This document shows positions 1 to 64,000 of a DNA stretch of 64,000 bases, in pieces. The position numbers and the translations under genes are program-made. The stretch's first letter is position 1. Each line of letters begins with the position of its first letter. The DNA is from Saccharothrix sp. ALI-22-I (lineage in GTDB: Bacteria > Actinomycetota > Actinomycetes > Mycobacteriales > Pseudonocardiaceae): positions 1-64,000 of the forward strand of contig NZ_MTQP01000067.1 of the NCBI RefSeq assembly GCF_001984175.1, written 5' to 3'. The notes under the pieces were generated by a model, which was not told the origin of the DNA, searched no databases, and saw only the letters and a list, made by a program, of their open reading frames with translations.

Positions 1-37
1 CAGGCGTCGCACAGTCGCGTCGAGCCTGCCAGACCGG

Positions 38-75
38 CCGGGGCCGCCCCCACCAGGTGGTGGAGGCGGCCCCGG
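38..75 (-). terminator. GC-rich hairpin terminator
   Basis: Bases 38-48 (CCGGGGCCGCC) pair perfectly with 65-75, and a shorter inner CCACC/GGTGG pairing closes the loop. The hairpin lies 15 bases beyond the stop codon of the leftward hydrolase gene, the expected place for its terminator. There is no clear T-tract, as is common in actinomycetes. Confidence 0.7.
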
Positions 76-90
76 TTCGTCGTGACGCTC

Positions 91-1641
91 TTACTTGAGC
101 CAGCCCGGGATGCCCGGGGCCGGACCCGTCGGCACCGGCTTGGCGTCCGAGGACTCCGTGCCAAGGGACGCGGTCGGCTCCGGCGGGGGCTCCACCGCGG
201 CGCAGCGGGCGCCGGCACGCGGGGTCTTCAGGTTGATCAGGTAGTCGTCCGTGGTGCCACGCGTGCAGTCGCTGCGGTCGTAGACACCGTGGCCCCAGCC
301 CTCGTAGGTCAGCAGGACCGTGGTGTCACGGCTCTGCCGGTGGGCGTTGGCCGCCCACTCGTACCCGGTGGCGGGGTCGTAGAGCGAGTTCATCATCAGG
401 ATCTTCGGCGCGTTCTTGATCTTCAACCGGTGCTGCGGGTTGTTGACCTTCTCCGGTAGGCCGATACAGCCCGCGATGGCGTAGTGGCCCAGCGACGAGC
501 CGCGCATGTGCGGCGCGATCTGGTTGGCGCGGTCCACCAGGGCGGAGAACTCGCGGTAGTTCTTCACCCGCATCGCCCAGTCCTGGCAGAACACGGCCGG
601 GAACGGGTTGCGCGCCGTCTCCGCCGCGAAGGCGACCGGGGCCGCCTTGCCCGCGCCCAAGTCGACCAGCCAGGACGCCAGCGACTGCCAGTTGGGGCCG
701 TAGAACGAGCTGAACGCGACGCTGATGATCTCCTCGGAGGTCACCTTGACCTCGGGGTCGAACGGGTCGACGATCTCGCCGCGGTCGGCGCGGTCGAGCA
801 GGTCGTCCCACACCTTCCCGACGTCCTGACCGTGCAGGGCGCACAACTCGTTGCGGTCGCACCACTTCACGAACTCGCCGAACGAGTCCTCGGCGGTCTT
901 GGCCTCGGTCTCGTTGAACCGCCACGTGCCCAGGCTGTGGTCCATGTTCGAGTCGATCACCATGGCGCGGATGTTGCGGCCGTACTCCTCGGCGTACTGC
1001 TGGCCGATGAGCGTGCCGTACGAGACGCCGTAGTAGTTGATCTTCTGTTCACCGAGCGCCTTGCGCAGCGCGTCGATGTCCTTGACCACCGCGCCGGTGT
1101 CGGCGTGGTCGTACATCGGGCCGGTCTGCGCGCGGCAGTCCGCGGCCAGTTCGCGGTTGTACGCGGCGAGGGTGTCGAACTGCTGCTGGTTCGTCGGGTA
1201 GATCGACGGCTGCCGCCGCAACACGTCGAGCGAGCACTGCACCGGCTGACTGCGCGCGACACCGCGCGGGTCGAAGCCGATGATGTCGAAGCGCTCCTGC
1301 ACCTCCGGGCTGAAGTAGCCGGCCGCCGCCAGCGCGAAGTTCACGCCCGAACCGCCCGGACCACCGGGGTTGATGACCATGATCCCGACGCGCTTGGACG
1401 GGTCGGTGGCCTTGCGGCGGGCCACGGCGAGGTCGAACTTCTCGCCGCGCGGGTTGGCCCAGTCGATGGGCAGGCTCAGCGTGCCGCACTCCACCTCGGC
1501 CAGCTCAGGGCACGGCTGCCAGGCGATCCCCGCCGTGCCCTGCGCCTCCGGCTCCGTTTCGGCTGACGCCAACGACGTCGTCCCCGTGACGAGCGCGAGA
1601 GCGGTAGCCACACCGCCGAGCGCTCTGATGATCGGTCGCAC
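91..1641 (-). CDS. Secreted tripeptidyl aminopeptidase-like alpha/beta hydrolase (S33 family, TAP-like C-terminus)
   Basis: This 516-aa protein begins with a signal peptide (about residues 1-27, ending ASA before ETEPEAQG), so it is exported. The alpha/beta-hydrolase fold shows the nucleophile elbow GVSYG (Ser about 207). An Asp in LYDPATGYEW (about 422) and a His in WGHGVYD (about 451) complete a catalytic triad. This layout, with Asp and His in a C-terminal TAP-like region, matches the Streptomyces SlpD/SlpE and Tap family, which removes N-terminal tripeptides from extracellular proteins. The true substrate could be other peptides or esters. The gene is alone, ends in a strong hairpin, and is separated by 124 bases from the ureide genes, so a link to them is unlikely. 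Confidence 0.87.
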   Translation of the reverse strand: MRPIIRALGGVATALALVTGTTSLASAETEPEAQGTAGIAWQPCPELAEVECGTLSLPIDWANPRGEKFDLAVARRKATDPSKRVGIMVINPGGPGGSGVNFALAAAGYFSPEVQERFDIIGFDPRGVARSQPVQCSLDVLRRQPSIYPTNQQQFDTLAAYNRELAADCRAQTGPMYDHADTGAVVKDIDALRKALGEQKINYYGVSYGTLIGQQYAEEYGRNIRAMVIDSNMDHSLGTWRFNETEAKTAEDSFGEFVKWCDRNELCALHGQDVGKVWDDLLDRADRGEIVDPFDPEVKVTSEEIISVAFSSFYGPNWQSLASWLVDLGAGKAAPVAFAAETARNPFPAVFCQDWAMRVKNYREFSALVDRANQIAPHMRGSSLGHYAIAGCIGLPEKVNNPQHRLKIKNAPKILMMNSLYDPATGYEWAANAHRQSRDTTVLLTYEGWGHGVYDRSDCTRGTTDDYLINLKTPRAGARCAAVEPPPEPTASLGTESSDAKPVPTGPAPGIPGWLK

Positions 1642-1765
1642 AGGTTCCTCCCTAGATCCTGTTCACCCTTTCGGGTATCCGCAGGCTTCCAGGGCGGTTG
1701 AACACCTCACAACCGACTGAAGTCGTAGACAGAGTCAGCCCATGGACTGACGAATTTCCCTCCGA

Positions 1766-2764
1766 TTAAGCGAAATCGAGGTAGCGCTGGGTGATTACCC
1801 TGAGGCCGTCCGCGGTCAAGCCGCCGAACAGCCGCAGGCGTGCCATCCCGCCGTCCGGGTAGATGTCGAGCCGCGCGTGGGTGGCCTCGGCGTCGTGCTC
1901 GACGCGGAAGCGGTGGCGGGTGTCGGGCTGGAGGCGGGTGCGGGGCAGCACGTCGAACTCGGCGCCGGTGCGCGCGTCCCGGGCCCGGATCGACGCCCAG
2001 CCGGGCGCGTTGCCCTTGAAGTGGCTGGTGTCGAGTTCCGCGAGCCGGATGACGCCCGGCGCGGCCAGTTCCACCTCCACCCAGTCGTTGCCGTCGTCCC
2101 GCCGGCGCGCGGTCTCCCAGCCCTCGCCCATCACGGTGGCCTGACCGGGCGCGATGAGGTTGCTCGGGTCGCTGTAGAACATGTTGCTGCACCCGGTGAT
2201 GCACGCGCCGTTCTCCAACGCGGCCAGGTCCAGCGCCTCGGGCATGATCAGCTCCGGGTCGGCCACCGGGTTGCCGAACACGCGCAGCCGGGCCACGCCG
2301 CCGTCCGGGTAGATGGTCAGCCGCACGTGCGTGTAGCGGCGGCGCGCGGACACCTCGAAGTAGTGCTTCTGATCGCCGCCGAGCGGTGACTTCGGCAGCA
2401 CGGTCTCCCAGTCGGTCAGCTCCTCCGGGTTCGGGTAGCCCTTGGCGGCCGTCGCCTCGACCGACGCGAACGGCGGGTAGTTGCCCTTGAAGAACGCGGT
2501 GTCGATCACGACGCCCTTGATCACGCCCGGCAGGCCGAGCCGGACGATCGCCCGGTCCTCGCCCGGCTCACGCCGGCGGCGGGTCTCCCACCCGTCGTAG
2601 ACCTGGCCTTTGTGGCCGAACGTGTAGGTCTGGTACTCCGGCTCGGGCTTGCGGATCAGGTTCTCGCGTTCGGCGAACAACTCGTCGTTGGCCCACACCA
2701 CGCTGCCGCCCACGGCACGGCAGGCCAGGTCGGGGAGTCGGGTCCAGCCGGGCGCGTCGGTCAT
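1766..2764 (-). CDS. alc: Allantoicase
   Basis: This is the last gene of the leftward ureide operon. It hydrolyses allantoate to ureidoglycolate and urea in the cytoplasm. The 332-aa protein has the internal duplication typical of allantoicase: two jelly-roll halves, each with a related block ([11 protein letters not shown] in the first half and [12 protein letters not shown] in the second) followed by a TAFFKGN or TSHFKGN motif. Its ATG overlaps the stop of allantoinase by four bases (ATGA), showing translational coupling. Length and duplication fit the family well. Confidence 0.93.
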
Positions 2765-4056
2765 GCGTCTCCTCTAGTCAACAACCGCCCACGCGGTTGG
2801 TCATTGATCGGCCGCCCGTGCAGCCACGTCTGCCGCACGACGCCCGCCAGCGGACGGCCGTGGTAGGGCGTGACGGGGTTGCGGTGGCGCAGGCGGGCGC
2901 GGTCCACCACGAACGCGTCGTCCGGGGCGAACACGCAGAAGTCGGCGTCCGCGCCGGGCGCGATGCGGCCCTTGGTGGGCAGCCCGACCAGGTCGGCAGG
3001 GTTGGTGGCCATCCACCGGACCACGTCGGTCAGCGCGTGGCCCCGCTGCCGGGCCTGGGTCCACACCGCGGGCAGGCCCAGTTGCAGGCTCGCGATACCG
3101 CCCCAGGCGGTGGCGAAATCGCCTTGTTTCAGATCCGGGGTGCACGGCGAGTGGTCGGTGACGACCAGGTCGATCACGTTGTCGCGCAACGCCTGCCAGA
3201 GCCGTTCGCGGTTGGCCGCGTCACGGATCGGCGGGCAGCACTTGAACTCGGTCGCCGCGTCGCCGATCTCCTCCGCGACGAAGGTCAGGTAGTGCGGGCA
3301 CGTCTCGGCGGTGAGCCGCAGCCCGAGTTCCTTGGCGGTCCGGACGTGGTGCAGGGCCTGCCCGCTGGACAGGTGCAGCACGTGCAGCCTGGCCTTGGTC
3401 TCGTTGGCCAGGTCCACGACCGTGGTGACGGCGTGCGACTCGGCCGTGTGCGGTCGCGAGTCGAGGAAGCTGCGGTAGCCGGGGCCCGACTCGGTCACCT
3501 CGTGCGGGTCCTCGGCGTGCACGATGGTGAGGGCGTCCCTGGACTGGAGCCGCAGCAGCGCGGCTCGCAGCTCGTCCTCGCTGACGTGCGGGAACTCGTC
3601 CACGCCGGAGTGGATCAGGAAGCACTTGAAGCCGAACACGCCGGCGTCGTGCAGCTGCTCCAGGTCGTCCAGGTTGGTCGGCACGATGCCGCCCCAGAAC
3701 CCGACGTCGACGTGCACCTTGTCGCGGGCCGACTCCTGCTTGGCCTTCAGGGCGGCGGTGGTGGTCGTCGGCGGCAGGCTGTTGAGCGGCATGTCGATGA
3801 TCGTCGTGACACCGCCGGCCGCCGCCGCCCTGGTGGCGGTGTCGAAGCCCTCCCAGTCGCTGCGGCCGGGGTCGTTCACGTGGACGTGCGTGTCGACCAG
3901 GCCGGGCAGGAGCACTTCGTCGTCGGCTAGTTCGACGACGGTCTCGGCGTCGAGGTGGTCGGCCACCGCGACGATCCGGCCGTCCGCGACACCGACGTCG
4001 GCACGGCGTTCACCGTCGGGGGTGACCACTCGGGCAGCGCGTAGCACCAGGTCCAT
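2761..4056 (-). CDS. allB: Allantoinase
   Basis: A cyclic amidohydrolase that opens allantoin to allantoate. From the chosen ATG at 4056 ([11 protein letters not shown]) the protein has 431 aa. That start is preceded by GGGAG at good spacing; a longer frame to 4107 has no such support. Metal-centre residues are visible: HVH (57, 59), the carboxylated-lysine candidate Lys144 in [10 protein letters not shown], His180, His228 in LHVLHLSSG, and an Asp in VVTDHSPC. This pattern separates allantoinase from the related dihydropyrimidinases mainly by context, which here is decisive: allantoicase overlaps its 3' end and glyoxylate genes lie upstream. Confidence 0.93.
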
Positions 4057-4108
4057 GCGCGTCACTCTCCCAGCCGATCGGCTGTGAAGCGACAGATCAC
4101 GTGCCACG

Positions 4109-5824
4109 TCACGGAAGCGGTTCGAACTCGCGTATCGAGGCGATCGACGTGCCGTTGGCGGTGTTGCCCTCGCGTTCGATCATGATCTCGACCAGGACCG
4201 GGCGGCTGGTGCGGTCGGCTTCCTTGCGGGCCCATTCGAGGCTGTCACAGATGCGGCCCGGCTCGGTGACCCTGGTGGCCGAGCAGCCGTAGGCCTCCAT
4301 GATCTTGACGTTGTCCGAGCCGACGGTGTCGTAGTGGATGTCCACCTCGAACTTCATGTCGTAGCCGCCGTGGTCCTCGGCCATCCGGATCAGGCCCAGG
4401 TACTCGTTGTTCAGCATGATCAGCACGAACGGCACGTCGTACTGGGCGCCGACGGCCAGTTCCTCCACCAGGAACTGGAACGAGTAGTCGCCGACGATCC
4501 CCACGACCTCGGCCGACGGCTCGGTGTTCTTGAGCGCCTTCTTCACGCCGATCGCGGCCGGGATTTCCCAGCCGAGCGGTCCCGCCTGCCCGCAGACCTG
4601 GTAGTGCCGCGGCCGGTGCGCCTTCTGGTGCTGTCCGGACCAGATCTGGTAGAGGCCGATCGCGGTGACGAAGTAGGTGTCCGGGCCGTAGAACTCGTTG
4701 ATCTCCTTGAACACCCGTGGCGCCTTGACCGGCACGGTGTCGAAGTCCTCGCGGCGCAGCAGCGTCGCCTTGAGTTCACGAGTCCGCGCGGTCCAGGCGT
4801 TGTCCGGGCAAGGGCCGGTGCGGGTCTTGGCCAACGCCAGGATCGCCCGCAGGAACGCCTTCACATCCGAGACCACGCCCAGGTCCGGGCCGAACACCTT
4901 GCCGATCTGGGTCGGCTCCACGTCCACGTGGATGAACTTCCGGTCACCGCGGTAGGTGGCCAGGTCACCGGTGTGGCGGTCGCCGAACCTCGCGCCCAGC
5001 GCCAGCACCAGGTCGCTCTCCAGGAACGACGCGTTGCCGTACCGCTGGGACGTCTGGATGCCGGTCATGCCCGCGTAGAGCGGGTGGTCCTCGTCGATCG
5101 CGCCCTTGCCCATCAACGTGGCCTGGATCGGGACGCGCAGGTGCTCGGCCAGTTCCAGCAGCTCGTCGTGCGCCTCGGCGAGGATCACGCCGCCACCCGC
5201 GAGCAGCAACGGGCGCTGCGCGGCCAGGAGCATGTCCAACGCCCGTTCGACCCGCGCCGGGTGCGGTTCGGGTTTGGCCACCGGGAGCGGGGCGTCGATG
5301 GTGTGGTCCCACTCGATCTCCTGCTTCTGCACGTCGATCGGCAGGTCGATCAGGACCGGTCCCGGCCGGCCGGACCGGGCCACGCGGAACGCCTCCCGGA
5401 AGATCCACGGCGCCTGCGCGGCCTCCTTCACCTGGACCGCCCACTTGGTGACGGGCGCGGCGATGGCCACGATGTCGACCGCCTGGAACGCCTCCTGGTG
5501 CAGCTTGGTCGTCGCCGCCTGCCCGGTGATGCACAGGATCGGCACCGAATCGGCCTGCGCGGCGTAGAGACCGGTGATCATGTTGGTGCCCGCCGGGCCG
5601 GACGTCCCGATCGCCACGCCGACGTTGCCGGTCGTGCGCGACCAGCCGTCGGCCATGTGGGTGGCGCCTTCCTCGTGCCGGACGATCAGGTGCTCGATCG
5701 TGCCGTCTTCCTCCATCGCCTTGTAGAGCGGCAGGATCGCCGCTCCCGGGCAGCCGAAGACCGTGTCGATCCCCTCGCTCTTCAGCACTTCCACGACCGC
5801 TTGCATGACGGGCACCCTGGCCAT
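4109..5824 (-). CDS. gcl: Glyoxylate carboligase (tartronate-semialdehyde synthase)
   Basis: A thiamine-diphosphate enzyme that condenses two glyoxylates to tartronate semialdehyde with loss of CO2. The 571-aa sequence shows the full three-domain order: an N-terminal PYR domain ([13 protein letters not shown]), a central FAD/Rossmann domain, and a C-terminal PP domain ([14 protein letters not shown], then [15 protein letters not shown]). Gcl-type blocks such as [14 protein letters not shown] and [12 protein letters not shown] rule out a simple acetolactate synthase. One oddity: position 51 is Glu ([13 protein letters not shown]), where the characterised E. coli enzyme has Val. Its ATG overlaps the end of glxR by one base, and it lies 52 bases upstream of allB in the same operon. 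Confidence 0.92.
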
Positions 5825-6696
5825 CAGGTCCTCCCGGAGAAGTTCTCGACGACCTTCAACAACGCCGAGTGGTCGAGGGATCCGTACCCCTGTGCCCGCC
5901 CGGACGCGATGAGCTGGGCGATCAGCCCCGTCACCGGTAGTGCGACGTCGACCTGACGGGCCGCGGCGAGCGCGATGCCCATGTCCTTGTGGTGCAGGTC
6001 GATGCGGAACCCCGGCCGGAACTCGCGCGCGATCATGGTCTCGCGCTTGAGGTCCAGAATCCGGTTGGCGGCCAGCCCGCCCGCCAGCACGTCCAGGCCC
6101 GCCTTGGCGTCCACTCCGGACGCTTCCAGCAGCACGATGGCCTCGGCCACCAGGGCGTAGATGCCGCCGACCACGAGCTGGTTCGCGGCCTTCACCACCT
6201 GGCCCGCGCCGTGCGGGCCGACGTGGACGACGGTCTTGCCGAGGGTGTCGAGGATCGGCCTCGCCGCGGCGAAGTCGGCCTCCTCACCGCCGACCATGAT
6301 CGACAACGTGGCCTGCTCGGCGCCGGTCTCGCCGCCGGAGACCGGCGCGTCGAGCACGCGCACGCCCCGCTTCGCGCCTGCCTCGGCGACGGCGAGGGAC
6401 GTCTCCGGGCGGATGGTGCTCATGTCGATCAACAGCGTGCCGCGCGCGACCTCGGCGAGGACGGCGCCGAGGACGACCTCTTCCACCTGCGGGTGGTTCG
6501 GCAGCATGGTGATGACGACTTCGGCGTCCTTGACCGCGTCACGGGCGCTCGCCGCCGCCGTGCCGCCCGCGGCGGTGAGCTTGGCCAGCGCGTCCTGACT
6601 CAGGTCGAAGCCGGTGACCTGGTGGCCCGCGGCGACCAGGTGGGCGGACATGGGCGTACCCATGATGCCCAGGCCGACGAACCCGATCCTGCTCAT
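5824..6696 (-). CDS. glxR: Tartronate semialdehyde reductase (2-hydroxy-3-oxopropionate reductase)
   Basis: Reduces the product of Gcl to D-glycerate with NAD(P)H. The N-terminus carries the Rossmann motif GFVGLGIMGTPM. The beta-hydroxyacid dehydrogenase catalytic lysine lies in GQVVKAANQL (about residue 170), and APVSGGETGAEQATLS is the substrate-binding block. I chose the ATG at 6696 (MSRIGFVG), which gives 290 aa and an ATGA overlap with the hyi stop. A GTG six bases further up is too close to the AAGGGG ribosome site. Its position between hyi and gcl makes the reductase assignment firm. Confidence 0.92.
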   Translation of the reverse strand: MSRIGFVGLGIMGTPMSAHLVAAGHQVTGFDLSQDALAKLTAAGGTAAASARDAVKDAEVVITMLPNHPQVEEVVLGAVLAEVARGTLLIDMSTIRPETSLAVAEAGAKRGVRVLDAPVSGGETGAEQATLSIMVGGEEADFAAARPILDTLGKTVVHVGPHGAGQVVKAANQLVVGGIYALVAEAIVLLEASGVDAKAGLDVLAGGLAANRILDLKRETMIAREFRPGFRIDLHHKDMGIALAAARQVDVALPVTGLIAQLIASGRAQGYGSLDHSALLKVVENFSGRT

Positions 6697-7475
6697 GCCC
6701 ACTGCCCCTTCCCTGCGGCACGGTCCTTCTCGGGAAGCCAGTCGAAGCCGCCGGTCTGCGCCTTGTACTCAAGGCCGACATAGCCCTGGTAGCCGTTGGC
6801 TTCGAGCTTCGCCAGGTAGCCGAAGACGTCGAGTTCCCCGGTGCCCGGCTCGCCGCGGCCCGGCGCGTCGGCGATCTGCACGTGGCCGATGCGGTCCACG
6901 TGGTCGGCGACGACGGCGTCGAGGTCGTCGCCGTTGACGGCGAGGTGGTAGAGGTCGGCGAGCAGCGCGATGTTGTCGCGGCCGACCTGGTCGATGACTT
7001 CCAGCGCGTCCGCGGCGATGAGCAGCGGGTAGTCCGGCGCGCCGGAGATCGGCTCCACCAGGACCACCGCGCCGATCTCGGCGGCCACCTCGGCGGCGTA
7101 CGCGAGGTTGTCCAGCGCGGTGTCCGTGGTGGGGAAGTTGCCGTGCAGCGCGTTGAAGGCGCGGCAGCCGAGCCGGGTGGCGATGCCGGCCGCGATCTCC
7201 ACGTTGGCGCGGAACTCCGACTGCCTGCCCAGCCACGCCACCAGGCCGCGGTCGCCGGCGGGGATGTCGCCCGCGAAGAAGTTGAGCCCGACGAGCTGGA
7301 CCCCGGCGTCGGTGACGGCCGCCTCGAACGCCTCGATCTCGCGGGACGGGGGCACGGCTTCGGCGAACGGCCACCAGAACTCGACCGCGTCGAACCCGGC
7401 CGCCCGCGCCGCGGCGGGCCGCTCCAGCACCGGGAGGTCGGTGAACAGGATCGACAGGTTGACGTCGTACCGCAT
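6693..7475 (-). CDS. hyi: Hydroxypyruvate isomerase
   Basis: First gene of the leftward operon; interconverts hydroxypyruvate and tartronate semialdehyde. The 260-aa protein is a xylose-isomerase-like TIM barrel with the family's N-terminal block (FDAVEFWWPF), a central NALHGNFP, a metal-ligand Glu in VLVEPIS and a final GLEYKAQTGGF. The ATG at 7475 is preceded by GGAAGG. The 172-base gap upstream holds a divergent promoter with operator-like palindromes shared with the urate genes. Confidence 0.9.
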   Translation of the reverse strand: MRYDVNLSILFTDLPVLERPAAARAAGFDAVEFWWPFAEAVPPSREIEAFEAAVTDAGVQLVGLNFFAGDIPAGDRGLVAWLGRQSEFRANVEIAAGIATRLGCRAFNALHGNFPTTDTALDNLAYAAEVAAEIGAVVLVEPISGAPDYPLLIAADALEVIDQVGRDNIALLADLYHLAVNGDDLDAVVADHVDRIGHVQIADAPGRGEPGTGELDVFGYLAKLEANGYQGYVGLEYKAQTGGFDWLPEKDRAAGKGQWA

Positions 7476-7501
7476 GGAGGCTTCCTTCCACCGGCCAGAT
7501 C

Positions 7502-7516
7502 TTCCGCAATACGGAA
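7502..7516. promoter_or_regulatory. Putative IclR/AllR-type operator, site 1
   Basis: TTCCG (7502-7506) and CGGAA (7512-7516) form a perfect 5-5-5 dyad 26 bases upstream of the hyi start. Further TTCCG half sites follow at 7522 and 7551. The same arrangement recurs at 7621-7635 and, with one change, at 12714-12728 beside the IclR-type regulator gene. It would overlap the leftward promoter. Binding of the IclR protein is inference. Confidence 0.6.
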
Positions 7517-7571
7517 TCTATCTTCCGTACAACGAGAGAGTAGGCAGGTTTTCCGTGGCGGCGCAAGACTG

Positions 7572-7600
7572 TTGACACGCTCGGAGGGCGCTCGTACCGT
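7572..7600 (+). promoter_or_regulatory. Promoter of the urate-oxidation operon
   Basis: TTGACA (7572-7577) and TACCGT (7595-7600) are separated by exactly 17 bases, a good housekeeping-type promoter. Transcription would start near 7607, immediately before the operator-like sequence at 7609-7635 and about 40 bases before the GTG of the OHCU decarboxylase. Confidence 0.6.
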
Positions 7601-7608
7601 CCCTCTTT

Positions 7609-7635
7609 GCGGAAATGAGATTCCGCGATACAGAA
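7609..7635. promoter_or_regulatory. Putative IclR/AllR-type operator, site 2
   Basis: TTCCG-CGATA-CAGAA at 7621-7635 repeats the layout of site 1 with one base changed in the right half. GCGGAA at 7609-7614 also pairs with TTCCGC at 7621-7626. The site covers the predicted start of transcription of the rightward operon, a position suited to repression. Confidence 0.55.
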
Positions 7636-7647
7636 AAGGGAGCCTTA

Positions 7648-8133
7648 GTGCCCGATCTAGAGGGGTTCAACTCCGCGCCTCCGGAGCAGCTCCGGCCCCT
7701 GCTCACCGAATGCCTCGCGGTACCGCGCTGGGCCGACGCGCTGCTGGCCGCCCGCCCCTACGCCGACGTGGACGCGCTGCTCGCCGCGTCCGACCGGTTC
7801 GCCGACCTCAGCGACGAAGAGGTCTACGCGGCCATCGCGGGCCACCCGCGCATCGGGGAAAGGGCAGCGGGACACGGGGTGTCCGCCAAGTGGTCCGCCG
7901 ACGAGCAGTCCGGCGTCACCGCGTCGCTCGCCGACCGGCTGCTCGCGGCCAACGCCGCCTACGAGGACCACTTCGGGCACATCTACCTGGTGTGCGCGAC
8001 CGGGCTGTCCGGCGAGCAGATGCTGGCCGACCTCGCGTCCCGGATGGACAACCCGCCGGACGTCGAACTGCGCGTGGTGAACCGGGAGCTGACGAAGATC
8101 GCGGCACTGCGGCTGAGGAAGGTGCTGGCATGA
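7648..8133 (+). CDS. uraD: 2-oxo-4-hydroxy-4-carboxy-5-ureidoimidazoline (OHCU) decarboxylase
   Basis: Carries out the last step of urate to (S)-allantoin conversion. The 161-aa protein carries the family signature GHPRIGE, containing the catalytic His and Glu, followed by SADEQSGV. Length fits single-domain OHCU decarboxylases. The GTG at 7648 is preceded by AAAAGGGAG (7634-7642). An ATG at 7615 would lie inside the operator and lacks a ribosome site. Its stop overlaps the next ATG by four bases, coupling it to the hydroxyisourate hydrolase. Confidence 0.9.
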   Translation: MPDLEGFNSAPPEQLRPLLTECLAVPRWADALLAARPYADVDALLAASDRFADLSDEEVYAAIAGHPRIGERAAGHGVSAKWSADEQSGVTASLADRLLAANAAYEDHFGHIYLVCATGLSGEQMLADLASRMDNPPDVELRVVNRELTKIAALRLRKVLA

Positions 8134-8420
8134 CCACCCTCTCCACGCACGTGCTCGACGCCGAGGCGGGCCGGCCCAAGGTGGGCGTGCCGGTCCGGTT
8201 GGAGCGCGACGGCGCGCCACTGGCCGAGGGCGTCACCGACGACGACGGGCGGCTGAGGTTCACCGAGCGGCTGTCGGCGGGCGACCACCGGCTGGTGTTC
8301 GACGTCGACACGCCGTTCTACCCGGAGATCGCCATCGCGTTCCGGGTCACCGACGAGGAGCACCTGCACGTGCCGATCCTGTTGAGCCCGTTCGCATTCA
8401 CGACCTACCGAGGGAGCTGA
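8130..8420 (+). CDS. uraH: 5-hydroxyisourate hydrolase (transthyretin-like)
   Basis: Hydrolyses 5-hydroxyisourate, the uricase product, to OHCU. The 96-aa protein begins MTTLSTHVLDAEAGRP and ends with the tetrapeptide YRGS, the two defining motifs of this transthyretin-like family; a conserved Arg-containing strand lies between them. The family is typically a homotetramer, which is knowledge of relatives rather than something seen here. The start codon overlaps the upstream stop (ATGA), and uricase begins three bases after the stop, so all three enzymes are translated together. Confidence 0.93.
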   Translation: MTTLSTHVLDAEAGRPKVGVPVRLERDGAPLAEGVTDDDGRLRFTERLSAGDHRLVFDVDTPFYPEIAIAFRVTDEEHLHVPILLSPFAFTTYRGS

Positions 8421-8423
8421 CCG

Positions 8424-9329
8424 ATGGCCATCGTCCTGGGGCCGAACCAGTACGGCAAGGCGGAGAACCGCCTCGTCACGGTGACCCGCAACGGCGCTGT
8501 GCACACGATCAAGGACCTCACGGTCAGCACCTCCCTGCGCGGCGACCTGGCGGACACCCACCTCACCGGCGACAACACCAAGGTGCTGGCGACCGACACG
8601 CAGAAGAACACCGTCTACGCCTTCGCCAAGCAGTCGCCGGTCGGCGAGATCGAGGACTTCGCGCTGCGCCTGGGCCGGCACTTCGTCTCCTCGCAGGAGG
8701 CCATCACCGGCGCGCGGGTGCTCATCGACGAGCACGCGTGGGAGCGGATCGAGGGCAACGACCACTCGTTCGTGCAAGGCAGCAACGAGAAGCGCACCAC
8801 CGCCGTGACCGTGGACGGCGAGCGCGCGTGGGTCGTCTCGGGTGTGCGGGACATGGTGGTGCTCAAGTCGACCGGGTCGGAGTTCCACGGCTTCCCGCGC
8901 GACGAGTACACGACGCTGAAGGAGACCGACGACCGGATCCTGGCCACGTCGGTGACCGCGCGATGGCGGTACCAGGGCGTCGGCGGAGCCGACAGTCAGA
9001 CCGCCGCCGGGATTGACTGGGCGAAGAGCTTCACCGAGATCCGGCGGCTGCTGCTGGCCACGTTCGCGGCCAAGCACAGCCTGTCGTTGCAGCAGACCCT
9101 GTACGCGATGGGCGAGGCGGTGTTGCTGGGCCGGCCGGAGGTGGCCGAGGTGCGGCTGTCGATGCCGAACAAGCACCACTTCGTGGTCGACCTGTCCGCG
9201 TTCGGGCTGGAGAACGACAACGAGGTGTTCTACGCCGCCGACCGGCCGTACGGGCTCATCGAGGGGTCCGTGCTGCGTGACGACGCCGAGGACGCCGGGT
9301 CCGCCTGGTACACCCTGCCGTCGTTCTGA
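8424..9329 (+). CDS. Urate oxidase (uricase)
   Basis: Cofactor-free oxidase turning urate into 5-hydroxyisourate and H2O2. The 301-aa protein consists of two T-fold halves. Diagnostic blocks are NQYGKAENRLV (catalytic Lys), LATDTQKNTVYAFAK (catalytic Thr), the Gln-containing RWRYQGV, and LSMPNKHHFVVDL near the C-terminus. Length matches actinobacterial uricases. It is the last gene of the rightward operon and is followed by a hairpin shared with the converging Imm1-like gene. Confidence 0.95.
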   Translation: MAIVLGPNQYGKAENRLVTVTRNGAVHTIKDLTVSTSLRGDLADTHLTGDNTKVLATDTQKNTVYAFAKQSPVGEIEDFALRLGRHFVSSQEAITGARVLIDEHAWERIEGNDHSFVQGSNEKRTTAVTVDGERAWVVSGVRDMVVLKSTGSEFHGFPRDEYTTLKETDDRILATSVTARWRYQGVGGADSQTAAGIDWAKSFTEIRRLLLATFAAKHSLSLQQTLYAMGEAVLLGRPEVAEVRLSMPNKHHFVVDLSAFGLENDNEVFYAADRPYGLIEGSVLRDDAEDAGSAWYTLPSF

Positions 9330-9346
9330 CCTCTTCGATCGCTGCC

Positions 9347-9376
9347 GACCGTGCTCCCGCGCTCGGGGGCACGGTC
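9347..9376. terminator. Bidirectional terminator hairpin
   Basis: GACCGTGCTCCCG (9347-9359) pairs with 9364-9376 over 13 positions with a single G-T wobble. It lies 18 bases past the uricase stop and touches the stop codon of the converging Imm1-like gene, so it can end transcription in both directions. Confidence 0.7.
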
Positions 9377-9860
9377 ACCGCTCGGTCATCTTCTGGCCGG
9401 CGCCATTGCGGTGCAGGGCCATCCGCTGCAACCGCCAGGCGTGGAACAGGTCGGCCTCCTCGTACCAGTCGACGACGGTCGGCCGGCGGGCGGTGACCAT
9501 GAACTCCAGCAGGATGTCGCGGTACGTCGCCAGCGGCACGCCCACGCCCGGCGGGAAGTCCGTGTACGCCTCGTCCACGTACGGCGCGTCCGGATCGCCC
9601 TTCGGCCAGCCGGTGAACTCGTTGTCCACGTAGTTGAGGTAGCCCCACCGGCCGCGGACGGCGAGCACCAGGTTGTGGTCGCTCTCCCCTTCGGCGTCCA
9701 ACTCGCGGCCGAAGTGCTCCAGCATCCCGTCGTTGCACTCCGGCCGCGCCAGCGCGGCGATCAGCACGTCCACTTCCGCCGGGCACGCCACCACCTGGTA
9801 GCGGAACTCCGCCCGCTCCAGGTCCGGCAGCCCGGTCCACAACCCGGCCCGCATGGTCAT
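9375..9860 (-). CDS. Imm1-like immunity protein (orphan)
   Basis: A 161-aa cytoplasmic protein without signal peptide or membrane segment. The order of motifs resembles the Imm1 family of polymorphic-toxin immunity proteins: an N-terminal PAEVDVLIAAL helix, a central strand pair GRWGYLNYVDNEF, an FPPGVGVPLATYRDIL block and a final TARRPTVVDWYE. In that family such proteins neutralise deaminase or nuclease toxins, usually encoded next door. No toxin gene lies next to it here; the only RHS toxin of the window is 30 kb away and has its own partner. The start is uncertain between GTG 9866, ATG 9860 and ATG 9854. Family assignment rests on motif memory. Confidence 0.6.
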   Translation of the reverse strand: MTMRAGLWTGLPDLERAEFRYQVVACPAEVDVLIAALARPECNDGMLEHFGRELDAEGESDHNLVLAVRGRWGYLNYVDNEFTGWPKGDPDAPYVDEAYTDFPPGVGVPLATYRDILLEFMVTARRPTVVDWYEEADLFHAWRLQRMALHRNGAGQKMTER

Positions 9861-9935
9861 GCACACACCCTGACCGGTGCGGCGGAAATCGGCCTTTCGC
9901 CGGTTCGAGGACCACCCGATCCAGCGATGCGGCGG

Positions 9936-11132
9936 TCATTCCCTCCGAGCGAGTGCCTGGAGATCGGTCACGGTGAGTCCGGTGGCGCGGCGGACCTCCC
10001 TTTCGTCCAGGGCACCGCAGTCCAGGGCGCGGATGAACGACGTGGACAGGGCCTGGGCGGTCGCGGGCTCGTCCAGGACCGAGCCGCCGGCCCGTTCCAC
10101 GTACGCCTTGAGCCTGCGGGCGTCCGCCTCCACGCCTTCCAGGTAGAACGCGTGCACGGCCGCGTACCTGGTCACGAGCTGTGCCGGGTGCAGGTCCCAG
10201 CCCTGGTAGAAGCCGTGCGCCAACGACCGGCGCACGAGCCGGTAGTGCGTGCGCCAGCCCTCGTGGACGTCCTCGCCGACCGGCAGCACGTTGGTCGAGC
10301 CGTCCGACAGCGCGACGCCGGTGCCCGCCGCGGACACCTGCATGACGTTGCGGGCGAAATCGCACGCGCCGTGCGCCAGGTGCTGGTGCGCCGCGCCCAG
10401 ACCGCAGCCCGCCGTGTAGTCGTACGTGCCGAAGTGCAGTCCGGTGACCCGGCCGCGGCCCGCCTCGATGAACCTCGGGATGGCCAGCCTGCCCTGCGGG
10501 TCCACGATCGACTGGGTGGTCTCGATCTGGATCTCGAACCGCAGCGGCAGCCCGAACAGGTCCAGGACGTCGCCGAACACCTCCACCTGCGCCACCGAGG
10601 TGACCTTCGGGAACGTGATGACGAACGCCTCGGGCGCCTCTCCGAGAGCGGTGAGGAAGACGTCCAACGTCCGGATGCCGCGCTCGCGCAGCGCCTTGGT
10701 GTCGAACGACTTCATCCGCAGCCCGAACCGCGGCGGCGCCACACCGTCCCGCAGCCAGTCCCGCACCACGAGCGCGGTGCGTTCGGCGTCCGCGTCCTCC
10801 TCCTCGTCGGAGCGGACGCCGTAGCCGTCCTCGAAGTCGATGCGCAGGTCCTCCACCGGCTCGGTGACCAGCTTCGACCGCACACGGCCGTGCACGACCT
10901 CCGCCACCTCCGGCGACAGGCCGAGCACGTCCGCCAGGTCGTCGGGGGCGTGCTCGGCCAGCGCCGCAAGCGCTTGCGCACCCCAGTCACGCACGGTGGA
11001 CGACGTCACGCGGTCGGCAGGGACGTAACAGGTGTGCACCGGCTGCCTGCCCGCCGGCGCACGCAGCTCCACATCGGGCAGGCGTGCCGTGAGCGCCCGC
11101 ACCGCTTCCGCCGACAACGACGTCCGCGGCAC
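9936..11132 (-). CDS. CitE/HpcH-aldolase-like protein (DUF6986-type)
   Basis: A 398-aa protein with TIM-barrel features of the HpcH/HpaI aldolase and citrate-lyase beta superfamily: LRIDFEDGYG supplies acidic metal ligands, LRFEIQIETTQSI the strand with conserved Glu and Thr, and GLHFGTYDYTAG a later barrel strand. Substrate is not known from the sequence. In actinobacteria this family commonly accompanies malate synthase, and here its GTG starts one base after the aceB stop, so the two are co-translated. That suggests a role on a glyoxylate-, malate- or pyruvate-type acid, possibly a C-C lyase. The annotation phosphoenolpyruvate kinase sometimes given to relatives has no visible support here. 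Confidence 0.7.
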   Translation of the reverse strand: MPRTSLSAEAVRALTARLPDVELRAPAGRQPVHTCYVPADRVTSSTVRDWGAQALAALAEHAPDDLADVLGLSPEVAEVVHGRVRSKLVTEPVEDLRIDFEDGYGVRSDEEEDADAERTALVVRDWLRDGVAPPRFGLRMKSFDTKALRERGIRTLDVFLTALGEAPEAFVITFPKVTSVAQVEVFGDVLDLFGLPLRFEIQIETTQSIVDPQGRLAIPRFIEAGRGRVTGLHFGTYDYTAGCGLGAAHQHLAHGACDFARNVMQVSAAGTGVALSDGSTNVLPVGEDVHEGWRTHYRLVRRSLAHGFYQGWDLHPAQLVTRYAAVHAFYLEGVEADARRLKAYVERAGGSVLDEPATAQALSTSFIRALDCGALDEREVRRATGLTVTDLQALARRE

Positions 11133-11133
11133 G

Positions 11134-12666
11134 TCAGCCGATCCGCTCGTAGGCGGGCAGGGTCAGGAAGTCCACGAACTCGTCGGCCAGCGCGACCTGC
11201 TCGAACAGCTCCACGGCCAGGTCCAGGTGCTCGCCGTCGAGCTTTTCCCGGACGTCCGCCAGCACCGTGCGGACCAGGTCCGCGGTGACCGGCGTGCCGT
11301 CGTCCAGCACCACGTCGTTGTGCACCCACTGCCAGAGCTGGGAGCGGGAGATCTCGGCGGTGGCCGCGTCCTCCATCAGGTTGTGGATGGCCGCCGCGCC
11401 GTTGCCGCCCAGCCAGGACAGCAGGTACCGCACACCGACATCCACAGCGGACTCCACGCCCGCGCGGGTCGCGTTGCCGCCGGCGGACTTGAAGTCCAGC
11501 AACTGCTCGGCGGTGACGGACACCTCCGGCCGCAGCACGTCGAGCTGGTTGGGCTTGTCGCCCAGCTTCGCGTCGAAGATCTCCTGGCACACCGGCACCA
11601 GGTCGGGGTGCGCCACCCACGAGCCGTCGAACCCGTCGCCCGCCTCGCGGTTCTTGTCCGCGCGCACCTTCTCCAGCGCCTGCGCGGTGACCTCCGGGTC
11701 ACGCCGGTTCGGGATGAACGCCGCCATGCCGCCCATCGCGAAGGCGCCGCGCTTGTGGCACGTGCGCACCAGCAACTCGGTGTAGGCGCGCATGAACGGC
11801 GCGGTCATGGTGACGCTGTTGCGGTCGGGCAGCACGAAGTCGGCGCCCGCCTCGCGGAAGTACTTGATGGCGCTGAACAGGTAGTCCCAGCGGCCCGCGT
11901 TCAGGCCGGACGCGTGGTCGCGCAGTTCGTAGAGGATCTCCTCCATCTCGAACGCGGCGGGGATCGTCTCGATGAGCACGGTCGCGCGGACCGTGCCGTG
12001 CGGGACGCCGAGCCGTTCCTGCGCGGCGGTGAACACCGAGTTCCACAGCCGGGCTTCGAGGTGGCTCTCCATCTTCGGCAGGTAGTAGTACGGCCGGCCG
12101 AGTTGCGCATTGTGGAAGAAGTGCAGGCCGAAGTCGACCAGCGCGCCCACGGCGGGCCTGCCGTCGATCTCCAGGTGCCGTTCGGGCAGGTGCCAGCCGC
12201 GCGGCCGGACCACGATCGTCGGGCGGGCCACGTCGTCGCGCAGGGCGTAGTGCTTGCCCTCCGGGGAGGTGAAGTCGATCGTGCCGCGGGCCGCGTCGTA
12301 GAGGTTGACCTGGCCGGAGACGACGTTGTGCCAGTGCGGCGTGTTGGCGTCCTCCAGGTCGGCCAGCCACACCTTCGCGCCGGAGTTCAGCGCGTTGATG
12401 GTCATCTTCCGCTCGGTCGGGCCGGTGATCTCCACCCGCCGGTCGCGCAGCGGCTCGGGCGCTTCGGCGACCCGCCAGTCACCGTCGCGGACGGCCTGCG
12501 TCTCGTCCAGGAAGCCCAGCGGACGGCGCTGTTGGCGGCGGCGCATCAGCGCGGCGTGTTCGAGCGCGAACGACCGGTGCAGCCCGGCCACGAACTCCAG
12601 CGCGTCCGGCGTGAGGATCTCGTCCCCGCGCTCCACTTCGCCCCCGAGGACGCGAACACCGGACAT
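11134..12666 (-). CDS. aceB: Malate synthase A
   Basis: Condenses glyoxylate with acetyl-CoA to malate, giving the ureide pathway an anaplerotic outlet. The 510-aa protein is of the A type. It contains the NALNSGAKVWLADLEDANTP block with acidic metal and catalytic residues, LIETIPAAFEMEEILYEL with the Mg-binding Glu, and GRWDYLFSAIKYF. Length is normal for MSA, and no MSG-type insertion is seen. GAGGTGGA precedes the ATG at 12666. No isocitrate lyase is in the window, consistent with glyoxylate coming from allantoin. It is transcribed away from the IclR gene, with an operator in its promoter spacer. Confidence 0.94.
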   Translation of the reverse strand: MSGVRVLGGEVERGDEILTPDALEFVAGLHRSFALEHAALMRRRQQRRPLGFLDETQAVRDGDWRVAEAPEPLRDRRVEITGPTERKMTINALNSGAKVWLADLEDANTPHWHNVVSGQVNLYDAARGTIDFTSPEGKHYALRDDVARPTIVVRPRGWHLPERHLEIDGRPAVGALVDFGLHFFHNAQLGRPYYYLPKMESHLEARLWNSVFTAAQERLGVPHGTVRATVLIETIPAAFEMEEILYELRDHASGLNAGRWDYLFSAIKYFREAGADFVLPDRNSVTMTAPFMRAYTELLVRTCHKRGAFAMGGMAAFIPNRRDPEVTAQALEKVRADKNREAGDGFDGSWVAHPDLVPVCQEIFDAKLGDKPNQLDVLRPEVSVTAEQLLDFKSAGGNATRAGVESAVDVGVRYLLSWLGGNGAAAIHNLMEDAATAEISRSQLWQWVHNDVVLDDGTPVTADLVRTVLADVREKLDGEHLDLAVELFEQVALADEFVDFLTLPAYERIG

Positions 12667-12705
12667 GGAAGTCCACCTCGATTCCGATCGGTTTCTACTT
12701 CGCGG

Positions 12706-12734
12706 ACTATAGTTTTCGCAACGCGGAACGGCAA
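12706..12734 (-). promoter_or_regulatory. aceB promoter with operator in the spacer
   Basis: On the minus strand TTGCCG (12734-12729) and TATAGT (12711-12706) are exactly 17 bases apart. The spacer 12714-12728 holds TTTCG-CAACG-CGGAA, the third copy of the operator-like dyad found upstream of the urate genes. ACTATAGT (12706-12713) is itself a palindrome, so the same -10 could serve the divergent iclR gene. Binding there would block RNA polymerase on both sides. Confidence 0.6.
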
Positions 12735-12750
12735 TGAAGGAGTGATCGAC

Positions 12751-13506
12751 GTGGCACGAGAGTCCACCGGCGGCGTCCAGTCACTGCAACGCGCCTTCGA
12801 CCTGCTGGAACGCCTGGCCGACGCGGGTGGCGAGGCGAGCCTGTCCGAGCTCGCCGGCACCTCCGGCCTGCCGTTGCCGACCATCCACCGGCTGATCCGC
12901 ACCCTTGTCACGCTGGGGTACGTGCGGCAGAACAGCAACCGCCGCTACACGCTGGGGTCCCGGCTGATCCGGCTCGGCGAGAGCGCGTCACGGCAGTTCG
13001 GCACGTGGGCGCGGCCGTTCCTGGCGCAGTTGGTCGACCAGGTGGAGGAGACCGCGAACCTGGCCGTGCTGGACGGCGACGAGGTGGTGTACGTGGCGCA
13101 GGTGCCGTCACGGCACTCGATGCGGATGTTCACCGAGGTCGGCCGCCGGCTGCTGCCGCACGGCACCGGCGTGGGCAAGGCGATGCTCTCGCAGCTGCCG
13201 CGGGACGAGGTACGCGCCCTGCTGTCCCGCACCGGCCTGCCCGCGTACACCCCGAACACGATCACCAACGCGGACGAGCTGCTGGCGTCCCTGGACCAGA
13301 TCGCCGTGCAGGGCTACGCACTCGACGAGAGCGAACAGGAACTCGGCGTGCGGTGCATCGCCGTACCCCTGCACGGGGCCCCGACGCTGTCCGCCGTCTC
13401 CGTCTCCGGCCCCGACAGCCGCCTGACCAAGGAGTCCGTAGCCCGCATCCTCCCCGAGGTCCTGGCCATCGCCAAACGCCTCACCGACCAGGCAACCCGC
13501 ACCTGA
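12751..13506 (+). CDS. IclR-family transcriptional regulator, probable AllR-type repressor
   Basis: A 251-aa regulator with an N-terminal winged helix (residues about 8-70: QSLQRAFDLLERLA, then LSELAGTSGLPLPTIHRLIRTL) and a C-terminal effector-binding GAF-like domain (about 80-245) including HGTGVGKAMLSQLP and LDESEQELGVRCIAVPL. The GTG at 12751 sits eight bases after AAGGAG; an earlier GTG at 12742 overlaps that site. Streptomyces coelicolor AllR, a relative, represses allantoin genes. The divergence from aceB and the shared dyad at the urate/hyi promoter suggest the same job here, with an allantoin-pathway metabolite or glyoxylate as effector (inference). Confidence 0.85.
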   Translation: MARESTGGVQSLQRAFDLLERLADAGGEASLSELAGTSGLPLPTIHRLIRTLVTLGYVRQNSNRRYTLGSRLIRLGESASRQFGTWARPFLAQLVDQVEETANLAVLDGDEVVYVAQVPSRHSMRMFTEVGRRLLPHGTGVGKAMLSQLPRDEVRALLSRTGLPAYTPNTITNADELLASLDQIAVQGYALDESEQELGVRCIAVPLHGAPTLSAVSVSGPDSRLTKESVARILPEVLAIAKRLTDQATRT

Positions 13507-13510
13507 CCCC

Positions 13511-13716
13511 CGCGTGTCCAACGTTGAGAACGCGCGTGTCCAACGTTCGCGTCGCGCGTGTCCTACGTTCAGAACACCCGAGTTGAACGCTCAGAACACC
13601 CGAGGTCGGCGTTCAGGCCGCGCGGCTCGCACCTGAGCGTTGAATTCATGCGTTCTGGAGGTAGGACACGCGCGTTCCGAACGTTGGACACGCGCGTTCT
13701 GAGTGTTGGACACGCG
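13511..13716. repeat. 22-base tandem units forming a ~200-base inverted repeat (locus A)
   Basis: Five 22-base units run forward (13511, 13533, 13555, 13577, 13599) and at least four run in reverse (ending 13716, 13694, 13672, 13650). The main unit begins CGCGTGTCC, has A or T at position 10, and ends GTTCAGAACG. Arms correspond unit by unit: units 1-3 of each arm match at 19 of 22 positions and unit 4 at 14. Both third units carry CCTAC where the others carry CCAAC. The element lies between the convergent iclR and ftsY genes, beginning four bases after one stop and two after the other. No spacers, terminal repeats or frame are present. Function is unknown; a bidirectional terminator or 3' UTR structure is plausible. 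Confidence 0.85.
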
Positions 13717-13718
13717 GG

Positions 13719-15101
13719 TCAGTTGAGGAGGGCGTCGACGAAGGCGGTGGGTTCGAAGGGGGCCAGGTGGTCGGCGCCCTCGCCCAGGCCGACGAGTTTG
13801 ACGGGCACGCCGAGTTCGCGTTGCACCTGGAAGACGATGCCGCCCTTGGCGGTGCCGTCGAGCTTGGTCAGCACGATCCCGGTCACGTTCACCACCTCGG
13901 CGAACACCCGTGCCTGGGTCAGGCCGTTCTGGCCGGTGGTGGCGTCGAGGACGAGCAGGACCTCGTCCACCTTCGCCTGCTTCTCCACCACGCGCTTCAC
14001 CTTGCCCAGCTCGTCCATCAAGCCGGTCTTGGTGTGCAGGCGGCCGGCCGTGTCGATCAGCACGGTGTCCACGCTGTCGTTCACGCCCTGCTTGACCGCC
14101 TCGAACGCCACCGAAGCCGGGTCCGCGCCCTCGGGGCCCCGGACGGTCGACGCGCCGACGCGCGAGCCCCACGTCTCCAGCTGGTCGGCCGCCGCCGCGC
14201 GGAAGGTGTCCGCCGCGCCCAGCAGCACGGTCCGGCCGTCGGCCACCAGCACCCGGGCCAGCTTGCCGGTCGTCGTGGTCTTGCCGACGCCGTTCACGCC
14301 GACCACCAGCACGACGGCGGGCTTGACCCCGTCCGCACCGTCGGAGTGCGGCAGGGCGTTCACCGCGCGGCTCATCTCGGGGTGCAGGGCATCGACGAGC
14401 ACGTCCCGCAGCAACGCGCGGGCGTCATCGGACGTGCGCACCCCGCGTGCCACGATCTGCTCCCGCAGCGCGGTGACGATCTGGTCCGTGATCGCCGCAC
14501 CCAGGTCGGCCATCAGCAGCGTGTCCTCGATGTCGGTCCACGAGTCCTCGTCCAGGTCACCCGCGCCCAACAGCCCCAGCAGGCCCTGCCCGAACGTCGA
14601 CCGCGACCGGGACAGCCGTCCGCGCAGCCGCTCCAGCCGACCGGACGTCGGCTCGATCTCGTCGATCTCGGACGCCTCTTCGGGCAGGTCCACCTCGACG
14701 AACCCGCGCTTGACCGAGTCGCGCGGCACGGCCGCGTCGTCACCGACGCCCGGCTGGCCGTCGACCTCGGTGCGGTCGGCCACCGGGTGTTCGACCGGCT
14801 CGATCACCTCGACCGGTTCGACCACCTCGACCGGTTCGGCCGTCTCCACGGGTTCGGCCGTCTCGACCGATTCAGCCGTGTCGGCGGGTTCAGCCGTGTC
14901 GACGGGTTTGGCCACCGGCGGCGCGGGCGCGTTGAACGTGATGGCGCCGCCGGCCTGGTAGCCACCCTTGACGGGCTTGTCCTGCTCGGGCTCGACGAGG
15001 CTGATCCGCCGACGCCGCGCCAGCACGACGCCCGTCACGATGGCGACCGCGAGCAGTGCCGCGACGACGACGATGATCAAGATCAGGGACGTGGTGGACA
15101 C
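13719..15101 (-). CDS. ftsY: Signal recognition particle receptor FtsY
   Basis: GTPase receptor that docks SRP-bound ribosomes at the membrane. From the GTG at 15101 (GAGGA at good spacing) the protein has 460 aa. It has an N-terminal membrane segment (about 4-27) with a following RRRR stop-transfer cluster. An acidic linker of repeated EPVE and TAEP hexads follows (about 60-105), then the NG domain with P-loop [20 protein letters not shown] and the [10 protein letters not shown] specificity motif. The membrane-anchored N-terminus is the usual actinobacterial form. Unlike in mycobacteria, smc is about 8 kb away rather than adjacent. The 3' end abuts repeat locus A. Confidence 0.95.
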
Positions 15102-15215
15102 GTCGCAATCCTCGCACGCCACGGTATGTTGACTATCGACGAACTAGGTTGATTTCCGGCTACTTTCCCACCAAGACTCTTGCGCCTGCGGGCAGTGTGG
15201 AATAGACCACAGGGC

Positions 15216-16391
15216 GTGAGGGTGATCGGGCTCATCTCCGGCACGTCGATGGACGCCATCGACGTCGCCGTGGCCGACCTGTCCCTGGACGGCCCGACCG
15301 TCGTGCTGACCCCTGTCGAGCACGCCGAGCACCCGTTCCCCGAAGAGCTGCGCAGGCCGCCCACCAGCGCCGCCGACCTGTGCGTGCTGGACACCCGGCT
15401 CGGGCAGGCGTTCGCCGACGTCGCCGCCCGGTACCGCGGCGACCTCGTGTCGTCACTGGGCCAGACCGTGCACCACTGGGTCGAGGACGGCCGCTGCCTG
15501 GGCACGCTCCAACTGGGCCAACCAGCGTGGATAGCCGAAGCCACCGGACTGCCCGTGGTGGCCGATCTACGGGTCCGCGACGTCGCCGCGGGCGGCCAGG
15601 GCGCGCCGTTGGCGAGCACGTTGGACGCGCTGTGGCTGGCCGGCTTCGCCGAACGCGAGGGCAGGCCGGCGGTCGCGCTGAACATCGGCGGCATCGCCAA
15701 CATCACCAAGATTTCGCCCGAAGGTGTGATCGCCTACGACACCGGACCGGGCAACGCGCTCATGGACGCGGCGATGACCGTGCTGTCGGGCGGCCTGCGC
15801 ACGCAGGACACCGACGGCGAGTTCGCGCGCCGCGGCCAGGTGCACGCCGAACTGCTGGACCGCCTGCTGGCCGACCCGTACTACGCCCGGTCGGCGCCCA
15901 AGTCGACCGGCAAGGAGCATTTCAACCGCGCCTACCTCGACCGGGTGGCCGAGGGCCTGACCATCCAGGCCGAGGACTTCCTGGCCACGCTCACCGAACT
16001 GACCGTGCGCACGATCGCCGCCGAGTGCGAGGGCACCGTCATCGGCTCCGGTGGCGGGATGCGCAACCCCGTGCTGGTCGAGTCGTTGGCCCGACATGCG
16101 GACCTGCGCACGAGCGACGAACTGGGACTGCCCGCGGCGGCCAAGGAGGCCTACCTGGCCGCCCTGCTGGGCTTCCTGACCTGGCACGGCCTACCCGCGA
16201 ACGTGCCGTCCGCCACCGGCGCCGCCGGTCCGCGCCCGCTGGGGTCGATCACCCCCGGCCGCTACCCGCTGCGCCTGCCCGAGCCCGCCCTCACCGCCGT
16301 GACCGCACTGACGATCAGCACCACCAGCACGATCAGCACGATGGGCCGCCGGGGGCGGCAGTCGGATGGAGGAGACCATGCGCGCACTTGA
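15216..16391 (+). CDS. anmK: Anhydro-N-acetylmuramic acid kinase
   Basis: Phosphorylates and opens 1,6-anhydro-MurNAc during cell-wall recycling, giving MurNAc-6-phosphate. The protein (391 aa from GTG 15216) begins VRVIGLISGTSMDAID, the AnmK nucleotide-binding signature. It continues with an SLGQTVHHW block, LNIGGIANIT, YDTGPGNALMDA and GSGGGMRNP. The start is inferred from homology because only a weak GGG precedes it. The last ~30 residues form a low-complexity TISTTSTIST tail that runs into the next gene, so the two overlap by 14 bases and are probably coupled. Confidence 0.92.
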   Translation: MRVIGLISGTSMDAIDVAVADLSLDGPTVVLTPVEHAEHPFPEELRRPPTSAADLCVLDTRLGQAFADVAARYRGDLVSSLGQTVHHWVEDGRCLGTLQLGQPAWIAEATGLPVVADLRVRDVAAGGQGAPLASTLDALWLAGFAEREGRPAVALNIGGIANITKISPEGVIAYDTGPGNALMDAAMTVLSGGLRTQDTDGEFARRGQVHAELLDRLLADPYYARSAPKSTGKEHFNRAYLDRVAEGLTIQAEDFLATLTELTVRTIAAECEGTVIGSGGGMRNPVLVESLARHADLRTSDELGLPAAAKEAYLAALLGFLTWHGLPANVPSATGAAGPRPLGSITPGRYPLRLPEPALTAVTALTISTTSTISTMGRRGRQSDGGDHART

Positions 16392-17937
16392 TGTCGGCAT
16401 CATCGTGCTGTTCCTGGTGGGCATGCCGCTGCTGGGCGTGTGGATCGCCGGGCGGCAGCGCTCCGCGGCCGACTACTTCGTCAGCGAGCGCCGCATCTCG
16501 TGGTGGGTCGTGTGCGTGTCGGTGGTGTCGGCGGAGACGTCCACGCTGACCGTGCTGAGCGTGCCGACGATCGCCTACCTGGGCCCGATGACGTTCCTGT
16601 CGCTGTCGATCGGCTACCTGATCGGCCGGATCGTGGTGTCGTTCGTGCTGCTGCCCAAGTACATCGCGGGCGAGCTGATCACCGCGTACGGGTTCCTGGG
16701 CAAGCGGTTCGGGCCGGGGTTGCAGAGCACGGCGTCGATGACGTTCCTGGTCACGCGGTTGCTGGCGGACGGGCTGCGGCTGTTCGCCACGGCCATCCCG
16801 GTCAAGGTCGTGCTGGCCGCGTACGGGGTGAACGCGTCGTACTGGGTGATCGTGGCGGTGCTGGGCGTCGCGATGGTCGTCTACAGCTTCCTCGGCGGCG
16901 TGCGGGCCGTGGTGTGGGTCGATGCGATCCAGATGCTCTGGTACGTCGTCGGTGCGGTCGTGGTGATCATGGTGTTGAGCGGGAAGCTGCCCGATGGGTG
17001 GTTCGCGAGCGCTGCCGACGCGGGCAAGTTCCAGATCTTCGACTTCGACGCCAGCCCGTTCACCTCGCAGTACGCGATCGTCACCGCGTTCGTCGGCGGC
17101 GCGGTGCTGTCCATGGCCTCGCACGGCGCGGACCAGCTGATCGTGCAGCGGCTGATGGCCACCAAGGACGTGCGCGCGGCGCAGAAGGCGCTGATCGCCA
17201 GCGGTGTGGTGGTGTTCCTCCAGTTCGCGCTGTTCCTGTTCATCGGCGTGATGCTGTGGGCGTTCTACAAGGCGGCCCACCCCGTCAACGATCTCGGGCT
17301 GAACAACAACGACGAGCTGTTCGCGAGCTTCATCGTCAACGAGTTGCCCTCCGGGCTGTCCGGGTTCGCGATCGCGGGCATCCTGGCGGCGGCGCTGTCG
17401 TCGTCGCTGGGGGCGCTGGCGTCCTCGACCGTGACGGACGTGGTCCAGCGGGTGGTGCGGCGGCCGATGAGCGAGGCCGAGGTGTTCAGGCAGGGCCGGA
17501 TCTGGACCGTGGTGTGGGCCGGGTTGCTCATCGTGTGCGCCGGGCTGTTCGCCACGCTGACCCGGCGCGGTAACCCGATCGTGGAGCAGGGGCTGTCCAT
17601 CGCCGGGTTCACCTACGGCGCGCTGCTCGGCGCGTTCCTGCTCGGGTTGTTGTTCCGCAAGGCCAAGCAACTCGACGCGATCGTGGCGTTCGGCGTGACC
17701 GTGGTGGTGATGGCGTTCGTGATCCTGGGCGTGAAGTTCGTCGGACCGGACGCCCAGCTGGAGATCAACTTCTCGGCGGCGGCGCCGGCGAAGAAGATCT
17801 TCTCACTGGCCTTCCCCTGGTACACGCCGCTGGGTGTGCTGATCACGTTGGTCGTGGGTGGGCTGATGTCGTTGCGGCACAAGGGTTACCAGCCGCCGGG
17901 CGTCGAGGACGACGTAGTGGCGGTCAAGGCGGCCTGA
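16378..17937 (+). CDS. Sodium:solute symporter (SSS family)
   Basis: An integral membrane transporter of 519 aa with about 13 hydrophobic segments. SSS-family features include AADYFVSERRISWWVV after the first helix, SAETSTLTVLSVP, the conserved GAVLSMASHGADQLIVQR loop, and AGILAAALSSSLGALASS, which corresponds to the Na2-site helix. The ATG at 16378 follows GGAGGAG; a longer start at 16366 overlaps that ribosome site. Overlap with anmK suggests it imports a cell-wall sugar or muropeptide-derived solute, but the substrate cannot be read from the sequence. Confidence 0.87.
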   Translation: MRALDVGIIVLFLVGMPLLGVWIAGRQRSAADYFVSERRISWWVVCVSVVSAETSTLTVLSVPTIAYLGPMTFLSLSIGYLIGRIVVSFVLLPKYIAGELITAYGFLGKRFGPGLQSTASMTFLVTRLLADGLRLFATAIPVKVVLAAYGVNASYWVIVAVLGVAMVVYSFLGGVRAVVWVDAIQMLWYVVGAVVVIMVLSGKLPDGWFASAADAGKFQIFDFDASPFTSQYAIVTAFVGGAVLSMASHGADQLIVQRLMATKDVRAAQKALIASGVVVFLQFALFLFIGVMLWAFYKAAHPVNDLGLNNNDELFASFIVNELPSGLSGFAIAGILAAALSSSLGALASSTVTDVVQRVVRRPMSEAEVFRQGRIWTVVWAGLLIVCAGLFATLTRRGNPIVEQGLSIAGFTYGALLGAFLLGLLFRKAKQLDAIVAFGVTVVVMAFVILGVKFVGPDAQLEINFSAAAPAKKIFSLAFPWYTPLGVLITLVVGGLMSLRHKGYQPPGVEDDVVAVKAA

Positions 17938-17944
17938 GAACGGC

Positions 17945-18880
17945 TCAGGCGGCGGCGTTGGCGCGGTAGGCGACGAGTTCGAGGTGGAGGCGGAAACCGA
18001 GCCGGTCGAACAGCCGTTGCGAGGAGCGGTTGCCGGCCAGGATCGCGGCGGTGGCCTGCGGTCGTGCGCCGGACTTCTCGGCCAGCTTCCAGACCAGTTC
18101 GGTGACCAGCGCCGCGCCGACGCCGTGCCCGCGCACGTCCGGTTCCACGGCCACGAAGTCCAGGTAGAACTCGCCGGGTTCGGCCTTGCCGGAGGCGTAG
18201 CCGAGGACCCGGTCACCGTCCATGGCGACGACCACGGTGTGCGGACGGCTGCCGTCCACGAGTTTCCGCCCGGACAGATAGGTCTTGGGGAAGCACCGCT
18301 CGTGCAGCACGGCCACCGCCTCGTGCACGGCCGGGTCCGTCGGCAGCACGCGCATCTCGCGGGCCGGTCCGGTGCGCGGGCAGCTCGCCTCGCGCAGCAG
18401 CAGGCCGCGCAGGCCGTCGCCGCCGAGGACGTGGATGCCGCACGCGCGGGCGGCGGAGAAGCCGTGCCGTTCGGCGAACGCGGCCAGCCGCCGGTGCCCG
18501 GTGTGACCCAGCAGCTCACGGTCCGCGACACCGTCGAGCAGGTGCCTGGCCTGGGCGTACAGGGCGTCGGCGGTCTGGTCCCAGATCCGGCTGCCCGCCG
18601 GGTGGTTGACCGGCACGTCGACGAACGGCCCGTGCAGGTAGGCGCGGCCGGTATCGGGATCGACCTCGACGCTGAGCGCACCGCACACCCAGCCCGAGTC
18701 GTCGGTGGCGACCACGGTGCACGTGGCCCAGTCGGGCTCGAACTCGGCCAGCTCCGCGGAGATGTCGCCGAGCGCCTCGCCGAGGTAGCCGATGTGGTGC
18801 GCGTCGTCGGCCTGCAGACGCAGGATCAACGCAAGAACGGCGTCCAGGTCGTTCTGGGCGGCGGGACGGATGTCGTACAT
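17945..18880 (-). CDS. GNAT-family acetyltransferase, probably double domain
   Basis: A 311-aa protein. The C-terminal half (about 160-311) is a clear GNAT domain: FYLDFVAVEPDVRGHGVGAALV holds the acetyl-CoA pyrophosphate loop (RGHGVG), and SQRLFDRLGFRLH is the closing strand. The N-terminal half (about 1-150) begins YDIRPAAQNDLDAV like another GNAT domain but lacks an obvious R/Q-x-x-G-x-G loop, so it may be degenerate. Mycothiol synthase has such a tandem arrangement, but I see no specific evidence for that function. It converges with the symporter gene seven bases away and is divergent from the next gene. Confidence 0.75.
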   Translation of the reverse strand: MYDIRPAAQNDLDAVLALILRLQADDAHHIGYLGEALGDISAELAEFEPDWATCTVVATDDSGWVCGALSVEVDPDTGRAYLHGPFVDVPVNHPAGSRIWDQTADALYAQARHLLDGVADRELLGHTGHRRLAAFAERHGFSAARACGIHVLGGDGLRGLLLREASCPRTGPAREMRVLPTDPAVHEAVAVLHERCFPKTYLSGRKLVDGSRPHTVVVAMDGDRVLGYASGKAEPGEFYLDFVAVEPDVRGHGVGAALVTELVWKLAEKSGARPQATAAILAGNRSSQRLFDRLGFRLHLELVAYRANAAA

Positions 18881-18928
18881 GTCTGGAATGGTCACCCGCG
18901 AGGTCGGACGAATGCGAGGGAGTTTTCG

Positions 18929-19507
18929 GTGCTGGACGGGCGGGACGTGACGGAGGTCGCCGAGCAGTGCGCGGCGTTCCTCGAAGGCGCTGTGGCAGCC
19001 GACTGGACGGCGGTCGTGCCGGAGGTGGACTGGACGGTCGCGAAGACCGTCGCGCACATCTCGGACTGCCTGCTCTGGTACTCCACAGACCTCCTCGCCG
19101 GGCCGAGCCGGCTGAGCACGGCCGACGTCGCGGTGCGGCCCGACTCGTCGCCGGCAGACCTGGTGCGGACGCTGCGGACGTTCGCGTCCGTGCTGGCGGC
19201 GGTGGTCGCGGCGGCGCCGGCGGACGTGCGGGGCTGGCACCCGTGGGGCCTGGCCGACGCGGCCGGGTTCGCCGGGATGGGGTGTGACGAGATGCTGGTG
19301 CACACCCACGACGCCGCGCGCGGCCTCGGGCTGGAGTTCGCGCTCCCGCCGGAACTGTCACGGAAAGTGCTGGTCCGGATGTTCCCGGACGCGCCGACCG
19401 ACCGTGATCCCGGGGAAACGCTGCTCTGGGCGAACGGCCGCATCCCGCTCGGCGAGTTGCCCAGGCGCACCGGATGGCGCTGGCACTGCGCTCCCCCGGC
19501 CTCCTAG
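18929..19507 (+). CDS. Maleylpyruvate-isomerase N-terminal-like (DinB-type) protein
   Basis: A 192-aa cytoplasmic protein with the mycothiol-dependent maleylpyruvate isomerase N-terminal fold: residues WDTVAKTVAHISDCLLW-like (about 38-55) include the metal-binding His of the DinB/YfiT four-helix bundle. A second His comes from DEMLVHTHDAARGL (about 115-128). The GTG at 18929 is preceded by GAGGGAG. Relatives include mycothiol-dependent isomerases and transferases, and uncharacterised proteins. A P450 gene begins ten bases downstream, suggesting a two-gene operon with a shared small-molecule substrate. Confidence 0.65.
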   Translation: MLDGRDVTEVAEQCAAFLEGAVAADWTAVVPEVDWTVAKTVAHISDCLLWYSTDLLAGPSRLSTADVAVRPDSSPADLVRTLRTFASVLAAVVAAAPADVRGWHPWGLADAAGFAGMGCDEMLVHTHDAARGLGLEFALPPELSRKVLVRMFPDAPTDRDPGETLLWANGRIPLGELPRRTGWRWHCAPPAS

Positions 19508-19517
19508 CGTCGAGGTC

Positions 19518-20684
19518 ATGACGGACGACGTCCTCGACATCCCCTTCGCCGACGCCTTCGCCTTCGACCCCTCTCCCACGTGGGCGCGGTTGCGGGACGA
19601 GGCGCCGGTGGTCCGGGTCCGCACCCTCGCGGGCGCGCTGGTGTGGCTGGTGACCCGCTACGACGACGTGAAACTGGTGCTGGCCGACCCGCGGTTCTCC
19701 CGTGCGGGCGTGGTGGCGGCCGGTGCGCCGCGGGTGGGTGTGTCCCGGCCGTTGCCCGGCACCCTGCCGACCACCGACCCGCCCGAGCACACCCGGCTGC
19801 GCAAGCTGGTGTCCGGAGCGTTCTCGCACCGGCGGATGGAGCAGACCCGGACGTGGGTGCGGGAGCTGTGCGAGGAGCTGGCGGACGACGTGGCGGACGG
19901 CGTCGACCTGCGGCAGGTGTACGCGCTGCCGTTGCCGATCCAGGTGATCTGCACGCTGCTCGGCGTGCCGTACGCCGACCGCGAGCGGTTCCGGGAGTGG
20001 GTGGAGCTGGCGTACAGCCTGGAGATGTCCGAGCAGGTCCGGGTCGAGGCGGCGATGGCGAGCCTGCTGGAGTACATGGGCACGTTGGTCGCGGCGAAAC
20101 GGCGGGAACCGCGCTCGGACGACCTGCTCGACGAGCTGTGCGCGACACCGCTGACGCACGACGAGCTGGTCGCGTTCGCGTTGAACCTGCTGGTCGCGGG
20201 GCACGAGACGTCGGCCAACCAGATCACCAGCTTCGTCGCCACCCTGCTGCGCGAGCGGTCGCAGTGGGAACGGCTGGTGGACGACCCGTCGCTGGTGCCC
20301 GGCGCGGTGGAGGAGCTGATGCGGTTCACCCGGCTCAGCGAGGTCGGGCAGCTGCGGGTGGCGCTGGAAGACGTGGAGATCGCCGGTGTGGTGATCCGCG
20401 CCGGTGACGGCGTGATGGCGTCCATCGGCTCGGCCAACCGCGACCCGCGCGCGTTCACCGCACCGGACCGCCTGGACCTCGCGCGCACGCCCAACCAGCA
20501 CCTGGCGCTCGGTATCGGCCCGCACTTCTGCCTCGGCGCGCAGTTGGCGCGGATCGAGCTCCAGGAGGCGCTGTGGGTGTTGTTGCGGCGTTTCCCGGGG
20601 CTGCGGGCGGCGCGGCCGGTGGAGGAGCTGGCGTGGCGGCGGGTGCTGGTCAGCGGCCTCGCCGAGCTGCCGGTGCGGGTCTGA
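19518..20684 (+). CDS. Cytochrome P450
   Basis: A soluble bacterial P450 of 388 aa. It shows the I-helix oxygen-activation motif AGHETSANQ (about 231-239), the K-helix ExxR (ELMR in VEELMRFTR), the substrate-contact LRVALEDVEIAGV region and the heme-binding loop GIGPHFCLGAQLAR (Cys about 337). An early TTDPPEHTRLRKLV block is typical of the CYP105/CYP107 group of actinomycetes, which oxidise secondary metabolites or xenobiotics with a ferredoxin partner. No ferredoxin or biosynthetic core genes are nearby. It follows the maleylpyruvate-isomerase-like gene by ten bases and ends at a hairpin. Confidence 0.93.
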   Translation: MTDDVLDIPFADAFAFDPSPTWARLRDEAPVVRVRTLAGALVWLVTRYDDVKLVLADPRFSRAGVVAAGAPRVGVSRPLPGTLPTTDPPEHTRLRKLVSGAFSHRRMEQTRTWVRELCEELADDVADGVDLRQVYALPLPIQVICTLLGVPYADRERFREWVELAYSLEMSEQVRVEAAMASLLEYMGTLVAAKRREPRSDDLLDELCATPLTHDELVAFALNLLVAGHETSANQITSFVATLLRERSQWERLVDDPSLVPGAVEELMRFTRLSEVGQLRVALEDVEIAGVVIRAGDGVMASIGSANRDPRAFTAPDRLDLARTPNQHLALGIGPHFCLGAQLARIELQEALWVLLRRFPGLRAARPVEELAWRRVLVSGLAELPVRV

Positions 20685-20685
20685 T

Positions 20686-20708
20686 CCCGCCGCCTCCGGC
20701 CCGGCGGG
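20686..20708 (+). terminator. Hairpin terminator after the P450 gene
   Basis: CCCGCCG (20686-20692) pairs with CGGCGGG (20702-20708) around a nine-base loop, starting two bases after the P450 stop codon. Confidence 0.6.
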
Positions 20709-20780
20709 TGACATCGCCCGGGAGGTCACCGATCCACGACATCTATTGCCGCGCGTTTCACGTTGGGGAACCCTGGGAGG

Positions 20781-21116
20781 GTGAGCGAGGAAACGATCCA
20801 ACTCGAACTCAACGACAGCGGGGTGGCGGTAGACCTACCGATGCCTGCCAACCAGCGGGACACGGTGCAAGAGGTCCCCTATCGACCGGTCGAGTTCCGT
20901 GACGATGACCTGCCCAGCGCGTTGGAGCGCGCGGCCTCCTGGCTGAGGCAGACCCAGGACTGGCTCGGTGAAGCGGTCGACGTGATCGCGGTCCACCTGG
21001 ACTACGACGACACGAAGGGCTCGCCGTATTACGCCCTCAAGTTGCTGTGCAACGAGGAGGACCTGGCGGGCGTGCCGAAGGTGGTGCGCGAACACGAGGG
21101 CACTACCGACGAGTAA
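20781..21116 (+). CDS. Conserved-looking hypothetical protein
   Basis: A 111-aa acidic protein that I do not recognise. It has no signal peptide or membrane segment. A central amphipathic helix (LPSALERAASWLRQTQDWL) is followed by VDVIAVHLDYDDTKGSPYYALKLLC, which looks like an alternating beta-alpha unit. The GTG at 20781 directly follows GGGAGG, too close for a normal ribosome site. Either a leaderless transcript or a TTG start at 20763 is possible. It lies 14 bases before the acyltransferase gene and may be co-transcribed with it. Confidence 0.6.
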   Translation: MSEETIQLELNDSGVAVDLPMPANQRDTVQEVPYRPVEFRDDDLPSALERAASWLRQTQDWLGEAVDVIAVHLDYDDTKGSPYYALKLLCNEEDLAGVPKVVREHEGTTDE

Positions 21117-21130
21117 CGTACGCTGGTGAC

Positions 21131-21829
21131 ATGCCAGATCGCGTGTACCCGCCGGTGATCGCCGCGGCCAAGTTGATGTTCCGCGTACTCGACATGCGGA
21201 TCAACGTGGAGGGCGCGGACAACGTGCCGACCACCGGCGGGGCCGTGCTGGCCTCGAACCACGTCTCCTACCTCGACTTCATCTTCGCCGGCTACGGCGC
21301 GCAGCCCGCGCGCAGGCTGGTCCGGTTCATGGCCAAGCACGAGGTGTTCAAGCACTCCGTGTCCGGCCCGCTGATGCGTGGGATGCACCACATCCCGGTG
21401 GACCGGGCCGCCGGCCAGGCGTCCTACCAACAGGCGTTGGACGCGCTGCGGGCCGGCGAGGTCGTCGGGATCTTCCCGGAGGCCACGATCAGCCGGTCCT
21501 TCACCGTCAAGGAGGTGAAGAGCGGCGCGGTCAGGTTGGCGGCCGAGGCGGGCGTGCCGTTGCTGCCGACGGCCCTGTGGGGCACGCAGCGGCTGTGGAC
21601 CAAGGGTCGGCCGAAGTCGCTGACACAGCGGCACGTGCCGATCACGATCGCCATCGGCGAGCCGATGGAGCCGACCACGGACGACGCGCTGCGCGAGCGG
21701 ATGCAGCAGATGCTGGACGACGCCCAGGCCCGTTACCCGGAGTCGGGCGAGGGCCAGTGGTGGCAGCCGGCGCACCTCGGCGGGGTGGCGCCGACGCCGG
21801 AAGAGGCCAAGCAGCTGGACGCCCGCTGA
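21131..21829 (+). CDS. 1-acylglycerol-3-phosphate acyltransferase (PlsC-like)
   Basis: A 232-aa phospholipid acyltransferase family member. It carries the NHVSYLD form of the NHx4D catalytic motif (about 45-51), RGMHHIPVDR, and FPEATISRSF in place of the usual FPEGTRS. A late PLLPTALWGTQR block is the third family motif. It likely transfers a fatty acyl group to lysophosphatidate or another lysophospholipid at the membrane face. The C-terminal 40 residues are hydrophilic. The substrate is uncertain because actinomycetes encode many paralogues, some acting on mannosides or antibiotics. Confidence 0.83.
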   Translation: MPDRVYPPVIAAAKLMFRVLDMRINVEGADNVPTTGGAVLASNHVSYLDFIFAGYGAQPARRLVRFMAKHEVFKHSVSGPLMRGMHHIPVDRAAGQASYQQALDALRAGEVVGIFPEATISRSFTVKEVKSGAVRLAAEAGVPLLPTALWGTQRLWTKGRPKSLTQRHVPITIAIGEPMEPTTDDALRERMQQMLDDAQARYPESGEGQWWQPAHLGGVAPTPEEAKQLDAR

Positions 21830-21838
21830 CCCCTTCCC

Positions 21839-21875
21839 AGGCCCACTTCTCGACTTTCTAGGCCCACTTCTCGAC
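21839..21875. repeat. 16-base direct duplication across a stop codon
   Basis: AGGCCCACTTCTCGAC occurs at 21839-21854 and again at 21860-21875, separated by TTTCT. The second copy encodes the last codons (VEKWA) and stop of the leftward gene, so the first copy is a partial copy of that gene's 3' end. It looks like replication slippage. Confidence 0.75.
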
Positions 21876-22436
21876 GACCTCCGCCAGCCGCCGCTCGAAG
21901 GTCATGAACGCGTTGCCTTCACCGCCGTCGCAGACCACGACGAGCTCGCCGGATGCCGTGACGCAGCAGGCGAGCCCGCGCGGGCTGCGGCGGATGCCGA
22001 CGACGTCCTCGATATCGGCCCGATCGTCCGCCCGATCGCGGTACAGGCAGACGGAGAGGGCGTCGTAGGTGAAGTCGCCTTCGTCCAGGAAGCCTGCGAA
22101 CGGCACCGGCCGGTCACCGTCGACCTCGACCAGCTCACCGCGAGTCGTCACCGCCACACCGCCCTCGACGAACAGCACGTCGTGCTCCCACAACGTGACC
22201 CGCTGGATGAAACGCTTCTTCTCCTTGTACTCAGCCGAGATCCGCTCCGACCCCATACCGATCTCAGCCGCGACCCGCGCAAACGCCCGAGCCTGAGCCC
22301 GCCACACCTCGCGGTGCTCCGGCAGGTGCGCCACCACGTCCGCACCGAGCCGCTGCACCCGACTCCGCTCCCACCGCACCTGTTCGACCCGTGCCCGGAG
22401 CCGGTCCTCCAAGTCGCCCGTGCCGAAGTCGCCCAT
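21858..22436 (-). CDS. Hypothetical protein
   Basis: A 192-aa protein that I do not recognise. The start at MGDFGTGDLED (22436) is chosen because the upstream extension is low-quality sequence with no ribosome site. The N-terminal half is a charged helix-rich region (LEDRLRARVEQVRWERSRV). The second half looks beta-rich (VLFVEGGVAVTTRGELVEVDGD, then ASGELVVVCDGGEGNAFMTFERR). There is no signal peptide. It converges on the acyltransferase gene, and no operon partner is evident. Confidence 0.6.
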   Translation of the reverse strand: MGDFGTGDLEDRLRARVEQVRWERSRVQRLGADVVAHLPEHREVWRAQARAFARVAAEIGMGSERISAEYKEKKRFIQRVTLWEHDVLFVEGGVAVTTRGELVEVDGDRPVPFAGFLDEGDFTYDALSVCLYRDRADDRADIEDVVGIRRSPRGLACCVTASGELVVVCDGGEGNAFMTFERRLAEVVEKWA

Positions 22437-22572
22437 GACGCGACCATACGCAGCGCCCAATGGGCCGGCAGCGGACAACGGGAGGAGCGGGCAGCGGGCG
22501 GGCGCAGTGCTTCGCAGGCGTCCCCGCCAGAGGGGTCCCCTGATTTCATCCTGCCGGCCGGCAGCGACATTC

Positions 22573-22588
22573 CGGCCCTTCGGGGCCG
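22573..22588 (-). terminator. smc terminator with UUCG-type loop
   Basis: CGGCCC (22573-22578) and GGGCCG (22583-22588) close a TTCG tetraloop (CGAA on the smc transcript), 22 bases beyond the smc stop. A second perfect palindrome, CTGCCGGCCGGCAG, lies just beyond at 22551-22564. Confidence 0.6.
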
Positions 22589-22610
22589 AGCCTGTGGACG
22601 ACTCGTCCGG

Positions 22611-25600
22611 CTAGGCGGGCGGGGCAGGCGGGGTTGGCTCGGCTTCAGCTTCGGGCGCGGTTTCGGCGGGGGTGGGGGCTTCGACCTGGGCGGCGACGGC
22701 GGCAGCGGCCAAGGCTTTTTTGGGCTTGGTTTCGCCGCGTAGGCGTTGCGAGATGACCTGGCTGATGCCGTCGCCGCGCATGGAGACGCCGTACAGGGCG
22801 TCGGCGATCTCCATGGTGGGCTTCTGGTGGGTGATGATCAGCAGCTGGGAGTGTTCCCGCAGTTGCTCGAACAGGCTGATCAGCCGGTGCAGGTTGGTGT
22901 CGTCCAAGGCCGCTTCGACCTCGTCCATCACGTAGAACGGCGACGGGCGGGCGCGGAAGATGGCGACGAGCATTGCCACCGCGGCCAATGACTTCTCGCC
23001 GCCGGACAGCAGGGACAGGCGCTTGACCTTCTTGCCCGGCGGGCGGGCCTCCAGTTCGATGCCGGTGGTCAGCATGTCGTCCGGCTCGGTCAGCACGAGC
23101 CGGCCCTCTCCGCCTGGGAACAGGACCTTGAACACGATCTCGAACTCGCGCGCGACGTCCTCGTAGGCCGACGTGAAGACCTCCAGGATCTTGTCGTCGA
23201 CATCCTTCACCACGGTCAGCAGATCGCGCCGCGTCGCCTTGATGTCCTCCAGCTGGTTGGACAGGAACTTGTAGCGCTCCTCCAGCGCCGCGAACTCCTC
23301 CAACGCCAGCGGGTTGACCTTGCCCAGCAGCGACAGGTCCCGCTCGGCCCGCTTGGCCCGCCGCGCCTGGGTGTTCCGGTCGTAGGGGATCGGCTGCGGC
23401 GCGGTCACCAACTCGCCGCGCTCCTTCGCCGCCTCGTACTCGGCGATCTCCTGCTGCGACGGCGGGATGAACACGTCCGGGCCGTACTCGGCGACCAGGT
23501 CCTCCAGGCCGATGCCGAACTCCTCGGCGACCTTGGTCTCCAACTGCTCGATGCGCATCCGCTGCTCGGCGCGCAGCACCTCGTCGCGGTGCACGGCGTC
23601 GGTCAGCTTCTCCAGCTCGCCGGACATCTCGCGGACCAGACTGCGGATCTGGGCGAGGAACGCCTCCCGCTGCGTCTTGCGCTCCTGCGCCGCGTCACGT
23701 TCGCGAGCCGCACGGCCCAACGACGCGGCGATCCTCTCCAACGCGATCTCGCCGCCTCGCACCACGGCCTTCGCCACGACCGCACCCCGTGCCCGCGCCG
23801 CGTGGGCACGCTGGGCGCGTTCCCGTGCCTCGCGCTCGGCACGCGCCGCACGACGCAGGCCCTCGGCCTTGCCCTGCAACGCACGGGCGCGTTCCTCGGC
23901 GGTCCGCAACGACAACCGCGCGTCCACTTCGCCCTGACGGGCAGCGGCCAGCTCGGCGGCCATCTCGTCACGGTGCGAGGTGTCCGGCTCGTCGTCCAGC
24001 GGCTGCTCCTGCGCCACCAGCAGCCGTTCTTCCAGCTCACCGAGCTTGAGCAGGTTCTCCTCGCGGGCCGCCTCGACCTTCTCCCGCTGCGCCCGCACCC
24101 GCTCCACCTCGGCCTCGGCCGAACGCACCGCCGCCGCCAGCCGGTTGAGCCGCTCCGACGACCGGGCGCGACGCACCTTGGCCTCGTTGAGCTGCTCCTT
24201 CACCGCGGCGACCTCGGCACGGCGGGCCTGCTGCTCGGCCCGTGCGCCCTCAAGAGCGGCCGCGGACTGCTCCAGCGCGCGCTCAGCCAGCACCAGCTTC
24301 TCCGACGCCTCGTCCACCGCGGCCTGGACCTCGATGACGCTCTGGCTGCGCCCGGACCCGCCGACCGCCCAGTCCGCGCCGAGCACGTCACCGTCCCGCG
24401 TCACCGCCCGGACCGACGGGTGCGCGTCCACCAAGACCCGCGCGGTGCCCAGGTCGTCCACCACGGCGACCTTGTCCAACGCCCGGTGCAACGCGGGCCG
24501 CAGCCGTTCGGGCGCCTGCACGACGTCCACAGCCCACCGCGCGCCGCCAGGCAACACAGGCCACCCCGACCGGTCCACCGTCGCCGCCGCACCGCCCACC
24601 AGCACTCCGGCCCGACCGGTGTCCTGCTCCTTCAACAGCTCCAACGCCGCCACGGCGTCCGCGCCGGAGGCCACCGCGACCGCGTCCGCGATCGGCCCGA
24701 GCGCCGCCGCCAACGCGACCTCGGCCCCCGGCTCCACGGTCAGCAACGCCGCGACCGACCCCAGCAACCCCGGCAGCCGGGACGCCAGCAACGCCCCCGC
24801 GCCGTCCTTGCGGGTCAACCCCAGCGACAGCGCGTCCACGCGTGCCTTCCACGACGCGATGTCCCGCTCCGCGGTCCGCTCGGCCTTCACCAGCTCCTCG
24901 ACCCGGCGCCGCGCCGCGTCGTCCGCCTCGACGGCCAGCCGGTGCCGCTCGTCCAGCCCGACGTCGTCCTCGTCCTCGGTCCCGGTCACCTCACGGGCCT
25001 CGGCCAGCTCCTGCTGCACGACCTCCGACCGCTCGACCGCCTCTGCCAACGCGGTCGACATCCGCTCGATCTCCTCGGCGGTCGCGCTCGTCTTCGACCG
25101 CAGCGCCTCGACCTGCCCGGACAGCCGGGCCAGCCCCTCGCGCCGGTCGGCGATCGCCCGCACCGCGGCCAGGTGCGCCTTCTCCGCCGCGGACACCATC
25201 CGCTCCAGCTCGGCCCGCGTCTCCACGGCCTCGGCCAGCCCCACCCGGGCCTCGGTCACGCCGTCCTGCAGTTCCTGCTCCAAGACCGCGGTCTGCTCGG
25301 CCTCGGCCTCCAGCTCGTCCGGGTCACGGCCGCCGCGCGGCGCGTCCACGGCCGCCGACAGGTGCCGTTCCCGCTCCACGGCCAGCCGCACCGTGCCGCG
25401 CAGCCGCTCCTCCAGCGCCGACAGCCGGTACCAGGTGTCCTGGGCCTGCTGCAGCTTCGGCGCGTCGGCCGTGACCTGGTCCTCCAGCTCGTTCTGCTGG
25501 AACTGGGCCTGCTGGAGCGATTTCTCCACGTCGGCCCGGCGCGCGCGGGCGACGGCCTCGTCCTGCTCCTCGCGGGCCAGCGCCTCGCGCTGCGTCACCA

Positions 25601-26300
25601 GGTCGTCGGCCAGCAGGCGCATCCGGGCGTCCCGCAGCTCGGACTGCACGACCTGGGCGCGGCGGGCGATCTCGGCCTGCTTGCCCAGCGGTTTGAGCTG
25701 GCGGCGCAGTTCGGCGGTGAGGTCGGTGAGGCGGGTCAGGTTCGCCTGCATCGCCTCCAGCTTCCGCAGCGCCTTCTCCTTGCGCTTGCGGTGCTTGAGG
25801 ACGCCCGCGGCCTCCTCGACGAACGCGCGGCGCTCCTCGGGCTTGGACTCCAGGATCGCGGCGAGCTGGCCCTGGCCGACGATCACGTGCATCTCGCGGC
25901 CGATGCCGGAGTCCGACAGCAGTTCCTGGATGTCCATCAGCCGGCACGAGTTGCCGTTGATCTCGTACTCGGTGGCGCCCTCGCGGAACATCCGGCGGGT
26001 GATCGACACCTCGACGTAGTCGATCGGCAGCGCGCCGTCGGAGTTGTCGATGGTCAGCGTCACCTCGGCGCGGCCGAGCGGCGCGCGGCCGGACGTGCCG
26101 GCGAAGATGACGTCCTCCATCTTGCCGCCGCGCAGGTCCTTGGCGCCCTGCGTGCCCATCACCCAGCGCAGCGCGTCGAGCACGTTGGACTTGCCGGACC
26201 CGTTCGGCCCGACGACGCACGTGATGCCCGGCTCGAAGCGCAGCGTGGTAGCCGAGGCGAAGGATTTGAAGCCCTTCAGCGTCAGGCTCTTGAGGTGCAC
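22611..26300 (-). CDS. smc: Chromosome segregation protein SMC
   Basis: A 1229-aa SMC ATPase that compacts and segregates the nucleoid. The N-terminal head has VHLKSLTLKGFKSFA and Walker A GPNGSGKSN (about 32-40). Long coiled coils of Ala/Glu/Arg-rich heptads flank a hinge near residues 510-670, with the glycine-rich LPGLLGSVAALL and AVGGSGRSQS. The C-terminal head has the ABC signature LLSGGEKSLAAVAM and Walker B FYVMDEVEAALDD. The GTG at 26300 begins the conserved VHLKSL sequence. A proline/alanine-rich tail extends beyond the head. Length is typical. In mycobacteria acyP is adjacent; here a sigma/anti-sigma pair is inserted between them. Confidence 0.96.
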   Translation of the reverse strand: MHLKSLTLKGFKSFASATTLRFEPGITCVVGPNGSGKSNVLDALRWVMGTQGAKDLRGGKMEDVIFAGTSGRAPLGRAEVTLTIDNSDGALPIDYVEVSITRRMFREGATEYEINGNSCRLMDIQELLSDSGIGREMHVIVGQGQLAAILESKPEERRAFVEEAAGVLKHRKRKEKALRKLEAMQANLTRLTDLTAELRRQLKPLGKQAEIARRAQVVQSELRDARMRLLADDLVTQREALAREEQDEAVARARRADVEKSLQQAQFQQNELEDQVTADAPKLQQAQDTWYRLSALEERLRGTVRLAVERERHLSAAVDAPRGGRDPDELEAEAEQTAVLEQELQDGVTEARVGLAEAVETRAELERMVSAAEKAHLAAVRAIADRREGLARLSGQVEALRSKTSATAEEIERMSTALAEAVERSEVVQQELAEAREVTGTEDEDDVGLDERHRLAVEADDAARRRVEELVKAERTAERDIASWKARVDALSLGLTRKDGAGALLASRLPGLLGSVAALLTVEPGAEVALAAALGPIADAVAVASGADAVAALELLKEQDTGRAGVLVGGAAATVDRSGWPVLPGGARWAVDVVQAPERLRPALHRALDKVAVVDDLGTARVLVDAHPSVRAVTRDGDVLGADWAVGGSGRSQSVIEVQAAVDEASEKLVLAERALEQSAAALEGARAEQQARRAEVAAVKEQLNEAKVRRARSSERLNRLAAAVRSAEAEVERVRAQREKVEAAREENLLKLGELEERLLVAQEQPLDDEPDTSHRDEMAAELAAARQGEVDARLSLRTAEERARALQGKAEGLRRAARAEREARERAQRAHAARARGAVVAKAVVRGGEIALERIAASLGRAARERDAAQERKTQREAFLAQIRSLVREMSGELEKLTDAVHRDEVLRAEQRMRIEQLETKVAEEFGIGLEDLVAEYGPDVFIPPSQQEIAEYEAAKERGELVTAPQPIPYDRNTQARRAKRAERDLSLLGKVNPLALEEFAALEERYKFLSNQLEDIKATRRDLLTVVKDVDDKILEVFTSAYEDVAREFEIVFKVLFPGGEGRLVLTEPDDMLTTGIELEARPPGKKVKRLSLLSGGEKSLAAVAMLVAIFRARPSPFYVMDEVEAALDDTNLHRLISLFEQLREHSQLLIITHQKPTMEIADALYGVSMRGDGISQVISQRLRGETKPKKALAAAAVAAQVEAPTPAETAPEAEAEPTPPAPPA

Positions 26301-26365
26301 GCCGGGCAGCGTACCCGTGAACGGAGAGGCCCAGTCTTGGGCGGGCCGGCGCTGACCAGCCGCGA

Positions 26366-27025
26366 TCAAGGTCGGACCGAGACCAGCACCTTCATGTCGA
26401 CCACCAGGTCCAGCCGTTCGATCTGGTCCACCGGGAACGAGGTGGAGCCGGGGATGCGCTCGTCCGCCGAGTGGTCGCTGGCCCACCAGCCGCCGATCTC
26501 GGTGCGGCCGGCGCGGTCGTGGACGATCAGCTTGCACCTCATGCCCTTGGGCATGTTCTCGATGGTCATCCAGAGTTCGGTGCCCCAGGACTTGCGGACG
26601 AGGTCCGCGCTGGCCGCCACGCCGGAGCCCGTGTCGGTCGCCTGCCAGGTGACGGCGGCGTCGTCGTCGACCCTGTCGTTATCGATAAGTCTCGGCACCA
26701 GCAACCCCGATACGATGATCAGCAGGATCAGTACCGCGGCTCCGACCAGCAACAACCGGCGACGCTTGGGTGGTGCCGGCGCCGGTTCGGGCTCCGGCGC
26801 GGGCGGCAGCGGCCACAGGTCCGGGTCGGGCACGGGGTCGTCGAACGGCAACTCCAGGTCCGCCAGTTGGACCTGGCCGAGCAGCCCCGGCAACGGCGCG
26901 AGCCGCACCATCTCCCGGCGGCAGTGGGAACAGCCGTGCACGTGCCGCTCGAACGACGACCGCTCCGACGGGTCGAGCGAGCCGAGCAGGTAGGCGCCGA
27001 GCGCCACGGTCTGGCCGCAGCTCAT
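26366..27025 (-). CDS. Zinc-binding anti-sigma factor
   Basis: A 219-aa membrane protein paired with the overlapping ECF sigma gene. The N-terminal cytoplasmic domain (about 1-50) contains HVHGCSHC, the H-x3-C-x2-C zinc motif of ZAS anti-sigma factors. A proline-rich spacer, a KRRR boundary and one membrane helix (about 107-126, LLLVGAAVLILLIIVSGLL) follow. The extracytoplasmic part (about 130-219) may sense an external or redox signal. The ATG at 27025 overlaps the sigma stop (ATGA). The motif suggests thiol-redox sensing, but the signal is not evident. Confidence 0.88.
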   Translation of the reverse strand: MSCGQTVALGAYLLGSLDPSERSSFERHVHGCSHCRREMVRLAPLPGLLGQVQLADLELPFDDPVPDPDLWPLPPAPEPEPAPAPPKRRRLLLVGAAVLILLIIVSGLLVPRLIDNDRVDDDAAVTWQATDTGSGVAASADLVRKSWGTELWMTIENMPKGMRCKLIVHDRAGRTEIGGWWASDHSADERIPGSTSFPVDQIERLDLVVDMKVLVSVRP

Positions 27026-27546
27026 GATTCTGTGACCCCCCGCTCCTCCAACGCGTCGCGCAACGCCCGGAGGGCGTAGAAGCAGCGCGACTTCACCGTG
27101 CCGGGCGGGATGCCCAGCACCACTGCCGCCTCGGCGACCGAACGCCGCCGGTAGTACAGCTCGACCACCACGTTGCGGTGGTCCGTGGTCAGCGTGCGCA
27201 GCGCCTCGGCGACCTGCCAGCTCTGTAGGACGTGGTCCACCTCGTCCGCGACCGGGGGGAGGTCCCCCGGCTCGATCGGCACCTCGGAGTTGCGGCCGCC
27301 GCGCTTGCGGAAGCCGGAGATGACCAGGTTCCTGGCCACCGTGTAGAGCCACGGGCCCGCGTCGGCGGGAGTCAGCTCGTCGGCGTGCCGCCAGGCCCGC
27401 AGGAGCGTTTCCTGGACCACGTCCTCCGCCTGCTGGTGGTCACCGCCGACCAGACGCAGGACGTAGCCGTGCAGTGGGCCGCGCCAACGGCCGTACAGCT
27501 GCCTGACGACATCTTCGCCACGGTCCACATCGAAGTAGTACGCCAC
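27022..27546 (-). CDS. ECF-family RNA polymerase sigma factor
   Basis: A 174-aa group 4 sigma factor. Region 2 (about 14-85) includes AEDVVQETLLRAWRH, the -10 recognition helix. Region 4 (about 108-165) includes ALRTLTTDHRNVVVELYY and the helix-turn-helix VAEAAVVLGIPPGTVKSR. The anti-sigma gene overlaps downstream. No autoregulatory promoter can be recognised with confidence in the 15-base gap to acyP, so expression may come from the upstream acyP transcript. The overall layout resembles SigL/RslA-type pairs of mycobacteria, which is a comparison only. Confidence 0.9.
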   Translation of the reverse strand: MAYYFDVDRGEDVVRQLYGRWRGPLHGYVLRLVGGDHQQAEDVVQETLLRAWRHADELTPADAGPWLYTVARNLVISGFRKRGGRNSEVPIEPGDLPPVADEVDHVLQSWQVAEALRTLTTDHRNVVVELYYRRRSVAEAAVVLGIPPGTVKSRCFYALRALRDALEERGVTES

Positions 27547-27561
27547 CGGACCCTTATGCGT

Positions 27562-27858
27562 TCAACGCTCGACGAAACCGGTGAGGCCGCCGCGGGCCTC
27601 CGACCAGCGCTCCACGATCGAGTCCACCCGACCGGGGCTAGCGCCGGAGCGAAGTGCGGTCAACAGGTCCCGGCACGCCGATTCCGGACCCTCCGCGTTC
27701 ACCTCGACCCGACCGTCCCTCAGGTTGGACGCCGAACCGACAAGTCCCAGCTCAAGGGCTCTGGCGCGGGTCCACCACCGAAAGCCGACACCTTGCACCT
27801 GCCCTCGCACCCACGCGGTGAGGCGCACGGTCCGCTCTACTCCAGCCACAACAGCCAT
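27562..27858 (-). CDS. acyP: Acylphosphatase
   Basis: A 98-aa enzyme hydrolysing carboxyl-phosphate bonds of acylphosphates. The defining block VRGQVQGVGFRWWTRARA (about 18-35) contains the phosphate-binding loop and catalytic Arg. SNLRDGRVEVNAEGP provides the catalytic Asn and the second strand. Length is normal. The gene is co-oriented with the sigma/anti-sigma/smc series, matching the acyP-smc neighbourhood in other actinobacteria. The opposite-strand CAP gene begins 37 bases away. Confidence 0.93.
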   Translation of the reverse strand: MAVVAGVERTVRLTAWVRGQVQGVGFRWWTRARALELGLVGSASNLRDGRVEVNAEGPESACRDLLTALRSGASPGRVDSIVERWSEARGGLTGFVER

Positions 27859-27895
27859 CCTGACATTTCACCCGTTAGTGGTACGGTGCGCGACC

Positions 27896-28630
27896 GTGAC
27901 AGCACGGCGCGGTAACCGATCCGTGATCGGCGGACTCGTCGGCCTGCTCCTCGGCGCGGCCGGTGCGACCGGTGTCGCCATGGCGAGTCCGGAACAGCTG
28001 GCCCCGTTCATCGGGGAAAGCGCAGCACAAGGCCGGGATTCCGACAACATCGGCGTCGGTGGAGTGGGTGGCGTCGGCCGGCCCGCTCAGAGCGGCGAGC
28101 CCGAAATCCTGCCGACCACCATCGAGCCTCCGTCGTCGCCGGAGACCACCGCCGAAACGACGACGACCACCACCGAGACGACCACCACCACGACTGAGAC
28201 GACGACCACACCGCCGTCGGAGCCGTCCGTCGAACCCACCACGACCACCGCGCCCGCCGACGTGCCGCAGGCCCAGCAGGTCGTGAACCTGGTGAACGAG
28301 GCGCGCGACCTGGCCGGCTGCAAGCCGCTGGAAGTGGACGCCCGAGTGGTCAAGGCCGCGCAGGGCCACAGCACCGACATGGCCGAGCGCGGGTACTTCT
28401 CGCACACCACCCCTGAGGACGTGGACTTCGCCGCGCGGATGCGCGCGGCGGGCTACCCGAGCCCCGGCGGGGAGAACATCGCCATGGGGCAGCGCTCCGC
28501 CGACCAGGTCATGCGGGCCTGGATGAACTCCGACGGGCACCGGCGCAACATCCTGAACTGCGGTTTCACCACCATCGGCGTGGGCCTGGACACCCGCGGC
28601 TGGTACTGGACGCAGAACTTCGGCTGGTAG
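27896..28630 (+). CDS. Secreted CAP-domain (SCP/PR-1-like) protein with Thr-rich linker
   Basis: A 244-aa exported protein. The N-terminal signal or anchor helix (about 8-27, SVIGGLVGLLLGAAGATGVA) precedes a threonine/glutamate-rich low-complexity linker (about 75-125) made of TTT and ET repeats. The C-terminal CAP domain (about 125-244) carries the conserved His and Glu residues in AAQGHSTDMAERGYFSH, GENIAMG and WMNSDGHRRNILN. Related bacterial CAP proteins (for example B. subtilis YkwD types) are extracellular with unclear enzymology. Codon usage is skewed to ACC/ACG by the linker. Two further Thr-rich genes follow. Confidence 0.87.
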   Translation: MTARRGNRSVIGGLVGLLLGAAGATGVAMASPEQLAPFIGESAAQGRDSDNIGVGGVGGVGRPAQSGEPEILPTTIEPPSSPETTAETTTTTTETTTTTTETTTTPPSEPSVEPTTTTAPADVPQAQQVVNLVNEARDLAGCKPLEVDARVVKAAQGHSTDMAERGYFSHTTPEDVDFAARMRAAGYPSPGGENIAMGQRSADQVMRAWMNSDGHRRNILNCGFTTIGVGLDTRGWYWTQNFGW

Positions 28631-28658
28631 AGACCTCAAGCAGAACTTGGGAGAACCG

Positions 28659-29153
28659 TTGTACGAGACCCCGGAGCCCGAGCGCCCCCGCCTGCGCGTG
28701 TCCCCACACGTGCTGTTGGCCGCGTCCGGTGTCGCCGTGTCGACGATCTTCGCCACCGTCGCCTCGCTGGCGGGCGCGACACCGGCCGCCTCGTCGGGCG
28801 AGGAGGTGCCGCGTCAGGACGTCGTGAACCGCAACACCCTCACCACGACGCCACGCGACTCGTTCGGCCCTTCGGTCACCCTGACCACGACGACGGAGTC
28901 CACCACCACGACGACGGCCGAGACCACCGAGACGACGACCACCTCCCGTCGTACCCGCGTGACCACGGTGACCAGGCCGGACGGCACCACGACGACCACC
29001 GTGGTCGACGACGACCCCCCGCCGCAGCCGACCACGACGAAGCCGCCCGTCGTCACGACCGTTCCGACGACAACGACGACGACCGTCGCGCCGACGACAA
29101 CGACCACGACGGTGCCGGTCACCACGACGACGACGGAGCCCGAGCCGACGTAA
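28659..29153 (+). CDS. Thr-rich membrane-anchored or exported protein, paralogue 1
   Basis: A 164-aa protein of unknown function. A short cytoplasmic head is followed by one hydrophobic helix (about 17-39, VLLAASGVAVSTIFATVASL). The remaining ~120 residues are almost entirely Thr with Glu, Val and Pro and no recognisable fold. The TTG at 28659 is preceded by GGGAGAA at five bases. The helix closely resembles that of the gene at 29287 (VLLAAGGAVVATVMATLASV), so the two are paralogues. The extracellular tail is likely a spacer, possibly O-glycosylated as Thr/Pro-rich actinobacterial proteins often are (inference). Confidence 0.65.
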   Translation: MYETPEPERPRLRVSPHVLLAASGVAVSTIFATVASLAGATPAASSGEEVPRQDVVNRNTLTTTPRDSFGPSVTLTTTTESTTTTTAETTETTTTSRRTRVTTVTRPDGTTTTTVVDDDPPPQPTTTKPPVVTTVPTTTTTTVAPTTTTTTVPVTTTTTEPEPT

Positions 29154-29175
29154 CGAGGTCGTCCGGCAGGGGTAA

Positions 29176-29205
29176 CGGTCCTCCACACCATCGTGTGGAG
29201 GACCG
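29176..29205 (+). terminator. Perfect 13-bp hairpin between the Thr-rich genes
   Basis: CGGTCCTCCACAC (29176-29188) pairs perfectly with 29193-29205 around a CATC loop, 22 bases after the first Thr-rich gene. It probably ends that transcript or attenuates read-through to the second. Confidence 0.7.
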
Positions 29206-29286
29206 CTCGAACGATGAGGTGCCCGGCGCGATCCGCCGATAACTCGAACACGTGACCATCCATCCGGGTCTCCACAGGGAGATGGT

Positions 29287-29754
29287 GTGTTCGAGGAAGA
29301 TCATCATGCGGCACCGAAGAAGAAGCTCTCCTCGGTGGTGCTGCTGGCCGCGGGCGGCGCTGTCGTCGCCACCGTGATGGCCACCCTCGCGTCGGTGCTC
29401 GCCACCGGCGCGCCGATGGCCGGCCCACCGCAACCGCGGGCCGAGGCGACGTCGATGAACGGCCTACCGCACGGCAGCACGGCCACGGTGGTGGTCACGG
29501 TGTCCACTCACGTGCCCGCCAAGCAGCGCCGCGAGGCGGCCGGCTCGAAGCCGGAGGACTCGAAGTCCGAGGACTCAAGGCCCGAGGACTCGATGCCGGA
29601 GGAGCAGGCGCACCGGATGCCGGAGACCGCGACCGCGACGTCGTCCGAGCCGCAGCCCGTCACCCAGCCGCCGAGCAACCCGCCGACCTCCTACGACCCG
29701 CCGACGTCGTCCTCCTCGTCCACCACCACGGCGACGACGACCGACAGCCCGTAG
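29287..29754 (+). CDS. Ser/Thr/Pro-rich membrane-anchored or exported protein, paralogue 2
   Basis: A 155-aa protein with one hydrophobic helix (about 15-40) like that of the gene at 28659. A low-complexity region follows containing short KPEDSKSEDSRPEDS-type repeats (about 85-105) and a Pro/Ser/Thr tail. The GTG at 29287 lies four bases after GGGAG; a GTG two bases earlier is out of frame. No catalytic motif is visible. The gene ends directly against the opposite-strand acetyltransferase. Confidence 0.65.
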   Translation: MFEEDHHAAPKKKLSSVVLLAAGGAVVATVMATLASVLATGAPMAGPPQPRAEATSMNGLPHGSTATVVVTVSTHVPAKQRREAAGSKPEDSKSEDSRPEDSMPEEQAHRMPETATATSSEPQPVTQPPSNPPTSYDPPTSSSSSTTTATTTDSP

Positions 29755-30285
29755 CTACCAGACGTCGCCGTCACGCCAGTCGCAGGTGAGGTCCCCGGAC
29801 AGGTCGAGCGGCGCCACCGGCAGGACGAAGATCGCGTCGTCCTCCTCCTCGGTGCGCTCGACCCCGGCGGGCGTCAGCACGAACGTCCTCCCCCGCCACC
29901 GCTGCCACCCACGCGCCGCGTAGAACTCCAGAGCGTCCTCCGACGCGCTGAGGGCACCGAGGGGGTACGCACCGCGCACGACGTCCTCCAGAGCCGCCAT
30001 CACCGCCGCGCCGACACCCTGGCGGCGGCGGTCCGCCCGCACCCCGACACCCTCCACGTAACCGGCCCTGAGCGCCCGACCTGCGTGGATCAACCGGCGC
30101 TGCACCACGGCCCCGTGGCCGACCAGCTCGTCGCCGTCCCAGACCAGGGCGTGCACGCCGCCCAGGCTGTGCTCCCAGTCCTCGTCGCCGAAATCGCCGT
30201 CGAACGCCTCGTCGAGCAGCTTGCGGACCGTAGTGAGCGTCGCCGCGGGCACCTGCCAGGTGTGGAGCACAGAGACACGTGACAC
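29755..30285 (-). CDS. aac(2')-I: Aminoglycoside 2'-N-acetyltransferase, AAC(2')-I type
   Basis: A 176-aa GNAT enzyme that closely follows the mycobacterial AAC(2')-Ic pattern. It has DEAFDGDFGDEDWEHSLGG near the N-terminus, HALVWDGDELVGHGAVVQRR, then RAGYVEGVGVRADRRRQGVG (acetyl-CoA loop), GALSASEDALEFYAARGWQ and the C-terminal FVLPVAPLDLSGDLTCDWR ending in DGDVW. AAC(2')-I enzymes acetylate the 2'-amine of gentamicin- and tobramycin-type drugs; chromosomal copies in mycobacteria give low-level resistance and may have another physiological role. No aminoglycoside biosynthetic genes are in the window. Confidence 0.9.
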   Translation of the reverse strand: MSRVSVLHTWQVPAATLTTVRKLLDEAFDGDFGDEDWEHSLGGVHALVWDGDELVGHGAVVQRRLIHAGRALRAGYVEGVGVRADRRRQGVGAAVMAALEDVVRGAYPLGALSASEDALEFYAARGWQRWRGRTFVLTPAGVERTEEEDDAIFVLPVAPLDLSGDLTCDWRDGDVW

Positions 30286-30354
30286 GGTTCACACCCTATT
30301 CCCGTCACGACCACCGCCCCCGTCTCGCTCCCCCTGTGACGAAAGGACGGGGAC

Positions 30355-31458
30355 ATGACAGAGCACATCGTGGTGGTCGGTGCGGGTTACGCGGGGTTGG
30401 CCGCGGCCAAGCTGGCGGCGAAGTGGACCGATTCCCGGGTCACCCTGGTCAACGCGCGGGACCGGTTCGTGGAGCGGGTCCGGCTGCACCAGTTCGTAGT
30501 GGGGCAGCCGATGCGCGACCTCCCGCTCGAAGACCTCCTGAAAGGCACCGGCGTCGAACTGGTGGTGGACCGGGTGACCGGTATCGACGCCGACACCCGC
30601 AAGGTCCAGCTCACCGGCGGGGTGCTGGCCTACGACCGGCTGATCTACGCCCTGGGCAGCCACGCGAACCTGGACGGCGTCCCGGGCGCCGCCGAGCACG
30701 CGCACGCGGTGTCCACCCGGGATGACGCCGAACGGCTGGCCGTCGCCCTCAAGAACGCCCGCACGGTCGCCGTCACGGGCGGTGGGCTGACCGGCATCGA
30801 GGCCGCCACCGAGCTGGCCGAGTCACGCCCGGACCTCGACGTCGTGCTGGTCACCGGCGGCGGGTTCGGCCAGGCCCTGTCGGAGAAGGGCAGGCGGTAC
30901 CTGACCAAGACGTTCGACCGGCTGGGCATCCGGGTGCGCGACCACGCGAACGTCGCCGAGGTCCGCGCCGACGGCCTGGTGCTCGACACCGGTGATCTGA
31001 TCGCGGCCGACACGGTCGTCTGGACGGCCGGTTTCCGCGTGCCCGACCTGGCGGGACAAGCCGGGTTCGAGGTCGACGCACGGGGTCGCATGGTCGTGGA
31101 CGAGAGCCTGACGTCGATCTCCCACCCGGACGTCATGGCCGTCGGCGACGCCGCCGCGATCAAGCGGCACGACGGCCTCGAACTGCGGATGGCGTGCGCG
31201 ACCGCCCTGCCCACGGCGCAGAAAGCCCTGCGCGGCCTGGCGAAGCGGCTCAAGGGCGAACAGCCCGGTCCGCTCGACTACCGGTTCTTCAACCAGTGCA
31301 TCAGCCTGGGCCGCCGGGACGGGTTGATCCAGTTCGTGCACGCCGACGACAGCCCGAAGGAAAGCATCCTCACCGGGCGGCTGGCGGCGCGCTACAAGGA
31401 ACTCGTCGTGCGCAGCACGATCGTGTTCGAGCGCCACCCCACCATGCCGCTGAGCTGA
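30355..31458 (+). CDS. FAD-dependent pyridine nucleotide-disulphide-family oxidoreductase (NDH-2-like)
   Basis: A 367-aa flavoprotein. The N-terminal FAD-binding motif is VVVGAGYAGLAAAKLA. The NAD(P)H-binding motif VAVTGGGLTGIEAATELA starts near residue 140. HPDVMAVGDAAA is the second FAD motif, and FFNQCISLGRRDGLIQF resembles the quinone-side region of type II NADH dehydrogenases. It lacks the two C-terminal membrane-anchoring helices of full-length NDH-2 (usual length about 400-460), so it may be soluble or use another acceptor. Its start at 30355 is preceded by GAAAGGACGGGG. It is the only gene in its transcript. Confidence 0.82.
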   Translation: MTEHIVVVGAGYAGLAAAKLAAKWTDSRVTLVNARDRFVERVRLHQFVVGQPMRDLPLEDLLKGTGVELVVDRVTGIDADTRKVQLTGGVLAYDRLIYALGSHANLDGVPGAAEHAHAVSTRDDAERLAVALKNARTVAVTGGGLTGIEAATELAESRPDLDVVLVTGGGFGQALSEKGRRYLTKTFDRLGIRVRDHANVAEVRADGLVLDTGDLIAADTVVWTAGFRVPDLAGQAGFEVDARGRMVVDESLTSISHPDVMAVGDAAAIKRHDGLELRMACATALPTAQKALRGLAKRLKGEQPGPLDYRFFNQCISLGRRDGLIQFVHADDSPKESILTGRLAARYKELVVRSTIVFERHPTMPLS

Positions 31459-31483
31459 GCCCGCAAAGCCCTACTCGCTCAAG

Positions 31484-31543
31484 CTCGATTCCCCAGGGCT
31501 GGATTTCCCAGGGCTGGATTTCCCAGGGCTCGATTCTCCCTAG
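31484..31543. repeat. Four 15-base tandem repeats at the 3' end of kdpE
   Basis: Units start at 31484, 31499, 31514 and 31529. The two middle copies are identical (CTGGATTTCCCAGGG) and the outer ones diverge by a few bases. The last unit overlaps the kdpE stop codon (31540-31542). It fills the gap between two convergent genes. Confidence 0.85.
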
Positions 31544-32217
31544 AGCTCGAACCGGTACCCCATCCCCGGCTCCGTCACCAGGTGCCGGGGATGCGCGGGC
31601 TCGGGCTCCAGCTTGCGCCGCAGCTGGGCCAGGTAGACCCGCAGGTAGTGGGTCTCCTTCGCGTACGCGGGCCCCCACACCTCCTGGAGCAGCTGTTTCT
31701 GCGCCACCAGCCGCCCCCGGTTGCGGGCCAGGATCTCCAGCAGGCCCCATTCGGTGGGCGTCAGGTGCACTTCGACACCGTCCCGGCGCACCTTCTTCGC
31801 CGCCAGGTCCACGGTGAACGACGCCGTCTCCACGACCGCGTCCCCGCCCTCCACGACCGCCGAACGGCGCACCGCGGCACGCAGCCGGGCCAGCAGTTCG
31901 TCCATCCCGAACGGCTTGGTCACGTAGTCGTCGGCGCCCGCGTCCAACGCCTCCACCTTGTCCGCGGAGTCGACCCGCGCGGACAGCACGATGATCGGCA
32001 CGCTGGTCCAGCCGCGCAGGCCCGCGATGACCTCGGTGCCGTCCAGGTCGGGCAGCCCCAGGTCGAGCACCACCACGTCCGGCTTGCCCTCGGCCGCCGC
32101 CTTGAGCGCGGCCGTGCCGTCGTGCGCGGTCAGCACCGAGTAGCCGCGCGCGGAGAGGTTGATCCGCAACGCCCGCACGATCTGCGGCTCGTCATCGACC
32201 ACCAGCACCTTTGTCAC
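31540..32217 (-). CDS. kdpE: Response regulator KdpE (OmpR/PhoB type)
   Basis: A 225-aa DNA-binding response regulator. The receiver domain (1-118) has the acidic pocket VVDDEPQ, the phosphoacceptor Asp in VVLDLGLPDLDG (about 52), Ser/Thr in IVLSARVD and Lys in DYVTKPFG. The C-terminal winged helix (about 130-222) contains LTPTEWGLLEILARNRGRLV and the KdpE-like LLQEVWGPAYAKETHYLRVYLAQLRRKLE. KdpE controls potassium-transport genes after phosphorylation by the KdpD kinase. Here no kdpD or kdpFABC lies next to it: a 255-base non-coding gap and a divergent marR gene precede it. Confidence 0.87.
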   Translation of the reverse strand: MTKVLVVDDEPQIVRALRINLSARGYSVLTAHDGTAALKAAAEGKPDVVVLDLGLPDLDGTEVIAGLRGWTSVPIIVLSARVDSADKVEALDAGADDYVTKPFGMDELLARLRAAVRRSAVVEGGDAVVETASFTVDLAAKKVRRDGVEVHLTPTEWGLLEILARNRGRLVAQKQLLQEVWGPAYAKETHYLRVYLAQLRRKLEPEPAHPRHLVTEPGMGYRFEL

Positions 32218-32422
32218 GCTGAGACACTACGCCGAGCCCTCTCGCCACGACCGTGCCCGACTACGTTCGGCGAACTTCCTGACGCCCCCTTGATGGGCGT
32301 ACGAACACCTTTGATGCCGTTTTGACGACCCCAAGTCCGCATCGGTGCGGAAAGGGGTGAGTACATCCGGGTGCGAATGAATCCGTTTACTGGACAGCCG
32401 TACTGCGAAAGTGCGAATGTCC

Positions 32423-32438
32423 TGTCCGAATTCGGACA
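32423..32438. promoter_or_regulatory. Perfect 16-base palindrome, probable MarR operator
   Basis: TGTCCGAATTCGGACA is a perfect palindrome ending 34 bases before the marR start, the usual place for an autoregulatory MarR site. The sequence GTGCGAATG occurs twice just upstream (32371 and 32411). The 255-base gap to kdpE probably holds promoters for both genes. Confidence 0.65.
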
Positions 32439-32472
32439 CTTGCTCACTCACGGTGAGCGACGAGGAGGTCTG

Positions 32473-32904
32473 ATGACCACCAGTATGACTAATCAGGATG
32501 CGTTACAACTCGTGGTCGCCGTGCACCGGCTGATCCGGAGCCTGCGCCAGTCCTCGTCCGTTCGGCGGCTCCAGCCGACCCAGCTGCTGGTGCTCGCGGA
32601 ACTCGCGTCCCAGGGACCGATGCGGATCGGTGAGATCGCGGTGCGGGCGCTGTGCTCGCAGCCCACGGCGACAACGGTGGTGACGGGCCTGGAGTCCGGC
32701 GGTCTGGTGCGGCGCGAATCCGATCCCGCCGACGGGCGGGCCACCATCGTCGAGCTGACCGTCCTGGGGCGGGACACCATCCTGTCCCTGGCGCACGGCG
32801 AGGCGGAACTGCTGTCCGAGCGGCTTGCCCAGCTGTCGGCCGAGGAGTACGACTCGTTGAGGTCGGTCACCCCGCTGTTGCGCAGGCTCGCCGACCCGCG
32901 CTGA
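32473..32904 (+). CDS. MarR-family transcriptional regulator
   Basis: A 143-aa dimeric winged-helix regulator. The DNA-binding core (about 35-110) includes LQPTQLLVLAELASQGPMRIGEIA, then SQPTATTVVTGLESGGLVRRESDPADGRATIVELT, the recognition helix and beta-wing with the conserved DxR. N- and C-terminal helices form the dimer interface. The ATG at 32473 follows GAGGAGG. A perfect palindrome lies upstream. The regulated target is unknown, and the neighbouring kdpE is a candidate only by divergence. Confidence 0.9.
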   Translation: MTTSMTNQDALQLVVAVHRLIRSLRQSSSVRRLQPTQLLVLAELASQGPMRIGEIAVRALCSQPTATTVVTGLESGGLVRRESDPADGRATIVELTVLGRDTILSLAHGEAELLSERLAQLSAEEYDSLRSVTPLLRRLADPR

Positions 32905-32935
32905 GCCGGCGTGAGCCCGCGTGGCCCGCGCGTGA

Positions 32936-33793
32936 TCAGCCGCGAGGACGTGGCTGGCAGCGCGGGCACGAGTACGAGGAGCGGTTCATGAACGGCTCTC
33001 GCCTGATCGCCGTCCCGCACCGCCGGCACGGCTCGTTCTCCTGCCCGTACACGGCCAGGGCCCGGTCGAAGTAGCCCGATTGGCCGTTCACGTTGACGTA
33101 GAGCGCGTCGAACGACGTGCCGCCCTCACCCAGCGCCTCGTACATCACCCCGGTGGCGTGCGCCAGCAGCTCGGCGGCCTTCGGCCGGGTCAGCCGGTCC
33201 GCCGGACGCAGACCGTGCAGCTTGGCCCGCCACAGCGCCTCGTCGGCGTAGATGTTCCCGACACCGGACACCAGCGTCTGGTCCAGCAGGGCCCGTTTGA
33301 TCTCCGTGCGCCGTTTCCGCAACGCCGCGATCGCCGCGTCCGGGTCGAAGGCCGGGTCCATCGGATCACGCGCGATGTGCGCCACCGGTTGCGGCAGCGG
33401 GGTTCCGTCCACCTCGACGATGTCGGCCAACGCCAGACCGCCGAACGTGCGCTGGTCCACGAATCGCAGTTCCGGGCCGTCGTCGGCGAACCGGATCCGC
33501 ACCCGCAGGTGCTTCTCGTCCGGCGCGTCGACCGGCTGGACCAGCATCTGGCCGCTCATGCCGAGGTGCGCGAGCATCGCGTCGCCGCCGGACAGGTCGA
33601 GCCACAGGTACTTGCCGCGTCGACGCGCGGCCTCCAGTCGCTGACCGGTCAAGCGCACGGCGAAATCCGCCGCACCGGTCAGGTGACGGCGGATCGCTCG
33701 TGGGTGGAGGACCTCGACCGCGGCGACGGTCCTCCCGGCCACGTGCTCGTGCAGACCTCGGCGGACGACCTCTACCTCGGGCAGCTCGGGCAC
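32936..33793 (-). CDS. mutM: Formamidopyrimidine-DNA glycosylase (Fpg/MutM)
   Basis: A 285-aa base-excision-repair glycosylase/AP lyase removing 8-oxoguanine and FaPy lesions. Hallmarks are the N-terminal [13 protein letters not shown] with catalytic Pro1 (after Met removal) and Glu2, the Lys of [10 protein letters not shown] (about 60), the H2TH region with [13 protein letters not shown], and the C-terminal zinc finger (CRRCG ... CPRCQ). It is the last gene of the yceD-rpmF-rnc transcript, matching the order in mycobacteria, and lies ten bases after the small gene at 33804. Confidence 0.95.
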
Positions 33794-33803
33794 GGGCGGG
33801 TGA

Positions 33804-34040
33804 TCAGTCCTCGGAGTCGCGCTCGGCCGCGGCGGCGGCCGCCTCGGCCTGCTCCAGCTCTTCGAGCATCTCGTACGCGGCGGCCTGCGGCTTGGTCGGC
33901 TTGAGCATCCAGCCGCCCGCCTGGGCGGTGTCGCGCACGAGGACCAGGCCCTGGATGCCGCCGTTGCGGCTGGCGTTCAGCGGGCGGGAAGGACGCGCGT
34001 GGCGCGCGCGCCGGTTCGTCCGGACGTTCGTGGCATACAT
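33804..34040 (-). CDS. Small basic-to-acidic hypothetical protein between rnc and mutM
   Basis: A 78-aa protein that I do not recognise. The first third is Arg-rich ([19 protein letters not shown]), the middle [20 protein letters not shown] looks like a beta hairpin, and the end is an Ala/Glu helix ([19 protein letters not shown]). An AGGAAG site lies inside the rnc 3' end, eleven bases before the ATG at 34040. The frame begins seven bases after the rnc stop and ends ten before mutM, so it is embedded in the operon. A nucleic-acid-linked role is suggested only by charge and context. Confidence 0.65.
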
Positions 34041-34047
34041 TTCGGCG

Positions 34048-34872
34048 TCAGTCTTCCTGAGTAGGTGCAGCCTGAGGTGAAGCCTGGGGTGGAGTCTGTG
34101 CCGTCGCCGAGTTGGGTGCGTGGCCGTTCCCGGACGCGCCGGTTTCCTCGGCGCGGACCCGTTCGTGCAACACGCGGTAGGCGGCCTCGGCCGCCTTCTG
34201 CTCGGCTTCCTTCTTCGTGCGCCCATCGCCAGTGCCGTAGGCCTGACCACCGACGAACACCGTCGCGGTGAACTCCTTGCGGTGGTCCGGGCCCTGGTCG
34301 TCCACCCGGTACTCGGGTACGCCCAGACCTGCCGAGGCGGTCAGCTCCTGAAGACTGGTCTTCCAGTCCAGCCCGGCGCCTCGCAGCGGCGCTTCCGCCA
34401 GCAGCGGGTCGAACAGGTGGTGAACCAGTTGACGCGCGGTGTCGATGCCGAATTGCAGGTATACCGCGCCGATGACGGCTTCCAGGCCGTCCGCGAGGAT
34501 GCTCGCCTTGTCCCTGCCGCCGGTCAGCTCCTCGCCGCGACCGAGCAGGAGATGCCCGCCCAACCCGTCGTCACCCAGGCCCCGGGCCACGCCCGCCAAG
34601 GCGTGCATGTTGACCACGCTCGCGCGGAGCTTGGCCAACTGCCCCTCGGGCAGTTCCGGGTGCGCTTGGTACAGGTGGTCGGTGACGACGAGGCCGAGCA
34701 CCGCGTCGCCGAGGAATTCCAGTCGCTCGTTCGGCGGCAGACCGCCGTTCTCGTACGCGTACGACCGGTGTGTGAGTGCGAGCGTCAGCAGCTCGGCGTC
34801 CAACGGGACGCCGAGCGCTTCGATCAACGGGGCGCGGTCGGCAGAGCGACCGCGCGACGACCTACCCCCCAC
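34048..34872 (-). CDS. rnc: Ribonuclease III
   Basis: A 274-aa double-stranded-RNA endonuclease acting in rRNA and mRNA processing. The signature [19 protein letters not shown] (about 49-67) and [15 protein letters not shown] supply the catalytic acidic residues. The dsRNA-binding domain (about 165-240) has [21 protein letters not shown] and [17 protein letters not shown] ~30-residue Ala/Pro/Gln tail is added at the C-terminus. It sits between rpmF and the 78-aa gene in the conserved yceD-rpmF-rnc-mutM order. Confidence 0.95.
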
Positions 34873-34902
34873 GATTCGCCGCTACCTTCGCCAGAGGAGG
34901 GA

Positions 34903-35085
34903 TCAGGCCGGCTGGACGACCTGGCGGCCGTCGTACTGGCCACAGGCCGGGCAGGCGACGTGCTGCGGCTTCGGCTGGCGGCAGGCTCGGTTCGAGCAGG
35001 CCACCAGGTGCACGGCAGCGGTCTTCCACTGAGCGCGGCGCGAGCGCGTGTTCGAGCGCGACATCTTCCGCTTCGGGACGGCCAC
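34903..35085 (-). CDS. rpmF: 50S ribosomal protein L32
   Basis: A 60-aa protein of the large ribosomal subunit. [17 protein letters not shown] is the standard N-terminus. The C-terminal half retains four cysteines (CSNRAC and CPAC), so it is a zinc-binding form rather than a cysteine-free paralogue. The start follows the upstream yceD stop by two bases, as in most bacteria. Confidence 0.96.
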
Positions 35086-35087
35086 GA

Positions 35088-35675
35088 CTAGTTCTCCTCT
35101 GGATTGTCACGATTCCCGTCGAACCGCTCTTGAAGTGCGGCCCACCGGGGGTCAATCGTCTCATGCCCGTGGTCGGGGCCGAGATCAGCAAGCTTTCCGC
35201 CGCAGTCGACGCACAGCCCGAGGCAGTCCGGCGAGCACAGCGGCACCTGTGGCAGCGCGAGCACGATGGCGTCGCGCACCACGGGTTCGAGATCGAGCAG
35301 GTCGTCGTGCAGACGACTGACCTCGTCCTCTTCGGTGGTCTCATCGGTGGAGCTGTGCGGGTACGCGTACAGCTCCGTCAACTCCACCTCGACGTCCGCG
35401 GACAACGGCTCCAGGCAGCGCGAGCACTCCCCTTCAACCACCGTCGCGGCCGTGCCCGTCACGAGCACGCCCTCGACCACCGATTCCAGCAGGAGGTCGA
35501 GCTCGACGTTGCCCCCGGCCGGCACCTCGATCACGCCGGCGAGGCCGAGGCCCGCCGCGGGCACCGTCCTGCTCAACCCGCGGCTGGAGCCCGCACGACG
35601 CCCGAGGTCCCTGGTGTCGATGACCCAGGGCCCGGTCGCTGTGGGACGCGCGGAGGCGTGACGATGCTCAGACAT
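35088..35675 (-). CDS. YceD/DUF177-family protein
   Basis: A 195-aa member of the DUF177 family, linked in other bacteria to 23S rRNA accumulation and nearly always encoded just before rpmF, as here. Recognisable blocks are [12 protein letters not shown] (about 82-93), the acidic central loop [10 protein letters not shown], and the C-terminal [17 protein letters not shown], whose cysteines may bind zinc. It is the first gene of the rpmF-rnc-mutM transcript; the 115 bases upstream should contain the promoter, but I cannot define it. Confidence 0.88.
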
Positions 35676-35790
35676 GATGTTTGGTGTGCCGGCGCGGACC
35701 TACCACGACCAGCCGGTCAAGGGTACGGGACAACCGGCGTCGGCGTGAAATCGGCAGGTCGGACAGTGTTCGGTCGAGTCTCACTTGGTC

Positions 35791-36507
35791 CTAGTCGTGG
35801 TAGTCGAACGGTGCCGCGGCGCTCGCCACGGCCGGGCCGCGCAGGTGCGAACGGCCCTTCCCGACACTACGCAGGGTGTGGGCGAGCAGGTCCTCGAAGT
35901 CGGCCAGCTTGCTGTCCACGTACGCGTCGCACTCGTTGCGCAGCCGGATGGCCTCCGTCTGGGCGGCCTCCAGCACGCGCGCCGACTCGGCGTGCGCGGC
36001 CTGCACGACCTCGGTCTGGTCGACCAGGCGCACCTGCTCCGCCCGGCCCTCCTCGATCGCGCGCTCGTAGTTGGCCCGGCCGGCCTGGACCATCCGGTCG
36101 GCCTCGGCGTGCGCACGGCCCACCAGGTCCTCGTACTCCTGGCGGCCCGCGGAGACGGTGCGCTGCGCCTGGTCCTCGGCCTCGGCCACCATCCGCTCGG
36201 CGCGGGCACGCGCCTCGGACAGCATCCGCTCGGCCTCGTGCTGCGCCTCGGCGACCATCCGCTCGGCGTCGGCACGGGCCTTGCTCAGGCTCTGGTCCGC
36301 GTCGTGCTGGGCCTTGCCGACCAGCTCGTCGCGGTGGTCCAGCACGTCCTGCGCGTCGTCCAGCTCCGCGGGGATGGCGTCGCGCACGTCGTCGAGGAGT
36401 TCGAGCACGTCACCGCGCGGCACGACGCACCCGGAGGTCATCGGCACGCCACGCGCTTCCTCGACGATCGTGACCAGCTCGTCGAGAGCCTCGAACACCC
36501 GGTACAC
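35791..36507 (-). CDS. sepIVA: SepIVA-like DivIVA-family cell division protein
   Basis: A 238-aa coiled-coil protein. The N-terminus (MYRVFEALDELVTIVEEARGVPM) and the GDVLELLDDVRDAIPAELDDAQDVLD block match the SepIVA family (Rv2927c / MSMEG_2416 type), which acts in septation and polar growth of mycobacteria. Residues 70-195 are an almost continuous Ala/Glu/Arg coiled coil with repeated AERMVAEA units. No membrane helix is present, so it is peripheral. Position next to yceD-rpmF-rnc is the same as in mycobacteria, which strengthens the call. Confidence 0.85.
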   Translation of the reverse strand: MYRVFEALDELVTIVEEARGVPMTSGCVVPRGDVLELLDDVRDAIPAELDDAQDVLDHRDELVGKAQHDADQSLSKARADAERMVAEAQHEAERMLSEARARAERMVAEAEDQAQRTVSAGRQEYEDLVGRAHAEADRMVQAGRANYERAIEEGRAEQVRLVDQTEVVQAAHAESARVLEAAQTEAIRLRNECDAYVDSKLADFEDLLAHTLRSVGKGRSHLRGPAVASAAAPFDYHD

Positions 36508-36547
36508 GTCACACTCCTCGCGCCCACAGCAGTACCCGTCCTAGTGT

Positions 36548-36586
36548 GCCCTGTCGATCTCGTCGTCGCCGGGAGATCGACAGGGC
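36548..36586 (-). terminator. 14-bp perfect hairpin terminator
   Basis: GCCCTGTCGATCTC (36548-36561) pairs perfectly with 36573-36586 around an 11-base loop, nine bases past the stop of the secreted ribonuclease gene. Confidence 0.75.
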
Positions 36587-36594
36587 GTGTCCGG

Positions 36595-37023
36595 CTACCG
36601 GGTGATGTCCACCAGGACGAAACTCGCGTAGTGGTCGGCCGTGTAGAAGTACAGCTTCGGGGTCGCGTTGCCGGTCACGATCCGCCGCGCGCCGCGGGTG
36701 GAGACACCGGGCGTCTTGACCGTGTACTCCTTGTAATAGCCGGTTGAGCAGGCCGGGAGGATGCCCTCGCGGTTGTAGAAGGTCTGGTTGTCCTGCGAGT
36801 ACGGGTAGGGCCCGCCGCGCTGGATCAGCCGGACGGTGTCGGTGGCCTGGGCGGGCAGGCTGGACAGGGTGACCTTGCGGAAGCCCGACGTATCACCACA
36901 GGCCGCCTGAGCTGCGAGGACAGGCTCGACAGCGGAGGCCGCGGCGGACGTGGCGGACATGCCGGCGAGAACCAGCAGCAGGGAGAGCAGCACCTTGACG
37001 GTGCGCGATGTGATCTCGCTCAT
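36595..37023 (-). CDS. Secreted guanyl-specific ribonuclease (RNase Sa / N1-T1 family)
   Basis: A 142-aa precursor with a signal peptide (about 1-31). The mature part aligns with RNase Sa: LSSLPAQATDTVRLI, GGPYPYSQDNQTFYNRE, YYKEYTVKTPG with the catalytic Glu, TRGARRIVTG with the catalytic Arg, and ADHYASFVLVDI with the catalytic His. It should cleave single-stranded RNA after G outside the cell. Two cysteines (in AACGDTSG and LPACSTGY) could form a disulphide, placed differently from the terminal pair of RNase Sa. The ATG at 37023 was preferred over an upstream start because it begins the signal peptide. No barstar-type inhibitor gene is adjacent. Confidence 0.9.
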   Translation of the reverse strand: MSEITSRTVKVLLSLLLVLAGMSATSAAASAVEPVLAAQAACGDTSGFRKVTLSSLPAQATDTVRLIQRGGPYPYSQDNQTFYNREGILPACSTGYYKEYTVKTPGVSTRGARRIVTGNATPKLYFYTADHYASFVLVDITR

Positions 37024-37087
37024 GGTCTTGAACGTAACCACACCGAGTGACACTTGGGCAGTGGCTGAGTTAACCAGGTGTGACCGG

Positions 37088-37570
37088 TCAGCGACTCTCA
37101 GCGAGCCGTGCGATGAGCCGGTCCTTGATGGTGGGCGGCAGCAGGCTGGTGACGTCGCCGCCGTAGGTGGCCACGTCCTTGACCAGGGAGCTGGCCAGGA
37201 AGCTGTAGATGGGGTTGGTCGGCATGAACAGCGTCTCGACGCCGGTGAGCTGGTGGTTCATCTGCGCCATCTGCAGCTCGTAGTCGTAGTCGCTGACCGC
37301 GCGCAGGCCCTTCACGATGGCCTTGATGTCGTTTTCGAGGCAGTAGTCGACCAGCAGACCGTGCCAGGCGTCGACGCGGACGTTCGGCCACTGCGCGGTG
37401 ACCTCGCGCAGCATCTCGGTGCGCTCCTCGACCGAGAACAACGTCTTCTTGTTCTTGTTGATGAGCACGGCGACGACGACTTCGTCGAAGAGCTTCGCCG
37501 CTCTGCCGATGATGTCCAGGTGTCCGTTGGTGGCCGGGTCGTAGGAGCCGGGGCACACGGCACGTGTCAT
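37088..37570 (-). CDS. coaD: Phosphopantetheine adenylyltransferase
   Basis: Makes dephospho-CoA from 4'-phosphopantetheine and ATP. The 160-aa protein from ATG 37570 begins MTRAVCPGSYDPATNGHLD, the nucleotidyltransferase T/HxGH motif. It continues with VAVLINKNKKTLFS, VKGLRAVSDYDYELQMAQMN and FLASSLVKDVA (the ISS-like loop). An extended frame to 37606 runs past the family N-terminus and was rejected. Neighbour rsmD lies upstream in the same direction, the usual rsmD-coaD pair. Confidence 0.95.
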   Translation of the reverse strand: MTRAVCPGSYDPATNGHLDIIGRAAKLFDEVVVAVLINKNKKTLFSVEERTEMLREVTAQWPNVRVDAWHGLLVDYCLENDIKAIVKGLRAVSDYDYELQMAQMNHQLTGVETLFMPTNPIYSFLASSLVKDVATYGGDVTSLLPPTIKDRLIARLAESR

Positions 37571-37624
37571 GGTTTCGGACGGTAGCACCCGATCGGACGC
37601 ATCCACTCAAGCGCGTGGTCCGCA

Positions 37625-38191
37625 TCACCCGGTGGCGTCAACGTGTTCGGCCCAATGCAGCGCTGTGTCGCCATATCGCTTGCTGCGCAAGGATTCCACG
37701 GCGCTTGGCCAGATCGGTTCAGGGCTGCGCGCGCCGCGTTCCACGATGATCAGCGAGCCCGGTTTCGTCCAACCATGGGTGACCAGCGCGGCGAGGAGCC
37801 GGTTGAGCTGTTCGTCGGTGACCGCGTAGGGCGGATCGGCGAAAACCACGTCGCACGGAGCGTCCGGCGCGGTGGCGACGACGGCCTCCGCAGTGCGGTT
37901 GAGAACCGTCGCGCCGGGCAGCGCGACCGTTCTGGCGTTGGTCTTCAAGACTTCGGCAGCCCGCTTGTCCGATTCCACGAAAGTGGCCTTGGTCGCCCCC
38001 CGCGACAGCGCTTCGAAGCCGAGCGCGCCGGAACCCGCGTAGAGGTCGAGCACGGTGGCGCCGTCGAGGTCGAAGAGCGCTTCCAGCGAGCTGAACAACG
38101 CCTCGCGGACGCGGTCGGACGTAGGTCGGGTGCCGCGTGGGGGCACTTGCAGTCTTCGGCCACCGGCGGCGCCCGCGACGATCCTGGTCAC
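37625..38191 (-). CDS. rsmD: 16S rRNA (guanine(966)-N2)-methyltransferase
   Basis: A 188-aa SAM-dependent methyltransferase. MTRIVAGAAGGRRLQVP is the typical N-terminus. TVLDLYAGSGALGFEALSRG is the SAM-binding motif I, and VVFADPPYAV is the DPPY catalytic motif for N2-guanine methylation. Length fits RsmD. It is followed by coaD 54 bases later. Confidence 0.94.
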   Translation of the reverse strand: MTRIVAGAAGGRRLQVPPRGTRPTSDRVREALFSSLEALFDLDGATVLDLYAGSGALGFEALSRGATKATFVESDKRAAEVLKTNARTVALPGATVLNRTAEAVVATAPDAPCDVVFADPPYAVTDEQLNRLLAALVTHGWTKPGSLIIVERGARSPEPIWPSAVESLRSKRYGDTALHWAEHVDATG

Positions 38192-38212
38192 CCCGTCATC
38201 GTCCCATCGGCG

Positions 38213-38908
38213 TCATCGCCCGAGGTGCGCCCCACCGTTGACGGCGACGACCTGGCCGGTGATGTGCCCGGCCTCCGGCGAGGTGAGGAACGCCACGGTC
38301 GCGGCGACATCCGCGGGCGTGCCGGCCCGTCCGTTGGCGGTCTGCGCGACGAGCGTGCTCCGCCGCTGCTCGGACATGTCGCCACCGAAGAACTCGGTGT
38401 CCTCGACGAAACCCGGCGCCACGACGTTCGCGGTGATACCCCGGTCCCCGAGCTTGAACGCCAACTCCGCCGTCCACGCCTCCACGGCCGCTTTGGCCGC
38501 GCCGTAGCTACCGCCACCCCGCCTACCCGCGATGGAACCGACGGTGACCACACGTGCCTGCTCGCTGAGGCGCGGCTGGAGGGCCGTGGTGACGAGAACC
38601 GCGGTGACGACGTTCGCCTCGTACATCGCGAGCCACTGCCCTTTGAGGTCGTCGCCGCCAACCAGGCCGCCCGCGTTGTTCACCAGGACGTCCACCCGCT
38701 CGGGCAAGTGCTCCAAGGCGGCGTCAACGGCCTCCGGATCGGCCGCGTCGAACGCCACCGCCCGCGCGCCGATCTCGTCCGCCGCCTGCTTGAGCACGTC
38801 CTCACGGCGTCCGGTGATCACCACGTCCAGGCCGCGCGCGACCAGTTCCCCGGCGATGGCCCGCCCGATACCCGTGCCGCCGCCCGTGACCACTGCCGTC
38901 CTCGTCAT
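38213..38908 (-). CDS. Short-chain dehydrogenase/reductase
   Basis: A 231-aa NAD(P)-dependent oxidoreductase. It has the TGGGTGIGRAIA dinucleotide motif, LVNNAGG, the catalytic Ser in TVGSIAGR and YGAAK (Tyr and Lys) followed by AAVEAWTAELAFKLGDRGI. The C-terminal AGHITGQVVAVNGGAHLG is typical of the FabG-like group. The ATG at 38908 overlaps the metallo-hydrolase stop (ATGA), so they are co-translated. The substrate is unknown. Confidence 0.88.
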   Translation of the reverse strand: MTRTAVVTGGGTGIGRAIAGELVARGLDVVITGRREDVLKQAADEIGARAVAFDAADPEAVDAALEHLPERVDVLVNNAGGLVGGDDLKGQWLAMYEANVVTAVLVTTALQPRLSEQARVVTVGSIAGRRGGGSYGAAKAAVEAWTAELAFKLGDRGITANVVAPGFVEDTEFFGGDMSEQRRSTLVAQTANGRAGTPADVAATVAFLTSPEAGHITGQVVAVNGGAHLGR

Positions 38909-39984
38909 ACGAGTGCCTGCCACCATCCGTCGACCGCCGGGGGTTGATCCACATCGATCCTCTCACCGGGTCGCGGAACGGCAAGCGGGATTTCGTGCGC
39001 CTTGGCCTCCCGCCACACCCGGTCCACGGGCTCGGACCAGTCGTGGAAGGCGAGGTTGAAGGTGGCCCAGTGGACCGGGATCAGCAGACCGCCCTGAACG
39101 TCGCGGTGCGCGGCCACGCCTTCCTCCGGCGTCATGTGGATATCCGGCCAACCGGGCCCGTACGCGCCGATCTGGATCAGCGAGGCGTCGAACGGCCCGT
39201 GCTGCTCACCGATCCTCTTATAGCCGTCGAAGTACCCCGTGTCACCGCTGTAGTAGACGCGGTGCTGCGGCCCTTTCACCACCCACGACGCCCACAACGT
39301 GTTGTCCCGCTGAAAACCCCGACCGGAGAAGTGCTGAGCCGCAGTGGCGGTGAGCGTGACGCCGGCCACCTCGTGCGACTCGTCCCAGTCCAGTTCGACG
39401 ATCCGGTGCTCCGGCACCTTCCACCGGCGCAAGTGCGCGCCGATACCGAGCGGCACCACGAAAACCGCTTCCTGGTCCTTGGTCAACGCACGCACCGTAG
39501 GCAGGTCGAGGTGGTCATAGTGGTCGTGCGAGATGACCACCGCATCCACTCGCCCCACCTCGTGCAACTGGTGCGGCACCGGGTGCAACCGCCGAGGACC
39601 GACCACTGGGGACGGTGAACACCGATCGCTCCACACCGGGTCGACCAAAACACGCGCACCGTCGATCTCGATCAACGCCGACGCGTGCCCGTACCAGGTG
39701 ATGTGCAACCCGTCCGACGTGCCCGCAACCGGCGGCACCAACGGCACCTCACCTGCCGGGTGCCGCTGCTGCCCACCGAAGAGCATCTCCCGCAACGTCC
39801 CGGCAGCCCCGTCCGGCACCATCCGGGTCTGCGCGGCGTTGCGGAACTTCCCATCGCGATACTGCGGCGACCGCCGCACCCGCTCACCGTCGGGCTTACC
39901 GCCCAACGCCGAGGGCACATCGCGTGCAGCCCAGGCAACGGCCCCGGCCGTGAGGGCGAGCAGTGCAGCGGTGACCTTCTTCAT
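38905..39984 (-). CDS. Metallo-beta-lactamase-fold hydrolase (NAPE-PLD/UlaG-like)
   Basis: A 359-aa protein with a short hydrophobic N-terminus (KKVTAALLALTAGAVAWA) that may anchor or export it. The metal site motif SHDHYDHLD (about 150-158) is followed by a later His in TATAAQHFSGRG, Asp in VYYSGDTGY and His in LIPVHWATF. The W-G-H-A-S block (TWYGHASALIEIDG) and overall order match the NAPE-hydrolysing phospholipase D-like and lactonase branch. It is coupled to the SDR gene downstream. Substrate could be a phospholipid or lactone. Confidence 0.83.
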   Translation of the reverse strand: MKKVTAALLALTAGAVAWAARDVPSALGGKPDGERVRRSPQYRDGKFRNAAQTRMVPDGAAGTLREMLFGGQQRHPAGEVPLVPPVAGTSDGLHITWYGHASALIEIDGARVLVDPVWSDRCSPSPVVGPRRLHPVPHQLHEVGRVDAVVISHDHYDHLDLPTVRALTKDQEAVFVVPLGIGAHLRRWKVPEHRIVELDWDESHEVAGVTLTATAAQHFSGRGFQRDNTLWASWVVKGPQHRVYYSGDTGYFDGYKRIGEQHGPFDASLIQIGAYGPGWPDIHMTPEEGVAAHRDVQGGLLIPVHWATFNLAFHDWSEPVDRVWREAKAHEIPLAVPRPGERIDVDQPPAVDGWWQALV

Positions 39985-40071
39985 GCCTCCTCCAACGCCA
40001 GGCCCGACGACCCGGTTCCCACCGGATCACTATGTGGCGGCGGACACCCACGAGCCCGTCGCGATCACTCG

Positions 40072-40104
40072 CCGGGCCGGACACCGTCATGGTGTCCGGC
40101 CCGG
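40072..40104 (-). terminator. Second (distal) terminator of the RHS module
   Basis: CCGGGCCGGACACC (40072-40085) pairs perfectly with 40091-40104 around GTCAT. It lies beyond the stronger hairpin at 40119-40164 and before the start of the metallo-hydrolase gene. Confidence 0.7.
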
Positions 40105-40118
40105 AGGAGTGCCCGTGT

Positions 40119-40164
40119 CGACCGCCGGGGGCCGGGTCGCGCCGGACCCGGCCCCCGGCGGTCG
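40119..40164 (-). terminator. 20-bp perfect hairpin terminator directly after the immunity gene
   Basis: Bases 40119-40138 (starting CGACCGCCGGGGG) pair without mismatch with 40145-40164 around a six-base loop. The stem begins at the base next to the immunity gene's stop codon. It is the longest perfect GC hairpin I found in the window. Confidence 0.85.
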
Positions 40165-40473
40165 TCAGCCGGCGAAGTGCTCCGCCTCGATCGCCGCCGC
40201 GCGGTCGACGGACAGCCAGGTGAGCGAGAGCGGCTGCCCGTACCAATCGACCACGCCGCGCTCCAGCTCGGCACCGGTGTCGTAGTCCGCCGGGTCGGCC
40301 CGGTCGGAGTACTCCCACTCGCCGTCCTCGGACCGGATCACCAGCGCGAGGTCCACCGAGGGAGCCCGCTCGCCGGACACCTCGTCCACCCCGTGCCACT
40401 CCCGGACCATCAGGTAGCCGGTGCGACCCCGGGCGTCCACGACCGACGCGATCCGACCGCCGTATTCCGCCAC
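40165..40473 (-). CDS. Probable immunity protein for the RHS toxin
   Basis: A 102-aa acidic protein without signal peptide that I do not assign to a named family. It contains TGYLMVREWHGVDEV, a LALVIRSEDGEWEYSD strand and a WYGQPLSLTWLSVD segment. Its GTG at 40473 lies one base after the RHS stop. The ribosome site AGGAGG (40483-40488) is inside the last RHS codons, giving strict translational coupling. Such a small cytosolic gene right after an RHS toxin is the standard place for its immunity partner, which is the basis of the call. Confidence 0.65.
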   Translation of the reverse strand: MAEYGGRIASVVDARGRTGYLMVREWHGVDEVSGERAPSVDLALVIRSEDGEWEYSDRADPADYDTGAELERGVVDWYGQPLSLTWLSVDRAAAIEAEHFAG

Positions 40474-40474
40474 C

Positions 40475-43400
40475 TCACCACCACCTCCTGTTGTTGACGT
40501 GGTAGTTGTTGGTCATTTTGCCCTTGCTGCCGGAGCGTGACTCGAAGTTGGACTGGTAGCCCCACTTCTTGCCCTTGTACGCGGGCGGCCGGTACTGGCG
40601 CAGGCCGTTCTTCGAGAACAACCGGTAGCCGGTGTCGGCGACCCGCTTGGTGGCGCCGCGCCCCACCCACATGCGGCCGGCCAGCCAGGTGGTCGCCCGC
40701 GTCGCCCGGATGCCGCCGCTGAGTCCGGAGGCGGACTTGGCCGCGCGGACGATCCGGTACGCGCGGTACGCCCACGCCGCCGCGCCCAGGCCCGGGATGA
40801 AGCCCGCGACGGTCAGCGCGATCTCGACCTTGTTGTTCTTGACGAACTCCTTCGTCTTGTTCCACAGCTTGCCCCAGTCGGGCCAGCGGCCGTCGATGTC
40901 GGTGTCGTTGACCGGATCGCCGTTGACGTAGTCGTAGTCGTTGGCGCTGCCGCCCTCGACCGGGTCCACGGACAGGAAACGACCCAGCAGCGGGCTGTAC
41001 GGCCGCGCGCCCATCTGCACGACGGACAACCCGCCCGCGTGCTCGTGGAGTCGCTGGTGCTGTCCGAGCCACCCGTGGTCGGCCTGCCCCGGCAGGTTGT
41101 CCGGGACCTGGTCGGAGTCGACCGCTCCGGCCGCGCCCAGCGGCTCGCCGAACGGGGTGTAGCCCAGCAGCGGGCCGACCTGCTTGCCGTCCGCGCCGGT
41201 GGTGAGCACCAGGTCGCCGCGCACGGTCGGGTGGTCCACCGATGCGGTCACCGCGCCCGGCTTCCAGGTGTGGAGGACGCCGCCGGGCAGGCTGATCGTG
41301 CGGGACAACAGCTTCTTGTCACCGCCGGCCAGCGCGAGGTCCGCCGTGTCACCGGCGCCGGTGTAGCCGTAGAAGAGATCGGTCTGCCCGTCGCCCGCCG
41401 CGGTGCTGCGGCGGGTGATCCGATCAGCGGCGTCCCGGACGTACGTCACGTCGGCCGGGTCGGCGCCCGTCGTGCGCACCGCGACGTTGCGGTCCGAGCT
41501 GTCCCACGTGAAGGACGTGGTGGAGCCACCGGCGGTGTACTGGGTGGTGTTGCCGTGGTCGTCGTACCGGACGTCGCTCACCGCGGTGGCGCCCACGGTG
41601 CCCAGCAGCCGGTCCGCCGCGTCGTAGCAGTACCCGGTCTCCGCCACGCCGGCCGCGGTCTCGTCGAGCAGGCGCACCCTGTTGGTGTTCAGCCCGGCGT
41701 CCGCCTTGGCGCCGACGGCGCACCCGGCGGGTGCCGACGAGGCGAAGTCGTAGGTGTAGTGGTGCCCCGCCGCCCATGCCTCGGTCAGCCTGCCCACGGC
41801 GTCGTAGACGTAGTTCGGGCCGTTGGGACGCGCGTCCACCCCGGCCAAGGACTCGTCCACGATCGTGCCCGCACGTGTCCTGGTCACGTTCGACACCACC
41901 GACACGCCGTCGCTCGTCCGCCACGTGTGGGACGTGGTCGCACCGGTGTCGTCCCGGCCGATCGCGGACAGCGAACTGCCGTTGGCGTAGGTCACCGACG
42001 CGGACTCGCCCGCCGTCGTGTAGGTGACCGTGGCCAGTGTCGTCGTGTCCAGCGCGACGGTCGTGAGCCGCCCCGCGTCGTCGTGGCCGCGCTTGAGTTC
42101 CTGCGGCGCGTCGGCGGGGTTCGGCGGGAAGACCTTCTCCGCCAGGACCCGGCCGGCCACGTCGTAGGAGGTCTCCGTGCGGACGCCGTTGGCGTCGGTG
42201 TACTCGACCACCCGGCCGAGCAGGTCCACCCTCGTGGTGACGGTGCCGACGTGGTCCGACACGGACGTCACCAACGGGTCGCCGTCGACCGCGAAGTTCG
42301 TGTCGACGACCCGCTCTCCCGCGGACCCGACGGCCGGGTACTTGACCGACACGACCCGGTCGCGGACGTCGTAGGTGGTGCACACCCACTGGCCCGACGT
42401 GCCCTTGGCCGCGACGCGGCCGGACGCGTCGAACACCTGCTCGTCAACGCGCGCCGCCCCCGTCGCGGGTGCCGCGGAACGCGTGGTCCGGGCCATGCCG
42501 CCCTGGTTGACCGGGTCCGCTGCGGGCGTGCACGGGTTGTCTCGTGCTTCAGTGTCGCCGTAGTACTCGTAGGTGGTCGTCCCACCGTTGGGCGCGCTCT
42601 TGCCGGTCTTGCGCAGGTACCCGACGCCGACCGCCTCGTACGTGCTGCGCGTGGTCAGGCTGCCGGTGCCGGTGGAGGTGACGAGGCCGAACACGGCGTC
42701 CGACCCGTTGCCGGTGTAGGCGGTGGTGGTCGCCTGGTCGGGCACGCCCGCCGACTCGCCCTCGACCGTGGAGGTGGTGAGGCCGTAGTTCGGCTTGAGG
42801 TACTGGCCGGGGACCGGTTCGTACACGCCGTCGGGTGCCCGCCGCCAGTTCAGGTGCAGCTGTCCGGGGCCCGCGCCGTTGAAGTACTCGATGCGGATGC
42901 GGTGCGTGGATCCGGCGACGGTGTTGTTGTAGTCGCCCTTGGCGGGACGCGAGCCGCCGTCGGCCCACATGTCCACGACGAGGGTGTCGTCGATCCACAT
43001 GCGGGCGCCGTCGTCGACGTGCAGCTCCATGTTGTAGTTGCCCGCGTTCGGGAAGGTGATCAGGCCGTTGAGCCGGATCGAGAACTTCCCGGCCGGGATG
43101 CCGGGGCCCGGCGAGGTGGTGTCCGTCCAGTCCGACCGGACGACACCGTCCGCGGAGCCGAGACCGGTCCGGCTGATCTTCGGCGCGCCGATCAGGGCGG
43201 CGTTGTCGTAGACCGCGGCCGTCAAGCCGGACAGGCCCTCGTCGTAGTTGGTCCGGGTGTGCGGCACGGTCGCCGCGCACGCCGCCGTGGGCGTCCGGCC
43301 GTCGAAGCACGACGCCCGCGCCGGACCGTAGTTGTCGGTCGGCCGGTCCAGCGCGTCGTAGACCGTCGTGGAGACCCGCCCCGCCGCGTCGGTCGAGGTC

Positions 43401-46400
43401 AGCTTCAGGTCTTTCGGGTCCCAGGTCTGCGAGGTAGTGCGCCCGGTGGCATCGGTGGTGGACAGCAGCCGGTACGCGTCGTCGTAGACCACCTTGCTGA
43501 AGAACCCGGTCGCCGGGGTCAGGCCCGCGACGTCGACGTACGTGGTGCGCGGCTCGGGGCCGTACCGGTACGTGTGCCGCGCCCGTTCCCGCCCCGGTGC
43601 GGGCACCGGGCTGATCACGGTGAGGGCGTACGGCTTCGCGCCGATGGTGGTGTAGCCGATGCCGGACGAGGCGGCGAAGGCGTCGCGGTTGGCCGGGTCG
43701 GCGGCGAGCCAGTCGTTGGCCAGGCTGTCCCGGACCCGGCTGAGCAGGCCGTCGGCGTTGTAGGCGTAGTCGGTGTTCTCCGAGCCCGGGTCCTCGAAGC
43801 GGACGAGCCTGCCCTGGCTGTACCAGAGGCGGGTGTCGGTGCCGTCCCAGTAGCTGATGCGGCACAGCATCTGCGTGGGCGGCGCGGTGTCCATGCCCGG
43901 CGGCACGGTCACGCCGCCGTAGCAGTCGTCGCCGGCCCGGCCGTAGTGCAGTCGGTGCGAGCGCTGCGACACCGGATCCTTGATTTCGCGCAGGCGTGAC
44001 GGCGAGCCGTCGTAGACGTTCTGCAACGCGGCGGGCTTGCGCGTGTCGTGGACCGGTGACACCGACTCCAGCTTGCCGTCGGCGCGGAACACGAACGTCT
44101 CGGCGCCCTCGACGAGCGTGATGCGGCCGGACGCGTCCAGGGCGAGCACCCCTTCGGCGCCGCTGGGCGCGGTGTAGCCACCGGCGCTCTTCTTGGTGTA
44201 GGTGTGCTTGGCGCCCGTGCCGTCGGTCAGCACCACGTTCTGGTCGGTGACCTTGGCCTCGGTGTAGGTCGAGCCGTCACCGTCGAGGTCGGCGGACAGC
44301 GTCCACCCCTTCGGCAGCGCGGGCAGGTCGGAGGAGTACAGCCAGTCCGCGGGCACGATCTGCGACGGCACGGTGGCGCCGTCCGTCGTGCGCACGAACA
44401 GCCGCAGGTACGCCCACCCGGTCTGCTCGGCCAACTCCACCTTGATCGGCACGCGCTGCCCGGCGGTCAGGTTCACCGTGCCCGCGACGCTCCAGTTGAC
44501 GTCGGAGCAGCACGGCTGGTCGTAGACCGAGTTGCCGTTGAGCCACACCTTCAGGTGGTCGTCGTGCACGCCGGCGAACTGGTAGGTCCCCGTTGCGGGC
44601 GCCTGGAAGTAGCCCTCCCACCGGGCCACGAACCAGTCCTTCGGCAGGGCCGGCTCGAACGGGGAGGTGTCCGCCCAGTCCACGTTCACCTGCGGCTCGG
44701 TGCGCACCAGCACGGGCTCCTGGCCCGTGTTGATGTTGCCGTTGTGCGACAGGTCCGGGAAGTAGGACGCCCGCAGGCCCTTCGGCTCCTGCTGCTGCGA
44801 GTTGTACGACATCGACACGCCCGCCGAGCCCGCGACGGTGGTGAACGTCGGCGACGACTGCGAGGTCATCACGTTGCCGTTGGCCAGGTTCATGGTCAGC
44901 GTGCCCAACTGGTCCACCGGCGCGGGGCCGCGGTCGCCGACGCGCTGGTCGATGCGGAACTTGCGGACCGGGCTGCCGACCATCGCCACACCGCTGGAGG
45001 CGTGCGCCTGCCAGGAGTAGGTGACGCCGTCCTGGAGCACCGACCGCGGCACCGTCCACGTCGGACTGTCCAGGCAACCCGAGTCCACCACGACACCGGA
45101 CTTGGCGTCGACGCCGGTGGCGACCTTGAAGCAGTACTTCACCGGATCGCCGTCCGGGTCCGCCACCGGCGAGACCTGGAGCGTCGGCGCCAGGTGGGAG
45201 ATCACCGCACCGTCCGCCGGGGCGACGGCCGCCGGCGCCGGCGGGGCGCTGCCCGTGTCCACGGTCAGCGTCGCGCTGAGGTTCTTGTAGGTCCACGTGC
45301 CGGCCGACTCGTGGCCGACGACGAGGAACGTGGCCATGTGCTGGATGTCCGCCACGTGTTGCAGGAACGACACCAGACTCGCGCCGGTGAGCGTGCCGAC
45401 CTGGCCCACCATGCCGGTCGCGAGCAGGCCTCCCACTCCGTTGAAGTCCAACGCGGACGCGTGGTACATGGACGCGGGCCAGGTCTTGTCCGGGCTCAGG
45501 GGCGAGCGCTGGTTGTTCACGTCCAGCTTCGCGCCGACGATCCGCTTGCCGTACAGCGACTGGTAGTCGAAGCGGAACGAGCTGCGCCAGTACTTGTCGC
45601 CGTTGTCCAGGCTGTTGCCGACCTGCAGACCGCAGTTCTGGCACCAGTAACCGTCGGACTTGTAGGACTCGGCGTAGGCCACGCCGAAGGTGACCGTCGG
45701 GTCGACGCTCACCGGGTAGACACGGGCCGGGTCGCGGAGCCACGCCTCGTCCACCGAGACGGTCAGGACCCACTCGTCACCGGACTTCTCCAGCCCGTAG
45801 GCGCCGCCGGTGTGGGCCGGGGGCTTGTCCTCGCCACCCGACGAGTCCCACGTCACGATGGGCGGCATCACGATCTTCGGGGTGCCCGACCCGTCCCGCA
45901 GCTCCACGGCGCCGTGCCCGGTCACGACCGGCTCCAGGCCACCGGTGCTCAGGGTGAAGCGCCACGACGGCTTGGCGGGCGCCTTCGCCAGGACGATGGT
46001 CTCCTTGACCGAACCCGCCGTGACCTCGTACTTCAGGTCGGCGTCCTCGATCACGTCGGCGTACTCGACGGACTTGCCGCCCACCTCGGCCTTCTTGCCG
46101 CGCGCGGGCTGTTCGACGCCGAGCGAGACCTTCCTGCCCTCGAACTCGACCGCGATCAGCGACGGGTCGTCGGCGGTCGCGCCGAGGGTCGGCTTGAGCG
46201 GGTGGCGCTTGGCCTTCACCCGCCGGGTCGCGCCGTCGACCTCCAGCGTCGGGTCGACCGGGCTCCACCGGCCCTGCTGGTCCTTCACGTTCAGCGGCTC
46301 GGTCGACTGCTTGACCGTGCGGGTGCCGTCCGGGTTCTCGTACTCGGTGATGAACGTCGACCGCGACACCACCTTCGACCGCTCCGGGTCGAAGCTCGAA

Positions 46401-46660
46401 CCACCCGGCTGCTTGGCCAGCGGCGCGAAGTCGGCCTTCGGGTCAGCCGCGGCCACCGGCTCGGCGTTCGGCCGCTCGCTCGACAGCGGCGGCAACTCGC
46501 GCACGTCGACCGCGTTCGGCTTGTCCGACGCGGCGACGGCGGGCGTGGCCGCAGGTGACAACACACCCGCCGCGAGCGCCGCGATCAATGTGACGGAAAC
46601 TGTGTTGACAACACTTCTTCGGCGCACGCCAAAGCGCACGCCATGAGTGAACGATTTCAC
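40475..46660 (-). CDS. Secreted RHS-repeat polymorphic toxin with PA14 domains
   Basis: A 2061-aa exported protein. It has a signal peptide (about 1-43, ending AVA), a Pro/Lys-rich pro-region, and a DNRLRE-type beta domain (about 315-470). A fibronectin-like stretch follows, then two PA14 carbohydrate-binding-type domains (about 625-775 and 1148-1290). Many YD/RHS repeats (for example YDALDRPTDNYG, YDVRDRVVSVKYP) form the encapsulating shell. The RHS core GRFLSVDPVEGG lies near 1893. The last 136 residues (40478-40885), after DIDGRW, are the variable toxin: a hydrophobic segment (about EIALTVAGFIPGLGAAAW), then a basic domain with KNGLRQYRPPAYKG, YQSNFESRSGSKGKM and YHVNNRRWW. This tail vaguely recalls nuclease-type toxins, but I cannot name it. 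Export is by Sec, not type VI. Confidence 0.88.
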   Translation of the reverse strand: MKSFTHGVRFGVRRRSVVNTVSVTLIAALAAGVLSPAATPAVAASDKPNAVDVRELPPLSSERPNAEPVAAADPKADFAPLAKQPGGSSFDPERSKVVSRSTFITEYENPDGTRTVKQSTEPLNVKDQQGRWSPVDPTLEVDGATRRVKAKRHPLKPTLGATADDPSLIAVEFEGRKVSLGVEQPARGKKAEVGGKSVEYADVIEDADLKYEVTAGSVKETIVLAKAPAKPSWRFTLSTGGLEPVVTGHGAVELRDGSGTPKIVMPPIVTWDSSGGEDKPPAHTGGAYGLEKSGDEWVLTVSVDEAWLRDPARVYPVSVDPTVTFGVAYAESYKSDGYWCQNCGLQVGNSLDNGDKYWRSSFRFDYQSLYGKRIVGAKLDVNNQRSPLSPDKTWPASMYHASALDFNGVGGLLATGMVGQVGTLTGASLVSFLQHVADIQHMATFLVVGHESAGTWTYKNLSATLTVDTGSAPPAPAAVAPADGAVISHLAPTLQVSPVADPDGDPVKYCFKVATGVDAKSGVVVDSGCLDSPTWTVPRSVLQDGVTYSWQAHASSGVAMVGSPVRKFRIDQRVGDRGPAPVDQLGTLTMNLANGNVMTSQSSPTFTTVAGSAGVSMSYNSQQQEPKGLRASYFPDLSHNGNINTGQEPVLVRTEPQVNVDWADTSPFEPALPKDWFVARWEGYFQAPATGTYQFAGVHDDHLKVWLNGNSVYDQPCCSDVNWSVAGTVNLTAGQRVPIKVELAEQTGWAYLRLFVRTTDGATVPSQIVPADWLYSSDLPALPKGWTLSADLDGDGSTYTEAKVTDQNVVLTDGTGAKHTYTKKSAGGYTAPSGAEGVLALDASGRITLVEGAETFVFRADGKLESVSPVHDTRKPAALQNVYDGSPSRLREIKDPVSQRSHRLHYGRAGDDCYGGVTVPPGMDTAPPTQMLCRISYWDGTDTRLWYSQGRLVRFEDPGSENTDYAYNADGLLSRVRDSLANDWLAADPANRDAFAASSGIGYTTIGAKPYALTVISPVPAPGRERARHTYRYGPEPRTTYVDVAGLTPATGFFSKVVYDDAYRLLSTTDATGRTTSQTWDPKDLKLTSTDAAGRVSTTVYDALDRPTDNYGPARASCFDGRTPTAACAATVPHTRTNYDEGLSGLTAAVYDNAALIGAPKISRTGLGSADGVVRSDWTDTTSPGPGIPAGKFSIRLNGLITFPNAGNYNMELHVDDGARMWIDDTLVVDMWADGGSRPAKGDYNNTVAGSTHRIRIEYFNGAGPGQLHLNWRRAPDGVYEPVPGQYLKPNYGLTTSTVEGESAGVPDQATTTAYTGNGSDAVFGLVTSTGTGSLTTRSTYEAVGVGYLRKTGKSAPNGGTTTYEYYGDTEARDNPCTPAADPVNQGGMARTTRSAAPATGAARVDEQVFDASGRVAAKGTSGQWVCTTYDVRDRVVSVKYPAVGSAGERVVDTNFAVDGDPLVTSVSDHVGTVTTRVDLLGRVVEYTDANGVRTETSYDVAGRVLAEKVFPPNPADAPQELKRGHDDAGRLTTVALDTTTLATVTYTTAGESASVTYANGSSLSAIGRDDTGATTSHTWRTSDGVSVVSNVTRTRAGTIVDESLAGVDARPNGPNYVYDAVGRLTEAWAAGHHYTYDFASSAPAGCAVGAKADAGLNTNRVRLLDETAAGVAETGYCYDAADRLLGTVGATAVSDVRYDDHGNTTQYTAGGSTTSFTWDSSDRNVAVRTTGADPADVTYVRDAADRITRRSTAAGDGQTDLFYGYTGAGDTADLALAGGDKKLLSRTISLPGGVLHTWKPGAVTASVDHPTVRGDLVLTTGADGKQVGPLLGYTPFGEPLGAAGAVDSDQVPDNLPGQADHGWLGQHQRLHEHAGGLSVVQMGARPYSPLLGRFLSVDPVEGGSANDYDYVNGDPVNDTDIDGRWPDWGKLWNKTKEFVKNNKVEIALTVAGFIPGLGAAAWAYRAYRIVRAAKSASGLSGGIRATRATTWLAGRMWVGRGATKRVADTGYRLFSKNGLRQYRPPAYKGKKWGYQSNFESRSGSKGKMTNNYHVNNRRWW

Positions 46661-46772
46661 CTAATCCCCCCGGTTACCCCAGGTCAGACAGGCAGGAATG
46701 CCTGTGCGCAGCAGAGCATCCCCGACTTGAACGCGATTACACAATAGGCTTTTCGGGGGCAGTGCGAGCACA

Positions 46773-46791
46773 TTGTCCCGCGGCGGGACAA
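46773..46791. promoter_or_regulatory. 19-base palindrome upstream of the RHS gene
   Basis: TTGTCCCGC and GCGGGACAA flank a single central G, an exact dyad 112 bases before the RHS start. It could be an operator for the toxin promoter. It is also downstream of pyc, but the hairpin at 46841-46872 already serves as the terminator there. The 46661-46772 stretch holds no gene that I can see. Confidence 0.45.
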
Positions 46792-46840
46792 AGACAGTTC
46801 TGATTCACCGGACCGCCACTCTTCCGGTGGGAAACAAGCA

Positions 46841-46872
46841 AGGAGCCGGGCGCCCTCGGGCACCCGGCTCCT
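46841..46872 (-). terminator. pyc terminator
   Basis: AGGAGCCGGGCGCCC (46841-46855) pairs with 46858-46872 with one G-T wobble. On the minus strand it follows the pyc stop by 13 bases and is succeeded by a T-rich run (TTGCTTGTTTCCC), making it a near-canonical intrinsic terminator. Confidence 0.85.
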
Positions 46873-46885
46873 CGTCGACGAACCG

Positions 46886-49800
46886 TCAGTCGAGCACGAT
46901 CAGCAGATCGCCGCCCTCAACCTGCTGCACACCCCGCACGGCCAACCGCTTCACCCGACCGGCCTTGGGCGCGGTGATCGCCGCCTCCATCTTCATAGCC
47001 TCGATAGTCGCGATGGTCTGACCCACCTCGACCTCGTCCTCCTCCGCCACGCTGGGCGTGACCACCCCCGCGAACGGCGCCGCGACGTGACCCGGATTCC
47101 CGCGGTCCGCCTTCTCCGCCACCGGCACCTCGGCCGCGATCGACCGATCGCGCACCTGAATCGGCCGGAGCTGCCCGTTCAACGTCGCCATCACCGTGCG
47201 GATACCGCGCTCATCCGCCTCACCGATCGCCTCCAGCCCGATCAGCAGCCGCACCCCCGGCTCCAGATCGACCTGGTACTCCTCCCCCGGCTTCAACCCG
47301 TAGAAGAAGTCCTTGCTACCCAGCACACTCGTGTCGCCATACGCGTCCCGGTGCGCCTGGAACTCCTTCGTAGGCGCCGGGAACAGCAGCCGGTTGAGCG
47401 TGCTGCGGCGATCGTCCTCCAACCCCTTCACGTCATCATCGGTCAGCTCCGCCACACCCTTCGGCGCCGCACGCCCCTGCAACGCCTTGCTGCGGAACGG
47501 CTCCGGCCACCCGCCAGGCGGGTCGCCCAGCTCACCGTGCAGGAACCCGATCACCGACGCCGGGATGTCGTACCGCCCCGGGTCCGCCTCGAACTCCTGC
47601 GGCGACACACCCGCGCCGACCAGGTGCAACGCCAGATCGCCCACCACCTTGGACGACGGCGTCACCTTCACCAGCCGACCCAGCATCCGGTCCGCCGCCG
47701 CGTACATGGACTCGATCTCCTCGAACTTCTGCCCGAGCCCGAGCGCGACCGCCTGCGTACGCAGGTTCGACAGCTGCCCACCAGGAATCTCATGCGAGTA
47801 CACCCGACCGGTAGGCCCGGGAATCCCCGACTCGAACGGCGCGTAGACCTTGCGCACCGACTCCCAGTACGGCTCCAGGTCGCACACCGCCCGCAGGTCC
47901 AAGCCCGTAGCCCGCTCGGTGTAATCGGTCGCCGCCACGATCGCCGACAACGGCGGCTGCGACGTCGTGCCCGCCATCGACGCCACCGCACCGTCCACCG
48001 CGTCCACACCGGACTGGATGGCCGCCAGGTACGTGGCCAGCTGCCCACCCGCCGTGTCATGCGTGTGCAGGTGGACCGGCAGGTCGAACTCCTTGCGCAG
48101 CGCGCTCACCAACCGTGCCGCAGCCGGCGGGCGCAGCAGACCCGCCATGTCCTTCACCGCGAGCACGTGCGCGCCCGCGCCCACGATCTGCTCGGCCAGC
48201 TTCAGGTAGTAGTCGAGCGTGTAGATGCGCTCGTCCGGGTTCGACAAATCAGACGTGTAGCAGAGGCACACCTCCGCGACCGCCGTGCCCGTCTCGCGCA
48301 CCGCCTCGATCGCCGGCCGCATCTGCTCGACGTCGTTGAGCGCGTCGAAAATGCGGAAGATGTCGATCCCGGTCTTCGTCGCTTCCTCGACGAACGCGCT
48401 GGTCACAGCCTCGGGATAGGGCGTGTAGCCGACCGTGTTGCGACCGCGCAGCAGCATCTGGAGGGTGATGTTCGGTACCGCCTCGCGCAGTGCGGCGAGC
48501 CGTTCCCACGGGTCCTCGGCGAGGAAGCGCAGCGCCACGTCGTACGTCGCGCCGCCCCACGCCTCCAAGGACAGCAACTGCGGCGCCATACGGGCCACGT
48601 GCGGCGCGACGGCGAGCAGGTCCTTGGTGCGCACGCGGGTGGCGAGCAGGGACTGGTGCGCGTCGCGGAACGTGGTGTCCGTGACCCCCAACGCCTTGCT
48701 CTCCCGCATCCAACGGGCGAAACCCTCCGGGCCCAGCTCGTCCAGCCTCTGCTTGGACCCCGCCGGCGGCTCGGCGTTCAGGTCCACCACCGGCAGCTTC
48801 ACCTTCGGATCCACAACGGACGGACGCGGGCCGTTCGGCTTGTTCACCGTCACGTCGGCCAGGTAGGTGAGCATGCGCGTGCCGCGGTCGGCGGAGTGCC
48901 GGGCGGTGAGCAGGTGCGGGTGCTTCTCGATGAACGAGGTGGTGACACGGCCCTCGTAGAAGTCCTCGACGTCCAGCACCGCCTGGAGGAACGGGATGTT
49001 CGTGGACACGCCCCGGATGCGGAACTCGGCCACCGCGCGACGGGCGCGGGCCACCGCGGCGGAGAACGTCCGTCCGCGGCAGGTGAGCTTGACCAGCATC
49101 GAGTCGAAGTGCGCGCCCACGGCCGTGCCGACGCCGATGGTGCCGCCGTCCAGGCGGACGCCCGAGCCGCCCGGCGAGCGGTAGGCGCTGATCATGCCGG
49201 TGTCCGGGCGGAAACCGTTGGCCGGGTCCTCGGTGGTGATGCGGCACTGGAGGGCCGCGCCGCGCAGCTGCACGGTGTCCTGGCTCAGGCCGAGGTCGTC
49301 GAGGGACTCACCGCCCGCGATGCGCATCTGCGACTGCACCAGGTCCACGTCGGTGACCTCTTCGGTGACCGTGTGCTCGACCTGGATGCGGGGGTTCATC
49401 TCGATGAAGACGTAGTTGCCGTGCGGGTCGAGCAGGAACTCGACGGTGCCGGCGTTGCGGTAGCCGATGTGCCGGGCGAACCGGACCGCGTCGTTGCACA
49501 TCCGCTCGCGCAGTTCGGGGTCGAGGTTCGGCGCGGGCGCGATCTCGATGACCTTCTGGTGCCGGCGCTGCACCGAGCAGTCCCGCTCGAACAGGTGCAT
49601 CACGTTGCCCTCGCCGTCGGCGAGGATCTGCACCTCGATGTGCCGCGGCTCGATCACGGCCTGTTCGAGGAACACCGTCGGGTCGCCGAACGCGGACTCC
49701 GCCTCGCGTGATGCGGCTTCCAGGGCTTCGCGGAGCCCGCTCTCGTGCTCGACGCGACGCATGCCACGTCCGCCGCCGCCCGCGACGGCCTTGACGAAGA

Positions 49801-50263
49801 CGGGGAACGTGATGTCCTCGGCGGCCCGGAGCAGGGCGTCGATATCGCTCGACGGGTCGCTGGACTTGAGCACCGGGAGGCCGGCTTCACGGGCCGCGGC
49901 GATGGCACGGGCCTTGTTGCCGGTCAGTTCGAGCACGTCCGAGGGCGGGCCGACGAACGTGATGCCAGCGTCCGCGCAGGCCTTGGCCAGCTCCGGGTTC
50001 TCGGACAGGAAGCCGTAGCCGGGGTAGACCGCGTCGGCACCGGCCTTGCGGGCGGCCTTGATGATCTCTTCCACGGACAGGTAGGCCCGGACGGGGTGGC
50101 CGGGCTCGCCGATCTCGTAGGACTCGTCGGCCTTCAGCCGGTGCAGGGAGTTGCGGTCCTCGTGCGGGAAGACGGCAACCGTGCCGGCGCCCAGTTCGTA
50201 GGCGGCGCGAAAGGCCCGGATCGCGATCTCGCCGCGGTTGGCGACAAGAACCTTGCGGAACAT
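46886..50263 (-). CDS. pyc: Pyruvate carboxylase
   Basis: A 1125-aa biotin enzyme making oxaloacetate from pyruvate and bicarbonate. The biotin carboxylase domain (about 1-450) begins MFRKVLVANRGEIAIR and includes the ATP-grasp GGGGRGMR and IEMNPRIQVEHTVTEE. The carboxyltransferase TIM barrel (about 530-800) has DTTFRDAHQSL and HLHTHDTAGG. A PYC/OADA domain follows, and the C-terminal biotinyl domain (about 1055-1125) carries EAMKMEA with the biotinylated Lys. The ATG at 50263 has GGGAGGG upstream. Full length and intact, in the mycobacterial-type position between rsmD/coaD and recG. Confidence 0.97.
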   Translation of the reverse strand: MFRKVLVANRGEIAIRAFRAAYELGAGTVAVFPHEDRNSLHRLKADESYEIGEPGHPVRAYLSVEEIIKAARKAGADAVYPGYGFLSENPELAKACADAGITFVGPPSDVLELTGNKARAIAAAREAGLPVLKSSDPSSDIDALLRAAEDITFPVFVKAVAGGGGRGMRRVEHESGLREALEAASREAESAFGDPTVFLEQAVIEPRHIEVQILADGEGNVMHLFERDCSVQRRHQKVIEIAPAPNLDPELRERMCNDAVRFARHIGYRNAGTVEFLLDPHGNYVFIEMNPRIQVEHTVTEEVTDVDLVQSQMRIAGGESLDDLGLSQDTVQLRGAALQCRITTEDPANGFRPDTGMISAYRSPGGSGVRLDGGTIGVGTAVGAHFDSMLVKLTCRGRTFSAAVARARRAVAEFRIRGVSTNIPFLQAVLDVEDFYEGRVTTSFIEKHPHLLTARHSADRGTRMLTYLADVTVNKPNGPRPSVVDPKVKLPVVDLNAEPPAGSKQRLDELGPEGFARWMRESKALGVTDTTFRDAHQSLLATRVRTKDLLAVAPHVARMAPQLLSLEAWGGATYDVALRFLAEDPWERLAALREAVPNITLQMLLRGRNTVGYTPYPEAVTSAFVEEATKTGIDIFRIFDALNDVEQMRPAIEAVRETGTAVAEVCLCYTSDLSNPDERIYTLDYYLKLAEQIVGAGAHVLAVKDMAGLLRPPAAARLVSALRKEFDLPVHLHTHDTAGGQLATYLAAIQSGVDAVDGAVASMAGTTSQPPLSAIVAATDYTERATGLDLRAVCDLEPYWESVRKVYAPFESGIPGPTGRVYSHEIPGGQLSNLRTQAVALGLGQKFEEIESMYAAADRMLGRLVKVTPSSKVVGDLALHLVGAGVSPQEFEADPGRYDIPASVIGFLHGELGDPPGGWPEPFRSKALQGRAAPKGVAELTDDDVKGLEDDRRSTLNRLLFPAPTKEFQAHRDAYGDTSVLGSKDFFYGLKPGEEYQVDLEPGVRLLIGLEAIGEADERGIRTVMATLNGQLRPIQVRDRSIAAEVPVAEKADRGNPGHVAAPFAGVVTPSVAEEDEVEVGQTIATIEAMKMEAAITAPKAGRVKRLAVRGVQQVEGGDLLIVLD

Positions 50264-50629
50264 GCGGCGTTCCCTCCCGGTTACTCGGCGAGTCCGGCCC
50301 GACCTCGCGCGCAGGACTCGGTGAATCAAGGCACGCTACCGTGCGCTTCCCGACCCTCGGGAGTTCCATCTCACGTGACGGACGTCATCGTGATCGGTCA
50401 CTCTCCCGGTCGAGGTGGGTGCGACCTCCGGGCCACGTCCTGGGATTCTCCCTTGCCCGGACGGCTTGCGCAGCCCCCGCCGGGGTCGTTGCCAGTGGCG
50501 TATTGACGATCTCGTACAGCGATGTTTAGCGAGCGCCCGTTCACCCCACACGCTGGATCACCGACCCGTTACGGTGCGTTCCCCATATCGGGTGACTACC
50601 ACAGGCGACTTCTCGGTAGGGTTGGCCGC
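50264..50629. promoter_or_regulatory. 366-base non-coding divergent region between pyc and the coiled-coil gene
   Basis: No gene is seen here. TTGACG at 50503-50508 with TTTAGC-like sequence about 16 bases later is a possible promoter for the rightward gene, leaving a leader of about 100 bases. Nearer pyc, 50371-50393 contains an imperfect TCACG/CGTGA inverted repeat that could be an operator. Both are weak calls. Confidence 0.35.
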
Positions 50630-51988
50630 ATGGCCGGGGCTGAAGGGACTGGGCAGCCTGCTGCCCGCACCCATTTCGACGTCGTTCTGCGCGGGTACAA
50701 CCAGCGCCAGGTGAACGAGCGGGTGACACGACTCGAGTTCGACCTCAAGAACTCGAACAGGGCGCGGGAGACCGCGTCGGCCCAAGCAGCCGAGTTGGGC
50801 AAGCTGCTCAGCTCGACACGTGCCGAGTTGGACAAGGTGAAGGCGCAGCTGAGCAAACTCGCCTCCAGTCCGACCAGCGCCACCAACGTCACCGAGCGCG
50901 TGCGCGTGATGATGACGTTGGCCGAGGAGGAGATCGCCGACATCCGCAAGGACGCCCTGGACAAGGCGAACGCCACCCGGGCCCAGGCCGATCGCGAGGC
51001 GGCCGAGGGCAAGGCGATGCACCAGCGGGCGATGGGCGAGCTGGAGGACCGGCGTCGGCAGCTGGAGGCGGCCCACCAGCAGCGGACCAAGGAGCTGGAG
51101 CTGCAGTACGACGAGCGCCGCACCGAGCTGGAGCGGTCGCACGAGGAGCTGCGGACCAAGCTGACCGGCGAGCACGAGGCGCTGATGGCCGAGGTCCGGG
51201 CCGACCGCGAGCGGCTGACCGCGGACTTCGAGGCGAAGACCGCGGAGCTGGAGGCCAAGCGGGTCGAGCTGGAGCAGAAGTACAAGGGCTACCACGACGA
51301 CCTCGACAAGGAGTACGACGAGCTGCGCACCAAGCTCCGCAAGGAGCACGAGGTGCACGTGGTCGAGGCCAAGGCGGAGGCCGCGAAGCTGCTCGAAACC
51401 GCGCGCACCGAGACCGCGGAGCTGCGCGCCGAGACCGAGAAGCAGATCGCCGAGCTGGAGGCCGAGGCCCGGGCCAAGGCCGAGAAGGCGGTGGCCGAGG
51501 CCAACGCCAGCGCGGAGAAGACGATCACCGAGGCGGACGCCCACGCCGACCGCCGCACCACGGCGGCGGACGCCAAGCTCGCCGAACTGCACCGCGTGCA
51601 CCAGGAAGTGAGCGCGCAGTTCGCCGCGGCCCAGGCGGCGGTGTCCCGAGCGGTCGCCACCCTCACGCCGCTGGACGAAGAGGCAGCGGCCGACGCCTCG
51701 ACCGAGCCGGAGCCGGCGACGAAACCGACGGCCGACGCGAAGCCGTCCACCAACGCCAAGCCCACCGACGCCAAGCCCACCGACGCCAAGCCCACCGACG
51801 CCAAGCCCACCGACGCGAAGCCCACCGACGCGAAGCCCGCCGCAGCCAGGCCCGCGGCCACCAAGCCCGCAGCAGCCACCAAGGCGGCCGGCACCAGGGC
51901 CACGGACACCAAGGCGAAGGACGCCGACCCGTCCGAACAGCCGACCGCCCAGCTGCCGATCCCCAAGTCCGGCAAGCAGGTCAAATAG
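50630..51988 (+). CDS. DivIVA-like coiled-coil protein with TDAKP repeats
   Basis: A 452-aa cytoskeletal-type protein. A short N-terminal DivIVA-like segment (THFDVVLRGYNQRQVNERV, about 15-33) resembles the lipid/polar-targeting domain. Residues about 35-350 are a long Ala/Glu/Lys/Arg coiled coil like the Streptomyces filament and polarity proteins (Scy/FilP/DivIVA class). The tail (about 375-440) is Ala/Pro/Lys-rich with five or six TDAKP pentads. The ATG at 50630 follows GGTAGGG. It likely acts in polar growth or cell shape, but the exact orthologue is uncertain. It stands alone. Confidence 0.72.
   Translation: MAGAEGTGQPAARTHFDVVLRGYNQRQVNERVTRLEFDLKNSNRARETASAQAAELGKLLSSTRAELDKVKAQLSKLASSPTSATNVTERVRVMMTLAEEEIADIRKDALDKANATRAQADREAAEGKAMHQRAMGELEDRRRQLEAAHQQRTKELELQYDERRTELERSHEELRTKLTGEHEALMAEVRADRERLTADFEAKTAELEAKRVELEQKYKGYHDDLDKEYDELRTKLRKEHEVHVVEAKAEAAKLLETARTETAELRAETEKQIAELEAEARAKAEKAVAEANASAEKTITEADAHADRRTTAADAKLAELHRVHQEVSAQFAAAQAAVSRAVATLTPLDEEAAADASTEPEPATKPTADAKPSTNAKPTDAKPTDAKPTDAKPTDAKPTDAKPAAARPAATKPAAATKAAGTRATDTKAKDADPSEQPTAQLPIPKSGKQVK
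51752..51840 (+). repeat. 15-base tandem repeats encoding TDAKP
   Basis: About six copies of a 15-base unit (CCCACCGACGCCAAG with GCGAAG variants) lie in the 3' part of the coiled-coil gene. They keep the frame, so copy-number changes would lengthen or shorten the Pro/Lys tail without frameshift. Confidence 0.9.
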
Positions 51989-52192
51989 ACCGGACGCGCC
52001 CGACCCGCCCGAAATTGTCGGACCCCGCCAGTAGAATTAAAAACAGGGGTCCCCTAGGCCGCGACCCCTGCAGAGCACTGCTTGCACGGCCCGAGCACTG
52101 CTCGCACGCCTTTCGGCATACCGGCTCGGGCTACCGACTTTCCGGACCACGAACTACCGGACCCCAGGACCCCGGACCACCGGTCTTCCGGG

Positions 52193-53002
52193 CTACTGGG
52201 GCAGCTGGTCGGCCGGGACGACCTCGCCTTGGTCCGGCACGGTGATCTCGACCGGCTTGCCCCAGTCGCGGAACCGGGTGGTGGACTGCTTGACGACCTT
52301 GCCGTCCAGCTCGAACCGGTACTCCGCCTTCAGCGGCGCGTTCGTGTCGTCCACCCACACCGTCGCGGCGATCTTCACCCCGTACTCGGCCAGCTGGGTG
52401 TGCTGCAACTGGATGTCCTGGTTCTCGATGACCTTCGCCATCTTCAACGGGTCCACCACCAGGTCGAACCGGGTAGCCGGCACTCCGTCCAACTGCTCGG
52501 TCCCCTTGTTCACGATCAACGCCGCCCGCGGCTGCACGTAGTCGAGTTCCGCGCCCACCGTGGCGCTGGGCCCGAAGCCGCGCAGCAACGCGGACACCTC
52601 ACCGCCGTTCGCCGCCGTGTAGAAGCCCCACTTCTTGCCCTCGGGCATCGGCGCGCCCTCGACCTGCACGTACATGCCGTCGCGGACGACCACCAGCGCG
52701 ATCTTCTTCGGCTGCCCGCCGGTCGACACGTCCATCGTCATCGACCCGGCCTGCCCGTCGGCGTCCTGCCGCACCGCGCCGTCCACGACGTTGCGCACCT
52801 CGGTGGCCTGCCCGTCGGACGCGAAGCCCTCGGTGTGGAACAGCGCCGTCCCCAGCTCGGCCCGCCGCTGCTCGATGCGCTCGGCGAGCACCGCCAGATC
52901 GCCCTTGGGCAGCGACGACGTGGTGGGAGCCGGATCACCGGCCGGAGCGGCCGTGCAGGCCACCAACGCCAGCGGAACGAGGGCGAGCAGGAATCGGCGC
53001 AC
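52193..53002 (-). CDS. LppX/LprG-like lipoprotein
   Basis: A 269-aa exported lipoprotein. The signal ends in the lipobox LVAC, placing the acylated Cys at about 16. The rest resembles the mycobacterial LppX_LprAFG family, whose members have a beta-sheet fold with a hydrophobic cavity that carries lipids across the periplasm-like space: VRNVVDGAVRQ, MDVSTGGQPKKIALVVVRDGMYVQV, then LDGVPATRFDLVVDPLKM and AATVWVDDTNAPLKAEYRF. No major-facilitator partner is adjacent. It follows recG in direction but is separated by a terminator. Confidence 0.8.
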   Translation of the reverse strand: MRRFLLALVPLALVACTAAPAGDPAPTTSSLPKGDLAVLAERIEQRRAELGTALFHTEGFASDGQATEVRNVVDGAVRQDADGQAGSMTMDVSTGGQPKKIALVVVRDGMYVQVEGAPMPEGKKWGFYTAANGGEVSALLRGFGPSATVGAELDYVQPRAALIVNKGTEQLDGVPATRFDLVVDPLKMAKVIENQDIQLQHTQLAEYGVKIAATVWVDDTNAPLKAEYRFELDGKVVKQSTTRFRDWGKPVEITVPDQGEVVPADQLPQ

Positions 53003-53020
53003 GAGTCAGGGTACCCAGCC

Positions 53021-53131
53021 GCGAGATCGCAACTTCCAGGCGACCAGCCCACCGTCTGCGAAGCACGGCCCACCCACCCCGCGAGGTCGCGACTTCCCAG
53101 GCGACCTCGCCCCGCCGTCTGCGGAGCAGCG
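53021..53131. repeat. Two ~50-base imperfect direct repeats between recG and the lipoprotein gene
   Basis: 53021-53068 and 53081-53131 share GCGAG-TCGC-ACTTCC, CAGGCGACC and CCGTCTGCG-AGCA blocks, with scattered changes. Only the second copy keeps the full hairpin at 53081-53110. Confidence 0.75.
53081..53110 (-). terminator. recG terminator
   Basis: GCGAGGTCGC (53081-53090) pairs perfectly with GCGACCTCGC (53101-53110) across a ten-base loop, 44 bases past the recG stop. Confidence 0.6.
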
Positions 53132-53154
53132 GCAATTCAACACGGCCATTCAAA

Positions 53155-55338
53155 TCAAGCCTTCTCCAGGTACTCCGCGCGCTCGTCGTCCAGCAGCCCG
53201 GCCACCAACCCGGCCAGACCGGGGTGCGCGGCCAGTTCCGGGTCCGCCTCCACGACTTCCTGCGCCACCACCCGTGCCTCGGCGATCACGTCCTCGTCGC
53301 GCAGCAGCGACAGCATCTTCAACCCCGACCGCCGCCCGGACTGGGCCGCGCCGAGGATGTCGCCCTCGCGCCGCAACTCCAGGTCCAGCTGCGCCAGCTC
53401 GAAACCATCCAAAGTGGACTCGACCGCGCGCAGCCGTTCCATCGTGGAGGTACCGTCCGGCATCTCGGTCACCAGCAGGCACAGCCCCGGTGCGCTGCCC
53501 CGCCCGACCCGGCCGCGCAGCTGGTGCAGCTGGCTCACGCCGAACCGGTCCGCGTCCATGATCACCATCACGGTCGCGTTCGGCACGTTCACGCCGACCT
53601 CGACCACCGTCGTGGCGACCAGCACCTGCACCTCGTTCGCCGCGAACGCCCGCATCACGGCGTCCTTGTCGTCGGCGGGCATCCGACCGTGCAGGATGTC
53701 GATCCGCAGCCCCCGCAACGGCCCCTCCGCCAGCCGGTTCGCCACGTCCACCACGGCCAGCGGCGGCCTGCGATCCGAACCATCCTCCTTCGGCGGCTCC
53801 GCCGACCCCGAGTCCTCCGACTCGCCGTCACCGATGCGCGGGCACACCACGTAAACCTGGTGGCCCTTGCGCACCTCCTCGTGGATGCGCTGCCAGGCCC
53901 GGTCCAGCCACCCCGGCTTCGACGCCACCGGCACCACCGACGTGCTGATCGGCGACCGCCCCTGCGGCAATTCGCGCAGCGCGGACACCTCCAAGTCGCC
54001 GTACACCGTCATCGCCACCGTGCGCGGGATGGGCGTGGCCGTCATCACCAGCACGTGCGGCGTGGACCCGCCCGCACGCCCGCTCAACGCGGCCCGCTGC
54101 TCCACCCCGAACCGGTGCTGCTCGTCCACCACGACCAGCCCCAGGTCGGCGAACTCCACCTTGTCCTGGATCAACGCGTGCGTGCCGACCACGATCCCGG
54201 CCTCACCGGACACGATCTCCAACAACGCCCGCTTCCGCGCCGGCGCGCCCATCGACCCGGTCAGCAACGTCACCCGTGTCGCGTGCTCGGCCCCGCCCAG
54301 CTCACCGGCCTGCCCGAGATCACCCAACAACTCCCGCAACGACCGCGCGTGCTGAGCCGCCAACACCTCGGTCGGCGCGAGCATGGCCGCCTGCCGCCCG
54401 GCATCGACGACCTGCAACATCGCCCGCAACGCAACTATCGTCTTCCCCGACCCGACTTCCCCCTGGAGCAGCCGGTTCATCGGGTGCTCGCCGGACAGGT
54501 CCTGGGCGATCTGCTCGCCGACCTCGCTCTGCCCCGCTGTCAGCTTGAACGGCAGCCGCGCTTCGAAGGCGTCCCGCACCAACCCGGACCGGGGTGGGCA
54601 CGCGGGCGCGGGGCGGGCCGTGGCCGAACGGCGGCGTTGCGCCAGGGCCAGCTGCACGGCCATCGCCTCGTCCCACTTCAGCCGCTGCTGCGCGACGGTG
54701 ATCGCCGCCCAGCCGTCCGGCCGGTGGATGTCCCGCAGCGCCTTCTCCAGCGGGATCAGCCCGCGGGCGGCCCGCAGCGACTCGGGCAGCGGGTCCTCGG
54801 TCACCCCGTCCCACACCGCGAGCACCTGCTCCACGCAGTTGGACACGTTCCACGACTGGATGCCCTGCGCCGCCGGGTAGACCGGGATGAACGCGCCCGC
54901 GAAGTCGGCAGCGTTCTCGTCCTCGCCGTCGAGCACCTGGTAGTCGGGGTGGGCCAGTTGCAGCTTGCCGTTGAACATGCCGACCTTGCCCGCGAACATC
55001 GCCTCGCGCCCCGGCAGCAGCTCCCGCTCGATCTTCCGCGAGCCGCGCCCGAAGAACACCAGGTGCAGGTCGCTGGTGCCGTCGGTGATCACGGCCTCCA
55101 GCAGTTCGCCGCTGCGCGATTTCATCCGCCGCTGCCGCGCGCTCTTCACCCGCGCCTGCACCGTGACGTGCTCGCCCATCTCCAGCTTGGCGATCTCGGT
55201 CAGCTTGCCGCGCTCGTCGTAGCGGCGCGGGTAGTGCCGCAGCAGCTCACCGACCGTGGCCAGGCCGAGCCCGGCCTCCAGCGCGTCGGCGCTCTTCTTG
55301 CCGAGCACCGACACCAGCTTCTCGTCGAAGGTCGTCAT
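53155..55338 (-). CDS. recG: ATP-dependent DNA helicase RecG
   Basis: A 727-aa branch-migration helicase that remodels stalled forks. The N-terminal wedge (OB) domain (about 1-210) is followed by helicase domain 1 with Walker A QGEVGSGKTIVAL and the DExH box VVDEQHRFGV, then domain 2 with LHGRMPADDKDAVM, VLVATTVVEVGVNVPNAT and QLRGRVGRG, and the C-terminal RecG region. The ATG at 55338 (MTTFDEKLVSVLG) gives the usual actinobacterial length. The gene follows the DAK2-domain gene by 14 bases in the same transcript, as in mycobacteria. Confidence 0.96.
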   Translation of the reverse strand: MTTFDEKLVSVLGKKSADALEAGLGLATVGELLRHYPRRYDERGKLTEIAKLEMGEHVTVQARVKSARQRRMKSRSGELLEAVITDGTSDLHLVFFGRGSRKIERELLPGREAMFAGKVGMFNGKLQLAHPDYQVLDGEDENAADFAGAFIPVYPAAQGIQSWNVSNCVEQVLAVWDGVTEDPLPESLRAARGLIPLEKALRDIHRPDGWAAITVAQQRLKWDEAMAVQLALAQRRRSATARPAPACPPRSGLVRDAFEARLPFKLTAGQSEVGEQIAQDLSGEHPMNRLLQGEVGSGKTIVALRAMLQVVDAGRQAAMLAPTEVLAAQHARSLRELLGDLGQAGELGGAEHATRVTLLTGSMGAPARKRALLEIVSGEAGIVVGTHALIQDKVEFADLGLVVVDEQHRFGVEQRAALSGRAGGSTPHVLVMTATPIPRTVAMTVYGDLEVSALRELPQGRSPISTSVVPVASKPGWLDRAWQRIHEEVRKGHQVYVVCPRIGDGESEDSGSAEPPKEDGSDRRPPLAVVDVANRLAEGPLRGLRIDILHGRMPADDKDAVMRAFAANEVQVLVATTVVEVGVNVPNATVMVIMDADRFGVSQLHQLRGRVGRGSAPGLCLLVTEMPDGTSTMERLRAVESTLDGFELAQLDLELRREGDILGAAQSGRRSGLKMLSLLRDEDVIAEARVVAQEVVEADPELAAHPGLAGLVAGLLDDERAEYLEKA

Positions 55339-55352
55339 CTCGGCCCATTCAA

Positions 55353-56981
55353 CTACTCGACACCGACAACCAGCAGCGCGTCCCGCTGTCCGCCCTGGTA
55401 GGCGGCCAGTTCCACCTCCGGGTGGGCGACGCGGAGGTGATCTTCCAGCACCCGCTCGACCCCGTCCGGGGCGGCCCGCCCCAACAGCACGGTGACCAGT
55501 TCGCCGCCGCTGGCCAGCATCCGGTCGACCAGCCGGCACGCCAGGTCGCCGACGTCGGCCCCACCGGGTTCGATGAGCACGACCTCGCCGTCCACCATGC
55601 CGAGCAGGTCACCGGGCTGGCACCGGCCGACCCAGGTGATCGCCTCGCGCTCGGACACCGCGACCTCTCCGCGCCGGGTGGCCGCCGCGGCCTCGGCCAT
55701 GGCCACCACGTCGTCACCGGCACGCCGTGACGGCGAGTGCACGGCCAGCGCCGCCAGCGCCTGCACCGGCGAGAACGTCGGCACGACCACGACGTCCTGA
55801 CCTGCGGCGACGGCCTGCGCCACGGCTTCGTCCAGCGGTTCGCGCAACGCAGGCTCAGCGGGCAGCACGGTCACCTGCCGCGCCCGCGTGCTCACCACCA
55901 CGGCCAGCAGGTCGGCGGCCGTCACCGTGTCACCGGGCTCGAACACCACCGCGCCCTCGGACCGGAACAGCTCGGCCGCGCCCTCGCCGTCGACCAGCAC
56001 GACGATCGCCCGGTCGCGCACGAACCGGGGCGCCTGGGCGGCGATCTGGTCGGCGAACCGGGCCACCGTGATCCGGTGCGGCCGACCGGTCCGGATGCCC
56101 GCCTCGACGGCCGCGCCGATGTCGTTGCAGTGCACGTGCACCGTCCACAGCCCGGCGCCGTCGCCGACCACGGACACGCAGTCGCCGATCGCCTGCAACT
56201 CGCCCTTCAGCCGCTCGACCTGCGGCGACCCGTCCTCCGCCCCGGTCTCTGCCCCGTCCGGCACCCCGTCCAGCAGGTACATGACCTCGTACTCGAACTC
56301 CGACGACCCGGCCTCACGCGCGGTGGTGAGGGAGTCGCGCGGCACCGTGACGGCCACCGGCGCGTCCTCGACCGCCCGCCCGGTGATCACCGCCGCCAAC
56401 GTGTCCAGCAGCACGACCAGCCCGCGCCCACCCGCGTCGACCACACCAGCGCGCGCCAGCACGGCCAGTTGACGGGGTGTGTTCGCCAACGCCTCCGCAC
56501 CGGCCTTGGCCGCGACCGTCACGACGTCGTCCAGGTCGTCGGACGCGCAGTCCCGAGCCGCCTCGGCCGCCACGTGCAGCACGGACAGCACAGTGCCCGC
56601 GACCGGTTTCGACACGGCGGCGGTGGCCAGCACGTCGGCCCGCAGCAACGCCCGCCGGAACGAGGACCCGGACATCGTGGAGGCGCTCTGCGCGCCCTCG
56701 GCGAGGCCGCGCAGCACCTGCGACAGGATCACCCCGGAGTTACCGCGCGCCCCGGCCAGCGCCCCTCGCGCGAGGGCCCCCAACGCCGCCCCGACGTTGT
56801 CCACCGGTGTCCTCAACAACGCGTCCAACGCCGACCTCATGGTCTGGAGCAGGTTCGTCCCGGTGTCCCCGTCCGGTACCGGGAACACGTTGATGCGATC
56901 CAGGTCCTCCCGGTTGGCGTCCAGGGATCGAACGCAGGCGTCCGCCCACTGGCGCACAGCGACCGCATCGAGAGCCTGCAT
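55353..56981 (-). CDS. DAK2-domain kinase-like protein (FakA/YloV type)
   Basis: A 542-aa protein. The N-terminal DhaL/DAK2 domain (about 8-195) has INVFPVPDGDTGTNLL, with Asp ligands for Mg-ATP, and ALAGARGNSGVILSQVLRG. The C-terminal DegV-related region (about 230-540) includes VSVVGDGAGLWTVHVHCND, the DAK1-like catalytic-His-region motif of FakA. In Firmicutes, FakA phosphorylates fatty acids presented by FakB. Actinobacterial homologues are untested to my knowledge, and no FakB/DegV gene is adjacent. It is the first gene of the recG transcript. Confidence 0.85.
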   Translation of the reverse strand: MQALDAVAVRQWADACVRSLDANREDLDRINVFPVPDGDTGTNLLQTMRSALDALLRTPVDNVGAALGALARGALAGARGNSGVILSQVLRGLAEGAQSASTMSGSSFRRALLRADVLATAAVSKPVAGTVLSVLHVAAEAARDCASDDLDDVVTVAAKAGAEALANTPRQLAVLARAGVVDAGGRGLVVLLDTLAAVITGRAVEDAPVAVTVPRDSLTTAREAGSSEFEYEVMYLLDGVPDGAETGAEDGSPQVERLKGELQAIGDCVSVVGDGAGLWTVHVHCNDIGAAVEAGIRTGRPHRITVARFADQIAAQAPRFVRDRAIVVLVDGEGAAELFRSEGAVVFEPGDTVTAADLLAVVVSTRARQVTVLPAEPALREPLDEAVAQAVAAGQDVVVVPTFSPVQALAALAVHSPSRRAGDDVVAMAEAAAATRRGEVAVSEREAITWVGRCQPGDLLGMVDGEVVLIEPGGADVGDLACRLVDRMLASGGELVTVLLGRAAPDGVERVLEDHLRVAHPEVELAAYQGGQRDALLVVGVE

Positions 56982-57126
56982 GGCGGCGAGAGTATTCGAC
57001 CCGGTTTGGTGGCAGAACGGCCCACCGGCTACCCTGACTGGGTTGCCATGCCCGGCTGAGGCTTGTGCACGCTTGCGCGCCCGCCGGGGCGTGAGTACCG
57101 ATCAGAAACCTTAAGGAGTGGCTGAC

Positions 57127-57318
57127 GTGGCTGCCGTGTGCGACGTCTGTGGCAAGGGGCCGGGCTTCGGCCATTCTGTCTCGCACTCCCACCGGAAGAC
57201 GAACCGCCGGTGGAACCCGAACATTCAGACCGTGCGCGCGAAGGTTTCCTCTTCGACGCGGCAGCGGCTGAACGTGTGCACCTCCTGCCTGAAGGCCGGC
57301 AAGGTGGTGCGCGGCTGA
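57127..57318 (+). CDS. rpmB: 50S ribosomal protein L28
   Basis: A 63-aa ribosomal protein. [19 protein letters not shown] and [13 protein letters not shown] are standard, and two CxxC pairs (CDVC, CTSC) show a zinc-binding form. The GTG at 57127 is eight bases after AAGGAG, and an earlier in-frame GTG at 57118 overlaps that site. The gene stands alone, divergent from the DAK2 gene, and ends at a strong hairpin. Confidence 0.96.
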
Positions 57319-57340
57319 GACCCGCGCCTGAAGCTTGTCG

Positions 57341-57372
57341 AAGGCCCCCGGGATTCACATCCCGGGGGCCTT
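57341..57372 (+). terminator. rpmB terminator
   Basis: AAGGCCCCCGGGAT (57341-57354) pairs perfectly over 14 bp with 57359-57372 around TCAC, 22 bases after the rpmB stop. Repeat locus B begins 13 bases beyond. Confidence 0.85.
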
Positions 57373-57385
57373 CTGGCGTTCTACG

Positions 57386-57451
57386 CGTTCTGAACGTTCA
57401 ACTCACGCGTTCGGAGCGTTGGACACGCGCGTGCTGGACGTTGGACACGCG
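57386..57451 (-). repeat. 22-base tandem units next to ung (locus B)
   Basis: Three 22-base units occupy 57386-57407, 57408-57429 and 57430-57451, reading from the ung stop on the minus strand. The two nearest ung start CGCGTGTCCAACG; the third is the GAGTTGAACG subtype. The element begins two bases after the ung TAA with CC as spacer, the same junction as at ftsY. It has one arm only, without the inverted partner of locus A. Confidence 0.85.
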
Positions 57452-57453
57452 GG

Positions 57454-58128
57454 TTAGGGGAGCTTCCAGTCGACGGGGGCCGCGCCCTGGCGCATGAGCA
57501 GGTCGTTGGCCTTGCTGAACGGCTTGGAGCCGAAGAAACCGCCCGCGGCCGACAGCGGGCTCGGGTGGACCGACTCGACGCAGCGGTCCGCGCCCAGCAG
57601 CGGCTTGAGAGCGCGCGCCTGACTGCCCCACAGGATCGCGACCAGTGGGGCGTCCCGCTCGGCCAACGCCTTGATCGCCTGCTCGGTCACCGGCTCCCAG
57701 CCCTTGTTCCGGTGGGAGTTGGACTTGCCCGGCTGCACCGTGAGCGCCCGGTTGAGCAGCAGCACGCCCTGCTCGGTCCACGGCGTCAGGTCGCCGTTGG
57801 ACGGCTTCGGGTGCCCCAGGTCGGACATGTACTCGGTGTAGATGTTGACCAGGCTCTTCGGGATCGGCCGGGTCTCCGGCGACACCGAGAAGCTCAGGCC
57901 CACCGCGTGCCCCGGCGTCGGGTACGGGTCCTGGCCGACGATCAGCACCCGCACGGAGTGGAACGGCTGTTGGAACGCGCGGAGCACGTTCTCCCCGGCG
58001 GGCAGGTATGTCCGCCCGGCGGCTACCTCCGCCCGCAGGAACTCGCCCATCGCGGCGATCCGATCGGCCACGGGCGCGAGTGCCGCGGCCCAGCCGGCTT
58101 CCATGATTTCCTCAAGCGGACGTGCCAC
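57454..58128 (-). CDS. ung: Uracil-DNA glycosylase (family 1)
   Basis: A 224-aa repair enzyme removing uracil from DNA. The water-activating motif [17 protein letters not shown] (catalytic Asp about 66) and the intercalation loop [13 protein letters not shown] (catalytic His about 190) are intact, and LLLNRALTV supplies the uracil-binding Asn. Length is normal. In the same direction upstream lie gamma-carbonic anhydrase, a GNAT and thiL, an order partly shared with mycobacteria (thiL-ung). Confidence 0.96.
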
Positions 58129-58142
58129 GGCGGGACCCTATC

Positions 58143-58664
58143 TCAGTCCAGCCGTCGCAGCCCCTTGCGGTACAGCAAGATGTTGTCCACGTACTTGTCG
58201 ACCGCGAACTGCCAGGCGCCGTCCGGCACGACGTACCCCTCGCGCACCTTCGCGGGCACGCCGAGCGCCATCGACCGGGCCGGCACGTGCCCGTCGAACG
58301 ACACCACCGCGCCCGCGCCGACGATCGCGCCGGTCTCCACCACGGCGCCGTTGAGCACCACCGCTCCGGACGCGATCAGGCACTTGTCGGCGATGGTCGC
58401 GCCCTCGATGTGCACGTTGTGCCCGATGACGCACTCCGCGCCGATCAGCGTCGGGTGGACCTCGGTGCAGTGCACCACCGTGCCGTCCTGGACCGACGTC
58501 CGCGCGCCGACCTCGATGCGCCCGTAGTCCCCGCGCAGCACGGCCTGCGGCCACACGGACGCGTGCGCGCCGATCCGGACGTCGCCGATCACGGTCGCGT
58601 CGGGGTGCACGTAGGCGTCCGGGTGGATCACCGGCTCCGAGTCGCCCAACGCGTAGATCGCCAT
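58143..58664 (-). CDS. Gamma-carbonic anhydrase-family protein
   Basis: A 173-aa left-handed beta-helix protein built of hexapeptide repeats (VIGDVRIGAHASVWPQAVLRG, GRIEVGARTSVQDG, GAVVLNGAVVETGAIVG). Candidate zinc-binding histidines are in VVHCTE and IGHNVHIEGA. It may hydrate CO2 or be an inactive structural homologue; the sequence alone does not decide. The ATG at 58664 follows GGGGAGGA. It lies 28 bases after the GNAT gene and 14 before ung, in one run of leftward genes. Confidence 0.87.
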   Translation of the reverse strand: MAIYALGDSEPVIHPDAYVHPDATVIGDVRIGAHASVWPQAVLRGDYGRIEVGARTSVQDGTVVHCTEVHPTLIGAECVIGHNVHIEGATIADKCLIASGAVVLNGAVVETGAIVGAGAVVSFDGHVPARSMALGVPAKVREGYVVPDGAWQFAVDKYVDNILLYRKGLRRLD

Positions 58665-58692
58665 CGCGGTTCCTCCCCGACCCTGAGTTCGT

Positions 58693-59163
58693 TCAGAGCT
58701 CCTTCGCGAAGCACAGGCTTTCCGGATGATGCCGGTAGACACCGAAGTTGTCGATGCGCGCGTACCCGCTGGACTCGTAGAGCTTGATCGCCTCGGGCTG
58801 CCGCAACCCGGTCTCCAGCACCATCCGCCGGCGCCCGGCCTCCAGCGCCGTGGTTTCCAGCGACGCCAGCACGACCCGCGCCAACCCGCGTCCACGCAGG
58901 GCGTCCGCCACGTACATGCGCTTGATCTCGGCGTCGCCGGGCCGCAGCGAGTCCCGCGCCTCGTCGTGGGCGCGCCACCCGCCGCAGGCCACCGGCTCGC
59001 CGTCCACGTACCCGACCGCGAAGTACCCCAGGGGTGGGGCGAACTCGGCCGGGTCGACCGGCGTGACGTCACCGTCGCCGTAGCGGTCCACGAAGACCTG
59101 CTGGAGATCGGCGATCAGCTTCATCGAGTCTGGATGATCATACGCGAGCGTGAATAGTTCCAC
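58693..59163 (-). CDS. GNAT-family N-acetyltransferase
   Basis: A 156-aa single-domain acetyltransferase. YFAVGYVDGEPVACGGWR is the central beta hairpin, IKRMYVADALRGRGLARVVL holds the acetyl-CoA loop (RGRGLA), and LYESSGYARI is the C-terminal strand. The GTG at 59163 (VELFTLAYDHPDS) lies five bases after GGAG. The substrate is unknown. It is 14 bases downstream of thiL. Confidence 0.85.
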   Translation of the reverse strand: MELFTLAYDHPDSMKLIADLQQVFVDRYGDGDVTPVDPAEFAPPLGYFAVGYVDGEPVACGGWRAHDEARDSLRPGDAEIKRMYVADALRGRGLARVVLASLETTALEAGRRRMVLETGLRQPEAIKLYESSGYARIDNFGVYRHHPESLCFAKEL

Positions 59164-59177
59164 ACTCTCCAGGCTAC

Positions 59178-60143
59178 CTAGCGCCAGTGCTCCCAGCCAG
59201 GGGGTTTCTCGTACGCCCGGCCGTCCACGGTCACCCCGCTGCCGTGCCGGACCGTGCCGATCGTGCGCCACCCCTCGGGCACCGCCGCCGGCTCCGGGAA
59301 CGTCGCCGCCAGCGCGTGATCCTCGCCACCGGTCAACGCCCAGTGCCGGGCGTCCGCGCCGAGCGCCGCCGCCACGTCGATCAGTCGCGGGTGCACCTCC
59401 AGCAACTCGGTGCGGATGTCGATGCCGATACCCGACTCGTCCGCGATGTGCCCGAGATCGGCCAGCAGGCCGTCCGAGACGTCGATCATCGCCGTCGCGC
59501 CCGCCGCCGCGGCCTGGGGTCCGGCGGCGTATGGGGGTTCGGGATTCCGCTGCGCGCCGACGACCGCGACCGGCGACCGGAACCCGCGCTGGAGCACGGC
59601 CAGTCCGCCCGCCGCCCAACCGAGCCGCCCGCACACCGCGACGACATCACCCACTTGTGCCCCCGATCGGGTGACGGGCTCCAACCCGCCCATATCGCCC
59701 ATCGCGGTAACGGAGATCACCAGTGTCGCGGACGACACCATGTCGCCCCCGACCACGCCGGCGCCCGCGACCGTCGCCTCCTGCCACAGGCCGGCGGTGA
59801 TCCCCTCGACCACAGAGGACGGCGTGTCGGCCGGGCACGCCAAACCGATCAGCAGGGCGGTCGGCATCGCGCCCATGGCAACGACATCAGCCAGGTTCAC
59901 GGCCGCCGCCTTGCGGCCCACCTGCTCTGGGGACGACCAGTCGAGTCTGAAGTGGACACCTTCGACGAGCACGTCGGTGGACACCACCACGCGGCCGTCG
60001 GGCGCCGCGACCACAGCCGCGTCGTCACCAGGCCCGAGCAGGGTGGTGGGCGGCTGCGTCCGACCTGCCGTCACACGGCGGATGAGACCGAACTCACCCA
60101 CTTCAGCGACCGTGTCCGCGTTCCGCGGCGGCTCCGGACGCAA
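59178..60143 (-). CDS. thiL: Thiamine-monophosphate kinase
   Basis: Phosphorylates thiamine monophosphate to thiamine diphosphate, the cofactor needed by Gcl elsewhere in this window. The 321-aa protein shows VGEFGLIRRVTAG, LLGPGDDAAVV, VVVSTDVLVEGVHFRLDW and KAAAVNLADVVAMGA, the ATP-binding motifs of the AIR-synthase-like fold, and DVSDGLLADLGHIA near the C-terminus. The TTG at 60141-60143 is chosen because GGGAGG lies five bases before it and no other in-frame start fits. A longer frame would run across the divergent promoter. Confidence 0.93.
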   Translation of the reverse strand: MRPEPPRNADTVAEVGEFGLIRRVTAGRTQPPTTLLGPGDDAAVVAAPDGRVVVSTDVLVEGVHFRLDWSSPEQVGRKAAAVNLADVVAMGAMPTALLIGLACPADTPSSVVEGITAGLWQEATVAGAGVVGGDMVSSATLVISVTAMGDMGGLEPVTRSGAQVGDVVAVCGRLGWAAGGLAVLQRGFRSPVAVVGAQRNPEPPYAAGPQAAAAGATAMIDVSDGLLADLGHIADESGIGIDIRTELLEVHPRLIDVAAALGADARHWALTGGEDHALAATFPEPAAVPEGWRTIGTVRHGSGVTVDGRAYEKPPGWEHWR

Positions 60144-60239
60144 GATTGCCTCCCGTTCTGAGCATTCGGAACCCCAACTGGGGTACGTTGCTGTGCAGTT
60201 CCTACCCCGACCTAACCTGTCGCGACGAAGGGGCACGCC

Positions 60240-60473
60240 GTGGTGCACGCATACATCCTCATCCAGACCGAGGTCGGGAAGGCAGCCGCCGTTGCGGCAG
60301 AGATCTCCGGCATCCCCGGGGTGGCCACCGCGGAAGACGTCACCGGCCCGTACGACGTCATCGTCCGGGCCGACGCCGAGACCGTGGACCAGTTGGGACA
60401 GCTCGTGGTCGCCCGTATCCAGAACGTGGAGGGCATCACACGAACCCTGACCTGCCCGGTGGTCCACCTGTAG
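60240..60473 (+). CDS. Stand-alone Lrp/AsnC ligand-binding (RAM) domain protein
   Basis: A 77-aa protein matching only the C-terminal effector-binding domain of Lrp/AsnC regulators: VHAYILIQTEVGKAAAVAAEI, GVATAEDVTGPYDVIVRADAE, and a final GITRTLTCPVVHL strand. The helix-turn-helix is absent, so it does not bind DNA itself. Such SraA/RAM proteins can bind amino acids and oligomerise with full-length regulators. GTG at 60240 follows AAGGGG; GTG at 60243 is an alternative. It is divergent from thiL. Confidence 0.87.
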   Translation: MVHAYILIQTEVGKAAAVAAEISGIPGVATAEDVTGPYDVIVRADAETVDQLGQLVVARIQNVEGITRTLTCPVVHL

Positions 60474-60493
60474 GTCCGTGTTGTCATAACCGG

Positions 60494-61072
60494 GTGGCAC
60501 AGGAACCGGAACCCGCGTCGCTGCTCCCCCGTCCGCTGCTCGCCGTGGCCTTGGGCCTGCCGGCGCTGCTCGCGGCGGGTGTCGCGGCGGTGGGCCTCTT
60601 CCTCGGCGCGGGTGGCAAGGACGACCCCGCCGACCCGTCCGCAGAACGCTCCGGACCCGTCGCGCTGGTGCCCGTGCCGGCCCCGAAGGCCGAATCGGAC
60701 GAGTGCAAGGCGCTGTTGAGCGGCCTGCCGATGCAGCTGGTGTCGAACGGCACCACGTTTCCGCGGCGGGAGTTGGCGTCGTCCGCGCCCGCCGGGGCTT
60801 TGGCGTGGGGTGACGCGAAACACGAGCCGGTCGTGCTGCGGTGTGGTCTGGACCGTCCGGCTGACCTCACGCCGACCTCCGAGCTGCGGACGATCTCCGA
60901 CGTGGACTGGCTGGTGGTGTCCGAGGCCGGGTCGTCCACCTGGTACGTGGTGGACCGGCCGGTGTACGTGGCGCTGACCGTGCCGTCGGACGCGGGCACG
61001 GGACCCCTGCAGGACATCTCGACCACGATCCGAGACACGCTCGCCAAGGGCCCCGTGCGCACCACGGGTTAA
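60494..61072 (+). CDS. DUF3515-family membrane-anchored protein
   Basis: A 192-aa protein with one N-terminal membrane helix (about 12-36) and a secreted domain of the DUF3515 family found in actinobacteria: [14 protein letters not shown], the [19 protein letters not shown] block with one of two cysteines that may pair, and [14 protein letters not shown]. Function is unknown. Its stop overlaps that of ddl by four bases (convergent), a neighbourhood also seen in mycobacteria. The GTG at 60494 is inferred from the start of the signal-anchor. Confidence 0.82.
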
Positions 61073-62136
61073 CGCAGGCCGGTGCCGCGGGCGATCGCGG
61101 TGTCGACCAGCGTGGTCAGCAGGGTCGGGTAGTCGATGCCCGTCTCGGCCCACATCCGCGGGTACATCGAGATCGGCGTGAAGCCGGGCATGGTGTTGAC
61201 CTCGTTGACGACGAGCTCGTCGTAGTCGGTGACGAAGAAGTCGACCCGGGCCAGGCCCTGGCAGTCCAGCGCGCGGAACGCGGTGACGGCCATCTCGCGC
61301 AGGTCGCGGGCGACGTGCTCCTCCAGCTTGGCCGGGATGTCGAACTCGCACACGTCGTCGAGGTACTTGGCGTCGAAGTCGTACCAGTCGACCTCACCGC
61401 CGACGATGCGCAGCTCGGCGGGCAGCGACGCCTCGACCCGGCCGTCGGGGAACTCCAGCACACCGCACTCGACCTCGCGGCCGGAGACGGCGGCCTCGAT
61501 GATCACCTTGGGGTCGGTCTTGCGGGCCAGGGCGATCGCGCTGTCCAGGTGGGCCCAGTCCACGACCTTGGAGATGCCCACCGACGACCCGGCGCGCGCC
61601 GGCTTCACGAAGACCGGCAGCCCCAACCGTTCCCGGTCTTCCTCCGTCAACGTGTCCTGCTCGCGGCGCAGCACCGCGAACTCGCCGACCGGCAGGCCCA
61701 CGCCCTTGAGCAGGCGCTTGGTGAACTCCTTGTCCATGGCGACCGCGCTGGCCAGCACGCCCGGTCCCACGTACGGGATGTCCGCCAGTTCCAGCAGGCC
61801 CTGGATGGTGCCGTCCTCGCCCCACGCGCCGTGCAGGACGGGGAACACCACGTCCACGTCGGCCAGCACGTCGTTCGGCGCGACCGGCACGAGTTCCGTG
61901 CCGGACACCGGGACCAGCGAGTTGACAGTGGGCAACCGCCGGTCGCGCACCTCGAGCGCCTTGGTGTCGTCGGCGCCGATCACCCACGCGCCGGCGTCGG
62001 TGATGCCCACCGGCACGACGTCGAACCGGTCCCGGTCCAGGTGCGGCAGGACACTGCCGGCGGACAGGCAGGAGACCATGTGCTCACTGCTGCGCCCACC
62101 GAACACCACGGCGACCTTGGTCTTGCGCTGTGTCAT
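61069..62136 (-). CDS. ddl: D-alanine--D-alanine ligase
   Basis: ATP-grasp ligase making D-Ala-D-Ala for peptidoglycan. The 355-aa protein from ATG 62136 begins [43 protein letters not shown], and the C-terminal [20 protein letters not shown] with metal-binding Glu/Asn complete the signature. Residue context around [17 protein letters not shown] is of the ordinary D-Ala type, and no vancomycin-resistance-type ligase features are evident. Repeat locus C lies upstream, within 240 bases of its start. Confidence 0.95.
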
Positions 62137-62217
62137 GGCTCGGACCATACCCGGATGGCGTAACCCACCCACCGACCTTCGCCCACCCGAGCACCGAATC
62201 CGCCCCACCCCAACCCC

Positions 62218-62380
62218 CGAGAGTCGAACCCTCAGGCCCCCTGAGTTCAACACTCAGAACGCGCCCAACCCGACCTGAACGTTGAACTCGACCTACCTGA
62301 GCGTTCGACTCTCGCGCGTGTCCAACGTTCAGAACGCGCGTGTCCTACGTTCGGGACGCCCGAGTTGAGCGTTCAGGATG
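62218..62380. repeat. 22-base units and nested inverted repeats (locus C)
   Basis: Forward units lie at 62315-62336 (CGCGTGTCCAACG then TTCAGAACG), 62337-62358 (CCTACG variant) and 62359-62380 (GAGTTGAGCG subtype), the last overlapping the mocR stop codon. Before them, 62218-62236 pairs with 62296-62314 at 18 of 19 positions and 62243-62257 with 62275-62289 at 13 of 15, forming a nested hairpin built from related GAGAGTCGAAC and GAGTTCAAC units. It lies between the 3' end of mocR and the promoter side of ddl. The GC-rich 62137-62217 stretch before it holds no gene that I can see. Confidence 0.8.
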
Positions 62381-63767
62381 CGTGGGTGGGGGCGTTGAGG
62401 ATGCGGATCAGGGTTGGGAGGGCGGAGGTCAGCTGGTCGCGGGAGCAGGCGCTGTAGCCGATGGCGGCGCCGTGGACCTTCGGGCGGCCGGCGTGGTGGC
62501 GGCTCAGGCCGTCCAGGCGCAGGCCGTGGTCGTGGGCCTCGGCCAGGACGTCGCGTTCCGCCTGCGCGGAAGACAGCGGCACGACGATGTGCGCGCCGGC
62601 GTCGTCGCCCAGCACGGGGATGCCCGCGTCGGCGAAGGCCGCCGAGAGCAGGGCTCGGCGTTCGGAGAGTTCACGTCGGAGCTTGCGGAGGTGCCGGCCC
62701 AGGTCGCCGTTGCGCGCCAGCTCCACCAGGATTCGCTGGCCCGCCGCGGACGGGCTGGTGCCGGTCCGGTCGCGGTGCGCGAGGACTTCGGCGGCGATCG
62801 GTTCCGGCGCGACCATCCAGCCGGCGCCGAGGGTCGGGGTGAGGATCTTGCTCGTCGTACCCAGGTGCACCACGACGTCCGGAGCCAGAGCCGCCAACAA
62901 CGGCAACGGCGCCACGTCGTACCGCAGCTCGCCGTCGTAGTCGTCCTCGACCACCAACCACCCCTCCGCACGCGCCCGCTCCACCAACGCCACCCGCCGC
63001 GCGGCCGACATGCGCCCACCCAACGGGTACTGGTGCGCGGGCGAGCAGTACACCCCGCGCACCCCCGGCGGCACGGCCTCCACCAGCAACCCCTCGGCGT
63101 CGACGGGCGCCTGCACGACCCGCACCCCGGCCGACCGCAACGCCCACACCGCCCGCTGGTACCCCGGCTCCTCCACCGCCACCGCGTCACCGGGCCGCAG
63201 CACCGCCGACCCCAGCTCCACCAACGCCGCCGTCGTCCCGCCGGTCGCCAGCACCAGCTCCTCCCGCAACCCACCCCGCACCGCCAACCCCCGGTGCCGC
63301 AGCAGGTGCTCCGCCACCACCGCCCGGTACTCCGGCAACCCACCCCGAGCCGGCCGGAACATCGGCTGCACGTCCGCCGCCGCACGCCAAGCCCGCCGCC
63401 AAGCCGCGCGATCCAGCCCCTCGGCCCAAGGCGCCCCCGGCGCGAGATCGACCACGTCGGCAGGCACAGCCGCCACGGCAGCACGCCGGGTCCGCGACTT
63501 CAACGCACCCGGCGGCGTCGTGGTCACGTACGTCCCGGAACCGTGCCGCCCCGCGATCCAGCCCTCGGCGTGCAGCTGCTCGTACGCCGCCGCCGTCACG
63601 GTCCGGCTCACGCCGAGCCGTTCGGCCAACGCCCGCGTCGAGGGCAGCCGGTCACCGCTGCGCAGCCGTCCGTCGGCCGCCGCCGCACGCAGGGCGACCG
63701 CGAGTTGAACGGCCAACGGTTCGGCCGACGTGCGGTCCAGCACGACCGCCAGTGCCGTCTCCGACAA
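62373..63767 (-). CDS. MocR/PdxR-type regulator (GntR domain fused to aminotransferase fold)
   Basis: A 464-aa fusion. The N-terminal GntR winged helix (about 15-80) includes GRLRSGDRLPSTRALAERLGVSRTVTAAAYEQL. The C-terminal domain (about 110-455) is a type I aminotransferase fold with the PLP-lysine region GTTSKILTPTLGAGW, DDYDGELRYD, and the PLP-ring-stacking LATGGTTAAL block. Such proteins sense PLP and often control vitamin B6 genes or divergent neighbours. It is divergent, by 66 bases, from a PPOX-fold flavin/PLP-type protein, the likely target. Confidence 0.9.
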   Translation of the reverse strand: MSETALAVVLDRTSAEPLAVQLAVALRAAAADGRLRSGDRLPSTRALAERLGVSRTVTAAAYEQLHAEGWIAGRHGSGTYVTTTPPGALKSRTRRAAVAAVPADVVDLAPGAPWAEGLDRAAWRRAWRAAADVQPMFRPARGGLPEYRAVVAEHLLRHRGLAVRGGLREELVLATGGTTAALVELGSAVLRPGDAVAVEEPGYQRAVWALRSAGVRVVQAPVDAEGLLVEAVPPGVRGVYCSPAHQYPLGGRMSAARRVALVERARAEGWLVVEDDYDGELRYDVAPLPLLAALAPDVVVHLGTTSKILTPTLGAGWMVAPEPIAAEVLAHRDRTGTSPSAAGQRILVELARNGDLGRHLRKLRRELSERRALLSAAFADAGIPVLGDDAGAHIVVPLSSAQAERDVLAEAHDHGLRLDGLSRHHAGRPKVHGAAIGYSACSRDQLTSALPTLIRILNAPTHAS

Positions 63768-63833
63768 GTGGCCTCCTCAGAACGCCGAGAATTGGTTCTT
63801 GAAGGAGTCCACTTTACCCGAAAAGCTGACCGC

Positions 63834-64000
63834 ATGACGCTGTCACCGACGGACCGCAGCACCATCAAGCGGGGACGCAACCGCGCCGTGACCGAACGCG
63901 AGGCGCTGCACGCGGTCCTCGACGCCGCCCTCGTCTGCCACCTGGCCGTCGTCGTGGACGACGCGCCGCTCGTGCTGCCCACCGGCTACGGCCGCGACGG
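63834..64000 (+). CDS. Pyridoxamine 5'-phosphate oxidase-family protein (partial, cut by window end)
   Basis: The first 55 residues of a protein are visible: MTLSPTDRSTIKRGRNR, then a charged helix and CHLAVVVDDAPLVLPTGYGR, the first beta strands of the split-barrel FMN-binding (PPOX) fold. The frame is open at the window edge. Divergence from the MocR-type regulator suggests control by it. The 63768-63833 gap contains GGTTCTTGAAGGAGTCC-like sequence that may hold the operator, but the dyad is imperfect. Confidence 0.75.
   Translation, partial: MTLSPTDRSTIKRGRNRAVTEREALHAVLDAALVCHLAVVVDDAPLVLPTGYGRD

Follow-up and report, generated by a model that had tools for sequence, protein, structure and literature searches.

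Between the convergent genes iclR and ftsY lies one member of a dispersed, lineage-specific family of arrays of a 22-nt unit, which we take, with a probability of roughly 0.55, to be a bidirectional hairpin at the transcript 3' ends common to both genes. The sites and layouts of these arrays are inherited while the sequence of the unit is homogenised within each species, which is concerted evolution. Placement, stability and inheritance are observed; an effect on transcripts, such as termination, is inferred.

The element between iclR and ftsY

The iclR-ftsY gap is 212 nt long and contains the element at positions 13511-13716 of the window, the whole 64,000-nt stretch of DNA that was analysed (Table 1). 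Five forward and four reverse 22-nt units are present as described in the original prediction, with forward type-A units of the form CGCGTGTCC[A/T]AC... Units 1/1', 2/2' and 3/3' of the two arms, paired by eye, share 19/22 identities each, reproducing the agreement claimed for them. The distances of 4 bases from the iclR TGA and 2 from the ftsY TGA are also correct, the iclR stop ending at 13506 and the ftsY stop beginning at 13719, and Pfam confirms IclR and SRP54/FtsY for the flanking genes. A stem of about 88 bp had been proposed for either transcript, and RNA folding of 13500-13725 recovers it, with 89 pairs, -160.8 kcal/mol and z -16.2 on one strand and 88 pairs, -151.9 kcal/mol and z -15.2 on the opposite strand. 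The window holds 9 matches to the 22-mer with at most 3 mismatches, compared with 0 in 100 shuffles.

Table 1. Features of the focal element, its flanking genes and other family members in the window
Feature	Position	Strand	Basis	Units
iclR-family regulator gene, 4 nt between its stop codon and the element	12742-13506	+	ORF, Pfam	
Forward arm, three type-A 22-nt units	13511-13576	+	Unit matches	Starts 13511, 13533, 13555
Two type-B units (CCCGAG...) of the forward arm; the second is degenerate	13577-13620	+	Unit matches	Starts 13577, 13599
Hairpin centre, non-repeat, approximate limits	13621-13628	.	Fold	
Reverse arm, one type-B unit inward of the type-A units, approximate limits	13629-13650	-	Unit matches	
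Reverse arm, three type-A units	13651-13716	-	Unit matches	13651-13672, 13673-13694, 13695-13716
ftsY gene, 2 nt between its stop codon and the element	13719-15122	-	ORF, Pfam	
One-direction family member, three units, 2 nt after ung	57386-57451	-	Unit matches	
Complex family member (++--+++), at the 3' end of a GntR/aminotransferase-type gene (62373-63767)	62218-62380	.	Unit matches, Pfam	

A search of Rfam 15 returned no family above the gathering score, only sub-threshold chance matches, none of which falls within the focal element. No description of this repeat family was found in the open-licence literature on Saccharothrix and actinomycete repeats, terminators and convergent genes. An ordinary GC hairpin (for example GAAGGCCCCCGGGATTCACATCCCGGGGGCCTTC) adjoins some arrays, as at 57340-57377 in the window and in gaps 451179 and 754847 of the same contig; in these gaps the separate hairpin may act for whichever of the two genes the array does not serve.

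Anatomy and placement of the elements

Elements were compared over 800 kb of the source contig and 400 kb from each of four relatives (2.4 Mb), with genes called by a purpose-written simple codon-usage caller that recovers the ORFs at the focal locus. Across the 81 elements found in these five genomes, same-strand neighbouring units are spaced by exactly 22 nt in 301 of about 313 cases, and along the forward direction the A-to-B step occurs 90 times, the B-to-A step twice. A period of 22 nt corresponds to two turns of A-form RNA. The layouts comprise 34 elements of the +- type, 16 of the -+ type, 21 one-direction arrays and 10 complex arrangements. Against mononucleotide shuffles, two-armed elements have a median fold z of -9.5, with 85% below -4, whereas one-direction arrays have a median of -1.7 and none lies below -4. 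Single units of four dialects, examined as possible palindromes, are no more stable when folded than their shuffled versions (z -0.1 to -1.0). No U-tract follows the arrays: the best 10-nt window past the last unit mostly contains 2-4 T and 6 at most (n=126). Some arms are of unequal length, and a local expansion to five CCTCC units is seen at 117902.

Among gaps of at least 40 nt, elements occupy 45/223 convergent, 36/713 tandem and 0/394 divergent cases (convergent versus divergent, p 6e-22; tandem versus divergent, p 1e-7). The closeness to stop codons noted at the focal site extends to the family, with a median distance of 5 nt to the nearest stop and 65/81 elements within 20 nt, and 34/36 tandem-gap elements are nearer to the upstream stop than to the downstream start. 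Named Saccharothrix contigs, a smaller and biased sample, gave 31 convergent, 10 tandem and 1 divergent case; the last is a two-unit element of S. carnea (L184), because of which the avoidance of divergent gaps may have exceptions. In raw counts, core 9-mers number 11-13 per 100 kb of coding and 47-147 per 100 kb of non-coding DNA. A fixed orientation of one-direction arrays after the stop codon seemed to hold in the first genome and was abandoned, the unambiguous tandem cases dividing 5 to 3.

Family size and taxonomic distribution

A genome-wide search for the 22-mer, proposed as a check of the original prediction, yielded 402 occurrences with at most 3 mismatches in the 10.3-Mb source genome, and the pattern read backwards yielded 0. 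Probably over a hundred gene ends in one Saccharothrix branch carry stacks of the unit. Among the matches listed, exact 22-mers in the genome collection all belong to Saccharothrix (S. deserti, S. carnea, S. luteola and others). A degenerate two-unit pattern occurs as 81-530 pairs per genome in 14/25 genomes of the genus, as one pair in G018 and not at all in the other ten. Elsewhere in the taxonomic family, of which 297 genomes were searched, the pattern is confined to two genomes from a single further genus, with 93 and 19, and to two matches in a third genus. In G166, from another genus, facing arrays of a GAGTCCAAC dialect stand at L040 and L046 (+++---- and ++--), the latter between convergent genes; given this facing-array layout, the family is perhaps older than the genus, or was transferred.

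On an FtsY tree of 24 genomes a single branch divides carriers from non-carriers (1 change; 0/500 shuffles as low), the tree being that of one gene and the support of the key branch a moderate 85/79. The earliest-branching carriers have the fewest pairs (99 in G020, 81 in G008 and 147 in G009), and the pattern fits one gain followed by expansion.

Inheritance of sites and concerted change of the unit

When the comparison is limited to gaps bordered on both sides by orthologues that are neighbours in each genome, elements of the source genome are matched by elements at 8/8 gaps in G006, 10/12 in G022, 6/8 in G014 and 3/9 in G009, a genome where noise affects the model of the unit (null 78 of 181). 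The layout is often kept too: the array at 213495 is forward-only in four species and that at 167258 is -+ in several, and for the one-direction arrays at 213495 and 72261 both site and direction are conserved.

The unit itself follows the species. It reads GTGTCCAAC in the source genome, GTGTCCTAC/GAGTCCTAC in G022, GAGTCCTAC in G006, GTGTCGAAC in G014 and GAGTCGTAA in G009. Between species, similarity is 15.15 of 22 at orthologous sites versus 15.05 at different sites, and within one species different sites agree at 16.46 of 22. Permutation puts the species effect at 1.38 of 22 (p<0.0002), against 0.07 for the site effect (p 0.26). A species effect without a site effect at shared sites indicates concerted evolution at fixed sites. 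The extent of drift is apparent in G009 (L160-L179, for example in the gap orthologous to 472316 of the source contig), where a strongly divergent dialect, GCGAGTCGTAA..., is found; one 10-mer of this genome lies in 21 convergent, 2 tandem and 0 divergent gaps.

These observations bear on whether the family is a mobile or selfish palindromic repeat of the REP/BIME or MITE kind, spread by a transposase or a replication-linked process, with any hairpin role secondary and the 3'-end bias reflecting survival only where insertion is harmless. We consider this unlikely. The likeness to REP/BIME is considerable, in that both are dispersed, high-copy and intergenic, lie near stop codons of convergent or unidirectional genes, rarely form head-to-tail dimers and have clade-specific sequences (PMC3733652, PMC2817692). 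For most convergent REPs the nearest 3' end is no more than 20 bp away (PMC3733652), comparable to the position near 3' ends and the avoidance of divergent gaps reported here. Mobility would also suit a high-copy dispersed family limited to one clade, with more copies in later branches, and its absence from G009 at 6/9 of the source sites. However, sites and layouts are mostly common to species while the unit sequence is not, which implies that most copies are not recent insertions. The REP is a palindrome of 20-40 nt with a stem of 5-13 bp, whereas in Saccharothrix head-to-tail stacks are built from a 22-nt unit that is no palindrome, and a stem, of about 90 bp, arises only from facing arrays. 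On a reading of the consensus, neither a GTAG nor a CGTC end tag is present in CGCGTGTCCAACGTTCAGAACG or the other dialects.

In distribution, too, a link to RAYT transposases is missing. PF01797 is found in 5/25 genomes of the genus, with two matches in the source genome, but G004, G022, G016 and G017, all rich in elements, lack it; a RAYT/REP origin does not fit this distribution and was rejected. No transposase family recurs beside the elements: for 59 flanking proteins, the 25 most frequent Pfam families, which leave aside 111 with a single member each, include none. The proposed analogy to REP/BIME thus stands for dispersal, for a palindrome once the arms are assembled, for the position at stop codons and for the absence from divergent gaps, but not for the unit or for RAYT transposases.

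Pairing of the arms

Among the innermost facing A units at ftsY/iclR in 12 species, G017 being left out of the analysis because its innermost pair was mis-picked, 86.7% of positions pair, and 9/20 base pairs are altered on both sides. The covariation score is 0.289 versus 0.140 when shuffled and at most 0.102 when slid. Covariation is by itself no proof of selection on the stem, because the arms are copies of a homogenised unit.

The arms had been thought to correspond in order. The CCTAC unit is third in both focal arms, for which the chance is 1 in 3 given one such unit per arm, and the correspondence is not a general rule: over 70 A-type unit pairs in the two-armed elements of the five genomes, mirror partners agree at 17.49 of 22 positions versus 17.54 for shuffled partners (p 0.68). 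With random mirror order, homogenisation of the units could account for the pairing, with no need for selection. Facing arrays, however, far outnumber head-to-tail arrays, which counts in favour of selection for pairing.

Possible function

That these elements are dedicated 3'-end structures, one of the options offered originally, is well supported by their location, folding and positional conservation, and by replacement of dialects with pairing kept. As a bidirectional 3'-end hairpin, the element would be transcribed from either side and its arms would form a long GC-rich stem, which could end transcription and/or protect the 3' end from exonucleases; a single element would then serve both convergent genes and limit antisense read-through. 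The arms would lengthen or shorten as units are duplicated, and gene conversion, by which one copy recombines with another, could spread the current species version to all sites, in which case the arms would stay complementary automatically. Candidates for the homogenising process are gene conversion, slippage within arrays or some enzyme. Term-seq maps of Streptomyces show terminators that are poor in Us and whose hairpins are the longest and most stable (PMC12207403), and the missing U-tract is therefore not disqualifying in GC-rich actinomycetes; by analogy, a role as a 3'-end hairpin is plausible in Saccharothrix.

One-direction arrays, about a quarter of the elements, are not explained by a hairpin-only role, and their conservation at some sites despite the lack of a stable fold keeps a sequence-reading factor in play. 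Tentatively, and with the odds well against it, the family could constitute a genome-wide 3'-end code in which the unit is rewritten in each species as a trans-acting reader changes specificity, the hairpin being one form of presentation; the candidate factor would bind, process or copy the unit. Rather improbable, to our minds, is a plain array of binding sites for a sequence-specific DNA or RNA protein, such as a polymerase roadblock or a nucleoid or 3'-end processing factor, where the unit is the signal and dialects follow changes in the protein. The strict 22-nt period, the fixed A-to-B order, the concerted change by species and the one-direction arrays that keep their site and direction while lacking a stable fold would all suit such an array, but single arrays are far fewer than facing ones, unambiguous tandem one-direction arrays occur in both orientations, and no candidate protein has emerged.

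An absence of function, with slippage and palindrome-driven template switching inflating old terminator hairpins, recombination homogenising them and 3' gaps tolerating the result, is in line with the random mirror order, the hairpin-free gaps of some relatives and the unequal arms and local expansions such as that at 117902, but very improbable in view of the same gaps being occupied across four species at about 90% protein identity and of the tight positioning beside stop codons.

Comparison with known systems

If the elements are 3'-end hairpins, they resemble the intrinsic terminators of GC-rich actinomycetes, whose long GC-rich hairpins likewise lie past the stop codon and have Us in small number or not at all (PMC12207403). 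A stable hairpin of the kind expected of an intrinsic terminator is formed by the focal element and the other two-armed ones but not by one-direction arrays. In the USS of Haemophilus and the DUS of Neisseria, two opposed copies of a genome-wide motif form a terminator stem (PMC5217627), and species dialects of DUS have been described (PMC3630211), both as in Saccharothrix. Unlike USS and DUS, the Saccharothrix unit is longer and tandem-stacked. In raw counts, its core motif is 4-12 times as dense in non-coding as in coding DNA. USS and DUS are DNA-uptake sequences, and no such role is known for the Saccharothrix units.

Ordinary terminators have a shape in common but not a sequence, whereas many Saccharothrix sites share one stacked unit that changes in concert by species at constant gene ends. 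This raises the question of whether a sequence-specific 3'-end signal exists in GC-rich actinomycetes, mostly without U-tracts. The family also provides a natural system for asking how bacteria homogenise short dispersed DNA, and would be of use for annotating transcript ends in Saccharothrix genomes. Concerted evolution is familiar from repeated genes such as rRNA operons, whose copies at fixed sites match one another inside one species but not across species. The Saccharothrix arrays differ from rRNA operons in being short (about 60-280 bp), non-coding and situated at 3' ends, where the homology on offer for recombination is limited.

Hairpins in lineages without the repeat

Outside the repeat clade, the ftsY gap contains unrelated plain GC hairpins in G002, G013 and G011; in G008 the hairpin is formed from a single unit. 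Likewise, G009 has an unrelated plain hairpin (z -5.3) at 213495. Such plain hairpins, sometimes present in the same gap of repeat-free lineages, likewise speak for selection on pairing, though several lineages are without any. In some members of the genus the ftsY-iclR gap is just 3-10 nt long with no hairpin, and a hairpin is thus not essential at this locus. The family-free G018 has a gap of 341 nt after ftsY that contains a different long inverted repeat, with a folding energy of -224 kcal/mol (339 nt folded).
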